Part shown: piece after piece, positions 1 through 64,000 of the stretch
How the letters are laid out: each line of letters starts with the position of its first letter
Numbering within the stretch: the stretch's first letter is position 1
NCBI GenBank assembly: GCA_021413735.1
Contig: JAIOPV010000039.1
Coordinates: forward strand, 62,001 to 126,000
DNA length: 64,000 nt
Source of the DNA: Planctomycetota bacterium
GTDB taxonomy: Bacteria > Planctomycetota > Planctomycetia > Gemmatales > Gemmataceae
Reading direction: 5' to 3'
Position numbers and translations under genes: made by a program
Notes under the pieces: model-generated
Told to the model about the DNA's origin: nothing
Databases searched by the model: none
Seen by the model: the letters and a program-made list of their open reading frames with translations, nothing else

Positions 1-2
1 GT

Positions 3-83
3 CAGTCGAATCTGCTGCGGGGCGAGAATGGCATCGCGGCACTCACGTTCTGCGAGGTGCCGATCATCGCGCACAAGCCATAA
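3..83 (+). CDS. C-terminal fragment of an unidentified protein (partial)
   Basis: The first bases stay open in one plus-strand frame and end in TAA, giving 26 residues with a natural-looking tail (LRGENGIAALTFCEVPIIAHKP at the end of a longer protein cut by the window edge). It would converge on the next gene 23 bases away, normal spacing here. The fragment is too short to assign a family, and it could be chance. Confidence 0.35.
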   Translation, partial: QSNLLRGENGIAALTFCEVPIIAHKP

Positions 84-106
84 ATCCAAGCAAGATCGGG
101 GGGTGG

Positions 107-3100
107 TCACTTCTCCATCGTGTGGATGGTGTTGTGAATCACTCCCGAGATCGCTCGACCGTCAGCACCCTTCACGCGATACTTGATCTCCATGCCCCAG
201 GTCGGCGCAAGGTTCGGAAGGTCGAGGCGAACGGTCTTGCCATCCGAGGACACCGTCGCCTTGGACACAGTCAAAGATTTCTCGTCCTGGTGCTTCGACC
301 CATAGTTCTGGCTCCGCTTCAAGCTCCACACTTTGACCTCATAGTTCTTCACGTCGGCTGCATTCACAGCATCGAGAGCGTCCGAAAATGTGACCTCCAC
401 GCCGCCCGATTTCGCCTTCAGACCGATGGGTAAGTCCGCGGGTTTGCCGGTATATCGAACGCGATAGAAACCGCCGGGGACTAATTGGTTGCCAGCCCAC
501 GCAAACATGCCGCAGGTGTAGAGTGCGCCGTCTGTCGGGCTGAATCGGCCTCGCATGATGCCAGTCGGGAAGGGCGGCAACGGCAATGCGCACATCCCAC
601 CTTGAGACTGTCCGTTCACAGTCTCATGCGGCACAACGTAGATCTTCCCATGCCCGTAGGAGATGTTCAGTAGCGCCCCTTTGAGCGGTCCCCACTTCTC
701 GGATGTGACCCAGAGCAACTCCGCTGGCGAACGATCGAAGTCATTCGTGATCCAACACAGCGGTTGCTTCATCGCGGAATCCGAGGTGTCCGTGATATCC
801 GTGTAGCCCCACATATTGCCGTAGAATCCGCCCTTCTCGACAAGATTGATGCGGTTCTTCGGTGTCCAAAACCCTTCCTGATCCGTGACGAAGAACGTGC
901 CATCGGGGTTCAGGCACACGCCATTCGCGGCGCGAAAACCAGTCGCGAGAATCTCCGTCTTCGCGCCGTCTTTGCTGACCTTGAGGAGCGTGCCGTGATG
1001 TGGCACGAGGGCAGGCAGAGCGTGCCGACCGCTCTTCGCGTAGTAGAAATTTCCGTCGGCATCGGTCTGCAATCCCATCGCGAACTCATGGAAGTGTTCC
1101 GTCACTTGGTGGTCATTGTTGAAGCACTCGTAGAAGTCGGTTTCGCCGTCGCCATTGAGATCGTGCAGTTTCACGATCTGATCGCGACAACTGACGAACA
1201 CCGCACCATCGCGGAGTTTCAGCCCAAGCGGTTGGAACAACCCCGACGCGATCCGTTGCCAGGTGAGTCCAGTCGTGGGATTGTCGAGACCGCTCACGAG
1301 CCACACGTCGCCGTCCCAGGAACAGACCGCCATCCGCTTGCCGTCCGGGTAGAAGTCGAAACCCGTCAAGCGAAGTTGTGCATTCCACGGGTTCCTCACG
1401 GGAAGCGTGAATGTATCCACCGCGAATGGGCCGTCGTCCTTTCCAATGGTGACGGGTGCCGTCAGAATCTCGGGCCAGCGTTTCGGTCCACCACGAGTCA
1501 GTGACTCCAACGCACGCGGCGCCGGCGACTCCTTCGCGAACGCTTTCAGGGGTTCGATGTCGCCCTTCGCGAAGAGAACCTTCACGCGAGTTGGCGTCGC
1601 AGCGGCTGGAATTCGCAGCAACGTGAACCCATCGCGTTCCTCCAGTGACACCCGGTTGTCACCGATCACTGTGGCAGCGACACCAACCGGAGCTATTCGA
1701 GCGAGTAGATCGCGAGACGATTTCCCCACTTCGAGCGTGCGGGTGAACACGATATTGGAGGGAGCCTTGGGATCGACTTCCGCGCCGGCCACTTCCAGGA
1801 TGCCAGCATCGCCAACCGTGTACGAAACGATAGTCTGGTCGCCGAAGTGATAGATGCCGCGAAACTTCGCCCACTCCTTCGGAAGCGGACCATATGGACG
1901 TTTGTCGCGACCCAGCGGCCGCGGATCTTTGAAACTACCGGTTGTGGGTTCTGCCCAGCCTGGACCGACTGGATTCGCCAGGTGAACCTCACCGATGAGC
2001 TTCGGATGAACCTGATGCTGACCGTTGAAGTGGATGCCTTTCCAGTCGATGAACCCGTCGCCGCTCCACGCTGCCACAAACCGCATCGTGTCGTGGTCGA
2101 ACATCGCCCACCGCTTCCCGCGGGACACGCCACCACTGCCCGAATCCAACCGCACGGCGATCGCCTTGTACGCGATGTTCGGACCCGGCCCGCCAACCTC
2201 GTAGGTGTTCATCAGACTCGGGCCGTAGTCCATCGTCACCCACGGTTCGACGTTCACCGCGATCGGGCCAAACTCGTTCTTCTTCCCCGCTGGTAACTTC
2301 CCGAGATACGTGTCATCCACCTTGGCGAACTGGGTGGGGTTGTGGGGCTTCAGGTACGTTTCGCGGAGGTAGTGAATGAGGTCGTACTTTTGCCGAGGGA
2401 CCATCCACGTTTGCGGAGCCATCATGCCGTAACCGCGGGTGAGTGTCTGATACAGGCTGTAGGGGTCGCTGCCGTTTTTGAAGACGTGCGCCGCGAACTT
2501 CGGCGAAGTCGGCAGCGAGCCGGGCTGATCTTTCGTGCCGTGACAATTTGCGCATACTCGGGTGTAGATCGCTTCGCCGCGCCGCAGGGCTTTGTCGTCC
2601 CATGTCCGAATGAGCCCAGCGTGATCGATGTCCTTCTCATATTCCGGAATGACGAGCACCGTGACGGCGGGCCGCAGTTCCTTGGCACGCGCTGGGCCGC
2701 CCTCGGCGACCTCAATGAGATACTTCGCGAGATCGAGGAACTGCTGTCGATCCGAGAGCAGGTTGGCCAGTCCCTCAGGCATCAGCGACGTGGTGTTCGC
2801 TACTCGCTTCTCAATCTCGGTTTTCGGAATCGTGATTCGTTTACCGTTCGCGGAAGGGTCGATCAGCGTGATTGCGTCGGCTGTCTCGCTTGCGATCAGG
2901 CCGGTGAGGGTGCGTTCGTCCTTCGTCGTGACGACGACCGTTTCGTAGCCTTTCTTCAACACCTTCGACGGTAAAAGCACGGATTCGATGAGGTATTCCG
3001 CGGTCGCCGCCTTATCTGCCTTCGCGATGTCCGGGCCGAGCTGCGTGCCGGTTTCGCCGTCGTGGCACTTGGCACAACTGAGGAACGGCTGGAAGAACAG

Positions 3101-3262
3101 CACTGCGCCGCGTCCTGCATCGCCCCGTTCACGTGCGGCTTTGGCGAGTTCAGCGATGGACTCCTTTGCGAGTTGTTGCTGTAAACCAGCGGGCGGCTCG
3201 ACAGCGCAGGCTTCCCCCGAGAGCAAGAACAACAGACTCAGGGTTGGGTAGAACCGAAGCAT
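107..3262 (-). CDS. Secreted PVC-type heme protein / beta-propeller dehydrogenase-like (DUF6797-like)
   Basis: Large exported protein of about 1051 residues. After a signal peptide come two cytochrome c heme sites, CAKCH near residues 63-67 and CANCH near 237-241. A middle region (about 310-590) resembles DUF6797. A C-terminal region (about 610-940) with calcium-loop-like DLNGDGETDFYE and repeated strands looks like a glucose/sorbosone-dehydrogenase type propeller. Such proteins are abundant in Planctomycetes and Verrucomicrobia and probably move electrons in the periplasm; the substrate is unknown. I prefer ATG at 3262 over GTG at 3271 because AAGGTGA lies just upstream of the ATG. It stands alone, divergent from the kinase gene. 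The heme sites are clear; enzymatic activity is inferred. Confidence 0.82.
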   Translation of the reverse strand: MLRFYPTLSLLFLLSGEACAVEPPAGLQQQLAKESIAELAKAARERGDAGRGAVLFFQPFLSCAKCHDGETGTQLGPDIAKADKAATAEYLIESVLLPSKVLKKGYETVVVTTKDERTLTGLIASETADAITLIDPSANGKRITIPKTEIEKRVANTTSLMPEGLANLLSDRQQFLDLAKYLIEVAEGGPARAKELRPAVTVLVIPEYEKDIDHAGLIRTWDDKALRRGEAIYTRVCANCHGTKDQPGSLPTSPKFAAHVFKNGSDPYSLYQTLTRGYGMMAPQTWMVPRQKYDLIHYLRETYLKPHNPTQFAKVDDTYLGKLPAGKKNEFGPIAVNVEPWVTMDYGPSLMNTYEVGGPGPNIAYKAIAVRLDSGSGGVSRGKRWAMFDHDTMRFVAAWSGDGFIDWKGIHFNGQHQVHPKLIGEVHLANPVGPGWAEPTTGSFKDPRPLGRDKRPYGPLPKEWAKFRGIYHFGDQTIVSYTVGDAGILEVAGAEVDPKAPSNIVFTRTLEVGKSSRDLLARIAPVGVAATVIGDNRVSLEERDGFTLLRIPAAATPTRVKVLFAKGDIEPLKAFAKESPAPRALESLTRGGPKRWPEILTAPVTIGKDDGPFAVDTFTLPVRNPWNAQLRLTGFDFYPDGKRMAVCSWDGDVWLVSGLDNPTTGLTWQRIASGLFQPLGLKLRDGAVFVSCRDQIVKLHDLNGDGETDFYECFNNDHQVTEHFHEFAMGLQTDADGNFYYAKSGRHALPALVPHHGTLLKVSKDGAKTEILATGFRAANGVCLNPDGTFFVTDQEGFWTPKNRINLVEKGGFYGNMWGYTDITDTSDSAMKQPLCWITNDFDRSPAELLWVTSEKWGPLKGALLNISYGHGKIYVVPHETVNGQSQGGMCALPLPPFPTGIMRGRFSPTDGALYTCGMFAWAGNQLVPGGFYRVRYTGKPADLPIGLKAKSGGVEVTFSDALDAVNAADVKNYEVKVWSLKRSQNYGSKHQDEKSLTVSKATVSSDGKTVRLDLPNLAPTWGMEIKYRVKGADGRAISGVIHNTIHTMEK

Positions 3263-3430
3263 GGGAGTCACCTTCGATATCGGCCAGTGCGATGGAAAAC
3301 GGCGTTTCAGTGCGGGGGCATTGTGCGCGGGCAGGCAGAGACGCTTTTCAGGTTATCCGTTGTCTGCAATGATGTCTTGGTAGCGAGCGACTCACTGCTG
3401 TCAAATCGCGCATAGCCGTTGGTGGAGGCA

Positions 3431-3459
3431 TTGGCGTCTTGTGCCGCTTCGGTTATGAT
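3431..3459 (+). promoter_or_regulatory. Candidate sigma70-type promoter of the kinase/SIR2 unit
   Basis: TTGGCG, a 17-base spacer, then TATGAT. It lies 39 bases before the ATG at 3499. It overlaps the longer possible reading frame from 3439, which argues against that earlier start. Confidence 0.5.
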
Positions 3460-3498
3460 CGCGGCACGTATTTCCCGTGTGCCTCAATTGAACCGCAT

Positions 3499-6400
3499 AT
3501 GGCAACCGACAATCCGAACGCCGACAATGCCAGTCCGTATAACCCTGACCCAGTTACGTTGCCCGGCAATCCGTTGGTGACACATGGGGAAACCCAACCC
3601 GATCACCGCAAACTTCCACCTGAAGAGACGATCTCTCACGCGAATTTGCCCCACACGCCTCCTTCGGCCTCAGTCCACAACGGAACTATTGCGCAGACAC
3701 CGCACGAAGCCGTGCGTGCGGCCGAACTTTCACATCACCCGATCCAGCAACGTCCATTCCCAGACATCCTTGGATACGAGATCACAGAAGAACTCGGTCG
3801 TGGTGGGATGGGGATTGTTTACAAAGCTCGCCACATTCGGTTGAATCGACCGACCGCCATCAAGATGCTGCTTGGCGGACAGTACCTCGATGCACTCGCT
3901 CAGACGCGATTTTTACTGGAAGCGGAAGCAGTTGCGCAGATTCAACACCCACACGTCGTTCAGGTGTTCGAGTTTGGACAGCACGACGGACAGCCTTTCT
4001 TCGCGTTGGAGTATGTCAACGGCGTGACACTGGCCAAGAAACTCCAGACCGTTGGTCCCTTCGCCCCGCGAGTGGCGGCCAAGATGGTGGCCAAGCTCGC
4101 TGATGCGATTGCAGCAGCTCACGCCAAAGGGATCGTTCATCGTGATTTGAAGCCTGCAAACGTGCTGCTCGATGAAAATGACGAACCCAAGATTGTCGAC
4201 TTCGGACTCGCAAAAGTTGGCAAGTCCGACATGACCATCTCCGGCGCGATCATGGGGACGCCGAGTTACATGAGTCCGGAGCAAGCGGCAGGACGCACCA
4301 AGGAGGTTGGCACTCCCACAGATGTCTATGGCCTTGGGGTGATCCTGTACGAACTCCTGAGTGGTCGCGCCCCGTTCAAGGGCGACTCAGCCATGGACAC
4401 GATCCAAAAAGTCCTGACGTCGGAATTACCGCGGTTAACGGGTGTGGCACCGAACACTCCACGCGACCTGGAGACAATCTGTGTAAAGTGTCTGGAAAAA
4501 GATCCGAGCCAACGCTACCGCACGGCCTCTGAACTGTTGTTGGACTTGCAGCTCTATATCCAGGGTCGCCCGATCATGGCGCGTCCCATTGGACCATTGG
4601 AGCGATCGTGGAAGTGGGTGAAACGACGTCCAGGGCGGGCGGGGGTGGTTGCGGCTGCCGTTCTGGTGCTGCTCGGGGCAGTGGTTGCCGCGAATGAGGT
4701 TCAGAAGCAGCAGGAGAGCGAACGATACGCGGCTGAGAAGCAGCGAGCCGATGATCGGATTACCGCGGAGCAGAAACGTGCAACAGACCTCCGAGCAAGT
4801 CGTGCCACGTCATTGATTCAGGCTTTGACTACTGCGGACACAGAAGAGTTGCCGCGAATTATCGACGACCTCGCGGAGTTTCGTGATCTGACACGAACCC
4901 AGTTGGATGGACTCGCAAGCCAACCAATAACGACGAAGCCCGGACTTCACGGCAGGCTCGCACTCTTGCGAGAGGAGCCGCGGCAGGCGGTGGAGTTGGC
5001 TCAGTACATCCCGCTTTGCCAACCCAACGAACTGCTCACGATCCGTGAATTGCTGACACCGCGTTATGAGTCCGTTTCCCTTGGCCTGTGGACATTGCTA
5101 TACGACGAGACGGCTGGATCTGCGAAGCGAGTTCGGGCGGCGTGTGCGCTGGCTGGATGGTGTGCCGAGGATCAACGCTGGGCGAAAGTGGCTCCTCGAC
5201 TGTCTGCGGCTGTTGTTCACGCGGCTCCGAATGAGTTCGTCGTCTGGGCGGAGGCACTGAACCCGGTTCGCAAGCATCTCGTGCCTGCGTTGATGATCCG
5301 CTATCTCGAATCACGTTCAAAATGCAGCGGCGGGAAGTTGACGGTGTCGGAGTTGGTCGCTGAGGCGTCAGCGTTTGATTTGGCAGCCAATCTCTTAGCC
5401 AGATATACGGTGGACCGCCCGGTGGACCTCGCGGAACTGGCGATAGTGTTGGATGCCCGACACTACGGGATGATTGCAGAGACTGTCCAGAAGCAAAACC
5501 GGGATGCGGTCATTCCCGTGCTGAAGGCAGAACTGGCCAAACGGCCACCATCGACTTGGGTTCAAGAAGGAGAACCCTGTCCTGCGGTGGCATCAATCCT
5601 CGGTGCCTTCCCGATGGTGGATATCCTGTTTCGCTCGGACGCGGTGTACGACACACTTGCGAGGCGTCAGGCGAATGCAGCGGCCGTGCTGCTGACCTTG
5701 GGAGAAGGAAAGATCGTGTGGCCCCTGTTGGCGTTCCCGAAGAATGGGGATCCATCCGTGCGAAGTCACTTGATCGAACGAATCGCGGCGATCGGCGTCG
5801 ATCCACGAACTCTGATGAGCCGGTTTGAGGTCGAGACCGACGTTTCGGCCAAGCGTGCGATCTTGATCGCCCTCGGCGATTATTCACCTGGGCTAATTCC
5901 ACCTCCGGAGCGTGGACAGTTTGTGTCGCGGTTGTTGAACCTGTACAGGGAGCATCCTGATTCTGGGCTCCACTCTGCCATCGAGTGGCTGCTTCGGCAG
6001 AAGTGGGACACGGCTCAGGAGGTTGGTGACATTGATGTGGGACTGTCCAAGTTCGCAAAAGGGCGGATCCCAACGAACAAGGACTGGTTCGTGAACGGGG
6101 AGGGTCAAACATATGCTGTTGTCCGTGGTCCCGTGGAGTTCACGATGGGGTCGCCGGTGACTGAAGTTGGCCAATTTGTTGATGAGACCACCAACAAGAA
6201 ACGGATTAGCCGTTCATTCGCCATCGCCACCAAGGAGGTGACAATTGAGCAGTTCCTGCGGTTCCGCTCGGATCACGCCTGGGAAAAACGCTACAGTCCA
6301 GCTCCGGACACACCAGTCGTGAAAATGTCTTGGTATCAGGCAGCGGAATACTGCAATTGGCTGAGCGCAAAGGAAGGCATTCCTGAGGCTCAATGGCCTT

Positions 6401-6885
6401 ACGAGCCGAACAAGGATGGGCAGTATGCGGAGGGAATGCGGATGAAACCCGAACACCTGAAGTTGACTGGCTACCGTTTGCCGACAGAGGCAGAGTGGGA
6501 GTATTCGTGCAGGTCGGGAAGCTCAACAGCCCGTCACTACGGTCGCGGGGAAGCGTTGATGTCGCGATATGGTTGGTTCTCGCGAACATCGGACGACCGC
6601 ACCTGGCCCGTGGGTCAACTCCGCCCCAATGACCATGGACTGTTTGACACGTTGGGGAATGTAATTGAGTGGGTCGAGGATCCAGGGTTCGCTCCTTCGG
6701 GCCAGCTCGAGGACATGGAGAATCCAAGGTATTTGGTGATTAACGAGCAGTCCAATCGACTCCTTCGGGGTGGTTCCTTCATCTACCTCCCGGCCTATCT
6801 TAGATCCGGATTCCGGAAGTATTATCAGCCTGGCAATCGCATTTATGACCTCGGGTTCCGTCCTGCGAGAACCGTAAACGAGTAG
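3499..6885 (+). CDS. Membrane Ser/Thr protein kinase with C-terminal FGE-sulfatase-like domain
   Basis: About 1128 residues. A low-complexity N-terminus is followed by a complete Hanks kinase: glycine loop GRGGMG (100-105), AIKML, HRDLKPAN (214-221), DFG (234-236), GTPSYMSPEQA. One membrane helix follows near 380-400 (GVVAAAVLVLLGAVVAA), then a charged coiled coil (about 400-440), a long helical, perhaps repeat-type region (440-860), and an FGE-sulfatase/SUMF1-like domain (about 870-1125) with FTMGSP, RLPTEAEWEYSC, GNVIEWVED and LLRGGSF. The cysteines of true formylglycine-generating enzymes that follow RGGS are missing, so this domain should bind rather than oxidise. The kinase should be cytoplasmic and the FGE domain outside, a receptor-kinase plan. 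A macro-SIR2 gene follows 36 bases later, probably cotranscribed. Confidence 0.9.
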   Translation: MATDNPNADNASPYNPDPVTLPGNPLVTHGETQPDHRKLPPEETISHANLPHTPPSASVHNGTIAQTPHEAVRAAELSHHPIQQRPFPDILGYEITEELGRGGMGIVYKARHIRLNRPTAIKMLLGGQYLDALAQTRFLLEAEAVAQIQHPHVVQVFEFGQHDGQPFFALEYVNGVTLAKKLQTVGPFAPRVAAKMVAKLADAIAAAHAKGIVHRDLKPANVLLDENDEPKIVDFGLAKVGKSDMTISGAIMGTPSYMSPEQAAGRTKEVGTPTDVYGLGVILYELLSGRAPFKGDSAMDTIQKVLTSELPRLTGVAPNTPRDLETICVKCLEKDPSQRYRTASELLLDLQLYIQGRPIMARPIGPLERSWKWVKRRPGRAGVVAAAVLVLLGAVVAANEVQKQQESERYAAEKQRADDRITAEQKRATDLRASRATSLIQALTTADTEELPRIIDDLAEFRDLTRTQLDGLASQPITTKPGLHGRLALLREEPRQAVELAQYIPLCQPNELLTIRELLTPRYESVSLGLWTLLYDETAGSAKRVRAACALAGWCAEDQRWAKVAPRLSAAVVHAAPNEFVVWAEALNPVRKHLVPALMIRYLESRSKCSGGKLTVSELVAEASAFDLAANLLARYTVDRPVDLAELAIVLDARHYGMIAETVQKQNRDAVIPVLKAELAKRPPSTWVQEGEPCPAVASILGAFPMVDILFRSDAVYDTLARRQANAAAVLLTLGEGKIVWPLLAFPKNGDPSVRSHLIERIAAIGVDPRTLMSRFEVETDVSAKRAILIALGDYSPGLIPPPERGQFVSRLLNLYREHPDSGLHSAIEWLLRQKWDTAQEVGDIDVGLSKFAKGRIPTNKDWFVNGEGQTYAVVRGPVEFTMGSPVTEVGQFVDETTNKKRISRSFAIATKEVTIEQFLRFRSDHAWEKRYSPAPDTPVVKMSWYQAAEYCNWLSAKEGIPEAQWPYEPNKDGQYAEGMRMKPEHLKLTGYRLPTEAEWEYSCRSGSSTARHYGRGEALMSRYGWFSRTSDDRTWPVGQLRPNDHGLFDTLGNVIEWVEDPGFAPSGQLEDMENPRYLVINEQSNRLLRGGSFIYLPAYLRSGFRKYYQPGNRIYDLGFRPARTVNE

Positions 6886-6921
6886 GTCTGGGCGAGTGAG
6901 CCTGATAGTTTTGGAGATGCC

Positions 6922-8520
6922 ATGCCGGGCCACGTCTTTATCGTCCGCGGGGATTTGAGGAAACTCGCCTGTGATGCGTGGCTCATTCCGTGCAGTCGCA
7001 AGGCGCGACCCGGCAGCGAGTGGTTTCCATCCGGCTACGATGGTCCACGTCAAGGCACCACATTCGCTGACGCTGGACCGCGAGTCCAACCCCTCCTAGC
7101 ACCATCTCTAGGATGTCCACGACCCTGGCTGGGACTCATTGGCAAATGGGGTCAACCCGTGTCGTGGTACGTTGATGGAGCGTTGGAGTTCCTCGACGCT
7201 GCAGCGAGAGACATTTCAGCGTCGGGAGAATCACCACTGTTCCGTCGGGCGAGGTCTTTGCTTGCGGTGCCCATCGTTGGGACTGGTCGCGGAGGTGCTG
7301 CGGAACGGGCAGGAGAGGTTGTCCAGGAACTTCTCCCGCGACTTCGTGATTTCGCCACCCGGAAGTTCCCCGGTGGACGCGAGTTCGACGTTGTCTTGGT
7401 ATGCTTCGATGCTGCCAGTCACGCCGCAGCCCAGGCTGAGAGGGTCCGCCATGCAGACTGGCCCACCGACCTCACGGACGCTCTGAAGGCCGAAGCTCAG
7501 CGACTCGCAGATCATGCTCTTCGCGGAGAGCTTGCGTTGTTCCTGGGTGCTGGCGTGAGCATGGCGGCGGGGTTGCCGAGTTGGGGTGGGCTACTCGATG
7601 AACTGGCCGCCTGTGCGAAGATGACCAGCGATGAGAGGTTGGCACTGGCTGAGTTGCGGAATGCTCTGGATCAAGCGACACTCGTTGAGAGGCGACTCAA
7701 GCAACAAGGCGAATCAATTGGACAGGCTGTCGCCAAGATCCTCGGTACACGTCGGCACTATGCTCTGGCTCACGCGTTGTTGGCGGCACTCCCAACGCGA
7801 GAAGCGATCACCACGAACTACGACCAGTTGTTCGAGGATGCCTGGAACCTCTCAGATCCAGATGGACTCTCCATTCTGCCGGGTGCGATCAAGCCGGATG
7901 CTCGGCGATGGCTACTCAAGATGCACGGATGCTTGTCCGACGCAGATCGAGTTGTGTTGACAAGATCTAGCTACACCCGCTACGACGAACGCCTTCCCGC
8001 CCTGAGCGGGATGGTTCAGGCGTTCCTCGTGACGCGCCATGTGCTGTTCGTTGGGTTCTCGTTGAGTGATGACAACTTCCACCGGATCGTTGATGCGGTT
8101 CGGCGAATCCGTGCGGATGGACGACCCACGGGACACTTTGGTACAGCCATGTCACTTGGAGCAGGCGGGCTGTCCGAAGTATTGTGGGAAGGGGATGTGA
8201 AGCGAATCCGGATTGACGATCAACCAGAGTCGGTGCCTGGGTTCCCTGTTGCAGAGGCCGCACGCCGATTGGAAATCTTCCTGGATTATCTGGTGTCGCG
8301 GACGCGGGATGCCGGTCACTTACTGGTCGGTGACCGGTTCAACTCACTTCTGACCGCTGGTGAGCGAAGACTGCGGGATGCCCTGGTCACGTTTCTTGCC
8401 GACATCACAGGAGATCATGCTGCTGCGATTCGCGGGACGGTTGCCTGGCCCCAAGTCGAACGGCTCCTGCGAGGATTGGGATTCGAGCCGTCCGACCTGC
8501 CGGACATTGATGCGGACTGA
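6922..8520 (+). CDS. Macro-like domain fused to SIR2-like NADase domain
   Basis: 532 residues without signal peptide. Residues 4-160 look macro-domain-like: FIVRGDLRKLACDAWLIPC at the start and glycine loop VPIVGTGRGG (116-125). Residues 195-420 form a SIR2-like domain: FLGAGVS (207-213), TTNYD with N299, KMHG with H335, and LFVGFSLSDDNF. The Asn/His pair matches catalytic residues of bacterial SIR2 NADases. The zinc cysteines of sirtuin deacetylases are absent, so NAD+ cleavage is more likely than deacetylation. SIR2-like NADases are effectors in several anti-phage systems (Thoeris, DSR, SIR2-HerA). GGAG lies five bases before the ATG. It sits behind the kinase-FGE gene and ends six bases before a converging peptidase gene. 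The macro assignment is tentative. Confidence 0.8.
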   Translation: MPGHVFIVRGDLRKLACDAWLIPCSRKARPGSEWFPSGYDGPRQGTTFADAGPRVQPLLAPSLGCPRPWLGLIGKWGQPVSWYVDGALEFLDAAARDISASGESPLFRRARSLLAVPIVGTGRGGAAERAGEVVQELLPRLRDFATRKFPGGREFDVVLVCFDAASHAAAQAERVRHADWPTDLTDALKAEAQRLADHALRGELALFLGAGVSMAAGLPSWGGLLDELAACAKMTSDERLALAELRNALDQATLVERRLKQQGESIGQAVAKILGTRRHYALAHALLAALPTREAITTNYDQLFEDAWNLSDPDGLSILPGAIKPDARRWLLKMHGCLSDADRVVLTRSSYTRYDERLPALSGMVQAFLVTRHVLFVGFSLSDDNFHRIVDAVRRIRADGRPTGHFGTAMSLGAGGLSEVLWEGDVKRIRIDDQPESVPGFPVAEAARRLEIFLDYLVSRTRDAGHLLVGDRFNSLLTAGERRLRDALVTFLADITGDHAAAIRGTVAWPQVERLLRGLGFEPSDLPDIDAD

Positions 8521-8526
8521 AAAGAC

Positions 8527-10779
8527 TTATGGCTTCGGCCCAGGCTGAAGGTTCTCGTTCAGATAGCGCGTGAGTAAGCCATGGAGGTGTCGCGTGGTGT
8601 TTTTCCCCTCGTTGATGGAGTGACTGCGGTTCGAGTAAGCCATGAGCGTGAACGGCTTGTTCAATTCAATCAGCTTGTCCGCGAGTCTCTCGACACCCTG
8701 GTAATGGCAGTTGTCGTCTCCGGTCCCGTGGACCAAGAGGAGGTTCCCTTTGAGCCCCGCCGCGTGGGTGAGGGGTGACCCGTGTTTGTAGTCCTCGGCA
8801 TTGTCCTGAGGGAGTCCCATGTACCGCTCTTGATAGATCGTGTCGTAGAGCCGCATGTCGGGCACTGGGGCGATGGACATGCCAGTGCGATACAGGTCTG
8901 GGTAGCGGAACATCAAGTTCAACGTGAGCGATCCACCCCCGCTCCAACCCCACACGCCCACCCGCGACGCATCCAGGTAAGGTCGCTGTTTCAGCAACTC
9001 GCGTGCTGCCGCAGACTGATCCTCGGAAGCAAGAGTGCCGACCTTTCGGTACGCCAACCGACGCCAGTCCCGACCGCGAGGGCAAGGTGTCCCACGATTG
9101 TCCACGCACGCCACGGCATACCCCTGTTGGGCGAGCATCATGTGCCAGAGGTATTTGCTGCCACCCCAGCGATCAGTGACCTCCTGCGCCGCGGGTTCAC
9201 CATAGACATGGAAGACAATTGGGTACTTCTTTGTGGGGTCGAAGTTCGCGGGCTTCATGAACCAGCCGTCCAGCTTGACACCGTTGCCGATGTCAACGCG
9301 AATGAACTCGGTGGGTGTTGGAGTCAGCTTGCTCAACGTCGTACGAAGTTTGTCGTTCGTGGCGAGGGTGCGGATGACCTTGTGATCTGGCAGCGTCACA
9401 AGCTCGACTCTGGGTGGGTTCCCGAATGACGAGTACGTGTGAACTGCGACCTTGCTATCAGGCGAGATGTTATAGTCGTGCCAGCCCGGTTCATCTGCGG
9501 GAGTCAGCCGTTCGGGGAGACCACTGCCATCCAGGAGGGTGCGGTAGAGGTAGTGTTGTGTGGGGTTGTCTGGCGACGCGTAGAAGTAGACCTGCCCAGC
9601 CTTCTCGTCGATGTGGACGACACGCATCACATCGAATTTACCCTGTGTCACGCGCTTCACGCTGCTGCCATCGCGTGAGGCCAGATAGAGATGCCGCCAA
9701 CCGTCGCGCTCACTAATCCAGGTGAAGGCGTTGCCCTTCTCGACCCACTCCATTGCGTCATCGTGGATGTCCACCCAGGCTCCATCGCGGTCGGTGAGGA
9801 CTGTTCGGACCTTTCCAGTCGCTGCATCCGCGAGCAGGACATCCACGGCATTCTGCAGCCGATTGATCCGCTGGATCACCAACTCGTGGGAGTTATTGGC
9901 CCACTCCATTCGAGGGATGTAGAAGTCCGTGCGAGTGTCGCCAGGAACATCGATCCACTGTGTTGTGCCGCCTGTTATCGCGATCACTCCGACACGACAT
10001 GCCGAGTTCCGTTCCCCCGTTTTGGGATACGCGAACGTCTTGAGGATCGGGTAGTTCTCTGTGGTGTTGTCAACGAGTGTGAACGTCTTCACGTCACTCG
10101 TATCGAGTTGCCAGTAGGCGATGTGCTTGCCGTCAGGACTCCAACGCCAACCGTCGCGACAGAAGAACTCTTCTTCGTACACCCAGTCGAAGGTGCCATT
10201 GACGATCTGGTTGTTTCCATCCTTGGTCAGCCTCTTCATGGACCCTGATTCACTGGGTTCGACGTACAGATTGTTCTCGCGAACATAGCCCACTTGTGTG
10301 CCGTCAGGAGAGAGCTTCGCGAACAGTAATGTGGAGGGCTTGGCGTTGCCACCGAGCTTCGCGAGCTTGCCCGTTGAGCGGCGGAAGGTCCAGTAATCGC
10401 CCCGATTGTTCTGTCGCCAGACGCGCGCCGAGTTGGTGAAGATCAGCACGACGTCGTGATCCTTCGAGAATTCGTAGCTGTGAATCGCGATCGGTTCTTT
10501 CGCATTTGCTGGAATGAGTTTCTCGGCGGGAACCAGCACTTCACTTTTCCCGGCTGCATCGACGCGAACGATGTCGCTCGCGCTTTTGTGCGCCTTCGAC
10601 GGTTGGAGAGTTGTATAACCGCCGCCATCGAGCCATTTCACGGATGCAGTGCGCTCGGTTCGGAAGTCATCGGATGCAAAGATTCTGTCGAGGGTGAGCT
10701 TGGCGGGGTCTGGTGTTTGCTGCTGAGCAGCGATCGGCGAAGTCAGCAGTACCAGCATCAGAAGCGAGCGGCGACACAT
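8527..10779 (-). CDS. Dipeptidyl peptidase IV family serine peptidase (S9B)
   Basis: 750 residues with a signal peptide (cleavage probably near residues 18-20, PIAAQQ). The N-terminal part is a DPPIV-type propeller carrying WVYEEEF near residues 199-205, where DPP4 uses paired glutamates to hold the substrate N-terminus. The C-terminal hydrolase has GWSGGG (Ser613), TGDDN (Asp688/689) and SH (His720), a full catalytic triad. It should remove N-terminal dipeptides, probably X-Pro, in the periplasm. GAGGAG precedes the ATG. It is divergent from the LamG/DUF1553 gene and converges on the SIR2 gene; nothing ties it functionally to either. Confidence 0.93.
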   Translation of the reverse strand: MCRRSLLMLVLLTSPIAAQQQTPDPAKLTLDRIFASDDFRTERTASVKWLDGGGYTTLQPSKAHKSASDIVRVDAAGKSEVLVPAEKLIPANAKEPIAIHSYEFSKDHDVVLIFTNSARVWRQNNRGDYWTFRRSTGKLAKLGGNAKPSTLLFAKLSPDGTQVGYVRENNLYVEPSESGSMKRLTKDGNNQIVNGTFDWVYEEEFFCRDGWRWSPDGKHIAYWQLDTSDVKTFTLVDNTTENYPILKTFAYPKTGERNSACRVGVIAITGGTTQWIDVPGDTRTDFYIPRMEWANNSHELVIQRINRLQNAVDVLLADAATGKVRTVLTDRDGAWVDIHDDAMEWVEKGNAFTWISERDGWRHLYLASRDGSSVKRVTQGKFDVMRVVHIDEKAGQVYFYASPDNPTQHYLYRTLLDGSGLPERLTPADEPGWHDYNISPDSKVAVHTYSSFGNPPRVELVTLPDHKVIRTLATNDKLRTTLSKLTPTPTEFIRVDIGNGVKLDGWFMKPANFDPTKKYPIVFHVYGEPAAQEVTDRWGGSKYLWHMMLAQQGYAVACVDNRGTPCPRGRDWRRLAYRKVGTLASEDQSAAARELLKQRPYLDASRVGVWGWSGGGSLTLNLMFRYPDLYRTGMSIAPVPDMRLYDTIYQERYMGLPQDNAEDYKHGSPLTHAAGLKGNLLLVHGTGDDNCHYQGVERLADKLIELNKPFTLMAYSNRSHSINEGKNTTRHLHGLLTRYLNENLQPGPKP

Positions 10780-10975
10780 GGCGAACTCCTCAGTGGCTGA
10801 AGTTCAGCGTCACAAGCGGATTGGACTTCGACAAGCACGATCGGGCGAGATGGCGCGATTTTGTCGGCTGTACCGACGGCACAATCACACCCGGAGGATT
10901 TGGGGCTGGTGTGGCCTCTTGGCAGTGAGCGGGTACAATCGACACCACAGTTCACCCTCGCACACAGGTTCTCAC

Positions 10976-13900
10976 ATGACCCGCCACTCGGTCGCCCTGT
11001 TGGGCCTCCTCGTCATGTCGTCGCACGCACTCGCTCAGAACGATGTGAGTTCCAACGACACGCCGGTTGCAGTGTGGAGGTTTAACGCCGGTGATGAGCC
11101 GGGGGTGCCGAAAGAGTTAGCCAAGCTGCTTGTACCCGGGCCACGACCACCCATCTATCCCTCATTCGCGGCGGCGAACACTGCGATGGATTTCACCGCA
11201 GTAACTGCGGGCATCACAATTCGCGAGACCGATCTTCCAAAAGCGAATCTGCGCTTCGGGCTGAACGATTCCATCACGATTGAAGCGTGGGTGAAGGTGG
11301 CCGAACTGAAAGATGGCAACTACGCCTACCTGGTTGGGAAAGGTCGGAACCGGAAGCCCGGAACGCCCGAGAAGAATCAGAATTACGCCCTGCGTTTGAA
11401 GGGCGAAAAGGGCGAGGCTCGAGTGTCGTTCCTGTTCGCGAGTGAGCCTGCTGCGGGCAAGGTTGCTGAGTGGCATCGCTGGACCACCGACAAAGGTTTC
11501 ACTGCCGGTGGCTGGCATCACGTCGCGGTCGTGTACACATTCGGGAAGCCGGGAAGCATTCGCGGGTACATCGACGGCGTCGCTCAGAAAGGCATCTGGG
11601 ACGAAGGCGGCGCGACCACTCGCGCACCGGTGACCGATGCCGATGATGTCACCATCGGGACCGGGAACGGTGGAGGAGCCGGTAACACGTTTCGCGGCGC
11701 GCTCGACGATGTCGCCATCTGGCACGCGGCGCTGGCCGATGATGTGCTGACGCACCGTTACCAGTTCCTTCCGCCGCCTCCTGTTGTGAAGCGTTCCGAT
11801 CTCCCGAAGGGTCAGGTGCTGGTGCAACTCTGCGAAGAGGGGTTGCCGAATCGAAACGCGTGGCCCGAGATTCCGCCGCAACCTACCGAGAGCTACCGCG
11901 AAGACTGCTTCGGGTTCTTCGAGGTGCCGCACAAGTACGTCGATACCGGCGTGCGTGGTGATCGCGGCAACCCATACATGCTGCGTGCTGCCGCTGTGGT
12001 CACGCTGCCTCCTGGGAAGCATCGCGTCTTGCTGCGGGGTCGCGGCTCGGCACGCCTCTACTTCGACACGCAACTCCTGCTCTCGACGCCGTTCTTTAAT
12101 CGCGACGCCAGCGGGCACGGCAGCATCGCGAAGCCCGAAAGCTATCTGAACCTGGGGCCGGATTTTCGCTTCGCACCGCCCGGCAATCGCGAAACGTGGA
12201 TCACCTTCGACTCGCAGGGTGGCGAGCATGTCGTCGTGCTCGAAACGATCATCGGCAACTACCTTGGCAACGCCAAGCGGCGGCCCGAGCTTGGCGAAAC
12301 GGTCGTGGCGGTCTCGCTCGCGGGCACGGACACGTGGCAATTGCTGACGCCAGGAACACGAGTGGTGCCCTACACAGATGCGGGTTGGACGCTGTACGAA
12401 GCGGAGCGATCGGCGCATCTCGACAAGGTGAACGCGGCTGCTCGCGAAGCCAAACGCACGGAACACGAGGCGTACTGGAAGACGCGACGTGAAGCCGCGA
12501 CGAAGTGGCTCAGTTCCACACCGCCTGAGAAGGTGCCGGAGTTGCCGAGGGGCTATCCCGCACAGAACGCCATCGACCACTTCCTCGGGGCGAAGCTCGC
12601 GAAGGTGAAACAGCAAGCGGCGGCACCGGCGGGAGCGGTCGATTACTTCAAACAAGTGCAGCCGATCCTCGAAGCGAAGTGTTACGACTGCCACACCGGC
12701 GGTAAGGCGAAAGGCGGGTTGCGGCTTGATGATCGTGCGGCGGCTCTCGATGGCGGCAAGGCTGATGGACCTGCCATCACGCCGGGCAAGGTTGCCGAGA
12801 GTTCACTGCTGGCTCGCATCAAGCACGATGCAGATGGCGTCATGCCGCCGAAAGGCGAGAAGCTCACGGCGGAGCAGATTCGCATCCTCGAAACCTGGGT
12901 GAAGGAAGGCGCACGCTGGCCCGACCTGAACGCCGAACACACAACCCTCACGCCGCTTACCGACGACCTCACGTTCCTCCGGCGCGTTGCGCTCGACACG
13001 GTTGGCGTTGTGCCGACGCCCGAAGAAGTGCGCACGTTCCTCGATGACAAGTCGACTGAGAAGCGAGCGAAGGCGATCGACCGATACCTCGCCGACCCGC
13101 GATGGGCCGATCACTGGATGGGCTACTGGCTCGATGTTCTCGCCGAGAATCCGAACATCATCAACCCCACGCTGAACAACACTGGCCCGTTCCGCTGGTG
13201 GCTGTACGAGTCGTTCCGCGACAACAAGCCGATGGATCTGTTCGTCACGGAATTGCTGCGGATGAAAGGCAGCGTTCGCTTCGGTGGCCCGGCGGGGTTC
13301 GGCGTCGCGTCGCAGAACGACGTGCCGATGGCCATGAAGGGCACGGTCGTCGCGGCGGCGTTCCTGGGCGTTGAGATGAAGTGCGCTCGCTGTCACGATG
13401 CGCCGTCTCATGTCTCACTGCAACGCGACCTGTTCGGCTTGGCGGCGATGCTCGACGCCAAGCCCGTGAAGGTGCCGACGACCAGCAGCGTGATCCTCGA
13501 CGAGATTCACAAGGGCGGGCGTAAGCCGCTCATCAATGTGACGCTGAAGCCCGGCACGGCAGTCGAAGCGAAATGGCCGTTCGCACGCTACGCCCCAGAG
13601 GAATTGGGCAAGCAACTCGCGGAATATCCGGACGATGTCCGCGATCGGCTTGCGGCACTGATGACCGCCCCGCAGAACGAACGGTTCGCGCAGGTCATGG
13701 CGAATCGCGTCTGGAAGCGGCTCATGGGTCGCGGCATCGTGGAGCCGGCCGAGGACTGGGAGCGCGGCAAGCCGTCGCACCCCGAGTTGCTGCGATGGCT
13801 TGGGCGGGAGTTCGTTCAGGGAGGCTACGACGTGAAGCAGCTCTCGCGGCTGATCCTGAACTCGCACGCTTACCAACGAGCCGCCGACCCGGCACTGAAG

Positions 13901-14653
13901 GACACGAACGTGTTGTTCGCGGCACCGGCTCGGCGTCGGCTCACGGCGGAGCAGATCGTCGATTCGATGTTCAGTGCGACCGGGGCACCGTTCCGCGTTG
14001 AGGAAGCGAGCCTGGATGTGGACGGCGTTCGCGAACTGAGCAGTTCGATAACACTTGGCCAACCGCGGAAATCGTGGATGCTCACGAGCACCTCGAACGA
14101 GCGCGACCGGCCGAGTCTGTCGCTGCCGCGCATCCAGATGGTCGGCGATGTGCTGCAAGCGTTCGGCTGGCGTCCGTCGCGGCAAGACCCAATCACCACT
14201 CGCGAAACGACGACGAACGTGCTTCAGCCCGCGATCCTTCAGAACAGTCCCGTGGGTGTGTGGCTCACCAGACTGAGCGATGACCACGGTGTGACACAAC
14301 TTGCACTCTCGGCGAACTCGGCCGATGAGTTGGTTGACGATCTCTTCATGAGGGTGCTGACACGCAAGCCCACGGAGAAGGAACGCAAGGCTTACGGCGA
14401 TTACCTACGCGTGGGCTTCGATGCTCGCGTGAAGACGCCAGCCTCGAAGCCGCGCGTCAAGCGTCAGCCAGAACCGTATGTGTCGTGGTCGAATCACCTG
14501 CACCCCGACGCGACCACGATCAAGCTGCGTCAGGAAGAGGTCGCACGCAAGGGCGACCCGCCCACGGAACGGCTCGACTCCGAATGGCGTTCGCGTCTGG
14601 AAGATGTGCTGTGGGCCGTGCTGAACTCAACCGAATTCGTGTTCACACCGTAG
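10976..14653 (+). CDS. Secreted LamG - PSCyt1 - DUF1549 - DUF1553 protein
   Basis: The ATG at 10976 starts a clear signal peptide ([20 protein letters not shown]), so the frame open from 10778 is not all coding; product about 1225 residues. Order: concanavalin/LamG-like domain (about 60-250), an uncharacterised middle part, planctomycete cytochrome PSCyt1 with CYDCH at 569-573 and GGLRLD, DUF1549 (PSCyt2) with CARCH at 803-807, and DUF1553 toward the C-terminus. These large exported proteins are nearly always followed by a DUF1501 gene, as here. They are linked with carbohydrate-degradation clusters but have no proven reaction. The possible TACAAT at 10934 lacks a convincing -35. Confidence 0.88.
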
Positions 14654-14663
14654 TCTTCAGTCC

Positions 14664-14774
14664 GTGGACTGCGGGCGGCTCGCCCGCTTCACGCGAGCAG
14701 ATTCCAGGCATTACGAGAAGTGCGTCGCAACCCGAACACGTGTCGCTTTTGCGGGCGAGCCGCCCGCGGTCCAC
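14664..14774. repeat. Inverted repeat, 24-bp arms, between the DUF1553 and DUF1501 genes
   Basis: Left arm 14664-14687 and right arm 14751-14774 are reverse complements at 23 of 24 bases, with the core GCGGGCGAGCCGCCCGC in the right arm. The 63-base loop holds no gene. The arms contain the short palindrome GGGCGGCTCGCCC. No U-tract follows, so it is not a plain terminator. The element ends 13 bases before the DUF1501 start. Confidence 0.75.
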
Positions 14775-14787
14775 AGAGTACAGACGT

Positions 14788-16053
14788 ATGAACCGTCGCG
14801 ATTTTCTGGCTACTTCTGCTGCGCTTGCGGCCACATCGGGCTTCGCGGATGACGCCAAGCCGGTGCCCATCAAAGGCAAGGCCGAGGCGTGCATCTTCAT
14901 CTGGCTCGGCGGCGGCATGGGGCAGGTCGATACGTTCGACCCCAAGGCCAAAGGCGTCAACAAAGGCTCGCCGAAGAAAGCCGGGTCGCTGTACGACTCC
15001 ATTCCAACGGCGGTCGCTGGCGTGCGAGTCTGCGAACACCTGAAGAAAACCGCCGACGTGATGGATCGCGTCACGGCTGTTCGCACCGTGAATCACAAGG
15101 TCATCGACGAACACGCGTTCGCCACGAATCTCGTTCACACCGGTCGTATGACGAGCGGCAACGTGGTGTATCCATCCATCGGCTCCATCGTCGCACACCA
15201 ACGGGGAGCTGCGGCGCAGGACGTCCCGCCGTACATCCTCATCGGGTATCCGAACGTCAGTCGCGGGCCAGGGTTCCTCGGCTCGAAAGCCGGTTACGTC
15301 TACCTCACCGACACGAACTCGGGCCCAGTGGGGTTCACACGTCCGGGTGATGTGGACGACAAGCGAGCCGCTGAACGTCGCAAGTTGCTTGAAGCTCTCG
15401 GTGGCGCAGCACAGGCCGGATCGAGCATGGCGGACTACGAGGCCGCACAGCTCGAATCGCTGCGGCTCGCGGGGCCAACGTTCCTCAAGCATTTCGATCT
15501 GAAGACCGAGCCGGCGAAGATTCGCGAGAGCTACGGCGGCGAGTTCGGTCAACGCTGTCTACTGTCGCGGCGACTGGTCGAAGCGGGCGTGCGGTTCGTC
15601 GAGGTGTCGCACAATCTGAACTTCCTGAACGGCACCGGATGGGATGTCCATAACGACGGGATCGACAAGCAACACCTGCTCATTCAAGAAATGGACATGG
15701 CCCTTTCTGGGTTGATCCTCGATCTCGAAGCGAAGAAGCGGCTCGACAGCACGCTCATCGTGATTGGCACGGAGTTCGGTCGTCCGCCGGAGTTCGATGG
15801 CGGTGGCGGTCGTGGTCATCAGGGCACGGCGTTTTCGCTTGTGCTCGCGGGCGGCGGGTTGAAGCACTGTGGGGCTTACGGCGTGACCGACGCGGCAGGC
15901 AAGTTGGTGGTCGAGAATGGCGTGTCGATCCCGGACTTCCACGCGACAATTCACGCGGCGCTCGGCATCGACCCGAGCAAGGAATTGCAGGATGGTCCGC
16001 GACCGGTTCCGATCACGGACGGTGGAAAGCCGATTCGGTCGCTGTTTGGTTGA
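14788..16053 (+). CDS. DUF1501 family exported protein
   Basis: 421 residues starting [16 protein letters not shown], a twin-arginine-type signal. It carries the DUF1501/sulfatase-like alkaline-phosphatase fold marks: [16 protein letters not shown] near the N-terminus, [10 protein letters not shown] and [10 protein letters not shown] later. The family is exported folded and is paired with DUF1549/DUF1553 proteins throughout the Planctomycetes; here it follows one after 134 bases. An in-frame upstream extension to 14485 overlaps the preceding gene and the inverted repeat and is rejected. The biochemical role is unknown. Confidence 0.9.
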
Positions 16054-16105
16054 AAGACCGCATGAATGTCACGAACTTCATCGGTTTGTCAGGGCACTGT
16101 TGGGG

Positions 16106-16432
16106 TCACGGAGTTGTGCCTGGGACAGTTATCTGAATGGGGAAGGACATTCCGGCAGTCAGCGGAATGTTCGCCAAGGCGGTTCGCACCTGTTCCACGA
16201 AGTTCATCACTTCGGCGGGAGTTGCTGATGCGGCGTAAGGAACTCGAATAACAAGCTCAGGGGGCTCGGGAGTTGCTGCCTCAAGCAACTCGCCTCCGTC
16301 AACGCGAGATCGAAGATGGGACACTGGCCAAGTCTTCTGTTCTTCGGAAAGTGCCAAATCACAATCGGCTTCGACGATCTCGAATGAGTCGATCCGAATT
16401 CGTTCACGGATATTCTCAGGTTGTTCTGTCAT
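16106..16432 (-). CDS. Small hypothetical protein, second gene of a two-gene unit
   Basis: 108 residues, acidic, without signal peptide or membrane helix. I do not recognise a family. Its ATG lies inside the 3' end of the preceding minus-strand gene (17-base overlap), which implies translational coupling. The arrangement is the main evidence that it is real. Confidence 0.6.
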   Translation of the reverse strand: MTEQPENIRERIRIDSFEIVEADCDLALSEEQKTWPVSHLRSRVDGGELLEAATPEPPELVIRVPYAASATPAEVMNFVEQVRTALANIPLTAGMSFPIQITVPGTTP

Positions 16433-16838
16433 GTGCTTCCTCCAATCTTACGGTTGCGCAGGCTAATTTCGTCGCCCCTTCTGACAGCCGAAATTCGTAG
16501 AATCCAGGCCGAATGAAAGCCACCTTTTTCAGTTTCACGGCGAAATTCCGAACTCCAAGACGGTCTGGACCGAATTCGACCCGGAAACGGTGGAGGATAA
16601 GCACCTCCGCATCAAGATCCCACGACTGCTCAATCACCAACTCATGAGATCCGGTCGCATCTGCTAATTGGCAGAATAACCAGAATTCTGCGACACGAAA
16701 CGGATATCCGCGTTCAGGTGGCACAATGACGGAGAACGGATCCTCAATTATGTACCGATTCGGAAAGACCGTGGTGTCGCAACCAACGGAGGAGCAGGGG
16801 ATAAACTGCCGGACCACGGGTTGTGGGACGCTTGACAT
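16416..16838 (-). CDS. Conserved hypothetical, DUF6941-like
   Basis: 140 residues, soluble. The segment RYIIEDPFSVIVPPERGYPF, the phrase FWLFCQLADATGSHEL and the ending GFYEFRLSEGATKLA resemble the DUF6941 family, a beta-rich protein of unknown function; I hold that name loosely. AGGA precedes the ATG. It overlaps the next gene by 17 bases and is divergent from the membrane protein at 16972. Confidence 0.65.
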   Translation of the reverse strand: MSSVPQPVVRQFIPCSSVGCDTTVFPNRYIIEDPFSVIVPPERGYPFRVAEFWLFCQLADATGSHELVIEQSWDLDAEVLILHRFRVEFGPDRLGVRNFAVKLKKVAFIRPGFYEFRLSEGATKLACATVRLEEAHDRTT

Positions 16839-16869
16839 TGTTTCATCCTAACCGACCCGATGAGCGACT

Positions 16870-16893
16870 CGCAACTTCGCAACTTCGCAACTG
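16870..16893. repeat. Three tandem copies of an 8-bp unit
   Basis: CGCAACTT occurs twice in tandem followed by CGCAACTG, just upstream of the promoter at 16912. It may be chance or an extra binding site. Confidence 0.5.
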
Positions 16894-16911
16894 ATACCAT
16901 AATGTCCCCTC

Positions 16912-16941
16912 TTGACTTCACTTTGCAACGTAAAGTATACT
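16912..16941 (+). promoter_or_regulatory. Strong candidate promoter of the membrane protein/regulator operon
   Basis: TTGACT, an 18-base spacer and TATACT, close to the sigma70 consensus, 30 bases before the translation start. The operator at 16920-16936 fills the spacer and touches the -10 box, so a bound protein should block RNA polymerase. Confidence 0.7.
16920..16936. promoter_or_regulatory. Palindromic operator, copy 1
   Basis: ACTTTGCAACGTAAAGT, an ACTTT/AAAGT inverted repeat. It matches the copy at 17992-18008 at 14 of 17 positions; all three differences are C/T changes. It is probably bound by the winged-helix protein encoded at 17576. Confidence 0.65.
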
Positions 16942-16971
16942 GCCTGGGCAACTGCACTCCCGGGATAAGTG

Positions 16972-17583
16972 ATGCACGTTCACGACGCGCTCGACCGGCT
17001 CGACCTGATCCACAATCAGTTGACCCGCTCCGAAGTGTACCGTGGGTTCCGTGAACCCGCAGTCGCTGCGGTCGGGCTTCTCGCTTTCGCCGCTGCAACT
17101 GTCCAACCACTCATTCCGGGTGCCACCGAAGGAATCGGCTTCGTCTGGTTCTGGGTCGCCATCGCAGGCGTCGGCGGGCTTCTCGGTACATCGGCCGCCA
17201 TTCATGCATACGCCACTCGCGAAGACGATTTCGCTCGACGGCGCACTCGCCGCGTCATGACACAGTTCGCACCGTGCTTGCTCGTCGGCGGCACAATCAC
17301 GATTGGATTCGCTCGCGTCCCAGAGTTGGCGGCGTTCCTTCCAGGCGTCTGGGCGGCTGTCTTGGGGCTTGGACTCGTGGCGGCTTCGCCGCATCTGCCC
17401 ACGGGGATCGGACTCGTTGCACTCGGGTATGTCGCCGCTGGTGCGTTCCAACTTCTCCGATGCACACCAGGCGATAATCCTGACGGCTGGGCGGTCGGAA
17501 GCATCTTTGGTGTTGGGCATCTCCTGAGTGCGTGGGTGCTGTGGCGGGGTTCGGAAGAAGCCGAGGAGTACGACGATGAGTGA
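16972..17583 (+). CDS. Multi-pass membrane protein of unknown function
   Basis: 203 residues (an in-frame GTG lies one codon earlier). After an N-terminal soluble stretch (HDALDRLDLIHNQLTRSEVY) there are five or six hydrophobic segments, for example AVGLLAFAAATVQPLI, FVWFWVAIAGVGGLL, VWAAVLGLGLVAA and GLVALGYVAAGAF. The C-terminal tail is acidic. No family recognised. Its stop overlaps the start of the winged-helix gene by 8 bases, so the two are translationally coupled and controlled by the operator-bearing promoter just upstream. A regulator coupled to an unknown membrane partner suggests a small sensing module. Confidence 0.85.
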   Translation: MHVHDALDRLDLIHNQLTRSEVYRGFREPAVAAVGLLAFAAATVQPLIPGATEGIGFVWFWVAIAGVGGLLGTSAAIHAYATREDDFARRRTRRVMTQFAPCLLVGGTITIGFARVPELAAFLPGVWAAVLGLGLVAASPHLPTGIGLVALGYVAAGAFQLLRCTPGDNPDGWAVGSIFGVGHLLSAWVLWRGSEEAEEYDDE

Positions 17584-17950
17584 CGAAACCGATGGCCGCT
17601 TCGCCTACGACGGACTCGATCGCGTGCTGCACGAGAAGGCCAGACTCGGCATCCTCACGGCACTCGTCACGCACCGAGAAGGGCTATCGTTCGGCGATCT
17701 TTCGAGACTGTGTGCCCTCACCGATGGCAACCTGAGCCGACATCTCGACGTCCTTGCTGAAGAGGGTTTGGTGCAAATCGCGAAGGCGTTCGTGGGGCGG
17801 CGACCGCAGACGAGTTGCAAACTCACAGTGGTGGGGCGGAAGCGATTCCGCGAATACCTCGGGCAACTGGAACAGGTGCTCCGCGACGCTGCCGACGAAG
17901 AAACAGCGAAGACCAAAACGAAGCCGCGGCCTGGATTGGCTGGGGCGTAG
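17576..17950 (+). CDS. Winged-helix transcriptional regulator (PF13601-like)
   Basis: 124 residues. A MarR/ArsR-like winged helix: RLGILTALVTHREGLSFGDL, then recognition helix ALTDGNLSRHLDVLAEEGLV and wing VQIAKAFVGRRPQT. Length and layout match the short winged-helix family often coupled to membrane proteins. GAGGAG lies before the ATG, which overlaps the previous stop by 8 bases; the frame is open upstream but lacks an RBS. It probably represses its own operon and the ferritin-like gene through the shared ACTTTG...AAAGT palindromes (inference). A good terminator follows. Confidence 0.88.
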   Translation: MSDETDGRFAYDGLDRVLHEKARLGILTALVTHREGLSFGDLSRLCALTDGNLSRHLDVLAEEGLVQIAKAFVGRRPQTSCKLTVVGRKRFREYLGQLEQVLRDAADEETAKTKTKPRPGLAGA

Positions 17951-17957
17951 AGAACAG

Positions 17958-17982
17958 GGCGGGAGAACCCCGCCTTCTTTTT
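17958..17982 (+). terminator. Rho-independent terminator after the winged-helix gene
   Basis: Stem GGCGGG/CCCGCC with a 5-base loop followed by TTCTTTTT. It separates the two-gene operon from the ferritin-like gene, so the latter needs its own promoter. Confidence 0.75.
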
Positions 17983-17991
17983 CGCCCTTTA

Positions 17992-18008
17992 ACTTTGTAA
18001 TGCAAAGT
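17992..18008. promoter_or_regulatory. Palindromic operator, copy 2
   Basis: ACTTTGTAATGCAAAGT, 27 bases before the ferritin-like start, again immediately followed by an AT-rich possible -10 (TATTTT at 18008). It links this gene to the upstream regulator. Confidence 0.65.
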
Positions 18009-18035
18009 ATTTTCTATCACCAATGGAGTAGCGAC

Positions 18036-18824
18036 ATGGAACTCGCGATTGAAGGCCGAGCGGCGGTGTGGAGCTCGGAAGAATGGGTCGCGTATTTTGG
18101 GGCCAATGCGAAGCGGTTGCTCAATATCCCGTGGGAACTCGAGGCAGGGCTGACGCCTGAAGAACTGGCCATGGTGGCTGCGTCATTGCCCGCGTGGCAA
18201 CTCGGCGAGACGTCCGACGGTGCTCACTTGTTCGCGGCAGCGCGCAAGTACGCGGAGGCAAACAACGATCCCGCTTTCGTTGAGGCGGTCAGGCTATTCA
18301 TTCATGAGGAGCACCGACACGGTTCGCAACTCGGCCGGTTCCTCGATCTCGCGGGGATTCCGCGTCGGACGTGGTATTGGGGCGACACTCTCTTTCGGCA
18401 GTTTCGACGGCTGTTCACGCGAATCGAGATGTCGGCCAGCATTGTGGTGATGGTCGAGATTCACGCGCTGCTGTACTACGGAGCGATTCGCCGGGGAACG
18501 GGTTCGCTGGTGTTGCGGCGTGTGTGTCAGCAGATTCTCAGGGACGAGATACCCCACATTCGCTTTCAGTGCGAACGGCTTGCGATGTTACATCGGCGTC
18601 GGCCCCGTATCTTGCGAATGCTGACGCTGCTTTCGCATCGAATGATGTTCGCAGGGATTACGCTTGCGATCTGGGTTGGGCACCGGCGAGCGCTGCACGC
18701 GGGTGGATTCACATTTGGGAGATTTTGGCGAACGGCGTGGTCGAAGATGGGTCACACTTGGCGAACGATGGACCCGCGAGCTTACCGTTGGCCAGAAGCC
18801 GAACTCCGCCCAGTGGCGGAGTGA
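18036..18824 (+). CDS. Ferritin-like diiron protein of unknown function
   Basis: 262 residues, no signal peptide. The spaced acidic/His pairs FIHEEHRHGSQLGRFLD, VVMVEIHALLYYGAI and RDEIPHIRFQCERL are the pattern of a four-helix diiron (ferritin-like) fold. The C-terminus is basic with a hydrophobic helix. The exact family is not recognised; an oxygenase, desaturase-like or iron-handling protein is possible. GGAG lies seven bases before the ATG at 18036; an in-frame ATG at 18000 lies inside the operator and is unlikely. It is preceded by the second operator copy and is probably coregulated with the membrane protein/regulator pair. Confidence 0.75.
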   Translation: MELAIEGRAAVWSSEEWVAYFGANAKRLLNIPWELEAGLTPEELAMVAASLPAWQLGETSDGAHLFAAARKYAEANNDPAFVEAVRLFIHEEHRHGSQLGRFLDLAGIPRRTWYWGDTLFRQFRRLFTRIEMSASIVVMVEIHALLYYGAIRRGTGSLVLRRVCQQILRDEIPHIRFQCERLAMLHRRRPRILRMLTLLSHRMMFAGITLAIWVGHRRALHAGGFTFGRFWRTAWSKMGHTWRTMDPRAYRWPEAELRPVAE

Positions 18825-18850
18825 TGGACTGCTTGCTGTTCAACGAAAAC

Positions 18851-19114
18851 TCACTGAAGAGGGGCTGAGAGCGGAGTGGATACTGTGGCAGCAGGGGTGG
18901 GTGGGATGACTTTCTTTGACCCGCGAGGTGGCGGATCGCCTGCTGTCCCGCGAGCCAGCTTCTCGGCTTCTTGCTCGGTTTTCAGCCCTGAATGAAGGAG
19001 AACATGGTAGCCGGGACGTGCCAGTTCGAGTGCATCCCACTCGGATTGTTCGCAAACAACATTACCGCCGATGGCCTGTTTGGGGAGAGTCATCCGATAC
19101 ACCACCCACGACAT
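18851..19114 (-). CDS. Small conserved planctomycete hypothetical protein
   Basis: 87 residues, or 94 if translation begins at 19135. The core VYRMTLPKQAIGGNVVCEQ and WDALELARPGYHVLLHSGL has the feel of a short conserved family annotated only as hypothetical in planctomycetes. The C-terminal tail is Pro/Thr-rich. No function can be suggested. It converges on the ferritin-like gene 26 bases away. Confidence 0.6.
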   Translation of the reverse strand: MSWVVYRMTLPKQAIGGNVVCEQSEWDALELARPGYHVLLHSGLKTEQEAEKLARGTAGDPPPRGSKKVIPPTPAATVSTPLSAPLQ

Positions 19115-19135
19115 GCAGGTTTCGGTACGCCTCAT

Positions 19136-19595
19136 CTATTCCCCTTGGTCGGTGTGATCGAACTAATTCATAGTATACCCGCGAGCGCTCCAGACCAAAA
19201 GAAGCAACCGCTTGATCGTGACGGATTACGACGAATCCTCTCGGAATAACCCGCTTCTGATTCAATCCGAATCGTTCGCGATGGTTCCGGGGCAGGGGAA
19301 CTATCGCTGGGAGTGTGTCGCGTTTGGAGCCGAAGACGTAAGCTGTTCGCCTTCACTGTGATGTGGTGCGAAAGCGTATCGTGGCTGATGCTCTGATGGT
19401 ATTTCTTCCGGACAGGTGACACGGTTCCGGGGGTGGGTGTGCGTGTCGTCCGGAATCAATGAGAAACGGCAAATCGCTCCTGCTTTCCTTCCAAATGCAG
19501 TCTTTGTTGGTCGCTTGAGAGCAACGAAAGTCACCTCGACACCTTTCGTGAGCGCGGGTATGCGCGTGGTTGTTCCACGCTGAAGGAGTCCGATC
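19136..19595. other. Gene-free stretch of about 460 bases
   Basis: The short open frames here have no ribosome-binding site, family resemblance or codon pattern like their neighbours. I see no tRNA fold, repeat or clear promoter. It should hold the promoters of the two flanking divergent genes. Confidence 0.5.
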
Positions 19596-20318
19596 ATGCT
19601 CCGCCCCGCACTCGGCATCGCGGCCGTCGTTTCTGCGTGCCTGGCCTGCACGGGTTGCGCACTCCTTGAGGGGTCGTCGCTATTCAAGAACGGCATCGGT
19701 GGCGATCCGGTCGGTCAAAACTGGAAAAAGGTAAAGACGCCGGGCGATCCAAAGATTCCGGCCGATCATCTGGAAACCAGCCAGCAAGTCGAGATGCTTG
19801 GTCGGCGGATCAATACGCAAAACGTGTTCACGGGCATCGAACCCCACTTCTACATGATGGATATCCCGGAAGTGGCGCTGTACCACCGAGGAACGGAGGA
19901 GTTGTTCATTAGCAAAGGGCTTGTGAAGAAGTGCAAGACGGAGGCCGAACTCGCGGCTGTGCTGTGTACGGAACTCGGGCAAATGATCGCCGAGAAACGC
20001 GGTGTTAAGCGAGCCGGCGGCGACCGCGATACGATTCCCGATGCCGCACTTCCGGGCGGGGCGGTGGTGGGTGGCGGCACTCCGACTGATCTCGGGCGTG
20101 AGGCCGAGATCGCGTATCACGAGCGACGGCATCCACGAGGAGCGAAACCTGCCTCCTCAGATAATCCTGCGAAATTATCGCGAGAGTTGCTGAAGGGAGC
20201 TGGCTTCGACGAGGCCGAACTCGACCGCGTGGAACCGCTGTTAAGGCAATCCAAACGCGGTGTGGATCTGCAAAAACAGATGAGCGACTCCGCTACGCCG
20301 CCGAAATGGGATCACTGA
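19596..20318 (+). CDS. Lipoprotein resembling an M48 peptidase with lost HExxH
   Basis: 240 residues. A lipoprotein-type N-terminus has cysteines at 15, 18 and 21. The segment LFISKGLVKKCKTEAELAAV followed by LCTELGQMIAEK matches the M48 (BepA/LoiP-like) core, where the helix normally reads HELAH. Here positions 125-129 are TELGQ, so both zinc histidines are gone. The C-terminus (KLSRELLKGAGFDEAELDRV) resembles the helical tail of those peptidases. It is probably a membrane-anchored, catalytically dead homologue with a structural or chaperone role (inference). AAGGAG precedes the ATG. A membrane protein gene follows after 42 bases. Confidence 0.78.
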   Translation: MLRPALGIAAVVSACLACTGCALLEGSSLFKNGIGGDPVGQNWKKVKTPGDPKIPADHLETSQQVEMLGRRINTQNVFTGIEPHFYMMDIPEVALYHRGTEELFISKGLVKKCKTEAELAAVLCTELGQMIAEKRGVKRAGGDRDTIPDAALPGGAVVGGGTPTDLGREAEIAYHERRHPRGAKPASSDNPAKLSRELLKGAGFDEAELDRVEPLLRQSKRGVDLQKQMSDSATPPKWDH

Positions 20319-20360
20319 TCGGGCGTCATTGTCTTCGGGAGCAAAAGCCCACCCGAGGGA

Positions 20361-21068
20361 ATGATGACGCAATTCAACGCTGCGATTGACCTCGCGAAGT
20401 GGGCATCGACCGGGGCGGTGGGTGCTGGTGGTGCGTGGGCACTCGGGATTCTTCTGGGTCGAACATTTCTTGGGTATGACATTTCTGATGGTCCCGGCTT
20501 CCCCATCCTCTACTCGCTTTATGGCGGGGCGTGGGGTCTGTTTGTGGGCGTTATCGCAGGGTGGTTGTTGCTGAAGCCAGCCCATCTCGCGGTCGCCTAC
20601 TGGGGTTTCGTGCTGGGATTCACAACAACTCTCGGAACGGTCTTGAGCGAAATCGCAATCATCAACTTCGCGGGTGTGCTACCGAGTCAGGTGAGTTCTT
20701 CGTTGGGCTTCGCAGTCGGGGGCGTGTTCGCTGGCTTGTGTGGGTATGTTTGGTTTCGGTGGATCGGCGAACCCCGCACAGTGGAACCACAGATCGAAGA
20801 GGAAGAGGTTGGCCCCCTGCCCAGCGAAGGCAAGGCGTCTGTGCCAACGGCACCGAATCCGCTGCGTTTCGCGTCGTTCGTGCGATCGCTTCCGATCTTC
20901 GTCGCAGCGTTGAGTTCGCCGGTTGTCGCGGTGTGGGTTTCAACTTCGGATGCCACCCTCGGATTGTTCGTTGGACTATTTGGCCTGTCGGTAACCATCT
21001 CGCTCTGGGATCAAGAGCAACGGCTTCGCACTCTCGAACGGCTCGACCGCAGCGATCGCGAACCGTGA
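20361..21068 (+). CDS. Integral membrane protein of unknown function
   Basis: 235 residues with four hydrophobic segments in the first 135 residues (for example WGLFVGVIAGWLLL and AVGGVFAGLCGYVWF), an acidic cytoplasmic-type linker (PQIEEEEVG), and two more near the C-terminus. GAGGGA precedes the start. Family not recognised. It follows the M48-like lipoprotein closely enough to share its transcript. Confidence 0.75.
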   Translation: MMTQFNAAIDLAKWASTGAVGAGGAWALGILLGRTFLGYDISDGPGFPILYSLYGGAWGLFVGVIAGWLLLKPAHLAVAYWGFVLGFTTTLGTVLSEIAIINFAGVLPSQVSSSLGFAVGGVFAGLCGYVWFRWIGEPRTVEPQIEEEEVGPLPSEGKASVPTAPNPLRFASFVRSLPIFVAALSSPVVAVWVSTSDATLGLFVGLFGLSVTISLWDQEQRLRTLERLDRSDREP

Positions 21069-21140
21069 GGGCAGGGCAGGCGGGCGATGCCACAAGCGGC
21101 GAAAACTCCAAACGAACATCGGTTTTCGTCGGGTTGTGGC

Positions 21141-21168
21141 TTGCCAGTTCGCAGCAGCCGGGTATTTT
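21141..21168 (+). promoter_or_regulatory. Candidate promoter of the sugar ABC importer operon
   Basis: TTGCCA, a 16-base spacer and TATTTT, 54 bases before the GTG at 21223. It overlaps the first codons of the longer open frame (from 21136), favouring the GTG start. Confidence 0.4.
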
Positions 21169-21222
21169 GTAAACAACCTTTACGAATTACCCGACCCTTC
21201 TCCCATTATCGCGGGTGATGCC

Positions 21223-22302
21223 GTGTTTCGATTGCTTCGTCTGTTCGTGGTCGTTGCCTTAACTGCGGTGTTGGCTTCGTTGCCTGCATGCAGCAACAAG
21301 TCGGGCAAGATCAAAATCGCTGTTGTCACGAACTGCACAGCGGAGTTCTGGAGCATCGCCGAGGCAGGTGCCACCAAGGCCGCCAAGGAAGCCGACGTCG
21401 ATCTGCAATTCCGGCAACTGGAGAAGGACTTCGACGCAGCCGCTCAAATGCAGATTGTCGACTCGTGGGTGAAACAAGGCGTCAACGGTATCGCAGTCAG
21501 CGTGATCGACCCGAAGAATCAGACCGAGGACCTCACCCGCATCGCGAAGAAAGTTCCCCTCATCACGATGGACAACGACGCCGACCAAACGGGACGTCTG
21601 TGCTACATCGGAATCAACAATTATGAAGCGGGCAAAGCGGTTGGTCGCCTTGTGAAGAAGGCATTGCCGAAGGGGGGCACGGTCGCGATCTTCATTGGCG
21701 ACACGAAGTCGGCCAACGGCACAGCACGAACGCAAGGCGTGCTCGACGAACTGGCTGGTCAGAAAGATGCGACAGGCACGCCAGCAAATCACCCCGTGAA
21801 TCCCAAACTTGCTGGCAAGCAATTCGGTCAGTATTTCCTGGTCGATGGCGAGGCGAAACAAGACGGGAGCCCGACGAACGCTTCGCCCGTGGCAGGGGCC
21901 GTGTTGGGTCGCGTCCAAGGATTGCCCGACCTCTGTATGATCGGTCTTTATGCCTACAACCCGCCGGCGATCATGAGCGAGGCTCGGTCCCGAGGAATGC
22001 TGAAAGACATCAAAGTCGTTGGCTTTGACGAAAACTGGTTGACGCTCAAAGGAATTGCCGATGGCGAAGTGATCGGCACGGTCGTTCAGGATCCGTTCAT
22101 GTATGGCTACAAGTCTGTCGAGGCGCTTGCCGCGAAGGCTCGCGGCGACGACTCGAAGCTGGTGAAAGACCCGATCCCGTACCGCGTCGTGACGAAGGAT
22201 GGTGGCCCGGATGAAACCATCAACGGACTGCTCGTGAAGTTCCCCAAGGTCGCCGATTTCGAGGCGAAACTGCGGGATGATCTGAAATCGGTGGGAAAGT
22301 AA
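21223..22302 (+). CDS. Sugar ABC transporter substrate-binding lipoprotein (RbsB type)
   Basis: 359 residues from GTG. Short lipoprotein signal ending LASLPAC (lipidated Cys23), then a Peripla_BP_4 ribose-binding fold: IAVVTNCTAEFWSIAEAGA, GVNGIAVSVIDPKN, PLITMDNDADQ, and VVGFDENWLTLKGI with VQDPFMYGYKSVE. It should deliver a sugar to the importer encoded by the next two genes; the sugar (ribose, xylose, inositol or other) cannot be read from sequence. An insert near 200-225 (GTPANHPVNPKL) is longer than in E. coli RbsB. Confidence 0.92.
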   Translation: MFRLLRLFVVVALTAVLASLPACSNKSGKIKIAVVTNCTAEFWSIAEAGATKAAKEADVDLQFRQLEKDFDAAAQMQIVDSWVKQGVNGIAVSVIDPKNQTEDLTRIAKKVPLITMDNDADQTGRLCYIGINNYEAGKAVGRLVKKALPKGGTVAIFIGDTKSANGTARTQGVLDELAGQKDATGTPANHPVNPKLAGKQFGQYFLVDGEAKQDGSPTNASPVAGAVLGRVQGLPDLCMIGLYAYNPPAIMSEARSRGMLKDIKVVGFDENWLTLKGIADGEVIGTVVQDPFMYGYKSVEALAAKARGDDSKLVKDPIPYRVVTKDGGPDETINGLLVKFPKVADFEAKLRDDLKSVGK

Positions 22303-22392
22303 ACCGCTGGGTCAGCCGTGAAGCGGAGTGCGGAAGGTTTCGCGTTCCTCTTCACGGCTGAACAGTTCAACTCTTGCGTTTCTCGCCCACTC

Positions 22393-23904
22393 ATGACCAC
22401 CCCTCGATTGCAAGTTACCGATGCTCGCAAGGAGTTCCCTGGGGTCGTTGCCCTGGATGGAGTCTCGCTCACGCTCGCGCCGGGCGAAGTTCTCGCGATC
22501 GTCGGTGAGAACGGAGCGGGCAAATCCACGTTGATGAAGATTGTCGCGGGGGTCTACCAAGCCGACGCGGGCGAAGTGGTTCTCGATGGGCAGCCTGCTC
22601 ACTTCGCGTCCCCAGGCGCTGCTGCTGCTGCTGGCGTCATCCTCATTCACCAGGAACTCAATCTCGCCGAGAACCTGACGGTCATCGACAACCTGTTCCT
22701 GGGTCGTGAGGTCACCGTCGGCGGTGGGTTGCGGGTACTGAATCGCCGGGCGATGGCTGAACGCGGCAAGGAATTGCTCACGCGAGTGGGTTTGCCCGTT
22801 GATCGCGCTTTCGCCAAAGTCGAATCACTTCCTCCCGGCGAAAAGCAGCTTGTCGAGATCGCGCGAGCACTCGGGACCGACGTTCGCATCCTCATCATGG
22901 ATGAGCCGACATCGAGCCTCACGCAGCGAGAAACCGAGACGCTCTACGAAGTGATCGCCGGGCTGAAGGCTGCGAATGTGTCCGTGTTGTACATCTCGCA
23001 TCGGCTCGCGGAAGTGAAGCAATGTGCTGATCGTGTCATCGTTCTGCGAGATGGTCGCAACGCGGGGGAATTGGCGAAGGCTGACATCACGCACGACAAT
23101 ATGGTCAGGCTGATGGTCGGTCGCGATCTCAAGCAGTTCTACCCCAAGACTCACAAGACCGCTGCCGATGCTCCTGCCGTGCTCACCGTTCGGAACCTCC
23201 TGTATCGTGGTGGTCCAGACATACCCGCGTCGTTTGAAGTGCGAGCGGGCGAAATCCTCGGAATGGCCGGACTTGTCGGTGCAGGGCGAACGGAACTCTC
23301 CGAAGCCGTCTTCGGTGTGCGACACGTCGTTGAAGGCGAAATCCTGCTGAATGGCCAGCCGTTACAGGTGCGTTCACCGGCTGACGCGATCGCGGCTGGT
23401 GTGCTGCTCGTCCCGGAAGATCGCCGATTGCATGGGTTGGTGCTGCCTCAGAGCGTGGGATTCAATCTCAGCCTGCCGAACCTGGCGCAAATCAGCACGC
23501 CATTCGGTGTTGCTCGTGCGCAAGAAGCTGAGTTGCACCGAACGTGGATTGATCGGCTTCGCGTGAAGACACCATCGGCAGCGCAGCCGGTCGGTTTGCT
23601 CTCGGGTGGGAATCAGCAGAAGGTCGTGTACGGGAAGTGGCTCGCTCGCGGTCCGAAGGTGCTGATCCTCGATGAACCGACGCGAGGCGTTGATGTCGGG
23701 GCAAAAGCAGAAATCTACGCACTGATCGACGACCTGGTGGGCAAGGGCGTCGCGGTGTGGATGATTACCAGCGATATGGAAGAACTTCTCGGCATGTCCG
23801 ACCGCGTGGTTGTGATGCACGAGGGCAAGGTGGCCGGTGAACTGCACGGTGTGCTGACCGAAGAAGCCGTCATGCGGCTGGCGACCGGAGGGACCGCGAC
23901 GTGA
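22393..23904 (+). CDS. Sugar ABC transporter ATP-binding protein (RbsA type, double ATPase)
   Basis: 503 residues with two fused ATPase domains. The first has GENGAGKST, signature-like LPPGEKQLVEIARAL and ILIMDEPTSSL; the second has the degenerate Walker A GLVGAGRTEL, a canonical LSGGNQQKVVYGKWL signature and VLILDEPTRGVDVGAK. This asymmetry is typical of RbsA/MglA/XylG. It powers the importer from the cytoplasm. The ATG at 22393 aligns with the family start; the frame open from 22318 lacks an RBS. The last bases overlap the permease start. Confidence 0.95.
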   Translation: MTTPRLQVTDARKEFPGVVALDGVSLTLAPGEVLAIVGENGAGKSTLMKIVAGVYQADAGEVVLDGQPAHFASPGAAAAAGVILIHQELNLAENLTVIDNLFLGREVTVGGGLRVLNRRAMAERGKELLTRVGLPVDRAFAKVESLPPGEKQLVEIARALGTDVRILIMDEPTSSLTQRETETLYEVIAGLKAANVSVLYISHRLAEVKQCADRVIVLRDGRNAGELAKADITHDNMVRLMVGRDLKQFYPKTHKTAADAPAVLTVRNLLYRGGPDIPASFEVRAGEILGMAGLVGAGRTELSEAVFGVRHVVEGEILLNGQPLQVRSPADAIAAGVLLVPEDRRLHGLVLPQSVGFNLSLPNLAQISTPFGVARAQEAELHRTWIDRLRVKTPSAAQPVGLLSGGNQQKVVYGKWLARGPKVLILDEPTRGVDVGAKAEIYALIDDLVGKGVAVWMITSDMEELLGMSDRVVVMHEGKVAGELHGVLTEEAVMRLATGGTAT

Positions 23905-24890
23905 CACGGATTTTGGGCGTGCTGGGGTTGCTCGTGGTTCTGTACACAGCCCTCATCGCGTCGGACCCGAACGCCGGGAAGCCCGACAACCTCATCAGCG
24001 TCGCCAACCTCCAGGGTCGCTACGGCGTCGTCACGCTTGGCGCGGCTCTCGTCATCATCGTTGGCGGCATCGACCTTTCGCTTGGGGCTGTGGTCGGCTG
24101 TGCGGCGGTCCTGTTCGGGATTCTGATGAACGACGGCGTTCATCCTTACGCAGCCGTTCCGCTTGTGATTTTGTTCGGGGCGTTGGTGGGTTTCACGAAC
24201 GGGTTGCTCATCACGCGGCTGAAAGTGCAACCGTTTCTCGTGACCCTTTGCGGCATGTTCATCTTTCGCGGCGTCGCGCAACTCCTCGCGCAACCGATGC
24301 GAGGCACAGTCGGCATGACCAGCGTGATTGAAGCTCACCGCGAGTTCAACGACCCGCTGCGAACGCTGCGCTATCTGCTCATCGGGAAGGCTCCCACAGA
24401 TGGCGAACTGCTGTTCCCCGCACAGTTCATCCTGCTCATCATCCTTGCGGGAGTGGTGGGTTTCTTCCTTCACCGCACGGCTTACGGCAGATATTGGTAC
24501 GCGATTGGGCACAGCGAGTTGGCGGCAAAATACGCGGGTGTGAACGTGAATCGGCAACGGGTTTCTGTCTATGTCGTGTGTTCTGCGCTCGGCAGCCTCG
24601 GGGGGATTCTGTTGTTCCTTGACGCACCATCGTTGCAGTCGAACAACGCGGGGTACACCTGGGAACTGTATGCGATTCTCGGTGCGGTGCTCGGCGGGTG
24701 CAGTTTGCGGGGCGGGGAAGGCACAGCTGTTGGTATGGTACTCGGGGCGATGGTGCTGCCTGTGCTTGAAAACCTCGTGAATTTCCGCGGCGACAAGAGC
24801 GACGTGATCCCCGTTGTGATCGGCCTGACGCTTCTCTTCGGGGCAATCGTGGATGAACTCATTCGGCAGCGTTCGCGTGTCCATCGGTAG
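23901..24890 (+). CDS. Sugar ABC transporter permease (RbsC type)
   Basis: 329 residues, hydrophobic, with the BPD_transp_2 hallmarks GGIDLSLGAVVGCAAVL, GALVGFTNGLLITRLKVQPF and GAVLGGCSLRGGEGTAVGM. GTG start overlapping the ATPase stop by four bases (GTGA), so translation is coupled. Together with the two upstream genes it forms a complete importer. No kinase or isomerase adjoins it, so the sugar's fate is unknown. Confidence 0.95.
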   Translation: MTRILGVLGLLVVLYTALIASDPNAGKPDNLISVANLQGRYGVVTLGAALVIIVGGIDLSLGAVVGCAAVLFGILMNDGVHPYAAVPLVILFGALVGFTNGLLITRLKVQPFLVTLCGMFIFRGVAQLLAQPMRGTVGMTSVIEAHREFNDPLRTLRYLLIGKAPTDGELLFPAQFILLIILAGVVGFFLHRTAYGRYWYAIGHSELAAKYAGVNVNRQRVSVYVVCSALGSLGGILLFLDAPSLQSNNAGYTWELYAILGAVLGGCSLRGGEGTAVGMVLGAMVLPVLENLVNFRGDKSDVIPVVIGLTLLFGAIVDELIRQRSRVHR

Positions 24891-25202
24891 GGGCAAGATG
24901 TTCTTATGGTGTCAATCCGATTGACAGGCAACCAGATACTCACGGTATTCCCAGTGAAATGTGGGGGTTCGACGGCTTCGTTATGAGGTTGTGAGTGACA
25001 ACGCGTTGTCACTCATCCTTGGAACCGACCGACCGAATCTGAACGTTCTCTGATTTCCCGGCAAACAGCAACTTGCTTTCCCCGCAACTCGTCCCTACGA
25101 TCATGCCCAACGGAAGGCGGCGGACACGATGTCTGGACGCGGATGCCGTTCCAGCGGCGAACAAGGATGTGCGGTCGCTCCACCTGCTGGGCGGGAGTCG
25201 AC
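24891..25202. other. Gene-free stretch of about 310 bases with two palindromes
   Basis: After the permease comes TGTCAATCCGATTGACA (24910-24926), a 7-bp stem with a 3-base loop and no U-tract, then the 24-bp palindrome at 24992. The remaining 190 bases contain no gene I can support. Confidence 0.55.
24992..25015. repeat. Perfect 24-bp palindrome, family member 1
   Basis: Each half is TGAGTGACAACG and its exact complement. A second copy differing only at two central bases lies at 41420-41443 within a coding sequence. This is a dispersed palindromic repeat rather than a one-off operator. Confidence 0.75.
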
Positions 25203-25598
25203 ATGGGGAGGAAGAAGGTGGAGGCCACCTCGGTCACTCTCACCAATCTGCGCGCTGCTCGGTTGTATCGTCTGCTCACCCTTCTGGGCGACGGACCACA
25301 GACACGACAGCAGTTGCTCCGACGACTCAAACTCGATGTGCGCGGTTACTACCGCGACCTCGAAGCACTACGCGATCTCGGCGTCGAAGTCGCCACAGGC
25401 GAAGACAACCGCTACTCGCTCGTCGGCGATCTCGACGAAGCTCTCGCCAGACTCCCGTTTCCCGACCCAGGGCTGAACTTCCGCGACGTTCAGCAACTCG
25501 CCAAGGGTGACACGACCGCACACCGAAAACTCAAACAGCGAATCAACTCGTTCCTCGGTGGCAACGGGCGAGCCACAAGCCCGAACAAGCCACGGTGA
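25203..25598 (+). CDS. DeoR/WYL-type HTH protein without effector domain
   Basis: 131 residues. The winged-helix part (RAARLYRLLTLLGDGPQTRQ, then LDVRGYYRDLEALRDLGVEV) matches the N-terminal DNA-binding domain of YafY/WYL and DeoR regulators. No WYL or sugar-phosphate domain follows; the remainder is a short basic tail. It could be a minimal regulator. The target is unknown; it sits between the sugar importer and kdsB, with a terminator behind it. The ATG at 25203 begins the conserved part; upstream codons are unlikely to be used. Confidence 0.75.
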   Translation: MGRKKVEATSVTLTNLRAARLYRLLTLLGDGPQTRQQLLRRLKLDVRGYYRDLEALRDLGVEVATGEDNRYSLVGDLDEALARLPFPDPGLNFRDVQQLAKGDTTAHRKLKQRINSFLGGNGRATSPNKPR

Positions 25599-25607
25599 TC
25601 GATTTCG

Positions 25608-25632
25608 CGGCGGGCTTGCCCGCCGTTTTCTT
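25608..25632 (+). terminator. Rho-independent terminator after the HTH gene
   Basis: Stem CGGCGGGC/GCCCGCCG with a tight TT turn, followed by TTTTCTTT. It separates the HTH gene from kdsB. Confidence 0.75.
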
Positions 25633-25763
25633 TGACCCTGCGATTCACGACGGCGGGCAATCGCTGATTTGCGTGCGGATTTTCGGCTTGTGCTAACCCT
25701 CCGAATGCCGATCTAATCCGGAGAGCGAATCCCTCAGCATTCCCGGACATGGAGGTTCGGCCC

Positions 25764-26522
25764 ATGCGCGTTGCAATCGTCATTCCCGCCCGATACGCTT
25801 CAACCCGCCTTCCCGCCAAGCCGCTCCTTCGCGAAACCGGCAAATATCTCATCCAGCACACCTACGAACGCGCCATGCAAGCAAAGTGTGGGGCACAAGT
25901 GATCGTCGCTACCGACGATGAACGCATCTACGACGCGGTTCGCGGGTTTGGGGGCCGCGTCGTGATGACTCGCGCCGACCACGTCTCAGGCACCGATCGC
26001 ATCGCTGAAGTCGCGGCGCATCTACCTGCCGATGTCGTGCTGAACGTTCAGGGCGACGAACCGCAGATGGAACCCGCCGCTCTCGATTTGCTCGCGGGGT
26101 TGATGGCCGATCCAGCTTCCGACATGGCGACGCTTGCGGTTCCAATCAGGTCGAAAGAGAGCTATCTCGATCCGAACGTGGTGAAGGTGGTGTGCGATGC
26201 CGGCGGGCGTGCGCTCTATTTTTCGCGCCGACCGATCCCGATGGTTCGCGATGGTGAACCGGACTTCTCGGCACGACCAGCACAGTTCCTTCAGCATCTC
26301 GGGGTCTACGCATATCGTCAGAGCTTTTTGCTCAAGATTGCGACAACCCCCCCGCACCCGCTGGAACAGGCCGAGAAGCTGGAACAACTTCGCGTCCTCG
26401 GCACCGGCGGAACCATCCGCGTTGGGTTGGTCGAACACGCTCATCGCGGCATCGACACACCGGCCGATTACGCCGAATTTGTCCGGACGTATCGGGATGG
26501 TGGAACGCGACGGGCCGCGTGA
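25764..26522 (+). CDS. kdsB: 3-deoxy-manno-octulosonate cytidylyltransferase
   Basis: 252 residues. Family signatures are complete: IPARYASTRLPAKPL at the N-terminus, ATDDERIYDAV, SGTDRIAEVA, VLNVQGDEPQ and, later, HLGVYAYR. It makes CMP-Kdo from CTP and Kdo for lipopolysaccharide assembly, consistent with the Gram-negative-type outer membrane of planctomycetes. GGAGG precedes the ATG at 25764, so I choose it over ATG at 25749. It lies just before pyrG, whose product CTP is its substrate; this pairing is common in bacteria. Confidence 0.96.
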   Translation: MRVAIVIPARYASTRLPAKPLLRETGKYLIQHTYERAMQAKCGAQVIVATDDERIYDAVRGFGGRVVMTRADHVSGTDRIAEVAAHLPADVVLNVQGDEPQMEPAALDLLAGLMADPASDMATLAVPIRSKESYLDPNVVKVVCDAGGRALYFSRRPIPMVRDGEPDFSARPAQFLQHLGVYAYRQSFLLKIATTPPHPLEQAEKLEQLRVLGTGGTIRVGLVEHAHRGIDTPADYAEFVRTYRDGGTRRAA

Positions 26523-26612
26523 AGGCTGCTTCACACGACTTGGCAAAGTGCGATAATTGGTGGGGCGGGCTGCGGGCGATATATTGATTGCGTGGCGAGC
26601 TGCGCAACACTC

Positions 26613-26630
26613 GGGGGACGTGAGTCCCCC
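26613..26630. repeat. Short hairpin between kdsB and pyrG
   Basis: GGGGGAC and GTCCCCC flank a 4-base loop (GTGA). No U-run follows. It may act on mRNA stability or be a degenerate repeat. Confidence 0.5.
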
Positions 26631-26642
26631 GCTCGCCGTTAG

Positions 26643-29141
<2,499 letters not shown>

Positions 29142-29237
29142 CGTCGTCGACTCCGAAGGGCGGGGAAAGGATTCAGGTGGGACCGGAGAAGTCCGGTCCT
29201 GCTATTGTTCGAGAGGAGTGTCCGGTCGGCAACCGAT

Positions 29238-30011
29238 TTACGCATTCTTGAGGATCGAGAGTGTCTCGGCGTGAACTTTCCCGTTGGTGGCCAGCACGTC
29301 GGGGCGGAAGATCGTCGGGTTGTCGTCCCAATCTGTGAATCGTCCGCCCGCTTCTTCGACGATGGCCTTTGTCGCGGCCACGTCCCACGCATTCACGCCA
29401 TGTTCGAGCATCACATCGGCCGCCCCCTCCGCGACCAACACGAAGCCGTAGAAGTCGCCGTAGCCTCGCTGTCGTGATGTGCGGTTCGCCAACTCCAGGA
29501 ACGCCTTCTCGCGTTTGGCGCGTGTGAACCAGCCAATGCTGGAATAACACAGCAACGAGTCGGCGAGCGTGGACACATTGGAAACGCGAATCTGGCGTTC
29601 ATTCATGAACGCGCCGTCGCCGCGAAGTGCCCGGTAAGTCATGCCGAAAACGGGAATGTACGCGATGCCGCCGATCTGTTCGCCCTGGTATTCCAGGCCG
29701 ATGAGTGTGGCCCAGATCGGAACGTGGCGAATGAACGACTTTGTGCCGTCGATGGGGTCGATGATCCAGCGGAAGCCACTGGAGCCTGGCTGGTCGCCGA
29801 ACTCCTCACCCAAGAAACCGTCGTTGGGGAATGCTTTCGTCACCATGAAGCGGATGAGCTCTTCGGCCTGCTTATCTGCGATGGTGACGGGGCTTTTGTC
29901 GGCTTTGTGTTCGACAGCGAACGTGCTTTCGTAATAGGTTCGAGCGAGGTCGCCAGCCTTGTGAGCGGCTTCGATGGCAAGGTCGTAGCGAGTGCGCCAG
30001 TCGGGGTTCAT
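29238..30011 (-). CDS. hisN: Inositol-monophosphatase family, histidinol-phosphatase type
   Basis: 257 residues with all metal-binding signatures: GEEFG, WIIDPIDGTKSFI and WDVAAT. The longer motif DPIDGTKSF followed by VPIWATLI is closer to HisN (histidinol-phosphate phosphatase) than to SuhB or CysQ, so I use hisN with some reserve. It would remove phosphate from histidinol phosphate in histidine synthesis; no other his gene is nearby. The ATG at 30011 directly abuts a repeat block, so no normal ribosome-binding site is visible. The ROK kinase gene lies 100 bases upstream. Confidence 0.85.
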   Translation of the reverse strand: MNPDWRTRYDLAIEAAHKAGDLARTYYESTFAVEHKADKSPVTIADKQAEELIRFMVTKAFPNDGFLGEEFGDQPGSSGFRWIIDPIDGTKSFIRHVPIWATLIGLEYQGEQIGGIAYIPVFGMTYRALRGDGAFMNERQIRVSNVSTLADSLLCYSSIGWFTRAKREKAFLELANRTSRQRGYGDFYGFVLVAEGAADVMLEHGVNAWDVAATKAIVEEAGGRFTDWDDNPTIFRPDVLATNGKVHAETLSILKNA

Positions 30012-30018
30012 CGGCGGA

Positions 30019-30100
30019 TATCGGGTATCGGGTATCGGGTATCGGGAAGAACGGGAGCCGTTGGCTTTCGCCGAATACCCGATACCCGGTATACCCGACA
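30019..30100. repeat. Four tandem TATCGGG units facing an inverted copy
   Basis: TATCGGG is repeated four times exactly (30019-30046). About 30 bases on, ATACCCGATACCCGG followed by ATACCCGA (30075-30098) runs in the opposite sense, so the region can fold back. It fills the gap between the ROK gene and the hisN-like gene. Confidence 0.75.
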
Positions 30101-30111
30101 GACCCGAACAT

Positions 30112-31083
30112 TTAGGCCACGCCAACCGCCATAAGTGCGGCCGGGCGAGATTTCGCGTAGGCAGCGCATCCGATGATGCCCGAGTCGTCGCCGAGCGAAG
30201 CCGAAACGCAGCGAACGCCAGTCGCCGCTCCCGGAAGAGTATACCGCTGGGCGATCTCCCAGATTCGCTCGATGAACGTGTCGCCGAGTGCCCCGGTGAC
30301 GCCGCCACCAATCACGATCACTTCGGGGCTGAGGAAGTTCACCACGCTGCCGAGAGCCGCCCCGAGGGCACGCGCCGCGTCATCGACGAGTTGCACCGCG
30401 ATCGGGTCGTCTTTCTGGTAGTACTCGGCCAGTTGCGAACTGCGCACGCCCGCGAGGTCGATGCCCTTCCATTCCTTGCGAACACGCTTCGGCGAATCGT
30501 CGAGAATCTCCTTGGCACGCTTCATCATGTGCTTCCGACCGGCGATACCTTCCAGTTCGGTGCCTTGCCGCCAGTGCAGAATGATGTGACCGATTTCGCC
30601 CGCGTTGCCGTTGAACCCCGAGAACAGTTCGCCGTTGAGAATCAACCCGCCACCGACGCCGGTGCCAACAAACACGCCAAGAACATTTTTCGCTCCGCGT
30701 GCGGCTCCGTGCGCAAACTCGCCGTAAGTGCCCATTCGCACGTCATTCTCGACCACCAACGGCCAGCGCCAGGATGCGGGCATGAGTGGCTTCAGATCGA
30801 CATCGTGCCAGTCGAGATTCGGGGCGAACTTCACCTTGGTTGTGCCGAGTTCGATCTGGCCGGGAATGCCGATGCCCATGCCGCGAATCTGTTCGGGTTC
30901 GACGTTGGCCTCTTTGAGAACGGCTTCGACGCCCTGCACAATTCGGCCGAAAACGCCCGCCGCCCCACCCTCGGCCGACGTGGGTTGTTTGGAGCGCGCG
31001 AGCAGCTTCAGGTCGTCGTCGAACAACCCGGACAGGATCTTTGTCCCGCCGAGATCGACGCCCAGCCAGTAACCTGCGCTCAT
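30112..31083 (-). CDS. ROK family sugar kinase (glucokinase-like)
   Basis: 323 residues. ROK marks: LGVDLGGTKILSGLFDDD for phosphate binding, GMGIGIPGQI, VENDVRMGTYGE, VFVGTGVGGGLI and a GNAGEIGH motif. The usual zinc site CxCGxxGC after GH is absent (here LHWRQGTELEGIAGRKHM). It probably phosphorylates glucose or a related sugar in the cytoplasm; substrate uncertain. It belongs to a run of minus-strand genes between trpF and the hisN-like gene. Confidence 0.88.
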   Translation of the reverse strand: MSAGYWLGVDLGGTKILSGLFDDDLKLLARSKQPTSAEGGAAGVFGRIVQGVEAVLKEANVEPEQIRGMGIGIPGQIELGTTKVKFAPNLDWHDVDLKPLMPASWRWPLVVENDVRMGTYGEFAHGAARGAKNVLGVFVGTGVGGGLILNGELFSGFNGNAGEIGHIILHWRQGTELEGIAGRKHMMKRAKEILDDSPKRVRKEWKGIDLAGVRSSQLAEYYQKDDPIAVQLVDDAARALGAALGSVVNFLSPEVIVIGGGVTGALGDTFIERIWEIAQRYTLPGAATGVRCVSASLGDDSGIIGCAAYAKSRPAALMAVGVA

Positions 31084-31166
31084 ACCGAGTTCCCGTGGTG
31101 TGTGGTGCCGGAGTCCAATGCTGTATCCGGGTTACGTCGGCTATTGTAAGGACGAAATGCGCCGGC

Positions 31167-31829
31167 TCAACGAGATTCGTGAAGTGAAACCGCTTGACGG
31201 GCAAACTTCACAAATCGCGCAACCTTGTCGGGGTCTTTCTTTCCGGGAGCCGATTCGACGCCGCTCGCCACGTCGATGCCCCACGGACGCACGACGGCAA
31301 TCGCCTCGGCGACGTTCTCGGGAGTGAGTCCGCCGGCAAGAATGACGGGCACGCCGGGGTCGAAACCGCGAAGCAATTCCCACGGCGCGACGTGTCCGGT
31401 GCCACCCATTTCGCCAGCGACGAACGAGTCGATGAGAACCGCCGCTGGGCGGCGGTTCTCGGCTGTGGCGGCCTCGACGAATTTCCGAATCTGTTCCAAT
31501 CCGGCAGCATCTTTCACGCGAAAAGCCGGAACGTGTGCGAACGGGAACGTGTCTTCTTCCGGCGGGCGTTCGTCATAGGTCTGAACGCCCCGCAACCCGA
31601 GTTGGAACGCAACTGTACACACCTGACGCAGCGGCATTCCGACGAACACCCCGACCGGCGCAGTGAACGCTGGCAGCACTCGCACGAGCGTGGCGGCTTG
31701 CGTCGGCGTGACGAACCGTGGCGATTTGGGGTAGAAGTTCAGGCCAATCGCGTCGGCCCCAGCGTCGGCCGCGAACCGAGCGTCTTCGGGCGTGGTGACG
31801 CCGCAAATCTTGATGCGAATGCTGTTCAT
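31167..31829 (-). CDS. trpF: Phosphoribosylanthranilate isomerase
   Basis: 220 residues, a single (beta/alpha)8 barrel. IKICGVTTPEDARFAADAGA with the catalytic cysteine, IGLNFYPKSPRFV, VGVFVG, and VILAGGLTPENVAEAI with DVASGVE are diagnostic. It converts PRA to CdRP in tryptophan synthesis. It is separated from other trp genes; its start overlaps the stop of an Uma2 gene by four bases (ATGA), so it is translated in series with an unrelated protein. Confidence 0.96.
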   Translation of the reverse strand: MNSIRIKICGVTTPEDARFAADAGADAIGLNFYPKSPRFVTPTQAATLVRVLPAFTAPVGVFVGMPLRQVCTVAFQLGLRGVQTYDERPPEEDTFPFAHVPAFRVKDAAGLEQIRKFVEAATAENRRPAAVLIDSFVAGEMGGTGHVAPWELLRGFDPGVPVILAGGLTPENVAEAIAVVRPWGIDVASGVESAPGKKDPDKVARFVKFARQAVSLHESR

Positions 31830-32437
31830 GTCGCTGCTGGTGGTGCGAGGCGGTCGCCGGGGAGCCGGAAGAAGTCAGCGACCTTGCACGAGAAGCCGGG
31901 CAACTCGTCGCCGCCGAGGAGTTGCCCGGCAGTCTTCAGGACAACGTGGTGATGGTTCGGGCGGTAGACGGCAACAGTTTTCGTCTCGGGATCAGCGAGC
32001 CACACCACTTTTACTCCGGCCCGGATATACTCGGCAATCTTGTCATTCACTTCAGTCGTTTTGTCGCTTGGAGACAGCACTTCAACCGTCAGAACCGGTG
32101 GAGTTTCGGCCCATTTCGGCTCGACATCGTCGTAGTTGTTCGCGCTGACGCAATAAGCAACATCCGGCCCCACCACAGTGCCAGGCTTTTCAGAGAGAAC
32201 TACGCCGGTATCGTTCGATAACACGAATCCGATATTAACGCGATCAGCGTAGTTCTGGAGTTGAGTGCTGATCCGTGCGCAGACGATTCCATGGGGCATC
32301 TTTGGGTGTGACATCTCGATCACCTCCCCACGACGGAGTTCGAAGAGTCGGTCCATGTTTTCGGGCCGGTTGACGAAGTCCCAATACTCGTCGATCGTCA
32401 TGAGCTTCTTCGCGGCACCGATGGCGGGCGTGGTCAT
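31826..32437 (-). CDS. Uma2 family (DUF820) putative nuclease-fold protein
   Basis: 203 residues. MTIDEYWDFVNRPENMDRLFE, VGPDVAYC, PVLTVEVLSPSDKTTEVNDK and GVKVVWLADPETKTV are the Uma2 pattern, a PD-(D/E)xK-like fold with conserved Asp, Glu and Lys-like positions. Uma2 proteins are greatly expanded in planctomycetes and cyanobacteria; their role is unproven. GGAGG precedes the ATG. It overlaps trpF downstream and follows a ROK kinase by 27 bases. Confidence 0.88.
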   Translation of the reverse strand: MTTPAIGAAKKLMTIDEYWDFVNRPENMDRLFELRRGEVIEMSHPKMPHGIVCARISTQLQNYADRVNIGFVLSNDTGVVLSEKPGTVVGPDVAYCVSANNYDDVEPKWAETPPVLTVEVLSPSDKTTEVNDKIAEYIRAGVKVVWLADPETKTVAVYRPNHHHVVLKTAGQLLGGDELPGFSCKVADFFRLPGDRLAPPAAT

Positions 32438-32464
32438 TCTGATATCCTCCTTCGTGCTTGCAGT

Positions 32465-33400
32465 TTACCCGCCGGACTTCTTGCGAGCCAACGCCAGCGC
32501 CCCGTGAATCACAACCTCTTCGCCAAGCGCCGCTGGCACGATGTCAGTCAATCCTGCGAACGCTCCCATGCCGTGTTCCACCTGGAAGCGACGGATCGGC
32601 TCAAAGAAGAGGTCTTCGCCAATCAGTGACACTCCCCCGCCGATGACGACTCGCCGCGGGCACAGAAGCGTTATCATTTGGCGAACCCCCAACGCCAGCC
32701 GCTCCACAGCGAGACCCAGCAGCGCACGGGATTCCGCATGGCCTGCGTGAGCAGCGTTGGCGAGCCGCTTCACGGTTAGCGGGCCATCGCCGAGGCCCGC
32801 ACCCCAGTCGCGTTCCTTGCGAAGCCGCGCCGCTGTCGCTTCGATGCCCCAGCCAGCCGACGTTTCCTCTAGAATCACGAGCCGTTCGCCGGAAAGGTCG
32901 TTCACCAGAAGATGTCCGATTTCGGTCGCACCCTTGCCGACTCCGCGGTAAATCTCGCCGTCGATGATGAGACCGCCGCCGATTCCTGTGCCCACCGTGA
33001 TGTAGAAGATCGGCGACAGTCCCTTGCCCGCACCAAACAACGCTTCGCCGAGACCAGCCGTGTCGGCGTCGTTGCACACCACGGCTGGCACGTCTACGAG
33101 ATCGCTCACCCAGCTTGCGAGCGGGAAGTTATCCCATCCCGCGACATGGTGTGACTTGATAACCGTCTGCGATTTGTCGTCTGTCGGGCCGCCGAAGCCA
33201 ATGCCGATGCCACGAAGCTGTCCTCGATCTATCTGAGCCTTCGCGAGCAACTCCGGCACGGCCGCGACGATCTGCTTGCGAATCCCTTCGCCGCCCTCGT
33301 CGCGGTTCACGGTGCCTCGCCACAGCGCCGTGATAACGCCGTCGCCGAGGCCAAGCCCGAGTTGGAGCTTCGTGCCGCCGATCTCGATTCCCAGGAACAT
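32465..33400 (-). CDS. ROK family protein (second)
   Basis: 311 residues from ATG at 33400, which has GGAG just upstream; the frame continues upstream to 33454 without support. Marks: LGIEIGGTKLQLGLGLGDG, GIGIGFGGPTDD, VCNDADTAGLGEAL, ITVGTGIGGGLI, GATEIGH. As in the other ROK protein here, the cysteine zinc site is missing. Probably a sugar kinase; substrate unknown. It lies 50 bases after the YncE/phosphoesterase gene and may share its transcript. Confidence 0.88.
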   Translation of the reverse strand: MFLGIEIGGTKLQLGLGLGDGVITALWRGTVNRDEGGEGIRKQIVAAVPELLAKAQIDRGQLRGIGIGFGGPTDDKSQTVIKSHHVAGWDNFPLASWVSDLVDVPAVVCNDADTAGLGEALFGAGKGLSPIFYITVGTGIGGGLIIDGEIYRGVGKGATEIGHLLVNDLSGERLVILEETSAGWGIEATAARLRKERDWGAGLGDGPLTVKRLANAAHAGHAESRALLGLAVERLALGVRQMITLLCPRRVVIGGGVSLIGEDLFFEPIRRFQVEHGMGAFAGLTDIVPAALGEEVVIHGALALARKKSGG

Positions 33401-33450
33401 GGTCACTCCAATGGCCTCACGCGCTCCCCTTCGGGTTGCGGCTAAACGAA

Positions 33451-36111
33451 TCAATCATCGTCATCGTCGTCGTGCTTCTCGGCCTTCACCGGCACGAAGA
33501 ACGCGGCCCGCACCGGTGGTGGCGTGCGGCTCTGCGCACCCTTCACGGCCTTCCAGATGATCTCGTTGAAAAGCAGATCGTCGAGTGTGTCTTCTTTCGC
33601 GAGGTTCTGCTTTTCCATCCACTGCGCACCGAAGCCGCCGAGCAGGTTGATCTCCTTGAGATTCACCTTCGCGGGTTCATGTTTGAACGGCGTGAAGTCC
33701 GGCTTCGCGCTGAACGAGTTGTACATCGGCTTCGCGGCTGCGTCGAACTGACTCATTGGCTGAAGACCAAGGATCAGTTCCATCGTCCGCAACATGCTCG
33801 TGGTCGAGTACAGCGTGGAATCGACGAACTTGCGTTTCGTGTGCGGCGAAATGACGAGCGCCACTACGCGGTGAGCGTCCACATGATCGGGACCGTTCTG
33901 GGCGTCGTCCTCGATCACGAAAATGGCCGTGTCCTTCCAGAACTTGCTGTTGCTGACCGCTTCCACCACCATTCCGAGCGCGAGGTCGTTGTCTGCCACC
34001 ATTGCCGTGACTGTTGGGCTGCCGACCTTCGTGCCGGCTGTGTGGTCGTTCGGTAACCGCAACACTTGCATTTGTGGCATGTCGCCGGCGGCCTCGAATC
34101 GCTTCAATTCCGAGATGAACCGGTCGGCTCGCTTCACGTCCGGATAATCGAGATCGTACCCACGGAACTGCGGGTCGAACTTGCCTTCGAGTGCCTTCAC
34201 GGTCGGCTTGCTGTCGGCGAAGGTGCCGTCGGCGTTCTTCTTGCCGTTCGTAATCCACTCGCCGTAAGTGCGGTAACTCACCTTCGCCTCGGCACACTTA
34301 TCCCACAAATAGCCGCCGCTGCCGCGTGCGATGAGATCCTTGTGACCCTCGCTCGGGTAGCCGTAAATCTTCCCGCCGCGATAACTCAACGGCCAAATCT
34401 TCTCCACGAAGTCGGTCGCGTAAGCCCCCATTGTCCACTCGTGACCATCGGCCGACACTTCACCATCGACGTAGATGTTGTCGAGCAGCACGAACTCGCG
34501 AACGAGTTTATGATGGTTTGGCGTGACCGACTCCGGGAACAGGCAGAGCTCAGGCTCGCCGTTGCCTTCTTTGATGTCGCCGAACACCTGATCGTAAGTG
34601 CGGTTTTCTTTCACGATGTAGATGACGTGCTTGATCGGGCTCGCATCGCCGAGTTTCTTCGGGATGGGATTGCCAGCTTCCACATCGTCGGAACGAACTG
34701 CGTTTCCAGCACGTAGCGGACTACACGCATACGCTTCCTTGCTGAACTTCGCCATCGTCTCGGGCGTCGGCACCTTGAGGATGCCGAGCGTGCCCGTGAG
34801 CAGTTCGCCGATGTATTCGCGAAGATTCCGCGAGGCCGGGTTCAGCGGGTTCGGCCCGTTGCGGTTCGACTTGGAACTCAGCCCTTTCCCATTCGTGAAG
34901 TAGAGGTTCTTGTCCTTCGCGTTGTACCGCACCGACGTCGGATACCAGCCAGTCGGAATGAACCCGAGCGGCTTCGCGTTCTTGGGGTCAGTGACGTTCA
35001 GAACGGTGAGGTTGTTCGCGTCCGCGTTGGCGACGAACAGCATTTCGCCGTCGGGTGTAATCGCCAAACTATTCGGCGTGTTGCCATTCGGTGCCCCCGG
35101 ATAAAGCGCACAGTGAATCGTCTGAAGCGGCTTGCCCGTGGCAGTGTCGAACACGCTGACCTTCGTGGAGTTCGCACACGCGACGTACAGCGTATCGCCT
35201 TTCGGACTCAGCACCATTTCGGTGGGATGCTCGGCCGTTGGCCACGTTTCCACAACGACATTCTTTTCCAGGTCGATGATGCCAACTGCTCCGCGTGCCC
35301 ACAGCGAAACGAACGCACGCTTGCCGTTCGGGTCAGCGAGGCAGGTATACGGGTAGAACTCTGGCTCATATGGAGCAGCGGGGTCGATCTGAGTGTCTTT
35401 CTTGTCTTCCTTGCGGCCGTCGGGTGGGCTGGGTGGTTCGCCCTTACCCGGCTCCTTTTTCGGAGCAACCGCGACCATCGGAATGATCTTCTTGTTGTCG
35501 GGATTCACGAGTGGCACACGCACGACGGCATCGGCCCACGGCACCGCCACGAGCAAGTCTCGGCCGGTCGTGTCGAACACGATTCCAGCCACAACCGCCT
35601 TCACGTTTGGCTTTCCGACGCTCACATCAATCGGACGCGACTTCACGAGATAACCACGGTCGAAGTCGAAGACCTCGACTCGTTCGTACTCGCCGCCGCT
35701 CGCGAGGAGCTGCCTGCCATCCGGCGAGAAAGTCAGCCCGTAGAAGCCTTGCACGATCGGCGCTCGCGAAATGATGCGGGTGCGGGTGGCGTTCAGGTCA
35801 ACAATGATGACTTCGTGTTCACGGTAACCCGCACACAGCACTGCGGCGAACTCGCCAGTGGGGTGGAGTGCGATGTTCACGGGGAAGTCGCCGAGTTCGA
35901 GTTGCCGACCTGCTGGCCGCAGCGACCATTGATTCGGAAGCTGAACCGATCCATCTTTGCGAAGCCCTGGAAGCACGCGCTCCATCGGCTTCGCCTCGAC
36001 CATCGGCTTCGGCTCGATCTTTTCTGGCGGTTGCGGCGACCGTGTTACCGCGAACAATGCGACAGCTCCGAGCAACACCAACCCGATGGCCGCGAACGAC
36101 TGGCGATGCAT
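33451..36111 (-). CDS. Secreted YncE-type propeller fused to alkaline-phosphatase-fold phosphoesterase
   Basis: 886 residues from ATG at 36111 (GGGAGG upstream). A signal anchor (AAIGLVLLGAVALFAV) leads to a seven-bladed-type propeller (about 60-430) with repeats such as GFYGLTFSPDGRQLLAS and NSLAITPDGEMLFVANAD. A phosphoesterase domain follows (about 490-850): IKHVIYIVKENRTYDQVFGD, DGHEWTMGAYATDFV, and FVIEDDAQNGPDHVDAHRV. The C-terminus ends in a His followed by six Asp residues. It resembles bifunctional YncE/alkaline-phosphatase-like proteins of planctomycetes and probably acts in the periplasm; the substrate is unknown. Confidence 0.88.
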   Translation of the reverse strand: MHRQSFAAIGLVLLGAVALFAVTRSPQPPEKIEPKPMVEAKPMERVLPGLRKDGSVQLPNQWSLRPAGRQLELGDFPVNIALHPTGEFAAVLCAGYREHEVIIVDLNATRTRIISRAPIVQGFYGLTFSPDGRQLLASGGEYERVEVFDFDRGYLVKSRPIDVSVGKPNVKAVVAGIVFDTTGRDLLVAVPWADAVVRVPLVNPDNKKIIPMVAVAPKKEPGKGEPPSPPDGRKEDKKDTQIDPAAPYEPEFYPYTCLADPNGKRAFVSLWARGAVGIIDLEKNVVVETWPTAEHPTEMVLSPKGDTLYVACANSTKVSVFDTATGKPLQTIHCALYPGAPNGNTPNSLAITPDGEMLFVANADANNLTVLNVTDPKNAKPLGFIPTGWYPTSVRYNAKDKNLYFTNGKGLSSKSNRNGPNPLNPASRNLREYIGELLTGTLGILKVPTPETMAKFSKEAYACSPLRAGNAVRSDDVEAGNPIPKKLGDASPIKHVIYIVKENRTYDQVFGDIKEGNGEPELCLFPESVTPNHHKLVREFVLLDNIYVDGEVSADGHEWTMGAYATDFVEKIWPLSYRGGKIYGYPSEGHKDLIARGSGGYLWDKCAEAKVSYRTYGEWITNGKKNADGTFADSKPTVKALEGKFDPQFRGYDLDYPDVKRADRFISELKRFEAAGDMPQMQVLRLPNDHTAGTKVGSPTVTAMVADNDLALGMVVEAVSNSKFWKDTAIFVIEDDAQNGPDHVDAHRVVALVISPHTKRKFVDSTLYSTTSMLRTMELILGLQPMSQFDAAAKPMYNSFSAKPDFTPFKHEPAKVNLKEINLLGGFGAQWMEKQNLAKEDTLDDLLFNEIIWKAVKGAQSRTPPPVRAAFFVPVKAEKHDDDDDD

Positions 36112-36188
36112 GTGTGCCTCCCGGTGGGGGTGAACACCCGCTATTGTGGGAAGAGACACCGTTCCAGGCGAACCCGGAGGTTAATCAA

Positions 36189-36728
36189 ATGTCCGATCCG
36201 AACGACATCATCTTTCAGGCCGCATCGTTCGCGGCTCGCGCCCACAAGAGCCAACTTCGCAAGGATAACCAGACGCCGTACATCGCGCACCCGTTTCGCG
36301 TGTGTCTCGTCGTCAGGCACATCTTCGGCTTCGAAGATCCCAAAATGCTCGCTGCCGCGATCCTGCACGACACCATCGAGGACACCACCACCGACTTCGA
36401 CGACATCATCGAACGCTTCGGGCCTGTGGTCGCGAAGTGGGTCGCAGCGCTCACCAAAGATATGCGGTTGGAACATGACATTCGCGAGGAAGAATACGCC
36501 AAGGGGTTGGCCGCTGCCGACTGGCAAGCGAAGGTGTTAAAACTCGCGGACGTCTACGACAATGCGGGCGATTGCAAGAGCTTCACCGTGAACGGTCGCC
36601 GCAACACAGTGAAGAAATCGCGGTTCTATCTCGACGCGATGCGAGCAGGCATTCCCGCTGAAGCACAGCACGTCGTGAAGCTCGTGGAAGGCCGCCTCGC
36701 GGAGCTGGAAGCCGGTCTAACGTCGTAA
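36189..36728 (+). CDS. Small HD-domain (p)ppGpp hydrolase, Mesh1-like
   Basis: 179 residues, a single HD domain. The order FAARAHKSQLRKDNQTPYIA, AAAILHDTIEDT and KLADVYDNA follows metazoan Mesh1 and the hydrolase half of SpoT, with metal ligands His19, His60, Asp61 and Asp121 at nearly the same numbers as Mesh1. No synthetase, TGS or ACT domain is present. It likely degrades (p)ppGpp (or NADPH, as reported for Mesh1) in the cytoplasm. GGAGG lies ten bases before the ATG; the longer frame from 35868 is antisense to the phosphoesterase and rejected. Confidence 0.88.
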   Translation: MSDPNDIIFQAASFAARAHKSQLRKDNQTPYIAHPFRVCLVVRHIFGFEDPKMLAAAILHDTIEDTTTDFDDIIERFGPVVAKWVAALTKDMRLEHDIREEEYAKGLAAADWQAKVLKLADVYDNAGDCKSFTVNGRRNTVKKSRFYLDAMRAGIPAEAQHVVKLVEGRLAELEAGLTS

Positions 36729-36819
36729 TATACTTCGCCGTTCGTGAGTTGCGGGTTGCCGTGGATGACTGCTCACGGGAATAATGTGAGTGACCCTGTC
36801 ACGCTGCGAGGCTCACCAC

Positions 36820-38037
36820 ATGAATTTACGCTTCATTGTCCCGGCGATCGTCGCTGGGCTTCTCTTGAATGCTGCCCCTGCATCCGCCTGCCCATTCTGC
36901 TCACCGACCGGAACCACGCTCACAGGGGAAGTCGCACAAGCCGACTTCATCCTGTTCGGGACTCTCTCGAACGCGACACGCGACAAGAGTGATCCCGGCT
37001 CGCAAAAAGGTACCACGGAACTCAGCATCGAGCTTGTTATCAAGCCGCACGATCTTATTAAGGGCAAGAAAAGCATCACTATTCCGCGATACGTTCCACC
37101 AGACGGCAAAAGCGCCAAGCACCTGATCTTCTTCAACATCTTCAACGGGCAACTCGACGCCTACCGTGGTGAAGCTGTGCCCGCCGATAGCAAGTTGCCC
37201 GAATACCTGAAGGGGGCGATGGAGGTCAAGCAGAAGGACATCATCACGCGGTTGCGGTACTTCTTTGACTACCTCGAAGACCCAGATATCGTCGTGAGTT
37301 CGGATGCGTACTCCGAGTTCGGTTACGCCGAGTACAAGGAAGTTCGCGAAATCGGCTCGAAGCTGCCCCCCGCAGTCCTTCTGCGCTGGCTGAAAGACGC
37401 GAACACTCGCGGGAGCCGCTTCGGGCTGTACGGCTTGCTGCTCGGTCACTGCGGCAAGCCCGAGGATGCGAAGGCCATTCGCGCTTTGCTAGACGACAAG
37501 GATAAGGCTTACACGAGTGGCCTTGATGGAGTCGTCGCTGGGTACATTCTGCTCGATCCGAAAGCGGGTTGGGAGTACCTCATTGGGCTGCTGAAGGACA
37601 AGACCAAGGACTTCCCGGTGAAGTACGCGGCGCTGAAGACGATCCGGTTCTTCCGTGAGTTCCGCCCCGATGTCATTCCGCCTGCCGACACGCTCGCGGC
37701 GATCAAGATGCTCATCGAGGATGCGGACATCGCCGACATGCCCATTGAGGACATGCGAAAGTGGAAGCTCTGGGAAGAAACGCCAACGGTGCTGGCCCTC
37801 GCCGCGAAGGAATCGCACGGCGGCACGCCAATCATCGCACGGGCGATCTTGAAGTTCGCCATCGCTGCATCGTGGGCCGACCCGAAGAACACGGCAGCCG
37901 CGGAATACGTTGTCGCCGCGAAGAAGAAAGACCCGAAGCGAGTGCAGTTCCTCGAAGAAGTGTTGAAGGATGAGCAGAAGCCGCCGACGCCACCGGCTGG
38001 CACCGTGAAGAAGGACCCACCGAAGGCTGGGGGCTGA
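36820..38037 (+). CDS. Secreted CxFC protein with helical repeats, copy 1
   Basis: 405 residues. The signal peptide ends at APASA, immediately followed by CPFC, a thioredoxin-like spacing right at the mature N-terminus. The body is alpha-helical (GSRFGLYGLLLGHCGKPEDA, GVVAGYILLDPKAGWEYLI) and may be HEAT-like. The C-terminus is Pro/Lys-rich. It is clearly paralogous to the next gene: both share CxFC, a GxxAGYILL-PK-GW segment and an RxWxxWExTxxVLA segment. Function unknown; probably periplasmic. Confidence 0.85.
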   Translation: MNLRFIVPAIVAGLLLNAAPASACPFCSPTGTTLTGEVAQADFILFGTLSNATRDKSDPGSQKGTTELSIELVIKPHDLIKGKKSITIPRYVPPDGKSAKHLIFFNIFNGQLDAYRGEAVPADSKLPEYLKGAMEVKQKDIITRLRYFFDYLEDPDIVVSSDAYSEFGYAEYKEVREIGSKLPPAVLLRWLKDANTRGSRFGLYGLLLGHCGKPEDAKAIRALLDDKDKAYTSGLDGVVAGYILLDPKAGWEYLIGLLKDKTKDFPVKYAALKTIRFFREFRPDVIPPADTLAAIKMLIEDADIADMPIEDMRKWKLWEETPTVLALAAKESHGGTPIIARAILKFAIAASWADPKNTAAAEYVVAAKKKDPKRVQFLEEVLKDEQKPPTPPAGTVKKDPPKAGG

Positions 38038-38124
38038 TCTTCCCTCGTGAGCGGCAAATCGGGTATCACACGGCGGTCGCTCGGGTTGGTCCGATCGACC
38101 GCCGGATTCGTTTGAGAGCCACCC

Positions 38125-39291
38125 ATGTTCCGCTTCGTCGCCGTAGTGGTTGCCCTTTGCGCTCTAATCGCGCCCGCACCGGCCATTGCCTGCACATTCT
38201 GCGCTGGCGAACTCCGCTCGAAGCAAACTCTGCGAATGCACTTCGCCGCAGCGAAAGCCGTGCTGCACGGTCAGTTGAAGAACCCACGCTTCGATCCCAA
38301 AACCGATGACGGTTTCACCGATCTCCACATCACGACCGCCCTGAAAGATGACGCTGCTCGGGCAGGGCAGGGCGTCATCACGCTGCGGAGTTACCTCCCC
38401 GTGGTTGGTAACACGCCAACGGAATACCTCGTGTTCTGCGGCATCTCGAACGGCAAACTCGATCCGACATTCGGCGTACCCGCAACCGCAGCGATTGTCG
38501 AATACCTCAAGGTTGCATCGAAGCTCGACGACGCCGACGCACCTACGAAACTCGGCTACTTCTTCAAACAACTCGAATCTCCGGATGCCACCGTTGCCAC
38601 GGATGCGTTCTTCGAGTTGGCCCACGCCTCCGATGCCGACATCATCAAAGCGTCGAAGCAGTTCGACTCAGTGAAGCTCCGCAAGTTACTCGCCAGTCCA
38701 GAAACGCCAGCCGAACGCCTCGGCGTATTCGCGTTTCTGCTCGGCGTTTCCGGTGGCCCCGACGATGCTACGTTCCTGGCTGCTCTGCTGAAAGACAGCC
38801 CCGCGTCTGAACGCAACTCCGGTGCGTTCGGCGGACTGCTCGCAGGTTACATTCTGCTCGCGCCGAAAGACGGTTGGGCGCTTGCTGCTGGCGTTCTCGG
38901 TGACGCGAAACAATCGTACTCTGTGCGGCTTTCGACGATCGTGACGGTGCGGTTCTTCCAGGCGACTCGTGGTAACGACTGTAAGGCCGAAGTGCTGAAA
39001 TGCTGTGCGGCCCTGCTTCCGCACGGCGACCTCGCGGATCAGGCCATAGAGGACTTGCGGCGCTGGGGCTACTGGGAGCTCACAACTGAAGTACTGGCTC
39101 AGTATGCGAAGCCGACGCACGCCGCGCCAATCGTCCGGCGCTGCATCGTTCGCTATGCTCTCTGTTGTCCCGATGACACCGCGAAGGGGTTCATCGCCGC
39201 GTTGCGGCAATCCGACCCGAAGCTCGTGAAGCACGTCGAGGATGTGCTCGATCTCTTCGCACCCGCGAACCCGCTCAAGAAGAACCCGTGA
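38125..39291 (+). CDS. Secreted CxFC protein with helical repeats, copy 2
   Basis: 388 residues; signal peptide ending APAIA then CTFC. It aligns along most of its length with the preceding protein (for example GGLLAGYILLAPKDGWALAA and LRRWGYWELTTEVLAQYA), but residues have diverged widely, so the duplication is old. The early segment HFAAAKAVLHGQLKN suggests a surface or periplasmic role; no enzyme motif is visible. Its stop overlaps the start of pepA by four bases, so the two are cotranslated. Confidence 0.85.
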   Translation: MFRFVAVVVALCALIAPAPAIACTFCAGELRSKQTLRMHFAAAKAVLHGQLKNPRFDPKTDDGFTDLHITTALKDDAARAGQGVITLRSYLPVVGNTPTEYLVFCGISNGKLDPTFGVPATAAIVEYLKVASKLDDADAPTKLGYFFKQLESPDATVATDAFFELAHASDADIIKASKQFDSVKLRKLLASPETPAERLGVFAFLLGVSGGPDDATFLAALLKDSPASERNSGAFGGLLAGYILLAPKDGWALAAGVLGDAKQSYSVRLSTIVTVRFFQATRGNDCKAEVLKCCAALLPHGDLADQAIEDLRRWGYWELTTEVLAQYAKPTHAAPIVRRCIVRYALCCPDDTAKGFIAALRQSDPKLVKHVEDVLDLFAPANPLKKNP

Positions 39292-40748
39292 TTACCACAC
39301 CGAATACCGCCTTCGACATTTCTTCCGCGACCCCTGCGACCGTGGCAGCCGATTGGCTCGTGGTCGGCGTCTGGGCGAACGAATCTCTGTCTGGCGCCGC
39401 AGCGACCATCGACACAGCGACCGGCGGATTGCTCACGAAACTCCGCGAATCGGGCGATCTCACCGGAAAGCATCTCGAACTGATCCCCGTGCTGAACCCG
39501 ACCGGAATCGCCGCGAAGCGATTGCTGATCGTTGGGCTTGGCAAACCGGATGCAGCCACTCGCGCAACGGCGCACGATGCAGCGGCAGCGTCGGCTCGCC
39601 ACATCACGGGGAAGAAAGTCGGCACGATTGCGTTCGCGGTTCCGTCGCCGGAATTCACGCTGGCAGTAGGTGTCGGGCTTGCTCAGGGTTGCCAGGGGCC
39701 GGGCGTTCGCAAAACGACTCCGACTCGCTTCGCCCCCGAAAAATTGCTGCTCGTTGGTGGCGATGCGGCGGCCCTTCCACGTGTGCTGGCGGAATCGCAG
39801 GCGTTGTGGTTGGCTCGCGAATTGGTGAATGCGCCGCCGTGCGATCTCTACCCCGAGACGTTCGCGGTGGCTGCTGCGGAGAGCGGCCGCACACACGGAT
39901 TCGATGTTGAAATCTGGGATGAATCGCGACTCGCGGCTGAGCGAATGGGTTCGCTTCTCGGTGTCGCTCAGGGTTCCACACGTCCGGCACGCCTCGCTAT
40001 CCTGCGATACACCGGCAACCCAGGCGGACCAACCCTCGGCTTGGTGGGGAAGGGCGTGACCTTTGACAGCGGCGGCCTTTCGCTGAAGCCGACCGATGGC
40101 ATGGTTGACATGAAGTGCGACATGGCCGGAGCCGCCGCTGTGCTTGCCGGTACGCAAGCCATCGCCGCTCAGAAACTGAAGGTGAACGTGCTTGGCGTGC
40201 TGGCACTGGTCGAGAACATGCCATCCGGCACCGCAGTGAAACTTGGCGACGTGCTGACCGCTCGCAACGGCAAGACGATCGAGGTGCTGAACACCGACGC
40301 GGAAGGTCGCCTCATCCTCGCCGATGCCCTCTGCTACGCCTCGGAACAGACGGGTTTCCTCGTGGACTTCGCCACGCTGACGGGTGCGTGTCTGGTTGCA
40401 CTCGGCACAGAGACATCCGGGTTGATGACGAACAACGACGCCTGGGGGGAGCAGATTCAGACGGCGATTCGTACTGCTGGCGAGCGTGCGTGGAAACTGC
40501 CCATGGATGCGAGCTACGACGGCCTCATCAAGAGCAAGGTCGCGGACATGCGGAACACGGGCGGCGGTCGCTGGGGCGGTGCCATCGCGGGCGGCAAGTT
40601 CCTCGAACAGTTCGTTGGTAATGCGAAGTGGGTTCACATGGATATCGCTGGCCCCGCGTGGGCTGACGGCGACACCGCTGCCCTCGACGCCGGCGGCACG
40701 GGTTGCATGGTGCGAAGCATCGTCGAGATGGCTCGCGCTTTCTCGTGA
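39288..40748 (+). CDS. pepA: Leucyl aminopeptidase (M17)
   Basis: 486 residues, GTG start overlapping the previous stop (GTGA). The C-terminal catalytic domain has GKGVTFDSGGLSLKP, MKCDMAGAAAVL, NTDAEGRLILADAL (from Asn335) and GKFLEQFVGNAKWVHMDIAG, giving all zinc/manganese ligands. The N-terminal regulatory domain is typical but low in similarity. It releases N-terminal residues from peptides in the cytoplasm. Its coupling to a secreted CxFC protein is unexpected. Confidence 0.95.
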   Translation: MITTPNTAFDISSATPATVAADWLVVGVWANESLSGAAATIDTATGGLLTKLRESGDLTGKHLELIPVLNPTGIAAKRLLIVGLGKPDAATRATAHDAAAASARHITGKKVGTIAFAVPSPEFTLAVGVGLAQGCQGPGVRKTTPTRFAPEKLLLVGGDAAALPRVLAESQALWLARELVNAPPCDLYPETFAVAAAESGRTHGFDVEIWDESRLAAERMGSLLGVAQGSTRPARLAILRYTGNPGGPTLGLVGKGVTFDSGGLSLKPTDGMVDMKCDMAGAAAVLAGTQAIAAQKLKVNVLGVLALVENMPSGTAVKLGDVLTARNGKTIEVLNTDAEGRLILADALCYASEQTGFLVDFATLTGACLVALGTETSGLMTNNDAWGEQIQTAIRTAGERAWKLPMDASYDGLIKSKVADMRNTGGGRWGGAIAGGKFLEQFVGNAKWVHMDIAGPAWADGDTAALDAGGTGCMVRSIVEMARAFS

Positions 40749-40754
40749 GGCTAC

Positions 40755-40949
40755 TTACCAGTCCCGCTCGTCGATCCAGTCTTCGCCGTCGATGCCGCAC
40801 AGGTCGATCATGCGGCCGATCTGCTCGAAGATGTTCTCAGTGACTTCCGCACGACCGAGCCTACGGGTACGATAACCACATCCCTCCTCGGTCGTCGGAG
40901 ATGATGGTTTGTCGTCAACTCGATTGCTCTTCGTGCTGTCGCTCTGCAC
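40755..40949 (-). CDS. Possible small acidic protein
   Basis: 64 residues. The second half (VTENIFEQIGRMIDLCGIDG then EDWIDERDW) looks protein-like, but the first third is low-complexity and overlaps the start of the DUF1549 gene by 41 bases. A shorter start is possible. It may be a chance frame; kept because it would account for the gap after pepA. Confidence 0.25.
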   Translation of the reverse strand: MQSDSTKSNRVDDKPSSPTTEEGCGYRTRRLGRAEVTENIFEQIGRMIDLCGIDGEDWIDERDW

Positions 40950-43161
40950 TCAGACTGGCAGCTTTGCATTTGCCGCGGACCCCATGGATCACTTCGAGTC
41001 GAAGGTGCGCCCGGTACTCGTGAAGAGTTGCCAGAAGTGCCACGGCCCGGAGAAACAACGCGGCGGTCTGCGTCTCGACACCAAGGCCGCGTGGCAAGCC
41101 GGCGGCGACACTGGCCCCGCACTCGTGCCCGGAAAGCCAGACGAAAGCCTCATCATCAAGGCGATTCGCAACCCCGATCCGAAGTTGCGGATGCCACCCA
41201 ATGAGAAGCTCGCCGATCACGAAATCGCGGCGCTCGTGGAATGGGTGAAGGATGGTGCAGTTGATCCTCGCGTCGGCGTGGCGCAGATTGGCGGCATGTC
41301 CCTGGACGCCGCGAAACAGTGGTGGTCGTTCCAACCCGTGAAGCGGCCAGTCGTGCCGGAAGTTCGCAATTCACAGACGCAGCCCCGCAATCCCATCGAC
41401 AACTTCGTGCTGGCGAAACTGAGTGACAAGGGGTTGTCACTCACGCCCCCAGCCGACAAGCGAACGCTTCTGCGACGTGTCACCTACGACCTGACGGGCT
41501 TGCCGCCGTCGCCTGCGGATCTCGACGCTTTCCTCAACGACACATCCCCGGAAGCGTTCGCGAAAGTTGTCGATCGGTTGCTGGCGAGTCCGCAGTATGG
41601 CGAACGCTGGGGACGTCACTGGCTCGACCTCGTGCGCTACGCCGACACCGCCGGCGAGAACAGCGACCACCCGTTGCCGCACGCATGGCGATATCGAAAC
41701 TGGGTAATCGAAGCGTTCAATCGCGATCTGCCTTACGACCAGTTCCTTCGCGATCAGATTGCGGGCGACATTCTCTGGGCCAGGGCGGAAGGAGAACGGC
41801 GGAAGGATGAGAAGCCGCGAACCACGATTCTCGGCTTCGATGCTTCATTCATGCAGCCGCCTTCCAGCTTCGATCAGCGAGTTGCGACGGGTTATCTCGC
41901 CATCGCCCGGCGCTTCGGGCACGACACCGACAAGGACATGCACCTCACATTCGAGGACACGATCGACACCGTCGGCAAGACGCTCCTCGGGCTGTCGATT
42001 GGCTGTGCTCGGTGTCACGACCACAAGTACGACGCGATCACGGCGAAGGACTATTACGCTCTGTACGGCATCTTCGAGAGTACGAGGTTCGCGTTCCCAG
42101 GGTGCGAGGCGAAGCAGCAGCCACGCGACCTCGTGAAACTCCAACCGCTCCGCCCCGAACTGGCCTATGCGGTTGTTGAAGGCACGGCGAAGAACGCGAA
42201 GTTGCAGCTTCGCGGCGACCCCGAGAAGCCTGGGGCCGAGGTTCCGCGTCGCTGGCTTGAAGTGCTTGGCGGTCAAACGGTGCCCGCGAACAGTGGCAGT
42301 GGTCGGCTCGAACTCGCGGGCTGGCTCACGAGCAACGCGAACCCTCTCACCCCTCGCGTCATGGTCAACCGAATCTGGCAGCACCATTTCGGCAAGGGGC
42401 TCGTGCAGTCGCCGAACGACTTCGGCGCTCGCGGAATGGCTCCGACGCACCCTGAACTTCTCGATTGGCTCTCAGCGGAGTTCGTCGCCTCCGGGTGGCG
42501 GATCAGGCACTTTCACAAGCTGATCGTGCTGTCGGCTGCGTATCAGCAAGGCAGCGAATCGCGTGCAGAGGCTGTGAAGGTGGACGTGAACAACAACCTG
42601 TACTGGCGGTTCGATCGACGCCGACTAAGCGGCGAAGAAATCCGAGACAGCCTGCTCGCGGTGAGTGGACAACTCGACCGCACGCCGGGTCATGAGCATC
42701 CGTTCCCACCTGAAAAGAGCTGGGGTTTCACGCAGCACGCTCCGTTCAACACCGTGTACGAAACCGATCGCCGTAGCGTTTATGTGATCTCGATCCGCAA
42801 TCGTCGGCACCCGTTCCTTGGGCTATTTGACGGGGCAGACCCGAACGCCACGACGCCGCAACGTCAGGTCACGACGGTTCCGACGCAGGCGCTCTACTTC
42901 CTGAACGATCCGTTCTTCCACAAGCAAGCCGAGAAGTTGTCGGCGAGCGTTTTTGCGAAGCCCGAAGCGACGCGGCTCGATGAGTTGTTCCGCATCACGT
43001 TGTTGCGGCCACCAACCGCGAAGGACCGCACGACCGCCGACGCTTTCCTCACAAGCTATGCGGCACAGTTGAGCGAACCCGTCGCCGACCGACCAAAGAT
43101 TGCGTGGGCAGCGCTAACCCGCGTGCTGCTCGCGAGCAACGAATTCCTCTACTTGGATTGA
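40909..43161 (+). CDS. Secreted PSCyt1 - DUF1549 - DUF1553 protein
   Basis: 750 residues starting at TTG (GGAG eight bases upstream); the nearest in-frame ATG would remove the signal peptide (LLFVLSLCTQTGSFAFA). PSCyt1 heme site CQKCH at residues 41-45 with GGLRLDTKAAW, then DUF1549 with CARCH at 366-370, then DUF1553 with VNRIWQHHFGKGLVQSPNDF. It is shorter than the relative at 10976 because it lacks LamG. A DUF1501 gene follows after five bases. Codons near 171-179 (LSDKGLSLT) are made of a 24-bp palindromic repeat. Confidence 0.9.
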   Translation: MSSTRLLFVLSLCTQTGSFAFAADPMDHFESKVRPVLVKSCQKCHGPEKQRGGLRLDTKAAWQAGGDTGPALVPGKPDESLIIKAIRNPDPKLRMPPNEKLADHEIAALVEWVKDGAVDPRVGVAQIGGMSLDAAKQWWSFQPVKRPVVPEVRNSQTQPRNPIDNFVLAKLSDKGLSLTPPADKRTLLRRVTYDLTGLPPSPADLDAFLNDTSPEAFAKVVDRLLASPQYGERWGRHWLDLVRYADTAGENSDHPLPHAWRYRNWVIEAFNRDLPYDQFLRDQIAGDILWARAEGERRKDEKPRTTILGFDASFMQPPSSFDQRVATGYLAIARRFGHDTDKDMHLTFEDTIDTVGKTLLGLSIGCARCHDHKYDAITAKDYYALYGIFESTRFAFPGCEAKQQPRDLVKLQPLRPELAYAVVEGTAKNAKLQLRGDPEKPGAEVPRRWLEVLGGQTVPANSGSGRLELAGWLTSNANPLTPRVMVNRIWQHHFGKGLVQSPNDFGARGMAPTHPELLDWLSAEFVASGWRIRHFHKLIVLSAAYQQGSESRAEAVKVDVNNNLYWRFDRRRLSGEEIRDSLLAVSGQLDRTPGHEHPFPPEKSWGFTQHAPFNTVYETDRRSVYVISIRNRRHPFLGLFDGADPNATTPQRQVTTVPTQALYFLNDPFFHKQAEKLSASVFAKPEATRLDELFRITLLRPPTAKDRTTADAFLTSYAAQLSEPVADRPKIAWAALTRVLLASNEFLYLD
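41420..41443. repeat. 24-bp palindromic repeat inside a coding sequence, family member 2
   Basis: Halves TGAGTGACAAG and TTGTCACTCA flank a GGG centre. It equals the palindrome at 24992 at 22 of 24 positions and keeps the DUF1549 gene's frame open. Confidence 0.7.
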
Positions 43162-43166
43162 TCCCG

Positions 43167-44567
43167 ATGCGCAATCCGTTGAATCTCTCGCGTCGCGGCT
43201 TCGTGCAGTCTGCCGTCGCCGGGTCGATGCTCATGCCAGGAATTCTCTCCGAACTCCTCGCCGCTGATAGCGCCGATCCACTTGCGCCGCGTGCCTCGCA
43301 CTTCCCAGGCAAGGCGAAGGCCGTCATCTTTCTGTTCATGAGCGGTGGCGTGTCGCACGTCGATTCGTTCGACCCGAAACCGAAACTCACCACCGACCAC
43401 GGCAAGCAAGTCACGTTCGACCACCCCGAAACGAAGAACCGACCCGGCTACGAGAAGTTGTTCCTGAAGAAGCCCAACTGGAAGTTCGCTCCACGCGGCA
43501 AGAGCGGCACCGAGATCAGCGATCTGTTCCCGAAACTCGCTGAACAAGCCGACGAGATAGCACTTATTCGCTCGATGCACACGAGCCACTCAAACCACTA
43601 CAACGCCACGCTCGGGATGCACACGGGATCGTTCACGGTTGCGCGGCCGAGCATCGGTTCGTGGATGAGCTACGGCCTCGGTACCGAGAACAGGAACCTG
43701 CCATCGTTCCTGGTGCTGTCGCCGCAGATGCCATACGCAGGCACGCAAGTCTGGGCGTCCGACTTCTTGCCAGGGGCGCATCAGGGAACGCGAGTCGTGC
43801 CCGGTGCCGAGCCTGTCGCCAATCTGAAACGCCGCGTGCCCACCGAGAAACGGCAGGAACTTGAGCTTAACGCACTGAAGGCTTTTAATGAGGGCCACCT
43901 CGCCACGCGAACCGATGAGTCGCAACTCGCGGCACGAATCAAGTCGTTCGAGACGGCTGCCGGGATGCAATCCGAGATGCCGGCAGCGCTCGATCTGTCG
44001 AAGGAATCCGACGACACGCTTGGGCTGTACGGCTTGAAGCGTGGGCAGGCAGACGGTTTTGGCTGGCAGTGTCTTGTTGCACGGCGACTTGTCGAGCGCG
44101 GCGTTCGCTTCGTGGAGTTGATTCACACGGGGTCGAGCAACAACTGGGATTCGCACGGCAACATGGCCGATCACGGGCGGCTCGCGAAGGAAGTGGATCA
44201 ACCAATCGCGGGGCTGCTTCAAGACCTCAAACGGCAGAAGTTGTTCGACGATGTGCTGGTCGTGTGGACGACGGAATTCGGTCGCACGCCGTTCAACAAC
44301 ACCGCCGACAATCCGGGGCGTGAGCATCACAACTGGGCGTTCAGTTCGTGGCTCGCGGGGGCTGGCGTGAAGCGCGGCATCGTTCACGGTTCCACCGACG
44401 AACACGGCATGAAGCCTGTTGAGAAGCCAGTGCATGTCCACGATTTCCACGCGACGATCCTGCATCTCATGGGCTTGAATCACGAGAAGTTGACGTATCG
44501 CCACGCCGGCCGCGACTATCGCCTGACGGATGTTGAGGGCGTGTTGGTGAAGGAAGTGCTGTCGTGA
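43167..44567 (+). CDS. DUF1501 family exported protein (second)
   Basis: 466 residues beginning MRNPLNLSRRGFVQSAVAGS, a twin-arginine-type signal. DUF1501 marks: FLFMSGGVSHVDSFDPKPKL, SMHTSHSNHYNATLGMHTGS, WTTEFGRTPF and GREHHNWAFSSWLAGAGV. It starts five bases after the DUF1549/DUF1553 stop and must be cotranscribed. It contains the fuller alkaline-phosphatase-like core than the 421-residue copy at 14788. Reaction unknown. Confidence 0.93.
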   Translation: MRNPLNLSRRGFVQSAVAGSMLMPGILSELLAADSADPLAPRASHFPGKAKAVIFLFMSGGVSHVDSFDPKPKLTTDHGKQVTFDHPETKNRPGYEKLFLKKPNWKFAPRGKSGTEISDLFPKLAEQADEIALIRSMHTSHSNHYNATLGMHTGSFTVARPSIGSWMSYGLGTENRNLPSFLVLSPQMPYAGTQVWASDFLPGAHQGTRVVPGAEPVANLKRRVPTEKRQELELNALKAFNEGHLATRTDESQLAARIKSFETAAGMQSEMPAALDLSKESDDTLGLYGLKRGQADGFGWQCLVARRLVERGVRFVELIHTGSSNNWDSHGNMADHGRLAKEVDQPIAGLLQDLKRQKLFDDVLVVWTTEFGRTPFNNTADNPGREHHNWAFSSWLAGAGVKRGIVHGSTDEHGMKPVEKPVHVHDFHATILHLMGLNHEKLTYRHAGRDYRLTDVEGVLVKEVLS

Positions 44568-44588
44568 AGCCGTGCAATGGGTTTGCCC

Positions 44589-44712
44589 TCTCCCCTTGCG
44601 GGAGAGGGTGGCCGCGCTTCGCGGCCGGGTGAGGGGTAAAAGTGACACAGATGTTAAGGCCGTACCCCTCACCCGCTCGCAAAGCCTCGCTGCCCTCTCC
44701 CGCAAGGGGAGA
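44589..44712. repeat. Inverted repeat with 50-bp arms
   Basis: Arms 44589-44638 and 44663-44712. The outer 20 bases (TCTCCCCTTGCGGGAGAGGG) and inner 13 match perfectly; the 17 bases between differ. Each outer segment is itself near-palindromic (CTCCCCTTGCGGGAG). The loop is 24 bases. No gene lies inside. Confidence 0.8.
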
Positions 44713-44822
44713 TGGCGAAGAAACAGTTCTCATTTCCTTCTCCCGTGACTTCCGACACGACATCGGGTTTAATGAGCGCAGTGATTCTCTCGCCACCTTC
44801 CCTTTCCTGCGGAGCCATTCCG

Positions 44823-45857
44823 ATGACGCCTGCCGACAAGTCCACATCGTGCCCCGATTGCATCAACCCACCCACGCTCGCTCGCCGCGACTTCATCCGC
44901 GTCGTCGGCACTTCAGCCACGGTTCTCGCAGTCGGCGGGTTGACCCCACTGCAAAAAGCTCGGGCTGCTCGCGCCGAGAAGAAGGCTGAAGCCGAAGCTC
45001 TCGTATTTGAGCTGTTCAAGACGATGGACGGCGAACAGAAGAAGAAGCTCGTTCTTCCGTGGGATGCAGGCGCGAAAGGTGGCGTTCCCGCTCGTCTCAT
45101 GACGCACAACGGCCCTGCGAACAAGGACTCGGTCATCGGCCTCGGCTACGACAAGAAGCAGGTCGAACTCCTCGACAAAATTTTCCACTCGATCTGTAAC
45201 GGCGAAGAAGGCTACAAGCGACTGAGCCGCAACAACAAGTTCGACAATAGCGGTTCGTTCGAGAGCTCTGGGGCGCTGCTCTACGGCGAACCGGTCGAAG
45301 GCAAGAAGTTCTCGCTCGTGTTCTCGTCGCACCACCTGACGGTTCGCTGCGATGGCAACTCGGAAGAAGGCACGGCGTTCGGCGGTCCGTTGTACTACGG
45401 CCACAGCCCGAAGGGGTTCGCCACCACGAACGTCTTCAACTATCAGGCGAAGGCTGTCGGTGCGGTGTTCGAGTCACTGACCGAAGACCAGAAGAAGACA
45501 ACGTTGCTCGATAACCGCAAGTGGGCCGATGGCGTCGCGTCGGTGAAACTGCCGCCGAAGGACGTGAAGGCTGCCGGGCTGAAGTTCGCCGACATGACGA
45601 AGGAGCAGAAGGAACTGACCGAGAAGGCGATGAAGGAACTCGTGTCGCCGTACCGTAAGGAAGACGGCGACGAAGTGATGGAGATCATCAAGGCGAACGG
45701 CGGCATGGAGAAGATCAGCCTCGCGTTCTACAAGGACGAACACACGGATAAGGAAGGCTGGAGCTTCTGGCGACTGGAAGGACCGGGCTTCGTGTGGAGT
45801 TTCCGAGCCCTGGAACATATCCACACGTTCGTGAACATCAGCTCGAAGCTGGCGTGA
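44823..45857 (+). CDS. DUF3500 family exported protein
   Basis: 344 residues. A twin-arginine-type segment (ARRDFIRVVGTSATVLAVGG) follows a short Cys-containing leader (CPDC). The body matches DUF3500: LVLPWDAGAKGGVPARLMTH, FSSHHLTVRCDGNS, FGGPLYYGHSP and GFVWSFRALEHIHTF. The family is exported and of unknown function. ATG at 44823; the frame upstream crosses the inverted repeat and is not used. Confidence 0.88.
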   Translation: MTPADKSTSCPDCINPPTLARRDFIRVVGTSATVLAVGGLTPLQKARAARAEKKAEAEALVFELFKTMDGEQKKKLVLPWDAGAKGGVPARLMTHNGPANKDSVIGLGYDKKQVELLDKIFHSICNGEEGYKRLSRNNKFDNSGSFESSGALLYGEPVEGKKFSLVFSSHHLTVRCDGNSEEGTAFGGPLYYGHSPKGFATTNVFNYQAKAVGAVFESLTEDQKKTTLLDNRKWADGVASVKLPPKDVKAAGLKFADMTKEQKELTEKAMKELVSPYRKEDGDEVMEIIKANGGMEKISLAFYKDEHTDKEGWSFWRLEGPGFVWSFRALEHIHTFVNISSKLA

Positions 45858-45874
45858 TTGTTTGCAGCAAGGCG

Positions 45875-45951
45875 AGCCACGGGGTTTATCCCCGTGGTTG
45901 TTTGGTTTCGCGATGCAAGACAAGACCACGGGGATCAACCCCGTGGCTCAC
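45875..45951. repeat. Inverted repeat with 25-bp self-palindromic arms
   Basis: Arms 45875-45899 and 45927-45951 pair at 24 of 25 bases. Each arm contains CCACGGGG...CCCCGTGG, so it can fold by itself or with its partner. It lies between converging genes and may end transcription both ways, although no U-tract is present. Confidence 0.75.
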
Positions 45952-45963
45952 AGAAGCATAATT

Positions 45964-46875
45964 TCAATAATCCCCGTTAATCACTTCACCACCGGCTCGC
46001 GTGCCAAGCGCTTCCCATATCGTCGGTTTAATCGTGTTCTGAATTGCTCGCACCGACCCATCGCATAACAGGAAGTTCACCCCCTGCGAGTGGTTACTGT
46101 TCGTGTCCTCGACGTGATCCATCGGGTTGTTCGGGACACGCCCGTCCGCAGCCTTGCCGGTGTTCGTGAGGCACAGCGTCGGCGGGCCTTCAATGTCGTA
46201 ACTCGGATTCGTGGGCGGATTCACGGAGTTCGTCACGGCTCCCACCCACGTCGTTTGCGGCGACTTCTTGAAGGTTCGCTCGCCCACCATCAGCGTGTTG
46301 CTCGTGCCGTCGGTGATGGCTCCGATGCGAACGCGACTGTTGCGATACAGCACGCCGTTGCCGCTATCAGGGAAGCCTGTCACCTCAAACGTTCCACCAA
46401 CCCCGACATAATTCGCGAAGCCAACTTCGCAGAGTGCGGTTCCGGCGCTGTTGGCGACCGTGAATTTCAAGGTAGTCGGGCTGTCTGAAGGGCAGAGGAA
46501 CACCGGCAGTGATCGAACGCGAGCCGCGGCATTTGCCGAGTTCGTGATGTCGAGGCTGAACGTGATCGTGTTCGCGACGTTGGCCTGTTCAAGTTCGGGC
46601 AGAAGTTGAGAAGCCCATCCCCAACCAGGGCCGGTGCCTTTTGCGTTGACCGACGGCGCACCCGAAGTGAAACCATCTGGAAAGGTTTCCTGGCGGCCGT
46701 GGAAATTGTGCATCGCCAACCCGATTTGCTTCAGATTGTTCTGGCACTTCAAGCGAGATGCGGTTTCACGCACCTTCTGCACGGCGGGGAGCAGCAAGCC
46801 GATCAAGACAGCGATGATCGCGATGACCACCAGCAATTCGATGAGCGTGAATGCGCGACGGCGGGGAGTAAACAT
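45964..46875 (-). CDS. DUF1559 type II pseudopilin-like protein
   Basis: 303 residues. It opens with the prepilin motif RRRAFTLIELLVVIAIIAVL and a long hydrophobic helix, then LKCQNNLKQIGLAMHNFHG. The DUF1559 C-terminal mark HSQGVNFLLCDGSVRAI is present. These proteins are numerous in planctomycetes and are thought to be assembled or displayed after prepilin peptidase cleavage. ATG at 46875 has GAGG upstream; an in-frame ATG at 46887 is possible. Confidence 0.92.
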   Translation of the reverse strand: MFTPRRRAFTLIELLVVIAIIAVLIGLLLPAVQKVRETASRLKCQNNLKQIGLAMHNFHGRQETFPDGFTSGAPSVNAKGTGPGWGWASQLLPELEQANVANTITFSLDITNSANAAARVRSLPVFLCPSDSPTTLKFTVANSAGTALCEVGFANYVGVGGTFEVTGFPDSGNGVLYRNSRVRIGAITDGTSNTLMVGERTFKKSPQTTWVGAVTNSVNPPTNPSYDIEGPPTLCLTNTGKAADGRVPNNPMDHVEDTNSNHSQGVNFLLCDGSVRAIQNTIKPTIWEALGTRAGGEVINGDY

Positions 46876-46966
46876 GGTGATCCTCATGCGGGGTTGATTT
46901 GCCGCGTGAGAATCAGCATATACCTGGTATTACGATGTGCAACTGGAATCTACAAAGTTTTCTCTA

Positions 46967-47701
46967 TCACTTCTTGGGTGGTCCGAGGAGCGTGTCTGCT
47001 TGCTTTGGCATCTTCTGCACGTAGTTCGCGATGCCGCCGAAGAAATCCAGCAGTTGCTCGGCTGCATCCTCGGCGATTTTCGGAGCGGCAGGCCCGATTG
47101 CTCGCAGTGCCACGTTCGCGGCTCGGCTATCGCTCCGCAGATACGCCTGTGCCATTGGGGTGAACAAGGCAACGCCGTCTTTTTCCACCTTCTGCGGATG
47201 CGAGACGACAATCACGCCCTGCACCGGAATGGAAGGCGCAGCTTTGCCCGCCTTCACTTTGCCAGTCGCGTACCACACCCGGCCATCGGGGAACGTGCCG
47301 ACGGTCTGCCACACGATCTCGCTGCCGTGTTCATCGACCCAGGCGAACCTGCCGTTGCCGAGATCGTTAATCGTGATGCTCGGCACCTTCAACCGTTGCC
47401 AGGCAAGAGCAACGCGATCCGGGTGATCGAACAACCACTGGTACACCGCAACGGTGCAAACGACTTCCTCGCCCATCGCTTTCGTGGTGATGGTGGGTTG
47501 CCGCACGACTTTCATCACCGCGTCCAGAAATTCTGGGCGCACGATCTCTTCGAGAGCCACCTTGGTTGTGGCGGCTGATGTGGTCTGTGTTGCAGTGGGC
47601 ATGGGCGCAGTTGCGGGAGAGTCGGGTGGAGCTGCGGTAGCAGTCGTCACGCCGATCGCACTGGCCAATAACGCGCTCAACACCCGGTTTACCGGCTGCA
47701 T
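46967..47701 (-). CDS. Secreted hypothetical protein
   Basis: 244 residues with a signal peptide (VLSALLASAIGVTTATA) and an Ala/Thr/Pro-rich linker to about residue 46. The core (EEIVRPEFLDAVMKVVRQPT, VAVYQWLFDHPDRVALAWQRL, FAWVDEHGSEIVWQTVGTF) looks like a compact globular domain. It is not a recognised family; I have the impression of a conserved planctomycete protein. A pseudopilin gene follows downstream on the same strand. Confidence 0.72.
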   Translation of the reverse strand: MQPVNRVLSALLASAIGVTTATAAPPDSPATAPMPTATQTTSAATTKVALEEIVRPEFLDAVMKVVRQPTITTKAMGEEVVCTVAVYQWLFDHPDRVALAWQRLKVPSITINDLGNGRFAWVDEHGSEIVWQTVGTFPDGRVWYATGKVKAGKAAPSIPVQGVIVVSHPQKVEKDGVALFTPMAQAYLRSDSRAANVALRAIGPAAPKIAEDAAEQLLDFFGGIANYVQKMPKQADTLLGPPKK

Positions 47702-47864
47702 GGGTCACCTCGTCCGGGAGGAGGACAATCCCCACAAGATGAATCGAACCGTGACGGCAGCTTGCATGAATAATTCCGGTTACCACGACGGGTTGACCTT
47801 GCCCCGTTCACGCCGCCTGGGTTAGCTTCCCGCAGCCACCGTAGATTGCCAGGAGGGCCGGGAC

Positions 47865-48899
47865 GTGACGCGCAAACGGAAATGGATGCTCGGAATCGGC
47901 CTCGTGGCAGGGGTCGCTCTCGCTGGCGTGGGAACCTGGGTGGTTTTGAACTTTGCCGATCTCAAGGCGAGTTACGCAGTCAGCCAACTCCGCAAAGCAC
48001 CCACCGACGAAGAACGTGCGAAAGCCGCTGACTCGCTGATCGCGATGGGCGAACCGGGTCTGAAGCGACTCGTGGAGTTAGTGCGCTGTCCCGATCAGCA
48101 CTGTCGAACGGCTGCCGCCACTGCGCTCGACCGATACCTCGACACGCTGCCCGATGGCGATTCGCGAGCCGTCGCGCTGGTTGGGCAAGTTCTTGAAGGC
48201 TTCCCGACAGCCGAGGCCAGCGGGCAAGCAGCCGTTCTAGAAATGCTGCCCGTCATGCTGAAGAAGACGGGCAACATTCACGCGACGAAATGCAAGGCTG
48301 TGGTTGCGGCAGGGTTGAAGATGCCGGAACCCGCGAGGCGAGTGTTCACGACGCGGTTGGCGATGCACCCTGAAGTGCAAATGGGCAACGAACTCGTTCC
48401 ATTGCTGACGGCTCCGGAAGCTGAAGTTCGGCAGGCAGCGTTGTTCGCGGTCGCTGCGGTCGAAGGCGAACCGCTCCTCGGTGACGAAGAACTGTTTCAC
48501 TTCCTGCACGATTCGGACGAAGGCGTTCGCAAGGTGTGTCGCGATGCTCTCGTGGGTCGGGATCGTTCGGAAATCGAGATCGCACTCGGTCGGCGGCTCA
48601 CAGACCCCGATCCCGTGGAACGGCTGAAACTGCTACTCGATCTGCGGTACGACGACGACGTGGCCGACCCTGAACCGTGGCTTGAGCGCCTCAGCAGGGA
48701 TGTCGAGCCTGCAGTTCGAGTCGGTGCGGCACGAGTGGCGATTGAAGTTTCCGTTGTGCGGCAACTGAATTGTCCGGGGTGGATTGGCAGAGTCACAGAC
48801 GCGGACCCCGACCCCACGGTGCGCCGCATTGCTGGTTACTTCCGTCGGCAGGTCGCGAGCCGAGTTGATATGAATGTGCGGCCGGTCGGAGCACCCTAA
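47865..48899 (+). CDS. Membrane-anchored HEAT-repeat protein
   Basis: 344 residues from GTG, with AGGAGG nine bases upstream. An N-terminal anchor (GIGLVAGVALAGVGTWVVL) precedes helical repeats, for example AKAADSLIAMGEPGLKRLV, QAALFAVAAVEGEPLL and AVRVGAARVAIEVS. Repeats of this sort serve as a binding scaffold. No catalytic motif. Confidence 0.82.
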   Translation: MTRKRKWMLGIGLVAGVALAGVGTWVVLNFADLKASYAVSQLRKAPTDEERAKAADSLIAMGEPGLKRLVELVRCPDQHCRTAAATALDRYLDTLPDGDSRAVALVGQVLEGFPTAEASGQAAVLEMLPVMLKKTGNIHATKCKAVVAAGLKMPEPARRVFTTRLAMHPEVQMGNELVPLLTAPEAEVRQAALFAVAAVEGEPLLGDEELFHFLHDSDEGVRKVCRDALVGRDRSEIEIALGRRLTDPDPVERLKLLLDLRYDDDVADPEPWLERLSRDVEPAVRVGAARVAIEVSVVRQLNCPGWIGRVTDADPDPTVRRIAGYFRRQVASRVDMNVRPVGAP

Positions 48900-48903
48900 A
48901 ACA

Positions 48904-48920
48904 TGGTCCCGGTGGGACCA
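48904..48920. terminator. Possible transcription-end hairpin
   Basis: TGGTCCC and GGGACCA flank a 3-base loop, four bases after the HEAT gene stop. There is no U-tract, so termination is uncertain. Confidence 0.35.
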
Positions 48921-48978
48921 CCGCTTCACCTATTTTCCGTGTACAATCCGGGGCATCCTATTTCCCCGGAGTTTTCCC

Positions 48979-49956
48979 GTGAAACGCTGCATTCTCGCCA
49001 TCGCATTTCTGCTCGCGATGCCACACCTCGCAACCGCTGCTGATGCTGAAGTTCGTATCGAGTCAGATTTCATAGAAGTCGAAACTGACGCACTCTTGGT
49101 CAAAATTAAGACGAAGGGTTACGTCAGCGGCACTACTGCTGGCGGTCTGCTCGACAAGAAAACCAAGGCTCGCGATCTCGGCTTCGGTCTGCATGTCATG
49201 GACTTTCTGCTCGCTCCGGGCTGGCGTGAAGACGAGTACATGCGCGACGCGAAACTACACGGCGACCTGCCGAAGCACTTCGTCGAGGGGCCGCAGGTCT
49301 GCACGAAGGCGAAGGAGTTGAAGCCGGAGATCATTCGCGGGAAGGGCTTCGTTGCGATCAAGTTTCACTTCACATTCACCGACCCGGGCAAGGGCTACAA
49401 AGCTGGTTCGACGTGGGAGCAAACGCTCGTGTTCCAACCTGGCCTGCGATACTTCCTCTCAGCGGAGAAGATCACGAGTGTGAACAGCGTCGATGGGCTA
49501 TTTTATCGCATCGACATGCCAGGGCACATCAAACACAAGAACGGCGACACGTTCGAGCAGGTGTATTTGAGCTATCTCGAAAAGCCGTATATCTCCGCGT
49601 CGGAGTTCAAGGACGACTTCGGCCCAGATGCCAAGTTCCTCTATCAACGTAAGGACAGCAAGATTCCCGATCGCATGATTCGTGCGTATCAGGTGAAGCT
49701 CGATGGCAAGCCAGGCCCGTGGCTCGCGGGTATGACACTTGATCCTTCCATCGTGTGCGAAGCGTGGTGCCATCAACGCAGCTACATCTGCTTCATTGAG
49801 GAGTTGAACCGGCGTGCGGTGAAGGCCGGCGACAGCTTCGGAGCAGCGTATGTGGTGGGGTGGTTCGACGATGTGAAGGAGATGGAGAAGGTGTACGACA
49901 GCTTGAAGGGCAAGACGAAGATCATCGTCGGCAAGGACAGTTTCAAGTTGGAGTGA
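48979..49956 (+). CDS. Secreted hypothetical protein
   Basis: 325 residues from GTG (GGAG upstream) with a signal peptide ending ATAADA. It has many beta strands (VRIESDFIEVETDALLVKI, FRIDMPGHIKHKN-like segments) and resembles carbohydrate-associated secreted proteins of planctomycetes, but I cannot name a family. A TACAAT at 48942 may be its -10. An S46 peptidase gene follows 53 bases later. Confidence 0.75.
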   Translation: MKRCILAIAFLLAMPHLATAADAEVRIESDFIEVETDALLVKIKTKGYVSGTTAGGLLDKKTKARDLGFGLHVMDFLLAPGWREDEYMRDAKLHGDLPKHFVEGPQVCTKAKELKPEIIRGKGFVAIKFHFTFTDPGKGYKAGSTWEQTLVFQPGLRYFLSAEKITSVNSVDGLFYRIDMPGHIKHKNGDTFEQVYLSYLEKPYISASEFKDDFGPDAKFLYQRKDSKIPDRMIRAYQVKLDGKPGPWLAGMTLDPSIVCEAWCHQRSYICFIEELNRRAVKAGDSFGAAYVVGWFDDVKEMEKVYDSLKGKTKIIVGKDSFKLE

Positions 49957-50009
49957 GGCCACGCCGTAAAATGCAACAGTCCAATTACACACTACACCAG
50001 CGGTGCATC

Positions 50010-52073
50010 ATGCGATCTCGAAGCCTTGCGTTCGCGGTGGTCGTGCTCGGAGGATTCACAATGACGGCAAGTTCTGACGAAGGCATGTGGTTGCTCGATG
50101 CGCCGCCGCGAGACTACCTCAGGAAGCAATACGGTTTCGAGTTGACCGACGCTTGGCTCAAGAACGCCATGCTTGCGTCGGTGCGGCTCAACAGCGGCGG
50201 TTCAGGTGGCTTCGTGTCGCCGGATGGCTTGCTCGTCACGAACCACCACGTCGCGGCTGACTCCGCTCAGAAGCTCAGCAAGCCCGGTTTCGACCTCTAC
50301 AACGACGGTTTCTACGCCGAGACTCGGGACAAAGAACTGAAGTGTCCCGACCTCGAAATCAACGTGTTGCAGAAGATCACAGACGTCACGAAAGAAGTGA
50401 ACGCGGCCGTGAAGCCCGAGATGAAACCCGCCGAGGCGTTCGCGGCTCGCCGGACCATCATGGGCAAGATCGAGCAGGATTCGCTGAAAGAAACTGGCCT
50501 GCGGTCTGATGTGGTGACGCTTTACAACGGCGGTGCATACCACCTTTACCAGTACAAGAAGTACACCGACGTTCGGCTCGTGTTCTCTCCCGAAAAAGCG
50601 ATTGCGAGCTTCGGCGGCGACGTCGATAACTTCGAGTTCCCGCGAATGAATCTCGACGTGGCGTTCTTTCGCGCTTACGAGAACGACAAGCCGATCAAGA
50701 CGCCGAACTACTTCAAATGGAGCGAAACCGGTCCGAAGGAAAACGACCTGGTGTTTGTCACCGGACACCCAGGCACAACGCAACGCCTCGAAACGCTGGC
50801 GAAGTTGAAGCATCGCCGCGATTATACGTTGCCATACACGCTGTACCGATTGCGAACGCTTGAAGCGGCGTTGTCGCAGTTCGGAATGCAAAGCCCCGAG
50901 AAGGCCCGACAGGCGGGGACCGACCAACACAGCGTCGCCAATGCTCGCAAGGCGTTCAGCGGTCAGTTGCAGGGCTTGCTCGATCCCGCCATCATCGAGC
51001 AGAAAGCAAAATCCGAGGCATCGCTCGGCGACGCCGCCGGTAATGACGCTGCGTTCAAAAACGCCATCGCACAAATCGCGGACATCCAGGCGAAGTATCG
51101 TGAATTTGAGAAGCCCTTCGGGCTTCTCGAAACGGGGCAGGCGTTCTTCTCGCCGCTGTTCGGCATCGCCCGCCACTGCGTCCGCATGGCCGACGAGCTG
51201 CCGAAGGATCCCAAAGACCGCCTCCGCGAATACCGTCCGTCGAACCTCGATTCGCTGAAGTTCGCGTTGTTCAGCCCAGCCCCGATTTACCCCGAACTCG
51301 AACGTGCGAAGCTCACGGCATCGCTCACGTTCCTCGCAGAGAACCTCGGTGGCGACTCTGAAATCGTGAAGCTCGTGCTCGCAGGCAAGAACCCCGCGTC
51401 GCGTGCGGATGAGCTGGTCAACGGCACAAAGTTGTTCGACCCAGCCGAACGCAAGAAGCTCGTTGACGGCGGCAAGGCAGCGATCGACGCAAGTAAAGAT
51501 CCGATGATTCTGCTCGCCAAGGCGATTGACGCCGAGGCTCGCAAACTTCGCACGAGGTACGAGAACGAAGTCGAGGAACCCGAACGGCAGGCATATGCGG
51601 CGCTCGCAGATATCCGCTTCAAGGCACTCGGGAGTTCGGTTGCTCCGGATGCGACGTTCACGCTGCGGCTCGCGTTCGGAACAGTGAAGGGCTACGAGGT
51701 TGGGGGCGAGAAGTTGCCGTTCCACACGACGTTCGGCGGGGCGTTCGATAAGTCCACGCAGCTCGGCGGCAAGGAACCGTTCGATCTGCCGAAGCGCTGG
51801 CTCGACGGGAAGGCGAAACTCGATCTGGAGACGCCGTTCAATTTCATCTCGACGGCAGACACGATCGGCGGCAACTCAGGCAGCCCCGTGCTGAATCGCG
51901 ACGGCGAACTCGTTGGCATCAACTTCGACCGCAATCGCCATGGGTTGGTGCGAAACTTCGTCTACACGGACCTTCAAGCCCGGCACATCGCCGTACACTC
52001 GAAGTCGGTTCTGGAGGCGCTTCGCAAGTTGTATCCAGCAGCTCCGCTGGTCAAGGAACTGACCGGCAAGTGA
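50010..52073 (+). CDS. S46 family dipeptidyl peptidase (DPP7/DPP11-like)
   Basis: 687 residues with a signal peptide. DEGMWLLDAPPRDYLRKQYG is the S46 N-terminal signature; the chymotrypsin-fold triad is visible as TNHHVA (His79/80) and GGNSGSPVLN (Ser623). The long helical insert (about 260-530) is as in the family. It cuts dipeptides from peptide N-termini in the periplasm; the residue in place of DPP11's Arg673 would set specificity, and I cannot judge it. ATG at 50010 starts the signal peptide. Confidence 0.93.
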   Translation: MRSRSLAFAVVVLGGFTMTASSDEGMWLLDAPPRDYLRKQYGFELTDAWLKNAMLASVRLNSGGSGGFVSPDGLLVTNHHVAADSAQKLSKPGFDLYNDGFYAETRDKELKCPDLEINVLQKITDVTKEVNAAVKPEMKPAEAFAARRTIMGKIEQDSLKETGLRSDVVTLYNGGAYHLYQYKKYTDVRLVFSPEKAIASFGGDVDNFEFPRMNLDVAFFRAYENDKPIKTPNYFKWSETGPKENDLVFVTGHPGTTQRLETLAKLKHRRDYTLPYTLYRLRTLEAALSQFGMQSPEKARQAGTDQHSVANARKAFSGQLQGLLDPAIIEQKAKSEASLGDAAGNDAAFKNAIAQIADIQAKYREFEKPFGLLETGQAFFSPLFGIARHCVRMADELPKDPKDRLREYRPSNLDSLKFALFSPAPIYPELERAKLTASLTFLAENLGGDSEIVKLVLAGKNPASRADELVNGTKLFDPAERKKLVDGGKAAIDASKDPMILLAKAIDAEARKLRTRYENEVEEPERQAYAALADIRFKALGSSVAPDATFTLRLAFGTVKGYEVGGEKLPFHTTFGGAFDKSTQLGGKEPFDLPKRWLDGKAKLDLETPFNFISTADTIGGNSGSPVLNRDGELVGINFDRNRHGLVRNFVYTDLQARHIAVHSKSVLEALRKLYPAAPLVKELTGK

Positions 52074-52102
52074 AAGAACCTAACCTCACGCACGGAGCCA
52101 CC

Positions 52103-52810
52103 ATGGCCACTTCCACCGCCAAGAAATCGAAGTTCCACACGTTCGCGGACGTTCAGGAACGGCTCGGGAACATCCCCGAAGCCCGCATCCTGTCGTTCCC
52201 CGCTCCGGGAACTGCGACCGTGCAAGACTTGCTCGATTCGTCGATTACTGGAGATCGCGGCTGTGAACTCGTGGAAGGCATTCTTGTGCAGAAAGCGATG
52301 GGATTCCACGATGACTATATCGGGTCGTGGCTCATCCACCTTTTCCTGACGTATCTTGATACGAACAATCTCGGCGCTGTGTCGGGAGCACAAGGATTGA
52401 TTCGTTTCAAACTCGACCTCGTGCGAGTTCCCGATGTTGCTTTCATTCGCTGGGATAGCGTCGAGGACCCCGACGAAATCGAGAACCCCGCTGGAGCGTT
52501 TCTCGAATACCCGCCAGACCTCGCGGTTGAAGTGCTGAGTCCGGGCAACACCCGCAAGGAAATGGAAATCAAGCTCGGCGAATACGCGAAGGCCGGTGTC
52601 AAACTTGTGTGGTATGTCGATCCGGAACGCAAGGAAGTTGACGTATTCCCGAAGGCAAACGCGAAGCGCAAGCAGACGTTCGACATCAACGGCACGCTCG
52701 ACGGAGGGGACGTGTTGCCGGGGTTCACGCTACCGGTCGCGAAGATCTTCGAGAAACGAGCGCCCGCGAAGAAGCCCGGCAAGAAGGGCAAGCCCAATGG
52801 CAAGCGATGA
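52103..52810 (+). CDS. Uma2 family protein (second), with basic tail
   Basis: 235 residues. Uma2 core GCELVEGILVQKAMGFHDDY, VRVPDVAFI, DLAVEVLSPGNTRKEMEIK and GVKLVWYVDPERKEV, with the PD-(D/E)xK-like acidic residues. An additional 40-residue N-terminal stretch and a lysine-rich tail (APAKKPGKKGKPNGKR) differ from the copy at 31826; the tail may bind nucleic acid. GGAG precedes the ATG. A GTG at 52070, overlapping the peptidase stop, is an alternative start. Confidence 0.87.
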   Translation: MATSTAKKSKFHTFADVQERLGNIPEARILSFPAPGTATVQDLLDSSITGDRGCELVEGILVQKAMGFHDDYIGSWLIHLFLTYLDTNNLGAVSGAQGLIRFKLDLVRVPDVAFIRWDSVEDPDEIENPAGAFLEYPPDLAVEVLSPGNTRKEMEIKLGEYAKAGVKLVWYVDPERKEVDVFPKANAKRKQTFDINGTLDGGDVLPGFTLPVAKIFEKRAPAKKPGKKGKPNGKR

Positions 52811-52870
52811 CTTCGGAGTGGTCGCCTCGCGAGGTTTCGGTAACCTCACTCGAACCCCCGGAGAACCGAC

Positions 52871-53755
52871 ATGAAACTGCAAGGCATTATCCCACCAGTC
52901 ATCACGCCGATGACTCCCGATCAAGAAGTCGACCTGCCTGGCCTGCGACGCCACATCGACTGGATGATCTCGCATCGCGTTCACGGCATCTTCGTCCTCG
53001 GCACAACCGGCGAGTTCTACGGCCTCGATGAGTCCGAGAAGCAAGCCGTCGTCGCGGACGCGGTCGCACACGTCGCCGGGCGAATGCCGGTGTACGCGGG
53101 CACTGGAGCTGAGACGACTCGCGAAGTGATTCGCCTCACTCGCATGGCCGAGAAGGAAGGCGCGAATGGCGTGTCAGTCATTACGCCGTACTTCATCAAG
53201 CCGTCGCAGCCAGAACTCATCGACCACTTCAAGCGAGTCGCCGAAAGCACGAAGCTGCCGGTCGTGCTGTACAACAACCCGGCCACCTGTGGTGGCGTCA
53301 GCATCGAACCCGATACCGTGTCGAAACTCGCGCAGGTGTCGAACATAATCGGCATCAAGGATTCGTCTGGCGATCTGCAAAACACCATCGAGATCATCCG
53401 CAACACGCCTCGCGAAACGTTCTCTGTGCTGAACGGTCGTGATACGCTCATCCTCGCGGCATTGCAGTTCGGAGCACAGGGCGCGATTCCCGCGTCGTGC
53501 AACATCGCTCCGGAACTGTGCGTGGGGCTCTACGAGTCATTCGCGAAAGATGATATTCCCGCTGCGAAGGAATATCAGTCGCGGCTTCACCCCGTTCGGA
53601 TGGCGATGAGTCTCGGCACAGGGAACGGCGCGATCAAGGAAGCACTGACTCTGCTCGGTCGGTCGTGCGGGCCGAACCGTTCGCCGATCTCGCCGTTGTC
53701 CGATGACAAGAAGGCGAAACTGCGAAGCATTCTGGAGAAGGCTGGGTTGCTGTAA
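52871..53755 (+). CDS. DapA/NanA family lyase
   Basis: 294 residues, class I aldolase barrel. Schiff-base Lys163 lies in IIGIKDSSGD and the catalytic Tyr134 in VVLYNNPA; the phosphate/carboxylate site GTTGEFYGL has the GTTGE of the family. The Arg that binds the second carboxylate in true DapA is not obvious, so it may be a sugar-acid lyase (KDG aldolase or N-acetylneuraminate lyase type) rather than lysine biosynthesis. No lysine gene is nearby. It stops three bases before a converging gene. Confidence 0.9.
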   Translation: MKLQGIIPPVITPMTPDQEVDLPGLRRHIDWMISHRVHGIFVLGTTGEFYGLDESEKQAVVADAVAHVAGRMPVYAGTGAETTREVIRLTRMAEKEGANGVSVITPYFIKPSQPELIDHFKRVAESTKLPVVLYNNPATCGGVSIEPDTVSKLAQVSNIIGIKDSSGDLQNTIEIIRNTPRETFSVLNGRDTLILAALQFGAQGAIPASCNIAPELCVGLYESFAKDDIPAAKEYQSRLHPVRMAMSLGTGNGAIKEALTLLGRSCGPNRSPISPLSDDKKAKLRSILEKAGLL

Positions 53756-53758
53756 GCG

Positions 53759-55057
53759 TTACGGCCGTTGAAGAATCCCACGACCCGGATCGCGAGGTTT
53801 GGGGTCGATGCTTCGCGGCTCGTAAATCAAGTTGGTGCCGCCACGGACAAGCGGAGTCTCCCCAGGCTCCATTCCAGGCGGCGTGATTCGCCACTTCTTG
53901 CCGGTGCACATCTCTCGCACGCCTTCGTTGAACAGTGCTGTCATCGCTTTCGGGTCGAAGTCCACAGCCGAGCCGGGAATCTCAAACTCCGCCGGGATTG
54001 CCGTCATGGAGAAGTTTTGACCGCGGATCGTGCAATACGTCCAGAGGCGAAACAAGTCGCCACGAGTCTGGGCATACAGGACTGTTTCCACGTTACTCGC
54101 GGCAATCGACAGCGCTCGCGGCTTAATCACCTTGGGGTCGGAAAACAGCTTGCCGGCCACGATCACGTACACGTCGCTGCCATACAGCGAACGTGCTTCG
54201 GGTGTGTCCGGCACATCGGGCGGGAAGTACGGCGGGGCCGAGAACAATCCCTGCGAAACGCCACCATCGGAATGCCTCTCAACGAGTAACCGGCCACCCA
54301 CTTCGATCTCGATTTCCGACGGTGGAAAGACGCCGGGGATTGCCGACGAGCCAAGCAGAACTCGCTTGATCGTGTCGCGATCACACGGCCGACCACGGGA
54401 AGCAATGGCCCCGATATCCCACACCACGAACCGCCGACTTTCGACTTCCGTGGTGCCGACATACAGCCGCCGTCCCTTCGAATGTTCAATCGCAATCTCG
54501 CGAACGATCTCGTCAGTGAGGACTCTGTCGATCTGGTCGGCGAGGGGTTTGTTATCCGCGAACGCCTCGGAAAATAAGCCGCGAATCGGCTTCGCCCGGA
54601 ACACGTCCTTGCGGCTCAGCGTCGTGTAGAACTCCTTCATCAGTGGATCGTATTGCGTGCCGAGGAACGCAAACGGGGCGATCAATGCCCCGGTGCTGAT
54701 GCCTGTCACCACATCGAATTGAGGGCGACCGCCGCACTGCGTCCAGCCGCACAGAACGCCAGCGGAGTAGGCACCGTATGAGCCACCCCCCGACAGGCAG
54801 AGGATCGTTCGCTTTGGTGGTATCACTGCGGGCTTGTTCTCGTCGCGAACCCGCATCACGAGGTTGTAGAAGTTCGGGATGCCAGTCCCGCGAGCAACTT
54901 GCATCTCCAGTTCGGGATCGACCAGGTTGTTCGAGTGGATACCCACTTCGGCAGGACTCGGTGCCCCACGAAATCCCTTCCGATTCGCGCAGCCGGGCAG
55001 CAAAGCGATTGCGAGAATCGCCCCACAAAGCCAGAGTTGGCGAAACGCTGCCATCAT
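53759..55057 (-). CDS. Patatin-like phospholipase lipoprotein
   Basis: 432 residues. Lipobox LLPGC (Cys23), then a patatin domain: oxyanion loop SGGGSYGAYSAG (89-100), nucleophile Ser121 in GISTG and Asp264 in DGGVSQ. All catalytic elements are intact. It likely cleaves acyl lipids at the membrane. The C-terminus (PLVRGGTNLIYEP...) is unassigned. Possible starts ATG at 55057 or 55054. It converges on the DapA-family gene; the kinase-FGE gene ends 156 bases upstream. Confidence 0.9.
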   Translation of the reverse strand: MMAAFRQLWLCGAILAIALLPGCANRKGFRGAPSPAEVGIHSNNLVDPELEMQVARGTGIPNFYNLVMRVRDENKPAVIPPKRTILCLSGGGSYGAYSAGVLCGWTQCGGRPQFDVVTGISTGALIAPFAFLGTQYDPLMKEFYTTLSRKDVFRAKPIRGLFSEAFADNKPLADQIDRVLTDEIVREIAIEHSKGRRLYVGTTEVESRRFVVWDIGAIASRGRPCDRDTIKRVLLGSSAIPGVFPPSEIEIEVGGRLLVERHSDGGVSQGLFSAPPYFPPDVPDTPEARSLYGSDVYVIVAGKLFSDPKVIKPRALSIAASNVETVLYAQTRGDLFRLWTYCTIRGQNFSMTAIPAEFEIPGSAVDFDPKAMTALFNEGVREMCTGKKWRITPPGMEPGETPLVRGGTNLIYEPRSIDPKPRDPGRGILQRP

Positions 55058-55213
55058 GCCCTGTGTGAAGGTCCAGCGTCCTGCCGTGATGTTGCAACTC
55101 TATAACTCACACGATTTGCGTTGCTGAAACAAGATCAGCGTGAGATGTGAACGACACGGAGCGGTTCGCTGGGTCGCCCCGTTTCTCAAACAGCATCCAG
55201 ACGGTGAAACACG

Positions 55214-58200
55214 TCAGGTCCGCGAGTCCGGCAGAACCATCACGATGCGGAAACCCAGAGCGTCGTAGCGAACGGCAGGATCGAACCAACTGCGATAAGT
55301 CGAACGACAGAACTTCGCGGAGTCGCCCCAACCACCGCCACGGAACACACGATCGGAACCCGTCTCCGGGCCACCGGGATCGGTTTGGTCTTCAGCGGAG
55401 TATTCCGCGTACCAGTCGAGGCACCATTCCCAGATGTTCCCGTGCATGTCGTGGATGCCCCAGGCGTTCGGAGCGAGCTGCCCCACGGGGTGCGTCTCTT
55501 TGCCGCTGTTCCCCTCGTACCAACCCGCTTTCTGGAGCGATTCCTCGCCGTCGCCGATGTTGTAATCGCTGGTCGACCCCGCCTTGCACGCATACTCCCA
55601 CTGGGCCTGTGTCGGCAAACGCACTTCAGCACGTCCCTTCAACTGCCGCGTCATCTGGCGACAAAACTTTCGGCTCTCTTCCCACAGTACTTGCTCAACG
55701 GGTCTGTCCGGGCCAGGAAAGTTACTCGGCTCGCTGCCCATCAATGCGGCCTTCCACTGAGCCTGCGTGACGGGATAGATGCCGATGAAGAAGCCTTTCG
55801 TGAGTGTGACCGTGTGAGCGGGTTTCTCGTCCGAGTTGGCATCGTCGCGATTGCTGCCCATTGTGAATGTGCCCGGAGGACACCACGCGAACGTCAACGG
55901 CAAGTCGCCCGGCAGCTTGATCGTGAACCTTTCGCCAGCCGTGCGACTCCGCCCAGGATGCAGCGGGTCTTTGCTGACGACCTCGGGCGGACGTGGCTCG
56001 GATGCGGGCTTCGATTCTTCCAGTGGGGGTTGCGCAATCTTGGGTGCTTCGACGGGCTGTACAACAGCGGGCGGTTCGGGTTGTTGAGCGACCTCGGGCG
56101 GTTCCGGCTGCTGTGCGATCTCTTCCGGAACGCTCTCGACGTGAGAAACATCAGGGGTTTCGGCAGGCTCCAACTCCTGAACCTCTTCGACAGTCTCGGA
56201 GAGTTCTGGGGTCTCGACCGCGTCCAACTCGTGGATTTCTTCGTCAGGTGGCGGTTCAGGGTCGTGGAGCGTCTCAGAAGGTTCCAGCTCCTCGACGGGT
56301 TCCAGTTCGTGAATTGCTGAGACTGGTCCAAGCACCTCAACTGGGTCCATATTCGCGAAGATATCTGCCGCTTCCGCAACTGCGGGCACTTCGATTGCCT
56401 CTGCCAGTGGAGCCGCGCTCGGAAAGAACGCATTCAGCGCATCGAGAACCTGATCGAAGTTCGAGAATCGTGCGTCGAGCGTCTCCGCGGTCGTTCTTTC
56501 GATGAGAGTCTGAAGGAGTGCTCGCTCGTCCACGGGAATGCTCGCCCAGTGATTCGGCAGCGGGAGCGTGGTCTGGAAGAGGAGGAACAGGCACGTCTTT
56601 CCGAAAGCATAAACGTCTGAGTGCGGCCCAACTGCGACACCCGGAAGCTTGCCTCGCTGTTCCGGCGAAGAAAACTCAAGCGATCGCGTCAGGCTGCGGT
56701 CGCGTGCCGTGGAACGTTTCGCCGCGATGTTCAAGCTCGCGTGATAAACCGCCTCGTGCGGCGCAGCCAACCCGAAGTCGATCACCCGCACGTCCCAGTC
56801 GGTTTCGATCATCCGCGACATGATGTTCGACGGTGCCAGATCACGATGCCAAACATTCTTCGCGTGTGCATCCCGGATCGCTTCCGCGATCTGAATTGCC
56901 ACCGGCAGGAAAACTTGCACTGGCATCGGGCCGTAGCGACGGATCACCGCGTCGAGCGTTTCCCCCGCGAAGTGTTCCATCACGAGGTACGGACGTTCCT
57001 TCCGGTTGCCCTTGTCGGTATCCGTGTTGGCGTAACCCCAACCGAGTACCCGAATGATGTGGCTGCCGGGGCGGTGTAGATCACGCAGAGTTCGCGCTTC
57101 GGAGAACACCGCACGGGGGTCGCGATCGAGGTTATCGTATCGCAGTGCCTTGATGACCACCGGCATCGGCTGCCCGTTGTCGTCGAGGTCTTCGGTATCG
57201 AAACAGCGGAACACCGTGCCAAATGCGCTGACACCCAGAACGGCGTCAATGTGGTAGCGTGCGGTGTCGAACGGGCGAAAGCGTGCGGCATCGAGTTTGG
57301 TGGCGCGGGCCAGTGCTTCCTTTGCTTCGGGCCATTTGTTTCCTTCGCATGCGTCCTTGTAGATTCGGTAGAAGTTATCGGCTTCCGCATTGGGATTGGC
57401 GTCGGTGCGTGCTTGTGCCGCTGCTGCGGTGTGGGCCGCACGCGCTTCCTTGAACAGACCGCAAGCGTCGAGATTGTCGCCGAGATTCTGCCAGTCGATC
57501 CACTCGACCAACTCGCCAGGAAGATGCCTCAGTCGCGCGTGAAAGTTCAGCATTCGGTCGCGTTCGTTGAACGCCTGAATCGTGAGCGGAGCATCGACAG
57601 CCGCAGCCACGACATGGTTCACGTCGCGCCATTCGCGCAACTCCTTGCGGAGTGTGCCGAGTTCATGAACCGCCCGACCGAACCAATCACTCAGCGGATC
57701 GAACAGCATATCGAAGTGTTCGAGAACGCCGACCGTGGGAACTTCGAGAAATGCGATTCCGCGTTCGCTGACTGCGGTCACCATCCGAATGGAATCGAAT
57801 GACAACCCGCGAGCGAGGTCGGGGTTGACCTCTACTTCGCGCCGGAAGAAGTACAGGAACGCCGCGGCGAGCAGTGGGATACCGTCTGGCGGTGCCAGCC
57901 GAATAGCCCGTGTGAGGTTGGGGGCTTCCATCGCGAGCGCGTCTGAGATCTTCGCGATTGCCTCCGGTGCGCCGGTGAGAAGTCTCGCGGCGTCGCCGCA
58001 GCGCCAGAGATCGACGATCATCACATTTCGATCGACGATCAGCGCGAGCCGACCTGCCTTTCGCAATCGAGCGAGTTCGGCACACGCCTGGAGGCGCAGC
58101 CCCGCGGGAGCCTGGTTCAATCCGGTTGGGGTGATGGTCAGGAAGCCTCGGATCAACTCGCGGAGAGCAGTGAGATCGTGACCGGGGAGCCAGGGCTTCA

Positions 58201-58396
58201 CACGCTCGAATAACTCATCGCCCGCGAGCGCGAACCCCACAGCTTTCCAGGCTTTGTCGTTGGCACGCATCAGCGCGTGCTGCAACGGTTGGCTGGGGTT
58301 GGAGAACCGTGCGCCGATCCACCCAAGCAACTGGTCGACGGACGTGTTGAACGCCGCCTTCAGGGTGAACGCGGCAAGCGGACCCATAACCGACAT
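55214..58396 (-). CDS. Kinase-like protein with unknown N-terminal domain and C-terminal FGE-sulfatase-like domain
   Basis: 1060 residues, no membrane helix. Residues 1-300 are an unassigned helical domain (LALIVDRNVMIVDLWRCG, LLAAAFLYFFRREVEV); 300-370 look TPR-like. The kinase domain (about 380-660) has GVSAFGTVF (388-396), VIKAL (Lys416), HRDLAPSN (517-524; the usual Lys after L is Ala521) and DFG (540-542). A Pro/Glu-rich linker (690-810) leads to an FGE-like domain (825-1055): FTMGSN, RLPTQAQWEYACKAGS, GNIWEWCLDWY, RGGGWGDSAKFCRS. Of the two active-site cysteines of real FGE only the second is kept. GGAG precedes ATG. The plan differs from the membrane kinase at 3499. Confidence 0.85.
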   Translation of the reverse strand: MSVMGPLAAFTLKAAFNTSVDQLLGWIGARFSNPSQPLQHALMRANDKAWKAVGFALAGDELFERVKPWLPGHDLTALRELIRGFLTITPTGLNQAPAGLRLQACAELARLRKAGRLALIVDRNVMIVDLWRCGDAARLLTGAPEAIAKISDALAMEAPNLTRAIRLAPPDGIPLLAAAFLYFFRREVEVNPDLARGLSFDSIRMVTAVSERGIAFLEVPTVGVLEHFDMLFDPLSDWFGRAVHELGTLRKELREWRDVNHVVAAAVDAPLTIQAFNERDRMLNFHARLRHLPGELVEWIDWQNLGDNLDACGLFKEARAAHTAAAAQARTDANPNAEADNFYRIYKDACEGNKWPEAKEALARATKLDAARFRPFDTARYHIDAVLGVSAFGTVFRCFDTEDLDDNGQPMPVVIKALRYDNLDRDPRAVFSEARTLRDLHRPGSHIIRVLGWGYANTDTDKGNRKERPYLVMEHFAGETLDAVIRRYGPMPVQVFLPVAIQIAEAIRDAHAKNVWHRDLAPSNIMSRMIETDWDVRVIDFGLAAPHEAVYHASLNIAAKRSTARDRSLTRSLEFSSPEQRGKLPGVAVGPHSDVYAFGKTCLFLLFQTTLPLPNHWASIPVDERALLQTLIERTTAETLDARFSNFDQVLDALNAFFPSAAPLAEAIEVPAVAEAADIFANMDPVEVLGPVSAIHELEPVEELEPSETLHDPEPPPDEEIHELDAVETPELSETVEEVQELEPAETPDVSHVESVPEEIAQQPEPPEVAQQPEPPAVVQPVEAPKIAQPPLEESKPASEPRPPEVVSKDPLHPGRSRTAGERFTIKLPGDLPLTFAWCPPGTFTMGSNRDDANSDEKPAHTVTLTKGFFIGIYPVTQAQWKAALMGSEPSNFPGPDRPVEQVLWEESRKFCRQMTRQLKGRAEVRLPTQAQWEYACKAGSTSDYNIGDGEESLQKAGWYEGNSGKETHPVGQLAPNAWGIHDMHGNIWEWCLDWYAEYSAEDQTDPGGPETGSDRVFRGGGWGDSAKFCRSTYRSWFDPAVRYDALGFRIVMVLPDSRT

Positions 58397-58765
58397 GCAG
58401 ACACTCCACGCGGGGCAAGCGGGATCAATCGATGAATACGAAAACTGTTCCGTGAATCTGCGACTTCCGAAGCTCTTTCATTTTGCCGTAGTCACAGAAA
58501 TTTCGGAAGGAGGTAAGTCGAGAACACCTGGAGGATAGTTTGGTGATTTCTGGTATTTGGTAGGGATGATAGCGAATTGGGGAATGATTCCGTCGGGTTG
58601 GATCATGCTTTTTCAGAATCAAGCCCATCGACAGGAAATTTCGCTACTTTCTCGGCTGCTGCGAGTTGCACTTGCACTGAGCTTTTCCTGCGGGCTACAC
58701 TCCCCTCCGACATGACTCACCGGGGTAAGGAAACCCCCTTGAGGTCCACGGAGGGACCGACGCTT
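58397..58765. other. Gene-free divergent intergenic region of about 370 bases
   Basis: It is more AT-rich than its surroundings. Frames in it have no support. It contains a candidate promoter (58672-58701) and, just before the plus-strand gene, GGTCC/GGACC around the ribosome-binding GGAG (58743-58758). Confidence 0.5.
58672..58701 (+). promoter_or_regulatory. Candidate promoter of the C26/AnmK-like unit
   Basis: TTGCAC, an 18-base spacer and TACACT, about 65 bases before the chosen ATG at 58766. Confidence 0.35.
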
Positions 58766-59569
58766 ATGCCAGTTACCCGCATCAAGGATCCCAGCCCGAA
58801 AACCTCCACCGCCACCCCACCACCGGGTCGGCCGCTGATCGGAGTGAACACTGATTACGTCACCCCGAAGAACGGCCCGGCGTACACGAAGCTGAACGTG
58901 GGGTACATCGACGCGATCATCGGAGCGGGCGGTTTGCCAATTCTGCTGCCGCCACCACGACGCGATAACCTCGCGGACTTCGACGTCCTTCTCGACCAAC
59001 TCGCGGGCATCGTGCTGACTGGTGGGGCCGACATGGACCCACGCCGCAACGGTCAGGCTCTCACGGCTGTCGTGAATCCGATGCCTGCTCGCCGCGAAGA
59101 TGCCGACCGCACGCTGCTCGCGCGAATCTTCGAGCGCAAGATACCCGTGCTTGGCATTGGTGTCGGCATGCAACAACTCAACGTGTTCGCGGGCGGAACG
59201 CTGCATCTTCACCTGCCGGTCGATAATCCGAAGGCGATGCCGCACTTTGACCAGACCGGCGCACCGCATCGTCACATGGTGCTGATCGAGGGCAACACCC
59301 GGCTCGACGACATCTACGGTGCTCAGGAACTTCGCGTGAACAGCACGCACCATCAGGCTGTGAATCAGATCGGGAAGCGAATGCGGATTGCGGCCAAGGC
59401 TCCAGATGGCGTGATCGAAGCGATCGACGCGACCGATCCAAACTGGTTCTGTGTCGGCATTCAATGGCACCCCGAAGCCGACACCGCATCGGCGCTGGAT
59501 GTGCAAATCTTCGAGTGCTTCGTGCAGGCTGCGGTTCGGGCCTCGGATAATGTGTTCGCGGTGGCGTGA
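58766..59569 (+). CDS. C26/GATase1-like protein lacking the catalytic cysteine
   Basis: 267 residues resembling gamma-glutamyl-GABA hydrolase (PuuD-type peptidase C26): RPLIGVNTDYV, GIVLTGGADMDP, VNSTHHQAVNQIGKRM and a QWHPEA with His235 and Glu237. The nucleophile elbow, normally LGICRGMQ, reads LGIGVGMQ; the codon is GGT (Gly132). It cannot hydrolyse by the usual mechanism and may be a binding protein. GGAGGG lies 10 bases before the ATG. An ATG at 58712 is a possible longer start. The AnmK-like gene follows after a hairpin. Confidence 0.86.
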   Translation: MPVTRIKDPSPKTSTATPPPGRPLIGVNTDYVTPKNGPAYTKLNVGYIDAIIGAGGLPILLPPPRRDNLADFDVLLDQLAGIVLTGGADMDPRRNGQALTAVVNPMPARREDADRTLLARIFERKIPVLGIGVGMQQLNVFAGGTLHLHLPVDNPKAMPHFDQTGAPHRHMVLIEGNTRLDDIYGAQELRVNSTHHQAVNQIGKRMRIAAKAPDGVIEAIDATDPNWFCVGIQWHPEADTASALDVQIFECFVQAAVRASDNVFAVA

Positions 59570-59579
59570 GGGACTGTTT

Positions 59580-59634
59580 AGCGTCAGCCCCAACGGGGCT
59601 GCGCTCCAGGCGCAGCCCCGTTGGGGCTGACGCT
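59580..59634. repeat. Perfect 25-bp hairpin with 5-base loop
   Basis: Arms 59580-59604 and 59610-59634 are exact complements (core GTCAGCCCCAACGGGGCTG). It follows the C26-like stop by ten bases. No U-tract. Each arm contains CAGCCCC...GGGGCTG, so it can fold in several ways. Confidence 0.8.
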
Positions 59635-59666
59635 CCATGCGAGTCGTCCACTCCAGATCATGAATC

Positions 59667-60872
59667 ATGTCCCGACTCCTTATTGGCCTCTCGGTTAGCT
59701 CTGGACTCGAAGGCGTGGACGTCACTGCCATTCGCGCAGCGGGTGTCGGCCTCGACCTTTCGCCTTCAGTTGCCGCGACCATTCGCGTCGCGTTCCCACT
59801 TTCGGTTCGCGATCATTTCCGCACTGCAACACCTGGCGCACTGCTGACGGTGAACGCCGACGTGACTCGGAACGTCGCGGATACGGCGATTCACGCGATC
59901 CGGCATGTTCACACGAAACTCGGAGTGTCCGCCCGCGATGCGTTCGTTGCGGCGTTGCTCGAGCCGGCGCATCCGAGCGCGGATTTGCCGTTACCGTGGC
60001 CTGAAGTCGCGGATCGCATCGCGGAACAAACTGGGATTACGGTGGTTCACGGCTTCCGGCATCGCGACCGTGCGGCTGGCGGTTCTGGTCATCCGATCAC
60101 GGCTGCAGCCGATTATCTTCTGTATCGCAGCCTGAACTCGGCACGTTTGCTCGTGCATCTTGGTGCAGTGACGGCGGTGTTGTTCGTGCCAGCCGCCGCA
60201 CAGATTTCAAACGTGGTTGGCTTTGAAGCGGGACCGGGCAATCAACTCCTCGATTCGCTTGTATTCCACGGCACACGCGGGAAAGAATCGTCTGATCCTG
60301 GCGGCAAGAAAGCAGTGCAGGGGAAGTGCCTCGAACCGCTCCTGGAACGCTGGCAGGAACACCCGCACCTTACCCGACGGCCGCCGAAGGCTGTGCATCC
60401 CGAAGCGTTCGGTCGGAGTTTTCTTCTCGCTGCGTTCGAGGCGGCGAGGCAACTCGGGGCAGGGCTTCCGGATTTGCTTTGTACCGCAACGCATCTCGCG
60501 GCACAGACTGTGGGGCACGCGGCGCGAACGTGGCTTCCGACTACTTTCACATCGCGTCAGATTTTGGCCACCGGTGGCGGTGTGCGAAATGGCTTCCTCT
60601 GGCAACTGATCTCGCAGCAGTTCGGCACTGACGGGGTTGTGCGTTCGGATGAGGTTGGAGTGCCGGCGCAATCTCGGAACGCGGCCTGTGCGGCTGTTCT
60701 TGGTGCGTTGACGTGCGATGGTGTGGCTGGGAATTTGTCGATGCTGACAGGCGCGACCGGCGGGCGACTACTCGGCCATCTCGCGCCCGGCGACGGTCGG
60801 AACTGGGCGAAGGTTGCGTCGTGGATCGCGGACCAAACCGGCGAATATCCGCGCACCAACCGAGTGGCGTGA
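59667..60872 (+). CDS. Divergent anhydro-N-acetylmuramic acid kinase homologue
   Basis: 401 residues. AnmK fold marks are partly kept: FRHRDRAAGGSGHPI, GFEAGPGNQLLDSL and ILATGGGVRNGFL. The N-terminal ATP loop SGTSLDG reads VSSGLEG, and the NLGGIANVT segment reads HLGAVTAVL. Either substrate or catalysis has changed. AnmK opens and phosphorylates anhydro-MurNAc in peptidoglycan recycling; the next gene encodes an amino-sugar kinase, so a muropeptide or amino-sugar role fits, but activity is doubtful. Confidence 0.8.
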   Translation: MSRLLIGLSVSSGLEGVDVTAIRAAGVGLDLSPSVAATIRVAFPLSVRDHFRTATPGALLTVNADVTRNVADTAIHAIRHVHTKLGVSARDAFVAALLEPAHPSADLPLPWPEVADRIAEQTGITVVHGFRHRDRAAGGSGHPITAAADYLLYRSLNSARLLVHLGAVTAVLFVPAAAQISNVVGFEAGPGNQLLDSLVFHGTRGKESSDPGGKKAVQGKCLEPLLERWQEHPHLTRRPPKAVHPEAFGRSFLLAAFEAARQLGAGLPDLLCTATHLAAQTVGHAARTWLPTTFTSRQILATGGGVRNGFLWQLISQQFGTDGVVRSDEVGVPAQSRNAACAAVLGALTCDGVAGNLSMLTGATGGRLLGHLAPGDGRNWAKVASWIADQTGEYPRTNRVA

Positions 60873-60977
60873 TCTTGTGGGGCCGACCAAATCGACTTCT
60901 TGAGGGCCGGCTCTGCCTGCTGTGACCAATTCCTTGGCTGCGCGTGGTGTTGAAAGTGTTGGCCGGCCGAGCCGACC

Positions 60978-61910
60978 CTACGAAAGCAGTTTCCTTGCGA
61001 GTGTCACGGCTCCGATCGCGGGATCTTCGACCAAGCCAACCGGTCCAGGCGTTATGCCGTAGCCCCGCAGGTGTTCGAGGAACTGCGTGCGAAACGGTTC
61101 ACTTCGCAACAGCAAGCCACCCGTCAACGCGATGGGAATGCCCTCTGGCGGAAGCCGACCAGCCGTGACAGCCCCTGCCGCGGTCTTCGCCAATTCCAAT
61201 GCTTGTTGCTCCATGATCGATGCGGCCGTCTGATCGTCTGTTGCGAGTTCCAACACAAGCGGAGCCAACCCCGCGATGGCCGCCTTGTCCCACTTTCCGC
61301 CATAGACGACTGGAATCATGTCGCGCGGATCGGTGATGCCGAACTTCTCGAGCAATGCGGGAAGTAACTTCGTCGGCGGTGTGATGCCGTCGGCTGATCG
61401 ACACGCCGCCCGGATTCCGAGCAATCCCATGCGGTAGGCGCTGCCTTCGTCGCCGAGAAGATACCCCCAACCGCCGGTTCGGGCGGTCTTGCCATCTTTG
61501 CCCAGCGTGAACGCAATCGAACCCGTGCCCGCGACCATCGCGAGCCCCCAGCCGTCCGGGGTGCCCGCCGCGAACAACAGAGTCGCGTCGTTCGCAATGG
61601 AGACTTTCTCAGCGAGTTGCACATGATCTGCCCAGGCACGAATCACACCGACGCCATCGAGATCGACGCCAGCAAGACCGAGCGTCGCGGCAGCAACCGT
61701 TGTCGGCGTTTGATTTGCGGCCCTGAACGCAGCCGCGACCGCAGCCTCGAGTGCGTGCACTGCGGCTTCGATGCCGACCGCGTGAATGTTCGACGGCCCG
61801 CCCGTTCCACGGCCGAGTGCGCCCCCAGTTGCTGCGTCGGCCAGCAATGCGACTGTGCTGGTTGCGCCGCCGTCGATGCCGAGAACGAGCGAGAGGTTCG
61901 GAGTTGGCAT
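60978..61910 (-). CDS. BadF/BadG-type ATPase, N-acetylglucosamine kinase-like
   Basis: 310 residues. ASKHA fold: LVLGIDGGATSTVALLAD phosphate loop, GLAGVDLDGVGVI, VSIANDATLLFAAGTPDG, GTGSIAFTLGKDG and GGWGYLLGDEGSAYRMG, with ALTGGLLLRSEPF at the end. This order is that of the BcrAD/BadFG family members that act as N-acetylglucosamine kinases (NAGK-like). It probably makes GlcNAc-6-phosphate in the cytoplasm. It converges on the AnmK-like gene and lies 26 bases upstream of nothing but the S9 peptidase stop. Confidence 0.88.
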   Translation of the reverse strand: MPTPNLSLVLGIDGGATSTVALLADAATGGALGRGTGGPSNIHAVGIEAAVHALEAAVAAAFRAANQTPTTVAAATLGLAGVDLDGVGVIRAWADHVQLAEKVSIANDATLLFAAGTPDGWGLAMVAGTGSIAFTLGKDGKTARTGGWGYLLGDEGSAYRMGLLGIRAACRSADGITPPTKLLPALLEKFGITDPRDMIPVVYGGKWDKAAIAGLAPLVLELATDDQTAASIMEQQALELAKTAAGAVTAGRLPPEGIPIALTGGLLLRSEPFRTQFLEHLRGYGITPGPVGLVEDPAIGAVTLARKLLS

Positions 61911-61936
61911 AGAGGCCTTCGTGGCGTTCGCGGGAG

Positions 61937-64000
61937 TTAGCGAGGCTTCACGTTCTTCGCGTTCTTGACATATTTATCGAACCACGCGAACTGTTCGGAC
62001 AGCACGTGCTCGACCGATTCTCGCGCTTCGTAGCCGTGCGACTCGTGTGGCAACAGCACCAACCGCACTGTGCCACCGTTCGCTCGCACGGCTGCGTAGA
62101 GCCTTTCACTTTGCACAGTAAACGTGCCGGGGTTGTTATCAGCAGCGCCGTGAATAAGCAGCAGCGGCTCGTTTATTTTGTTCGCATGGTTGAACGGCGA
62201 CATCTGAGCGTAGACCGCCGGCGCTTCCCAGAAGGTGCGGCGTTCATTCTGGAAGCCGAACGGCGTCAGCGTGCGATTGTATGCGCCACTGCGAGCAATG
62301 CCCGCTTTGAAGAGGTCAGAGTGCGCCAGCAAGTTCGCCGTCATGAACGCGCCGTAACTGTGCCCCATAACTCCTACGCGGCTGGTGTCGATGCCGAACT
62401 CGCCAGCCTTGTCGATTGCCGCTTTCGCGTTCGACACGAGTTGATCCACGAAGGTATCGTTCGCCGTCGCGGGCGGCCCCACAATCGGCATCGACACTTC
62501 CATCACGGCGTAACCTTGCGCCAGGAAGAACAGATGCGAATAGCCACCGATTGCGGTAAATCGCAGTGGCGAACCCGTGACCTGGCCCGCGGTATCGGCC
62601 GAGGCGAACTCGACGGGATACGCATAGAACACAGCCGGAATCTTCTCGCTGTCCTTGGTGTGGCCGGGTGGCAGGTGGAGCGTGAAGCTGATCGTCGTGC
62701 CGTCGGCACGCTTCGTGGTGACGAGTTGCTTCGTGGCCTTGCGCAGTTCTGGGGCCGGGTCCGTGTTCTTGGTCAACTGCACTTCGTGGTTCGCGTCGCG
62801 GAAGAAGTAGTTCGGCGGCTCTGTCGGCGATTCGCGGCGAATCAGGAACCGCGTACCCTTCGCATCGAGCACGGCAACCGCTTCTTCGTACAGGTTATCG
62901 GCACAGTGGAACACGCGAGTCGCCTTGCCGGTCTTCACGTCGAACCGATCAAGGAACGGCCGATCTCCCTTGGGCGATGCACCCGGACCAGCAAGCCAGA
63001 TGGTGTCGCCAGCGGGATCGCCGCCCGTTCGCAGCACCCGATGACCGCTTGGCAGCGTGCGACCGATCGTGCTGCCCGGATCGCCGTAGCGGTCTTGCGT
63101 TGAACGCTCGAACAACACCTTCGGCTCGGTTGCCGCGAAGAGAGAAGTTGTCGGTGCGAGGAACGTGCGGCTCCACTTGCGTTCGCGGTCGTAGTCGCGG
63201 ATCAGCATTCGGTTCCCGGTCGGGAAGAAGTCCATGCCGGCGAAACGCTGTTCGAGTTTCATCAACTCGGTGGTGCGGCCTTCGACCGCCGAGGTGAACA
63301 CCGCTTCGCGGTGTTCGACTTTCTTTCGCGGGTCGCCGTCGTCTTGCGCTTCGACCCAGATCAGCGTGTGGGGTTGTGTCGGCATCCATCGCACGGAACG
63401 CGGACCGGTCGGCACACCCTCGATGGGCACCTTATCTTGCAGCGGCAACTCGGCGATAGTTCGCACGGGCTTGCCGTCCTTGCCCCACACTTCGACGACG
63501 CGCGGGAACGCCGAGTATGGCTGGAGGTACGAGAACGGTTTCTGCACGCGGGTGACGAGGAAGTATTCGCCGTCTGGGGAAGGATCAGCATCGAGGTAGA
63601 TGCCAGGCTCGCCGAGGCGAACAACTTCCTTTTCCTTACCGCCGGGGGTCACGATCGCAAGCTGCGACGTCGTGTAATACGAGAACAGTGCTTCGTCGTG
63701 CGGGTTCTGCAATAAGTCTTGGTACGTTCGCACGGGAGCGGCTTTGCCGTCGCTTTCTTGCACGACGGGACCGGTTGGTGCGATCGGCTTCGCGGGTGCT
63801 TCGCCGCGTTTCTCGGGGATGGTCTGCACGATGAGCGATTCACTGCCTGGCATCCACTGGAACGCATCGCCGATCGTCGCGTTCAGCAAAACGTCGGGCA
63901 CACGCACGAGAATGCCGCCGGTTCGCAGTTCCGCGACCCACAACTCGATTCCCTTTGGCGTCGTGATCGTGAGCGCGAATCGTTTCCCGTCCGGCGACCA
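61937..64000 (-). CDS. S9 family prolyl oligopeptidase-type peptidase (5' part outside the window)
   Basis: The frame stays open to the end of the window (WSPDGKRFALTITTPKG), so the N-terminus is missing. The visible 687 codons hold WD/propeller strands (WSPDGKRF, PDGEYFLVTRV) and a C-terminal hydrolase with GHSYGAF (Ser), HGAADNN (Asp) and HESHGY (His), a full S9C triad. Comparison with family members suggests a few hundred residues are missing at most. It likely digests peptides in the periplasm. Confidence 0.92.
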   Translation of the reverse strand, partial: WSPDGKRFALTITTPKGIELWVAELRTGGILVRVPDVLLNATIGDAFQWMPGSESLIVQTIPEKRGEAPAKPIAPTGPVVQESDGKAAPVRTYQDLLQNPHDEALFSYYTTSQLAIVTPGGKEKEVVRLGEPGIYLDADPSPDGEYFLVTRVQKPFSYLQPYSAFPRVVEVWGKDGKPVRTIAELPLQDKVPIEGVPTGPRSVRWMPTQPHTLIWVEAQDDGDPRKKVEHREAVFTSAVEGRTTELMKLEQRFAGMDFFPTGNRMLIRDYDRERKWSRTFLAPTTSLFAATEPKVLFERSTQDRYGDPGSTIGRTLPSGHRVLRTGGDPAGDTIWLAGPGASPKGDRPFLDRFDVKTGKATRVFHCADNLYEEAVAVLDAKGTRFLIRRESPTEPPNYFFRDANHEVQLTKNTDPAPELRKATKQLVTTKRADGTTISFTLHLPPGHTKDSEKIPAVFYAYPVEFASADTAGQVTGSPLRFTAIGGYSHLFFLAQGYAVMEVSMPIVGPPATANDTFVDQLVSNAKAAIDKAGEFGIDTSRVGVMGHSYGAFMTANLLAHSDLFKAGIARSGAYNRTLTPFGFQNERRTFWEAPAVYAQMSPFNHANKINEPLLLIHGAADNNPGTFTVQSERLYAAVRANGGTVRLVLLPHESHGYEARESVEHVLSEQFAWFDKYVKNAKNVKPR

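Follow-up and report, generated by a model that had tools for sequence, protein, structure and literature searches.

Organization of the locus

In the window (the whole stretch of 64,000 nucleotides that was analyzed), two transcription units follow one another on the forward strand, set apart by a hairpin resembling an intrinsic terminator (GGCGGG-loop-CCCGCC and a T run; 17956-17981). The first unit holds a gene for a 203-aa integral membrane protein (16972-17583, starting at the ATG at 16972 or at a GTG at 16969) and, overlapping it by 8 bases, a gene for a 124-aa winged-helix regulator (17576-17950); the second holds a gene for a 262-aa, R2/R2lox-like protein of the ferritin superfamily (18036-18824). 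We place the end of the first unit at the hairpin, on which the earlier note is silent, on the basis of its position rather than of statistics, because the terminator scan returned 2 hairpin sites of this type against 2.0 expected. Upstream of the operon lies a divergent gene (16416-16838, reverse strand) with a weak DUF6941 match (19.7 bits; cut-off 27).

The first unit has a -35 element TTGACT (16912-16917) and a -10 element TATACT (16936-16941), a pair that the promoter consensus scan scored at 10 of 12 consensus matches with an 18-bp spacer. This spacer is filled by a palindrome, putative operator 1 (ACTTTGCAACGTAAAGT, 16920-16936), whose last T is also the first T of the -10. A second palindrome, putative operator 2 (ACTTTGTAATGCAAAGT, 17992-18008), precedes the ferritin-like gene and shares its last base with a -10-like TATTTT (18008-18013), at an offset identical to that of operator 1 from its own -10; this second promoter has a poor -35 and was missed by the consensus scan. 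An earlier note on this DNA had placed the palindromes here, one between a near-consensus -35 and -10 and the other ahead of the ferritin-like gene, with 14 of 17 bases matching, and all of this proved correct: the three differences, at positions 7, 10 and 12, are all C/T.

Within the window, a loose form of the pattern (at most 2 mismatches) occurs 9 times where 4 are expected, which is mildly above chance. Over the whole 9.8-Mb genome, ACTTTGN6AAAGT is found in four places: two are this locus (1,072 bases apart), the third lies within a MoxR-type gene, and the fourth is non-palindromic and lies 15 bp 5' of a small ORF. The pattern ACTTTGYAAYGYAAAGT occurs without mismatch in the whole genome only at operators 1 and 2, and the genome-wide search that the earlier note had proposed left these two as the sole palindromic, promoter-placed sites of their kind. 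A larger regulon in this genome was considered and rejected, as matches with at most 3 mismatches were no commoner than those to a reversed control (28 vs 49) and none of the extra matches inspected precedes a convincing gene. In the window's own genome, then, the regulon appears to consist of just two units, the operon and the ferritin-like gene.

The encoded proteins

The regulator matches PF13601 (HTH_34) at 69.4 bits (cut-off 27) over profile positions 2-79 of 80; its TDGNLSRHL recognition region is conserved, and the nearest solved structure is 1ub9 (PH1061). Like other HTH_34 proteins, which are MarR/ArsR-like, it is a short one-domain protein with a single winged-helix DNA-binding domain; it differs from them in having a defined putative operator, a conserved membrane partner and candidate isoprenoid targets, and no HTH_34 regulon or operator was found in the papers searched. 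Identification as an ArsR/SmtB metalloregulator (NF033788; 32.2 bits against a cut-off of 55) or as the SdpR autorepressor (NF033789; 19.3 against 100) was rejected.

The AlphaFold2 (AF2) model of the 203-aa protein (pLDDT 92) shows one N-terminal helix and six transmembrane (TM) helices. The protein is conserved across phyla in a 30-member alignment; it scored above the cut-off of no family in Pfam or NCBIfam, and a fold search of the PDB with the model gave no significant match. DUF3487, which gave two weak matches among the 30 members, was set aside. SdpR/SdpI consists of an ArsR-type autorepressor and a membrane protein able to sequester it. The present operon resembles that pair in being, by our reading, an autoregulated unit in which a small winged-helix protein is encoded together with a multi-pass membrane protein, and differs from it in that the gene order is reversed, the targets are different and the membrane protein matches no family. 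By analogy with SdpI/SdpR, the signal would most readily enter through the conserved membrane partner, a role that we suggest tentatively. More tentatively still, the six-TM protein may be a new sensor family that reads the levels of isoprenoids or lipid carriers and either retains the winged-helix repressor or lets it go.

The earlier note had left the third gene as encoding an uncharacterized ferritin-like protein; its link to an operator stands, and the model points to something more specific, an R2/R2lox-type oxidase. The model (pLDDT 87) has the four-helix-bundle fold of R2-type diiron proteins, with R2lox 7qbp as its best structural match (Z 19.8, 3.0 A, 234 residues). The ligand pattern is that of R2-like diiron carboxylate proteins of the ferritin superfamily (E, ExxH, E, ExxH), here E58, E92xxH95, E141 and E171xxH174; among 21 homologues E92, H95, E141, E171 and H174 are invariant and E58 is at least 90% conserved. 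Searches with the protein gave no Pfam family at E 0.1, the Pfam Ferritin family included, and no NCBIfam match. It thus resembles R2lox, NrdF and aldehyde-deformylating oxygenase (ADO) in fold and diiron ligands, and is set apart from them by an identity of only about 13% and by matching no Pfam or NCBIfam family. Iron storage was rejected as its role, because the protein matches no ferritin family and is nearest in fold to R2/R2lox/ADO; given the diiron model, the protein is probably an oxidase that modifies isoprenoids or other lipids.

Conservation of the operator pair

Two samples of relatives were compared. Among 95 genomes of the same family, 50 carry the regulator and 25 the ferritin-like gene, and the palindrome recurs at both equivalent positions in most of the loci. 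Another 80 regulator loci (some from the same assemblies as before) came from scanning 84,980 species genomes; they belong to the Planctomycetota, Alphaproteobacteria, Acidobacteriota (including Thermoanaerobaculia and Holophagales), Sumerlaeota/BRC1 and Hinthialibacteria. The orthologues keep the layout of operator, six-TM membrane protein, regulator, operator and target gene, and in the loci of the scan the sites lie about 640-675 bases 5' of the regulator start and just past the regulator end. When as many as 2 mismatches in 12 bases were allowed, operator 1 was found in 70 of 77 loci and operator 2 in 62 of 80, loci that span phyla yet are non-independent, with Bradyrhizobium over-represented; 60 permuted half-sites, in comparison, gave a mean of 0.43 loci for operator 1 and 0.53 for operator 2. 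The motif is therefore enriched near orthologues in several phyla, the very test on which the earlier note had beforehand staked its claim. The weak enrichment of the degenerate pattern inside the window would fit chance palindromes without function, but this reading is refuted by conservation across phyla where about 0.5 loci are expected, and we give it practically no weight.

No recognizable site was seen beside the regulator in L052, L055 (operator 2), L272, L274, L275, L279 and the regulator locus of G051. Alphaproteobacterial genomes that were searched generally have two sites each, both at the regulator locus. One same-family genome, G019, contains 48 motif matches; these were rejected as a regulon, being mostly copies of a dispersed repeat element. 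On its contigs (e.g., L284-L293) the repeat contains GGCCATAA(C/A)GGCCACC...GTGAGAAAA, within which lies TCTTTGCACCGCAAAGT or a closely similar sequence; it could seed binding sites, or the resemblance could be a coincidence.

The regulator as the probable binder

The winged-helix protein had been named as the obvious binder, and so far as comparison goes the data agree, since motif abundance follows the presence of the regulator. Within the family, the median number of motif strand-hits is 6 in genomes that carry a close regulator and 0 in those without one (G019 left out, genomes counted uncorrected for kinship), and a reversed control pattern showed no difference between the two groups. In G051, G094 and G006 the ferritin-like gene lies away from the regulator and yet bears one or two operators, and the ferritin-like gene of G074, a genome that lacks the regulator, has none. 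Operator 1 lies in the regulator's own promoter and is conserved together with the gene in the 70 loci counted above, the arrangement of an autoregulated one-component repressor.

The palindromes could instead be bound by some other, unlinked transcription factor, with the HTH_34 gene merely another of its targets, and the regulator of G051 and of some other genomes does stand without a recognizable adjacent site. The sites, however, follow the regulator genome by genome and flank its gene on both sides in several phyla. In a diverged branch of regulators (about 47% identical), operator 1 reads ACTTTGNNNNNCAAACC or similar, with ACTTTG...CAAA kept and the outer bases lost, and operator 2 was not found. 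We consider an unlinked factor very improbable.

A model for repression

Our preferred reading, to which we give a probability of roughly 0.78, is that the palindromes are operators for the product of 17576-17950, an autorepressor that also represses the oxidase gene, and that this cassette is an old one found with varied isoprenoid genes; the identity of the operators, their link to the regulator and the target classes are shown by comparing genomes. The regulator would bind ACTTTGYANNRCAAAGT as a dimer within the -35/-10 spacer, and its occupancy of the spacer would keep both the membrane protein/regulator operon and the neighboring oxidase gene repressed until a signal comes. That signal could be the state of the membrane or its lipids, sensed by the six-TM partner, which would then relieve repression. 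Repression, dimer binding, membrane sensing and the substrate of the oxidase are the parts of this reading that we infer.

Whether the bound protein represses or activates is addressed by the promoters themselves. An 18-bp spacer filled by an operator fits steric repression better than activation of the MerR type, which works on spacers of 19-20 bp. An activator, or a dual-acting regulator, would suit the second promoter, with a poor -35 as is often the case in activated promoters, and would suit the tandem sites that precede the target gene in L071, L073, L133, L152 and L257. Operator 1, on the other hand, sits in a near-consensus promoter with a spacer of ordinary length and overlaps the -10, an arrangement that usually blocks polymerase, and we hold activation at the spacer operators to be unlikely.

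Target genes and isoprenoid metabolism

The gene that follows the regulator varies: in 107 loci, with classes assigned from signature peptides, it encodes a cis-prenyltransferase (uppS) in 49, IspH in 19, the ferritin-like protein in 13, a B12-binding radical-SAM enzyme in 5 and another protein in 17, with the contig ending in the remaining 4. The prenyltransferase tested is of the PRK14839 type. In the genomes checked that hold two IspH copies (G061, G075, G096 and G097), the one linked to the regulator is the lower-scoring, at 242-251 bits against 306-322 for the housekeeping enzyme. Away from the regulator, operators precede a polyprenyl diphosphate synthase gene in 17 genomes, which belong to several genera and include that of Singulisphaera acidiphila; further unlinked sites in some relatives lie ahead of genes for the radical-SAM enzyme and for some uncharacterized membrane proteins. 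In G050 the ispH and ferritin-like genes adjoin on the same strand, and a single locus in G064 has three sites, one each for the membrane protein/regulator operon, ispH and the ferritin-like gene. On a tree of the regulators about 18 changes in next-gene class are counted (53 when shuffled) while the operator persists; the forks of this tree are weak because it is built on few alignment columns, and it does not root the origin of the cassette.

The earlier proposal of a small regulon of uncharacterized proteins is accordingly right for this genome as to its two units, but not for the relatives, where the targets are mostly isoprenoid genes. The window's own genome has polyprenyl synthases and a single ispH without an operator, so that here the isoprenoid link rests on homology. 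One might see in the regulon a general control of membrane or oxidative stress that takes in isoprenoid genes only incidentally; an oxidase is the target at this locus, and some of the sites elsewhere precede DUF2809-type and other membrane proteins. Against this, several isoprenoid-related families turn up repeatedly as targets, both beside the regulator and away from it, in independent genome neighborhoods, and we judge general stress control to be as improbable as activation. Under our preferred reading, the old cassette is paired with a cis-prenyltransferase, a second IspH, a polyprenyl diphosphate synthase or a B12-radical-SAM enzyme, and here with an R2-like oxidase. Since the cassette is found with varied isoprenoid genes, the third protein is probably an enzyme that depends on oxygen and has an isoprenoid or a related lipid as its substrate.

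To our knowledge, bacteria have few described transcription factors that are dedicated to core isoprenoid genes, and no description of this operator or of such a regulon was found in the open papers searched. The operator pair beside the regulator in several phyla points, at the level of sequence, to an undescribed and widespread isoprenoid regulatory switch, new in its operator, its partner family and the target set of its autoregulated one-component regulator. It would also assign the six-TM partner and the R2-like oxidase, both uncharacterized, to isoprenoid metabolism. If the sensing role suggested for the membrane protein is true, it would form with the regulator a portable module for feedback on isoprenoid supply, with the target swapped behind operator 2 across phyla. 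Since one operator sequence is kept from Gemmata to Bradyrhizobium and Methylobacterium, the regulator can be tested in tractable hosts.

Several sites precede genes of other kinds. The operator lies ahead of an uncharacterized membrane protein (FRELDRILRGEA...) in L113, L116, L130 and L139, from three genera, with no Pfam match for the protein of L116, the one tested. In the same-genus relatives L115, L118 and L122 it lies ahead of a DUF2809-type membrane protein, the Pfam match having been tested on L122. In two Singulisphaera genomes (L253, L256) the protein that follows resembles polysaccharide deacetylases by eye. Finally, in the Bradyrhizobium locus L229, the prenyltransferase gene is followed by one for a radical-SAM protein (5254-6777) that scores above the BchE cut-off (545.8 vs 481).

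Follow-up and report, generated by a model that had tools for sequence, protein, structure and literature searches.

An apparently cytosolic kinase and lectin-fold protein of a Gemmataceae planctomycete with an altered catalytic loop and a family-specific N-terminal domain

The chain of a protein kinase joined to a domain of the formylglycine-generating enzyme (FGE) fold is familiar in planctomycetes, where, in the part of PMC11032199 cited here, FGE ranks third in abundance among the domains that accompany kinases, and where proteins with a kinase, a membrane helix and an FGE domain in one chain mostly span the membrane once with the FGE domain in the periplasm. In cyanobacteria a kinase followed by a C-terminal C-type-lectin fold occurs in DGR targets and their paralogues (PMC7517822, as excerpted). 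Among solved structures, the one nearest to the FGE-fold domain described below is the variable protein of Treponema denticola (2y3c, E = 4.6e-32), whose solved chain has no kinase. Two further groups invite comparison, each by what the cited passages say of it. The effector-associated domains (EADs) of ternary conflict systems (PMC7159879, PMC8195603) resemble the N-terminal domain described below, a non-catalytic-looking module with diverse fusions that in some genomes shares a gene set with vWA-type proteins, and bacterial pseudokinase families have lost residues of the catalytic motifs, the rule being that the beta3 Lys, the HRD Asp or the DFG Asp is absent (PMC12599244).

The gene that we analyze here lies in a stretch of 64,000 nt, which we call the window and within which all positions are counted (Planctomycetota bacterium, Gemmatales, Gemmataceae; GCA_021413735.1, contig JAIOPV010000039.1, 62,001 to 126,000 of the forward strand). 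Judged by sequence, its product is a kinase-lectin signalling protein built on a family-specific N-domain, ND, and no earlier description of ND in Gemmataceae was found in the literature searched (mostly open-access papers, main texts without supplements). Like the planctomycete kinase-TM-FGE proteins it has a kinase and an FGE domain in one chain, but it begins with ND, has no membrane helix by hydropathy, and has lost the Lys of the catalytic loop. Like the cyanobacterial proteins it has the kinase followed by the lectin fold, but it has no DGR signature, a different N-terminus and an eroded kinase. The features of the gene and of its two immediate neighbours are as follows.

55214..58396, minus strand: complete gene of 1060 aa, starting with ATG (ORF list)
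57677..58396, minus strand: N-domain ND, residues 1-240, predicted all-helical, new family (26-member alignment, no meaningful Pfam match, models)
57257..57676, minus strand: helical link with a TPR-like part, residues 241-380 (weak TPR matches of relatives, model helices)
56537..57256, minus strand: protein kinase domain, residues 381-620 (Pfam, motif table)
56825..56848, minus strand: catalytic loop HRDLAPSN, residues 517-524, Ala521 replacing Lys (motif table, DNA pattern scan)
55922..56536, minus strand: Glu/Pro/Ala-rich linker, residues 621-825 (alignment, dN/dS)
55217..55921, minus strand: FGE-fold (C-type-lectin-like) domain, residues 826-1060 (Pfam, PDB alignments)
53759..55057, minus strand: patatin-like gene directly downstream, a neighbour kept in two orthologous loci (Pfam)
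58577..59569, plus strand: divergent peptidase C26-family gene, a neighbour kept in two orthologous loci (Pfam)

The ATG start is supported by the two nearest orthologues, L116 and L117, which begin with the same MSVMGPLAA. Pfam places the kinase at residues 381-615 (E = 3.7e-20) and an FGE-sulfatase domain at residues 838-1052 (E = 1.1e-44), and among the matches listed for Pfam, NCBIfam and PADLOC none falls in residues 1-380. In NCBIfam and PADLOC the protein draws only generic matches to kinases or FGE, and these stay under the curated cut-offs wherever there is one; the names MAD6 and PD-T4-6 occur among them, and we rejected them as evidence of defence. Hydropathy gives no membrane helix (the highest Kyte-Doolittle mean over 19 residues is 1.28), and the protein appears to be soluble and cytosolic. 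The window encodes another kinase-FGE protein, at 3439-6885(+), with the loop HRDLKPAN and a strong hydrophobic stretch near residue 401 (2.36); it belongs to the ordinary, mostly single-spanning planctomycete type. Thus the preliminary description was right that the second kinase-FGE protein differs from the first, that it has no membrane helix, and that its kinase loop has no Lys.

What might such a protein do? We propose, at roughly even confidence, that it works in the cytosol as a soluble sensor or scaffold, gated by a ligand, in which the eroded kinase serves as a switch or as a slow kinase. Its FGE-fold domain, which has ceased to be an FGE enzyme, would bind a conserved intracellular ligand, and binding would be relayed through the flexible acidic-proline linker to the kinase domain, which, its active site relaxing, would serve chiefly as a switch that binds nucleotide or as a slow kinase. 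ND, together with the helical link, may mediate docking, either between copies of the protein or with partners. In four genomes of the same genus (G009-G012) there is one ND match apiece, which makes a second ND protein unnecessary as a partner there. The sequence itself gives the order of the domains, the lack of a membrane helix by hydropathy, the loss of the loop Lys and of the second Gly of the glycine loop in all three orthologues, the loss of one FGE cysteine, purifying selection on every domain and the occurrence of ND with many partners; we infer that a ligand is bound, that the kinase acts as a switch and that ND docks. Gating of a fused kinase by a C-type-lectin domain has been proposed for the cyanobacterial kinases (PMC7517822, as excerpted).

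The state of the kinase is central to this proposal. A scan of the genome's own DNA for loops of the form HRD[LIVMF][A/T]PxxN found a single one, that of this gene, against 134 loops with Lys (the scan covering CGN codons for Arg and Ala, Thr or Lys at the variable position), which indicates that Ala in the loop is no common local variant. The glycine loop reads GVSAFG, its second Gly being replaced by Ser. The motif table shows that the beta3 Lys416, the alpha-C Glu433, Asp519 of the HRD motif, Asn524 and the DFG Asp540 are kept. Since the beta3 Lys, the HRD Asp and the DFG Asp are among these, the window kinase, in contrast to the pseudokinase families, is no pseudokinase by the three-residue rule; set against what marks an active Hanks-type Ser/Thr kinase, it has the three residues and lacks the Lys of HRDxKPxN. 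Loss of the loop Lys alone can be compatible with activity, and animal tyrosine kinases do without it.

The two orthologues, with ND identities to the window protein of 79% (L116) and 67% (L117), go further. Both share the Ser in the glycine loop and have lost the loop Lys, which is Thr in each; in both the alpha-C Glu has become Asp, and L117, alone of the three, has Arg for the beta3 Lys and so satisfies the pseudokinase rule. Across ND-kinases more widely, all 12 motif residues that we checked are canonical in 18 of the 25 aligned. Departures elsewhere in this alignment are Ser for the second Gly and Asn for the loop Lys (L151), Asn for the HRD Asp (L131), His for the HRD Arg (L132), and Asn for the alpha-C Glu with Asp for the DFG Gly (L083). 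The ratio dN/dS of the window gene against L116 and L117 is 0.13 and 0.19 for the kinase, 0.13 and 0.20 for ND, 0.19 and 0.31 for the linker (residues 621-825), the least conserved part of the protein, and 0.08 and 0.11 for the FGE-fold domain, the most conserved; with dS above 1 in these comparisons the values are rough. Every domain, the kinase included, is under purifying selection, and the orthologous group is drifting toward a pseudokinase.

One could instead suppose an ordinary, fully active Ser/Thr kinase of metabolism that tolerates the loop change and regulates the cell-wall or sugar-recycling functions encoded beside it. The intact catalytic residues of the window species are what such a kinase would have, and the neighbourhood fits: the genes run S9 peptidase, BadF family, AnmK, C26, this gene, patatin, DHDPS, an order kept around both orthologues, in two other species, as far as the fetched DNA reaches. 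The neighbours are recognized with E = 4.6e-43 for AnmK (PF03702), 8.9e-34 for BadF/BadG and 1.1e-76 for DHDPS, and together these enzymes give a hint of cell-wall or amino-sugar recycling. The locus, with a Uma2-family gene on its far side, is a stable chromosomal setting and does not resemble a defence island. Synteny across three related species may, however, reflect slow rearrangement only, and the loss of further catalytic residues in both orthologues, including the beta3 Lys in one, implies that the group does not conserve full activity. We consider this explanation doubtful.

We now turn to ND. A search of the same genome finds the region in three other genes, namely an ND-kinase (L037), an ND-kinase with a TM2 end (L038) and an ND-WD40 protein (L039). 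A profile built from 26 members, in which four residues are invariant (W50, L57, L161 and L194 in window numbering) and conserved blocks surround ANDRAWxAxxxALAG and PLLxxAxxYFFRREVE, gives 75 matches in 37 of the 95 genomes of the family; in a phylum sample of 294 genomes it finds the window genome and 2 of the 293 others, both in one other family. None of 5386 reversed ORFs from the fetched loci matched it, even with E allowed to reach 10. The N-terminal part of the window protein is no isolated oddity but one member of a wider family, and ND forms a family of its own, nearly confined to one bacterial family.

Across the 26 members scanned Pfam gave no meaningful match, the ND of the window protein had no NCBIfam or PADLOC family among the matches listed, and a PDB sequence search with the profile yielded nothing beyond coiled coils and short helices, whose meaning is doubtful (best E = 7e-4). 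Thus no housekeeping domain, which the preliminary description had named as grounds against its reading, turned up for the N-terminal region. The same text had set apart some 300 unassigned residues plus a TPR-like part; the unmatched region extends over residues 1-380, ND occupies 1-240, and the TPR-like part is suggested by relatives, which match TPR models just before the kinase (E = 0.003 and 4e-4) where the window protein itself has no TPR match. This link is helical in a low-confidence fold model. The fold prediction that had been suggested gave an all-helical result at low confidence. Two AlphaFold models were made from 10 sequences each, one of residues 1-380 (mean pLDDT 59) and one of ND alone with L119 as the target (mean pLDDT 65, pTM 0.66), and both are all-helical. 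Foldseek found no match to the ND models at E = 0.001 or better and the best VIA-align score was Z = 3.2, within the noise for helical models, and the fold is thus neither known nor shown to be new.

The partners of ND were counted in 47 distinct proteins, comprising 44 of the 75 family matches and 3 from the phylum sample; the other 31 family matches lacked fetched flanks and were left out. A kinase is present in 25 of the 47 and absent from 22. The kinase is followed by FGE in seven of these 25, by WD40 in two and by TM2, as assigned by Pfam, in two; single proteins end in UDG, GYF_2, HEAT, TPR (read from the sequence, without a Pfam scan) and a DUF4011-helicase-nuclease part; and in nine, some of them without a Pfam scan, nothing was recognised after the kinase. 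Among the 22 without a kinase, nine carry WD40 and one HEAT, one is truncated where its contig stops, and 11 have no partner at first sight. Two of these 11, L124 and L141, have a C-terminal part that resembles vWA and contains the motif DKSGSM, interrupted in L124 by an intein. In six loci an ND-only gene (L142, L143, L144, L148, L149, L150) directly follows a vWA-type gene, which in five of the six is itself preceded by a second one (motif scan). These vWA assignments rest on a DxSxS motif and on Pfam matches under the curated cut-offs, the vWA-TerF-like ones going down to E = 1.8e-4; of seven stand-alone partners that were scanned, three lacked any match to vWA-like or Copine models, and profiles of the vWA-type partners found nothing in the PDB.

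The one helicase-nuclease fusion among the 47 is L147, an ND-kinase that carries DUF4011, an SF1 helicase and the MTES_1575 nuclease in a single protein of 2599 aa; the window protein has no such part. L147 resembles anti-phage proteins, its PADLOC matches being PDC-S37 (E = 1e-170) and Hhe (4e-81), and it is adjoined by genes for TraI-type and SNF2/ResIII helicases. We also considered a comparison of L147 with Mokosh, a kinase-helicase. In the ND tree at least three changes of state are required to explain the FGE fusions and at least six to explain the partner class (kinase, WD40 or none), which implies that partners have been swapped, even though all WD40-only members group in a single clade. 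ND is a shuffled module that is found with many partners.

Such a module recalls the EADs, and by analogy ND would parallel them in the shuffling of partners, in its association with vWA-type genes in some genomes and in one helicase-nuclease fusion. In the comparison with effector-associated domains proposed in the preliminary description, HMMER found no match of ND to an EAD in Pfam, apart from a weak one to VMAP-M4 (E = 0.06) in one of the 26 members; ND also differs in being about 240 aa long and nearly confined to one family. We can then ask whether the window protein is a receptor of a conflict system, whose FGE domain senses a molecule of an intracellular invader and whose kinase and ND recruit an effector through EAD-like contacts between NDs. 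The helicase-nuclease relative with its defence models and helicase neighbours, and the six loci with vWA-type genes, speak for it, as does the occurrence of FGE-fold domains, vWA and S/T/Y kinases in predicted conflict systems, those of planctomycetes included (PMC8195603 and PMC7159879, in the passages cited). On the other hand, WD40, TPR and FGE are also common partners of ordinary planctomycete kinases (PMC11032199, in the part cited), and therefore the choice of partners alone is no proof of conflict. At the window gene itself the seven nearest neighbours scanned include no vWA protein, MoxR ATPase or third ternary component, and no defence neighbour is seen, AnmK, BadF, C26, patatin and DHDPS keeping their order in two other species; nor is an ND partner gene encoded beside it, and a search of the window genome with one vWA-type partner gave no match. 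Moreover, the FGE domain shows no fast evolution. The suggestion of conflict-system signalling in the preliminary description fits relatives of the protein better than its own stable locus and conserved FGE domain. We regard a conflict receptor as unlikely in this case; an immunity role for the window protein is possible.

Our preferred reading, a ligand-gated sensor or scaffold, relies on the FGE-fold domain being a sensor and not an enzyme. In the PDB alignment Asp1025 falls on the first and Cys1030 on the second of the two copper-binding cysteines in the active site of human FGE, and with Asp in place of one of them copper-dependent oxidation is not expected. Judged from this alignment, the domain probably has no enzymatic role and may plausibly serve in binding, which lends some weight to the earlier idea that it binds a ligand. 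A working formylglycine-generating enzyme fused to the kinase, as the Pfam family name and its E-value would suggest, is rejected as highly improbable, given Asp1025 and a protein that by hydropathy appears cytosolic.

The sequence conservation of the domain also bears on how it would sense. It is 81% identical between the window protein and L116 and 77% between the window protein and L117, and its last 40 residues are almost invariant across the three species, just the reverse of what a hypervariable region would show. No DGR template repeat for the 3' end of the gene was found in its own genome, a draft assembly that is 96% complete; with the 3' 304 bases as the query eight other places match at E < 0.01, all within query positions 24-144, which are the conserved core and lie outside the 3' part. 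The genome has six reverse transcriptase matches, and the YADD motif was read in two, both with QGxxxSP, a mark of group II or retron-like enzymes; neither is of the DGR type. The best PDB match of the domain, the Treponema variable protein, is a DGR product. That the FGE domain is a hypermutated receptor and DGR target, as this match and the frequency of kinase-lectin proteins among cyanobacterial DGR targets (PMC7517822, as excerpted) would have it, is rejected as extremely improbable with no template copy, two non-DGR reverse transcriptases and a near-invariant C-terminus.

More generally, a bolder and less probable reading is that ND is an undescribed adaptor, an EAD-type hub nearly restricted to one planctomycete family that would wire kinases, vWA-type proteins, WD40 proteins, lectin-fold sensors and a helicase-nuclease into an intracellular response network, in which the window protein would be a ligand-gated, near-pseudokinase receptor with a fixed lectin-fold sensor. 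The orthologous trio also shows a bacterial kinase caught midway to a pseudokinase under purifying selection. Fusions of kinases with lectin folds are already known, in contrast to the links between them and pathways, and an adaptor such as ND would offer a handle on internal signalling in these very kinase-rich bacteria, and on whether some of that signalling is immunity.

The combination of the N-domain (ND), predicted to be all-helical, with a kinase recurs in proteins that carry further domains fused to it:

L147:2243-10039, reverse strand (G088:C503), ND-kinase-DUF4011-SF1 helicase-MTES_1575 nuclease fusion of 2599 aa
L139:4947-7796, reverse strand (G043:C259), ND-kinase with a uracil-DNA-glycosylase-superfamily domain (PF03167, E 5.3e-36)

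The helicase-nuclease fusion matches the PADLOC anti-phage models PDC-S37 and Hhe, and its gene is adjoined by TraI-like and SNF2/ResIII helicase genes. One gene near the locus of the window's 1060-aa ND-kinase-FGE protein is mentioned as a neighbour, with no claim of a link:

window 52070-52810, forward strand, Uma2-family gene (PF05685; putative restriction endonuclease fold)

Elsewhere in the window's own genome, a stretch of about 6.2 kb (L041; G000:C284:5523-11757) contains four matches to the FGE domain.

For another ND locus, L119 (JAIXLE010000037.1), the record is titled as a Bacteroidales MAG, while a genome that has a contig of equal length (G035:C79, 21840 bases) is placed in the window's family; probably either the Bacteroidales title or the bin is wrong.

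We also see ND joined to a vWA-like part, the latter assigned, as are the vWA-type genes below, from a DxSxS motif and Pfam matches below curated cut-offs:

L124:1692-5435, forward strand (JACOUH010000376.1), ND protein with vWA-like part, interrupted by an intein

The intein (Intein_splicing 752-1156, LAGLIDADG_3) is inserted within the metal-binding motif DKSGSM of the vWA-like part, a motif that is unbroken in the homologue L141. At six loci (L142, L143, L144, L148, L149 and L150) an ND-only gene directly follows vWA-type genes, two of them in five cases, and these genes form a small conserved set in other genera of the window's family.
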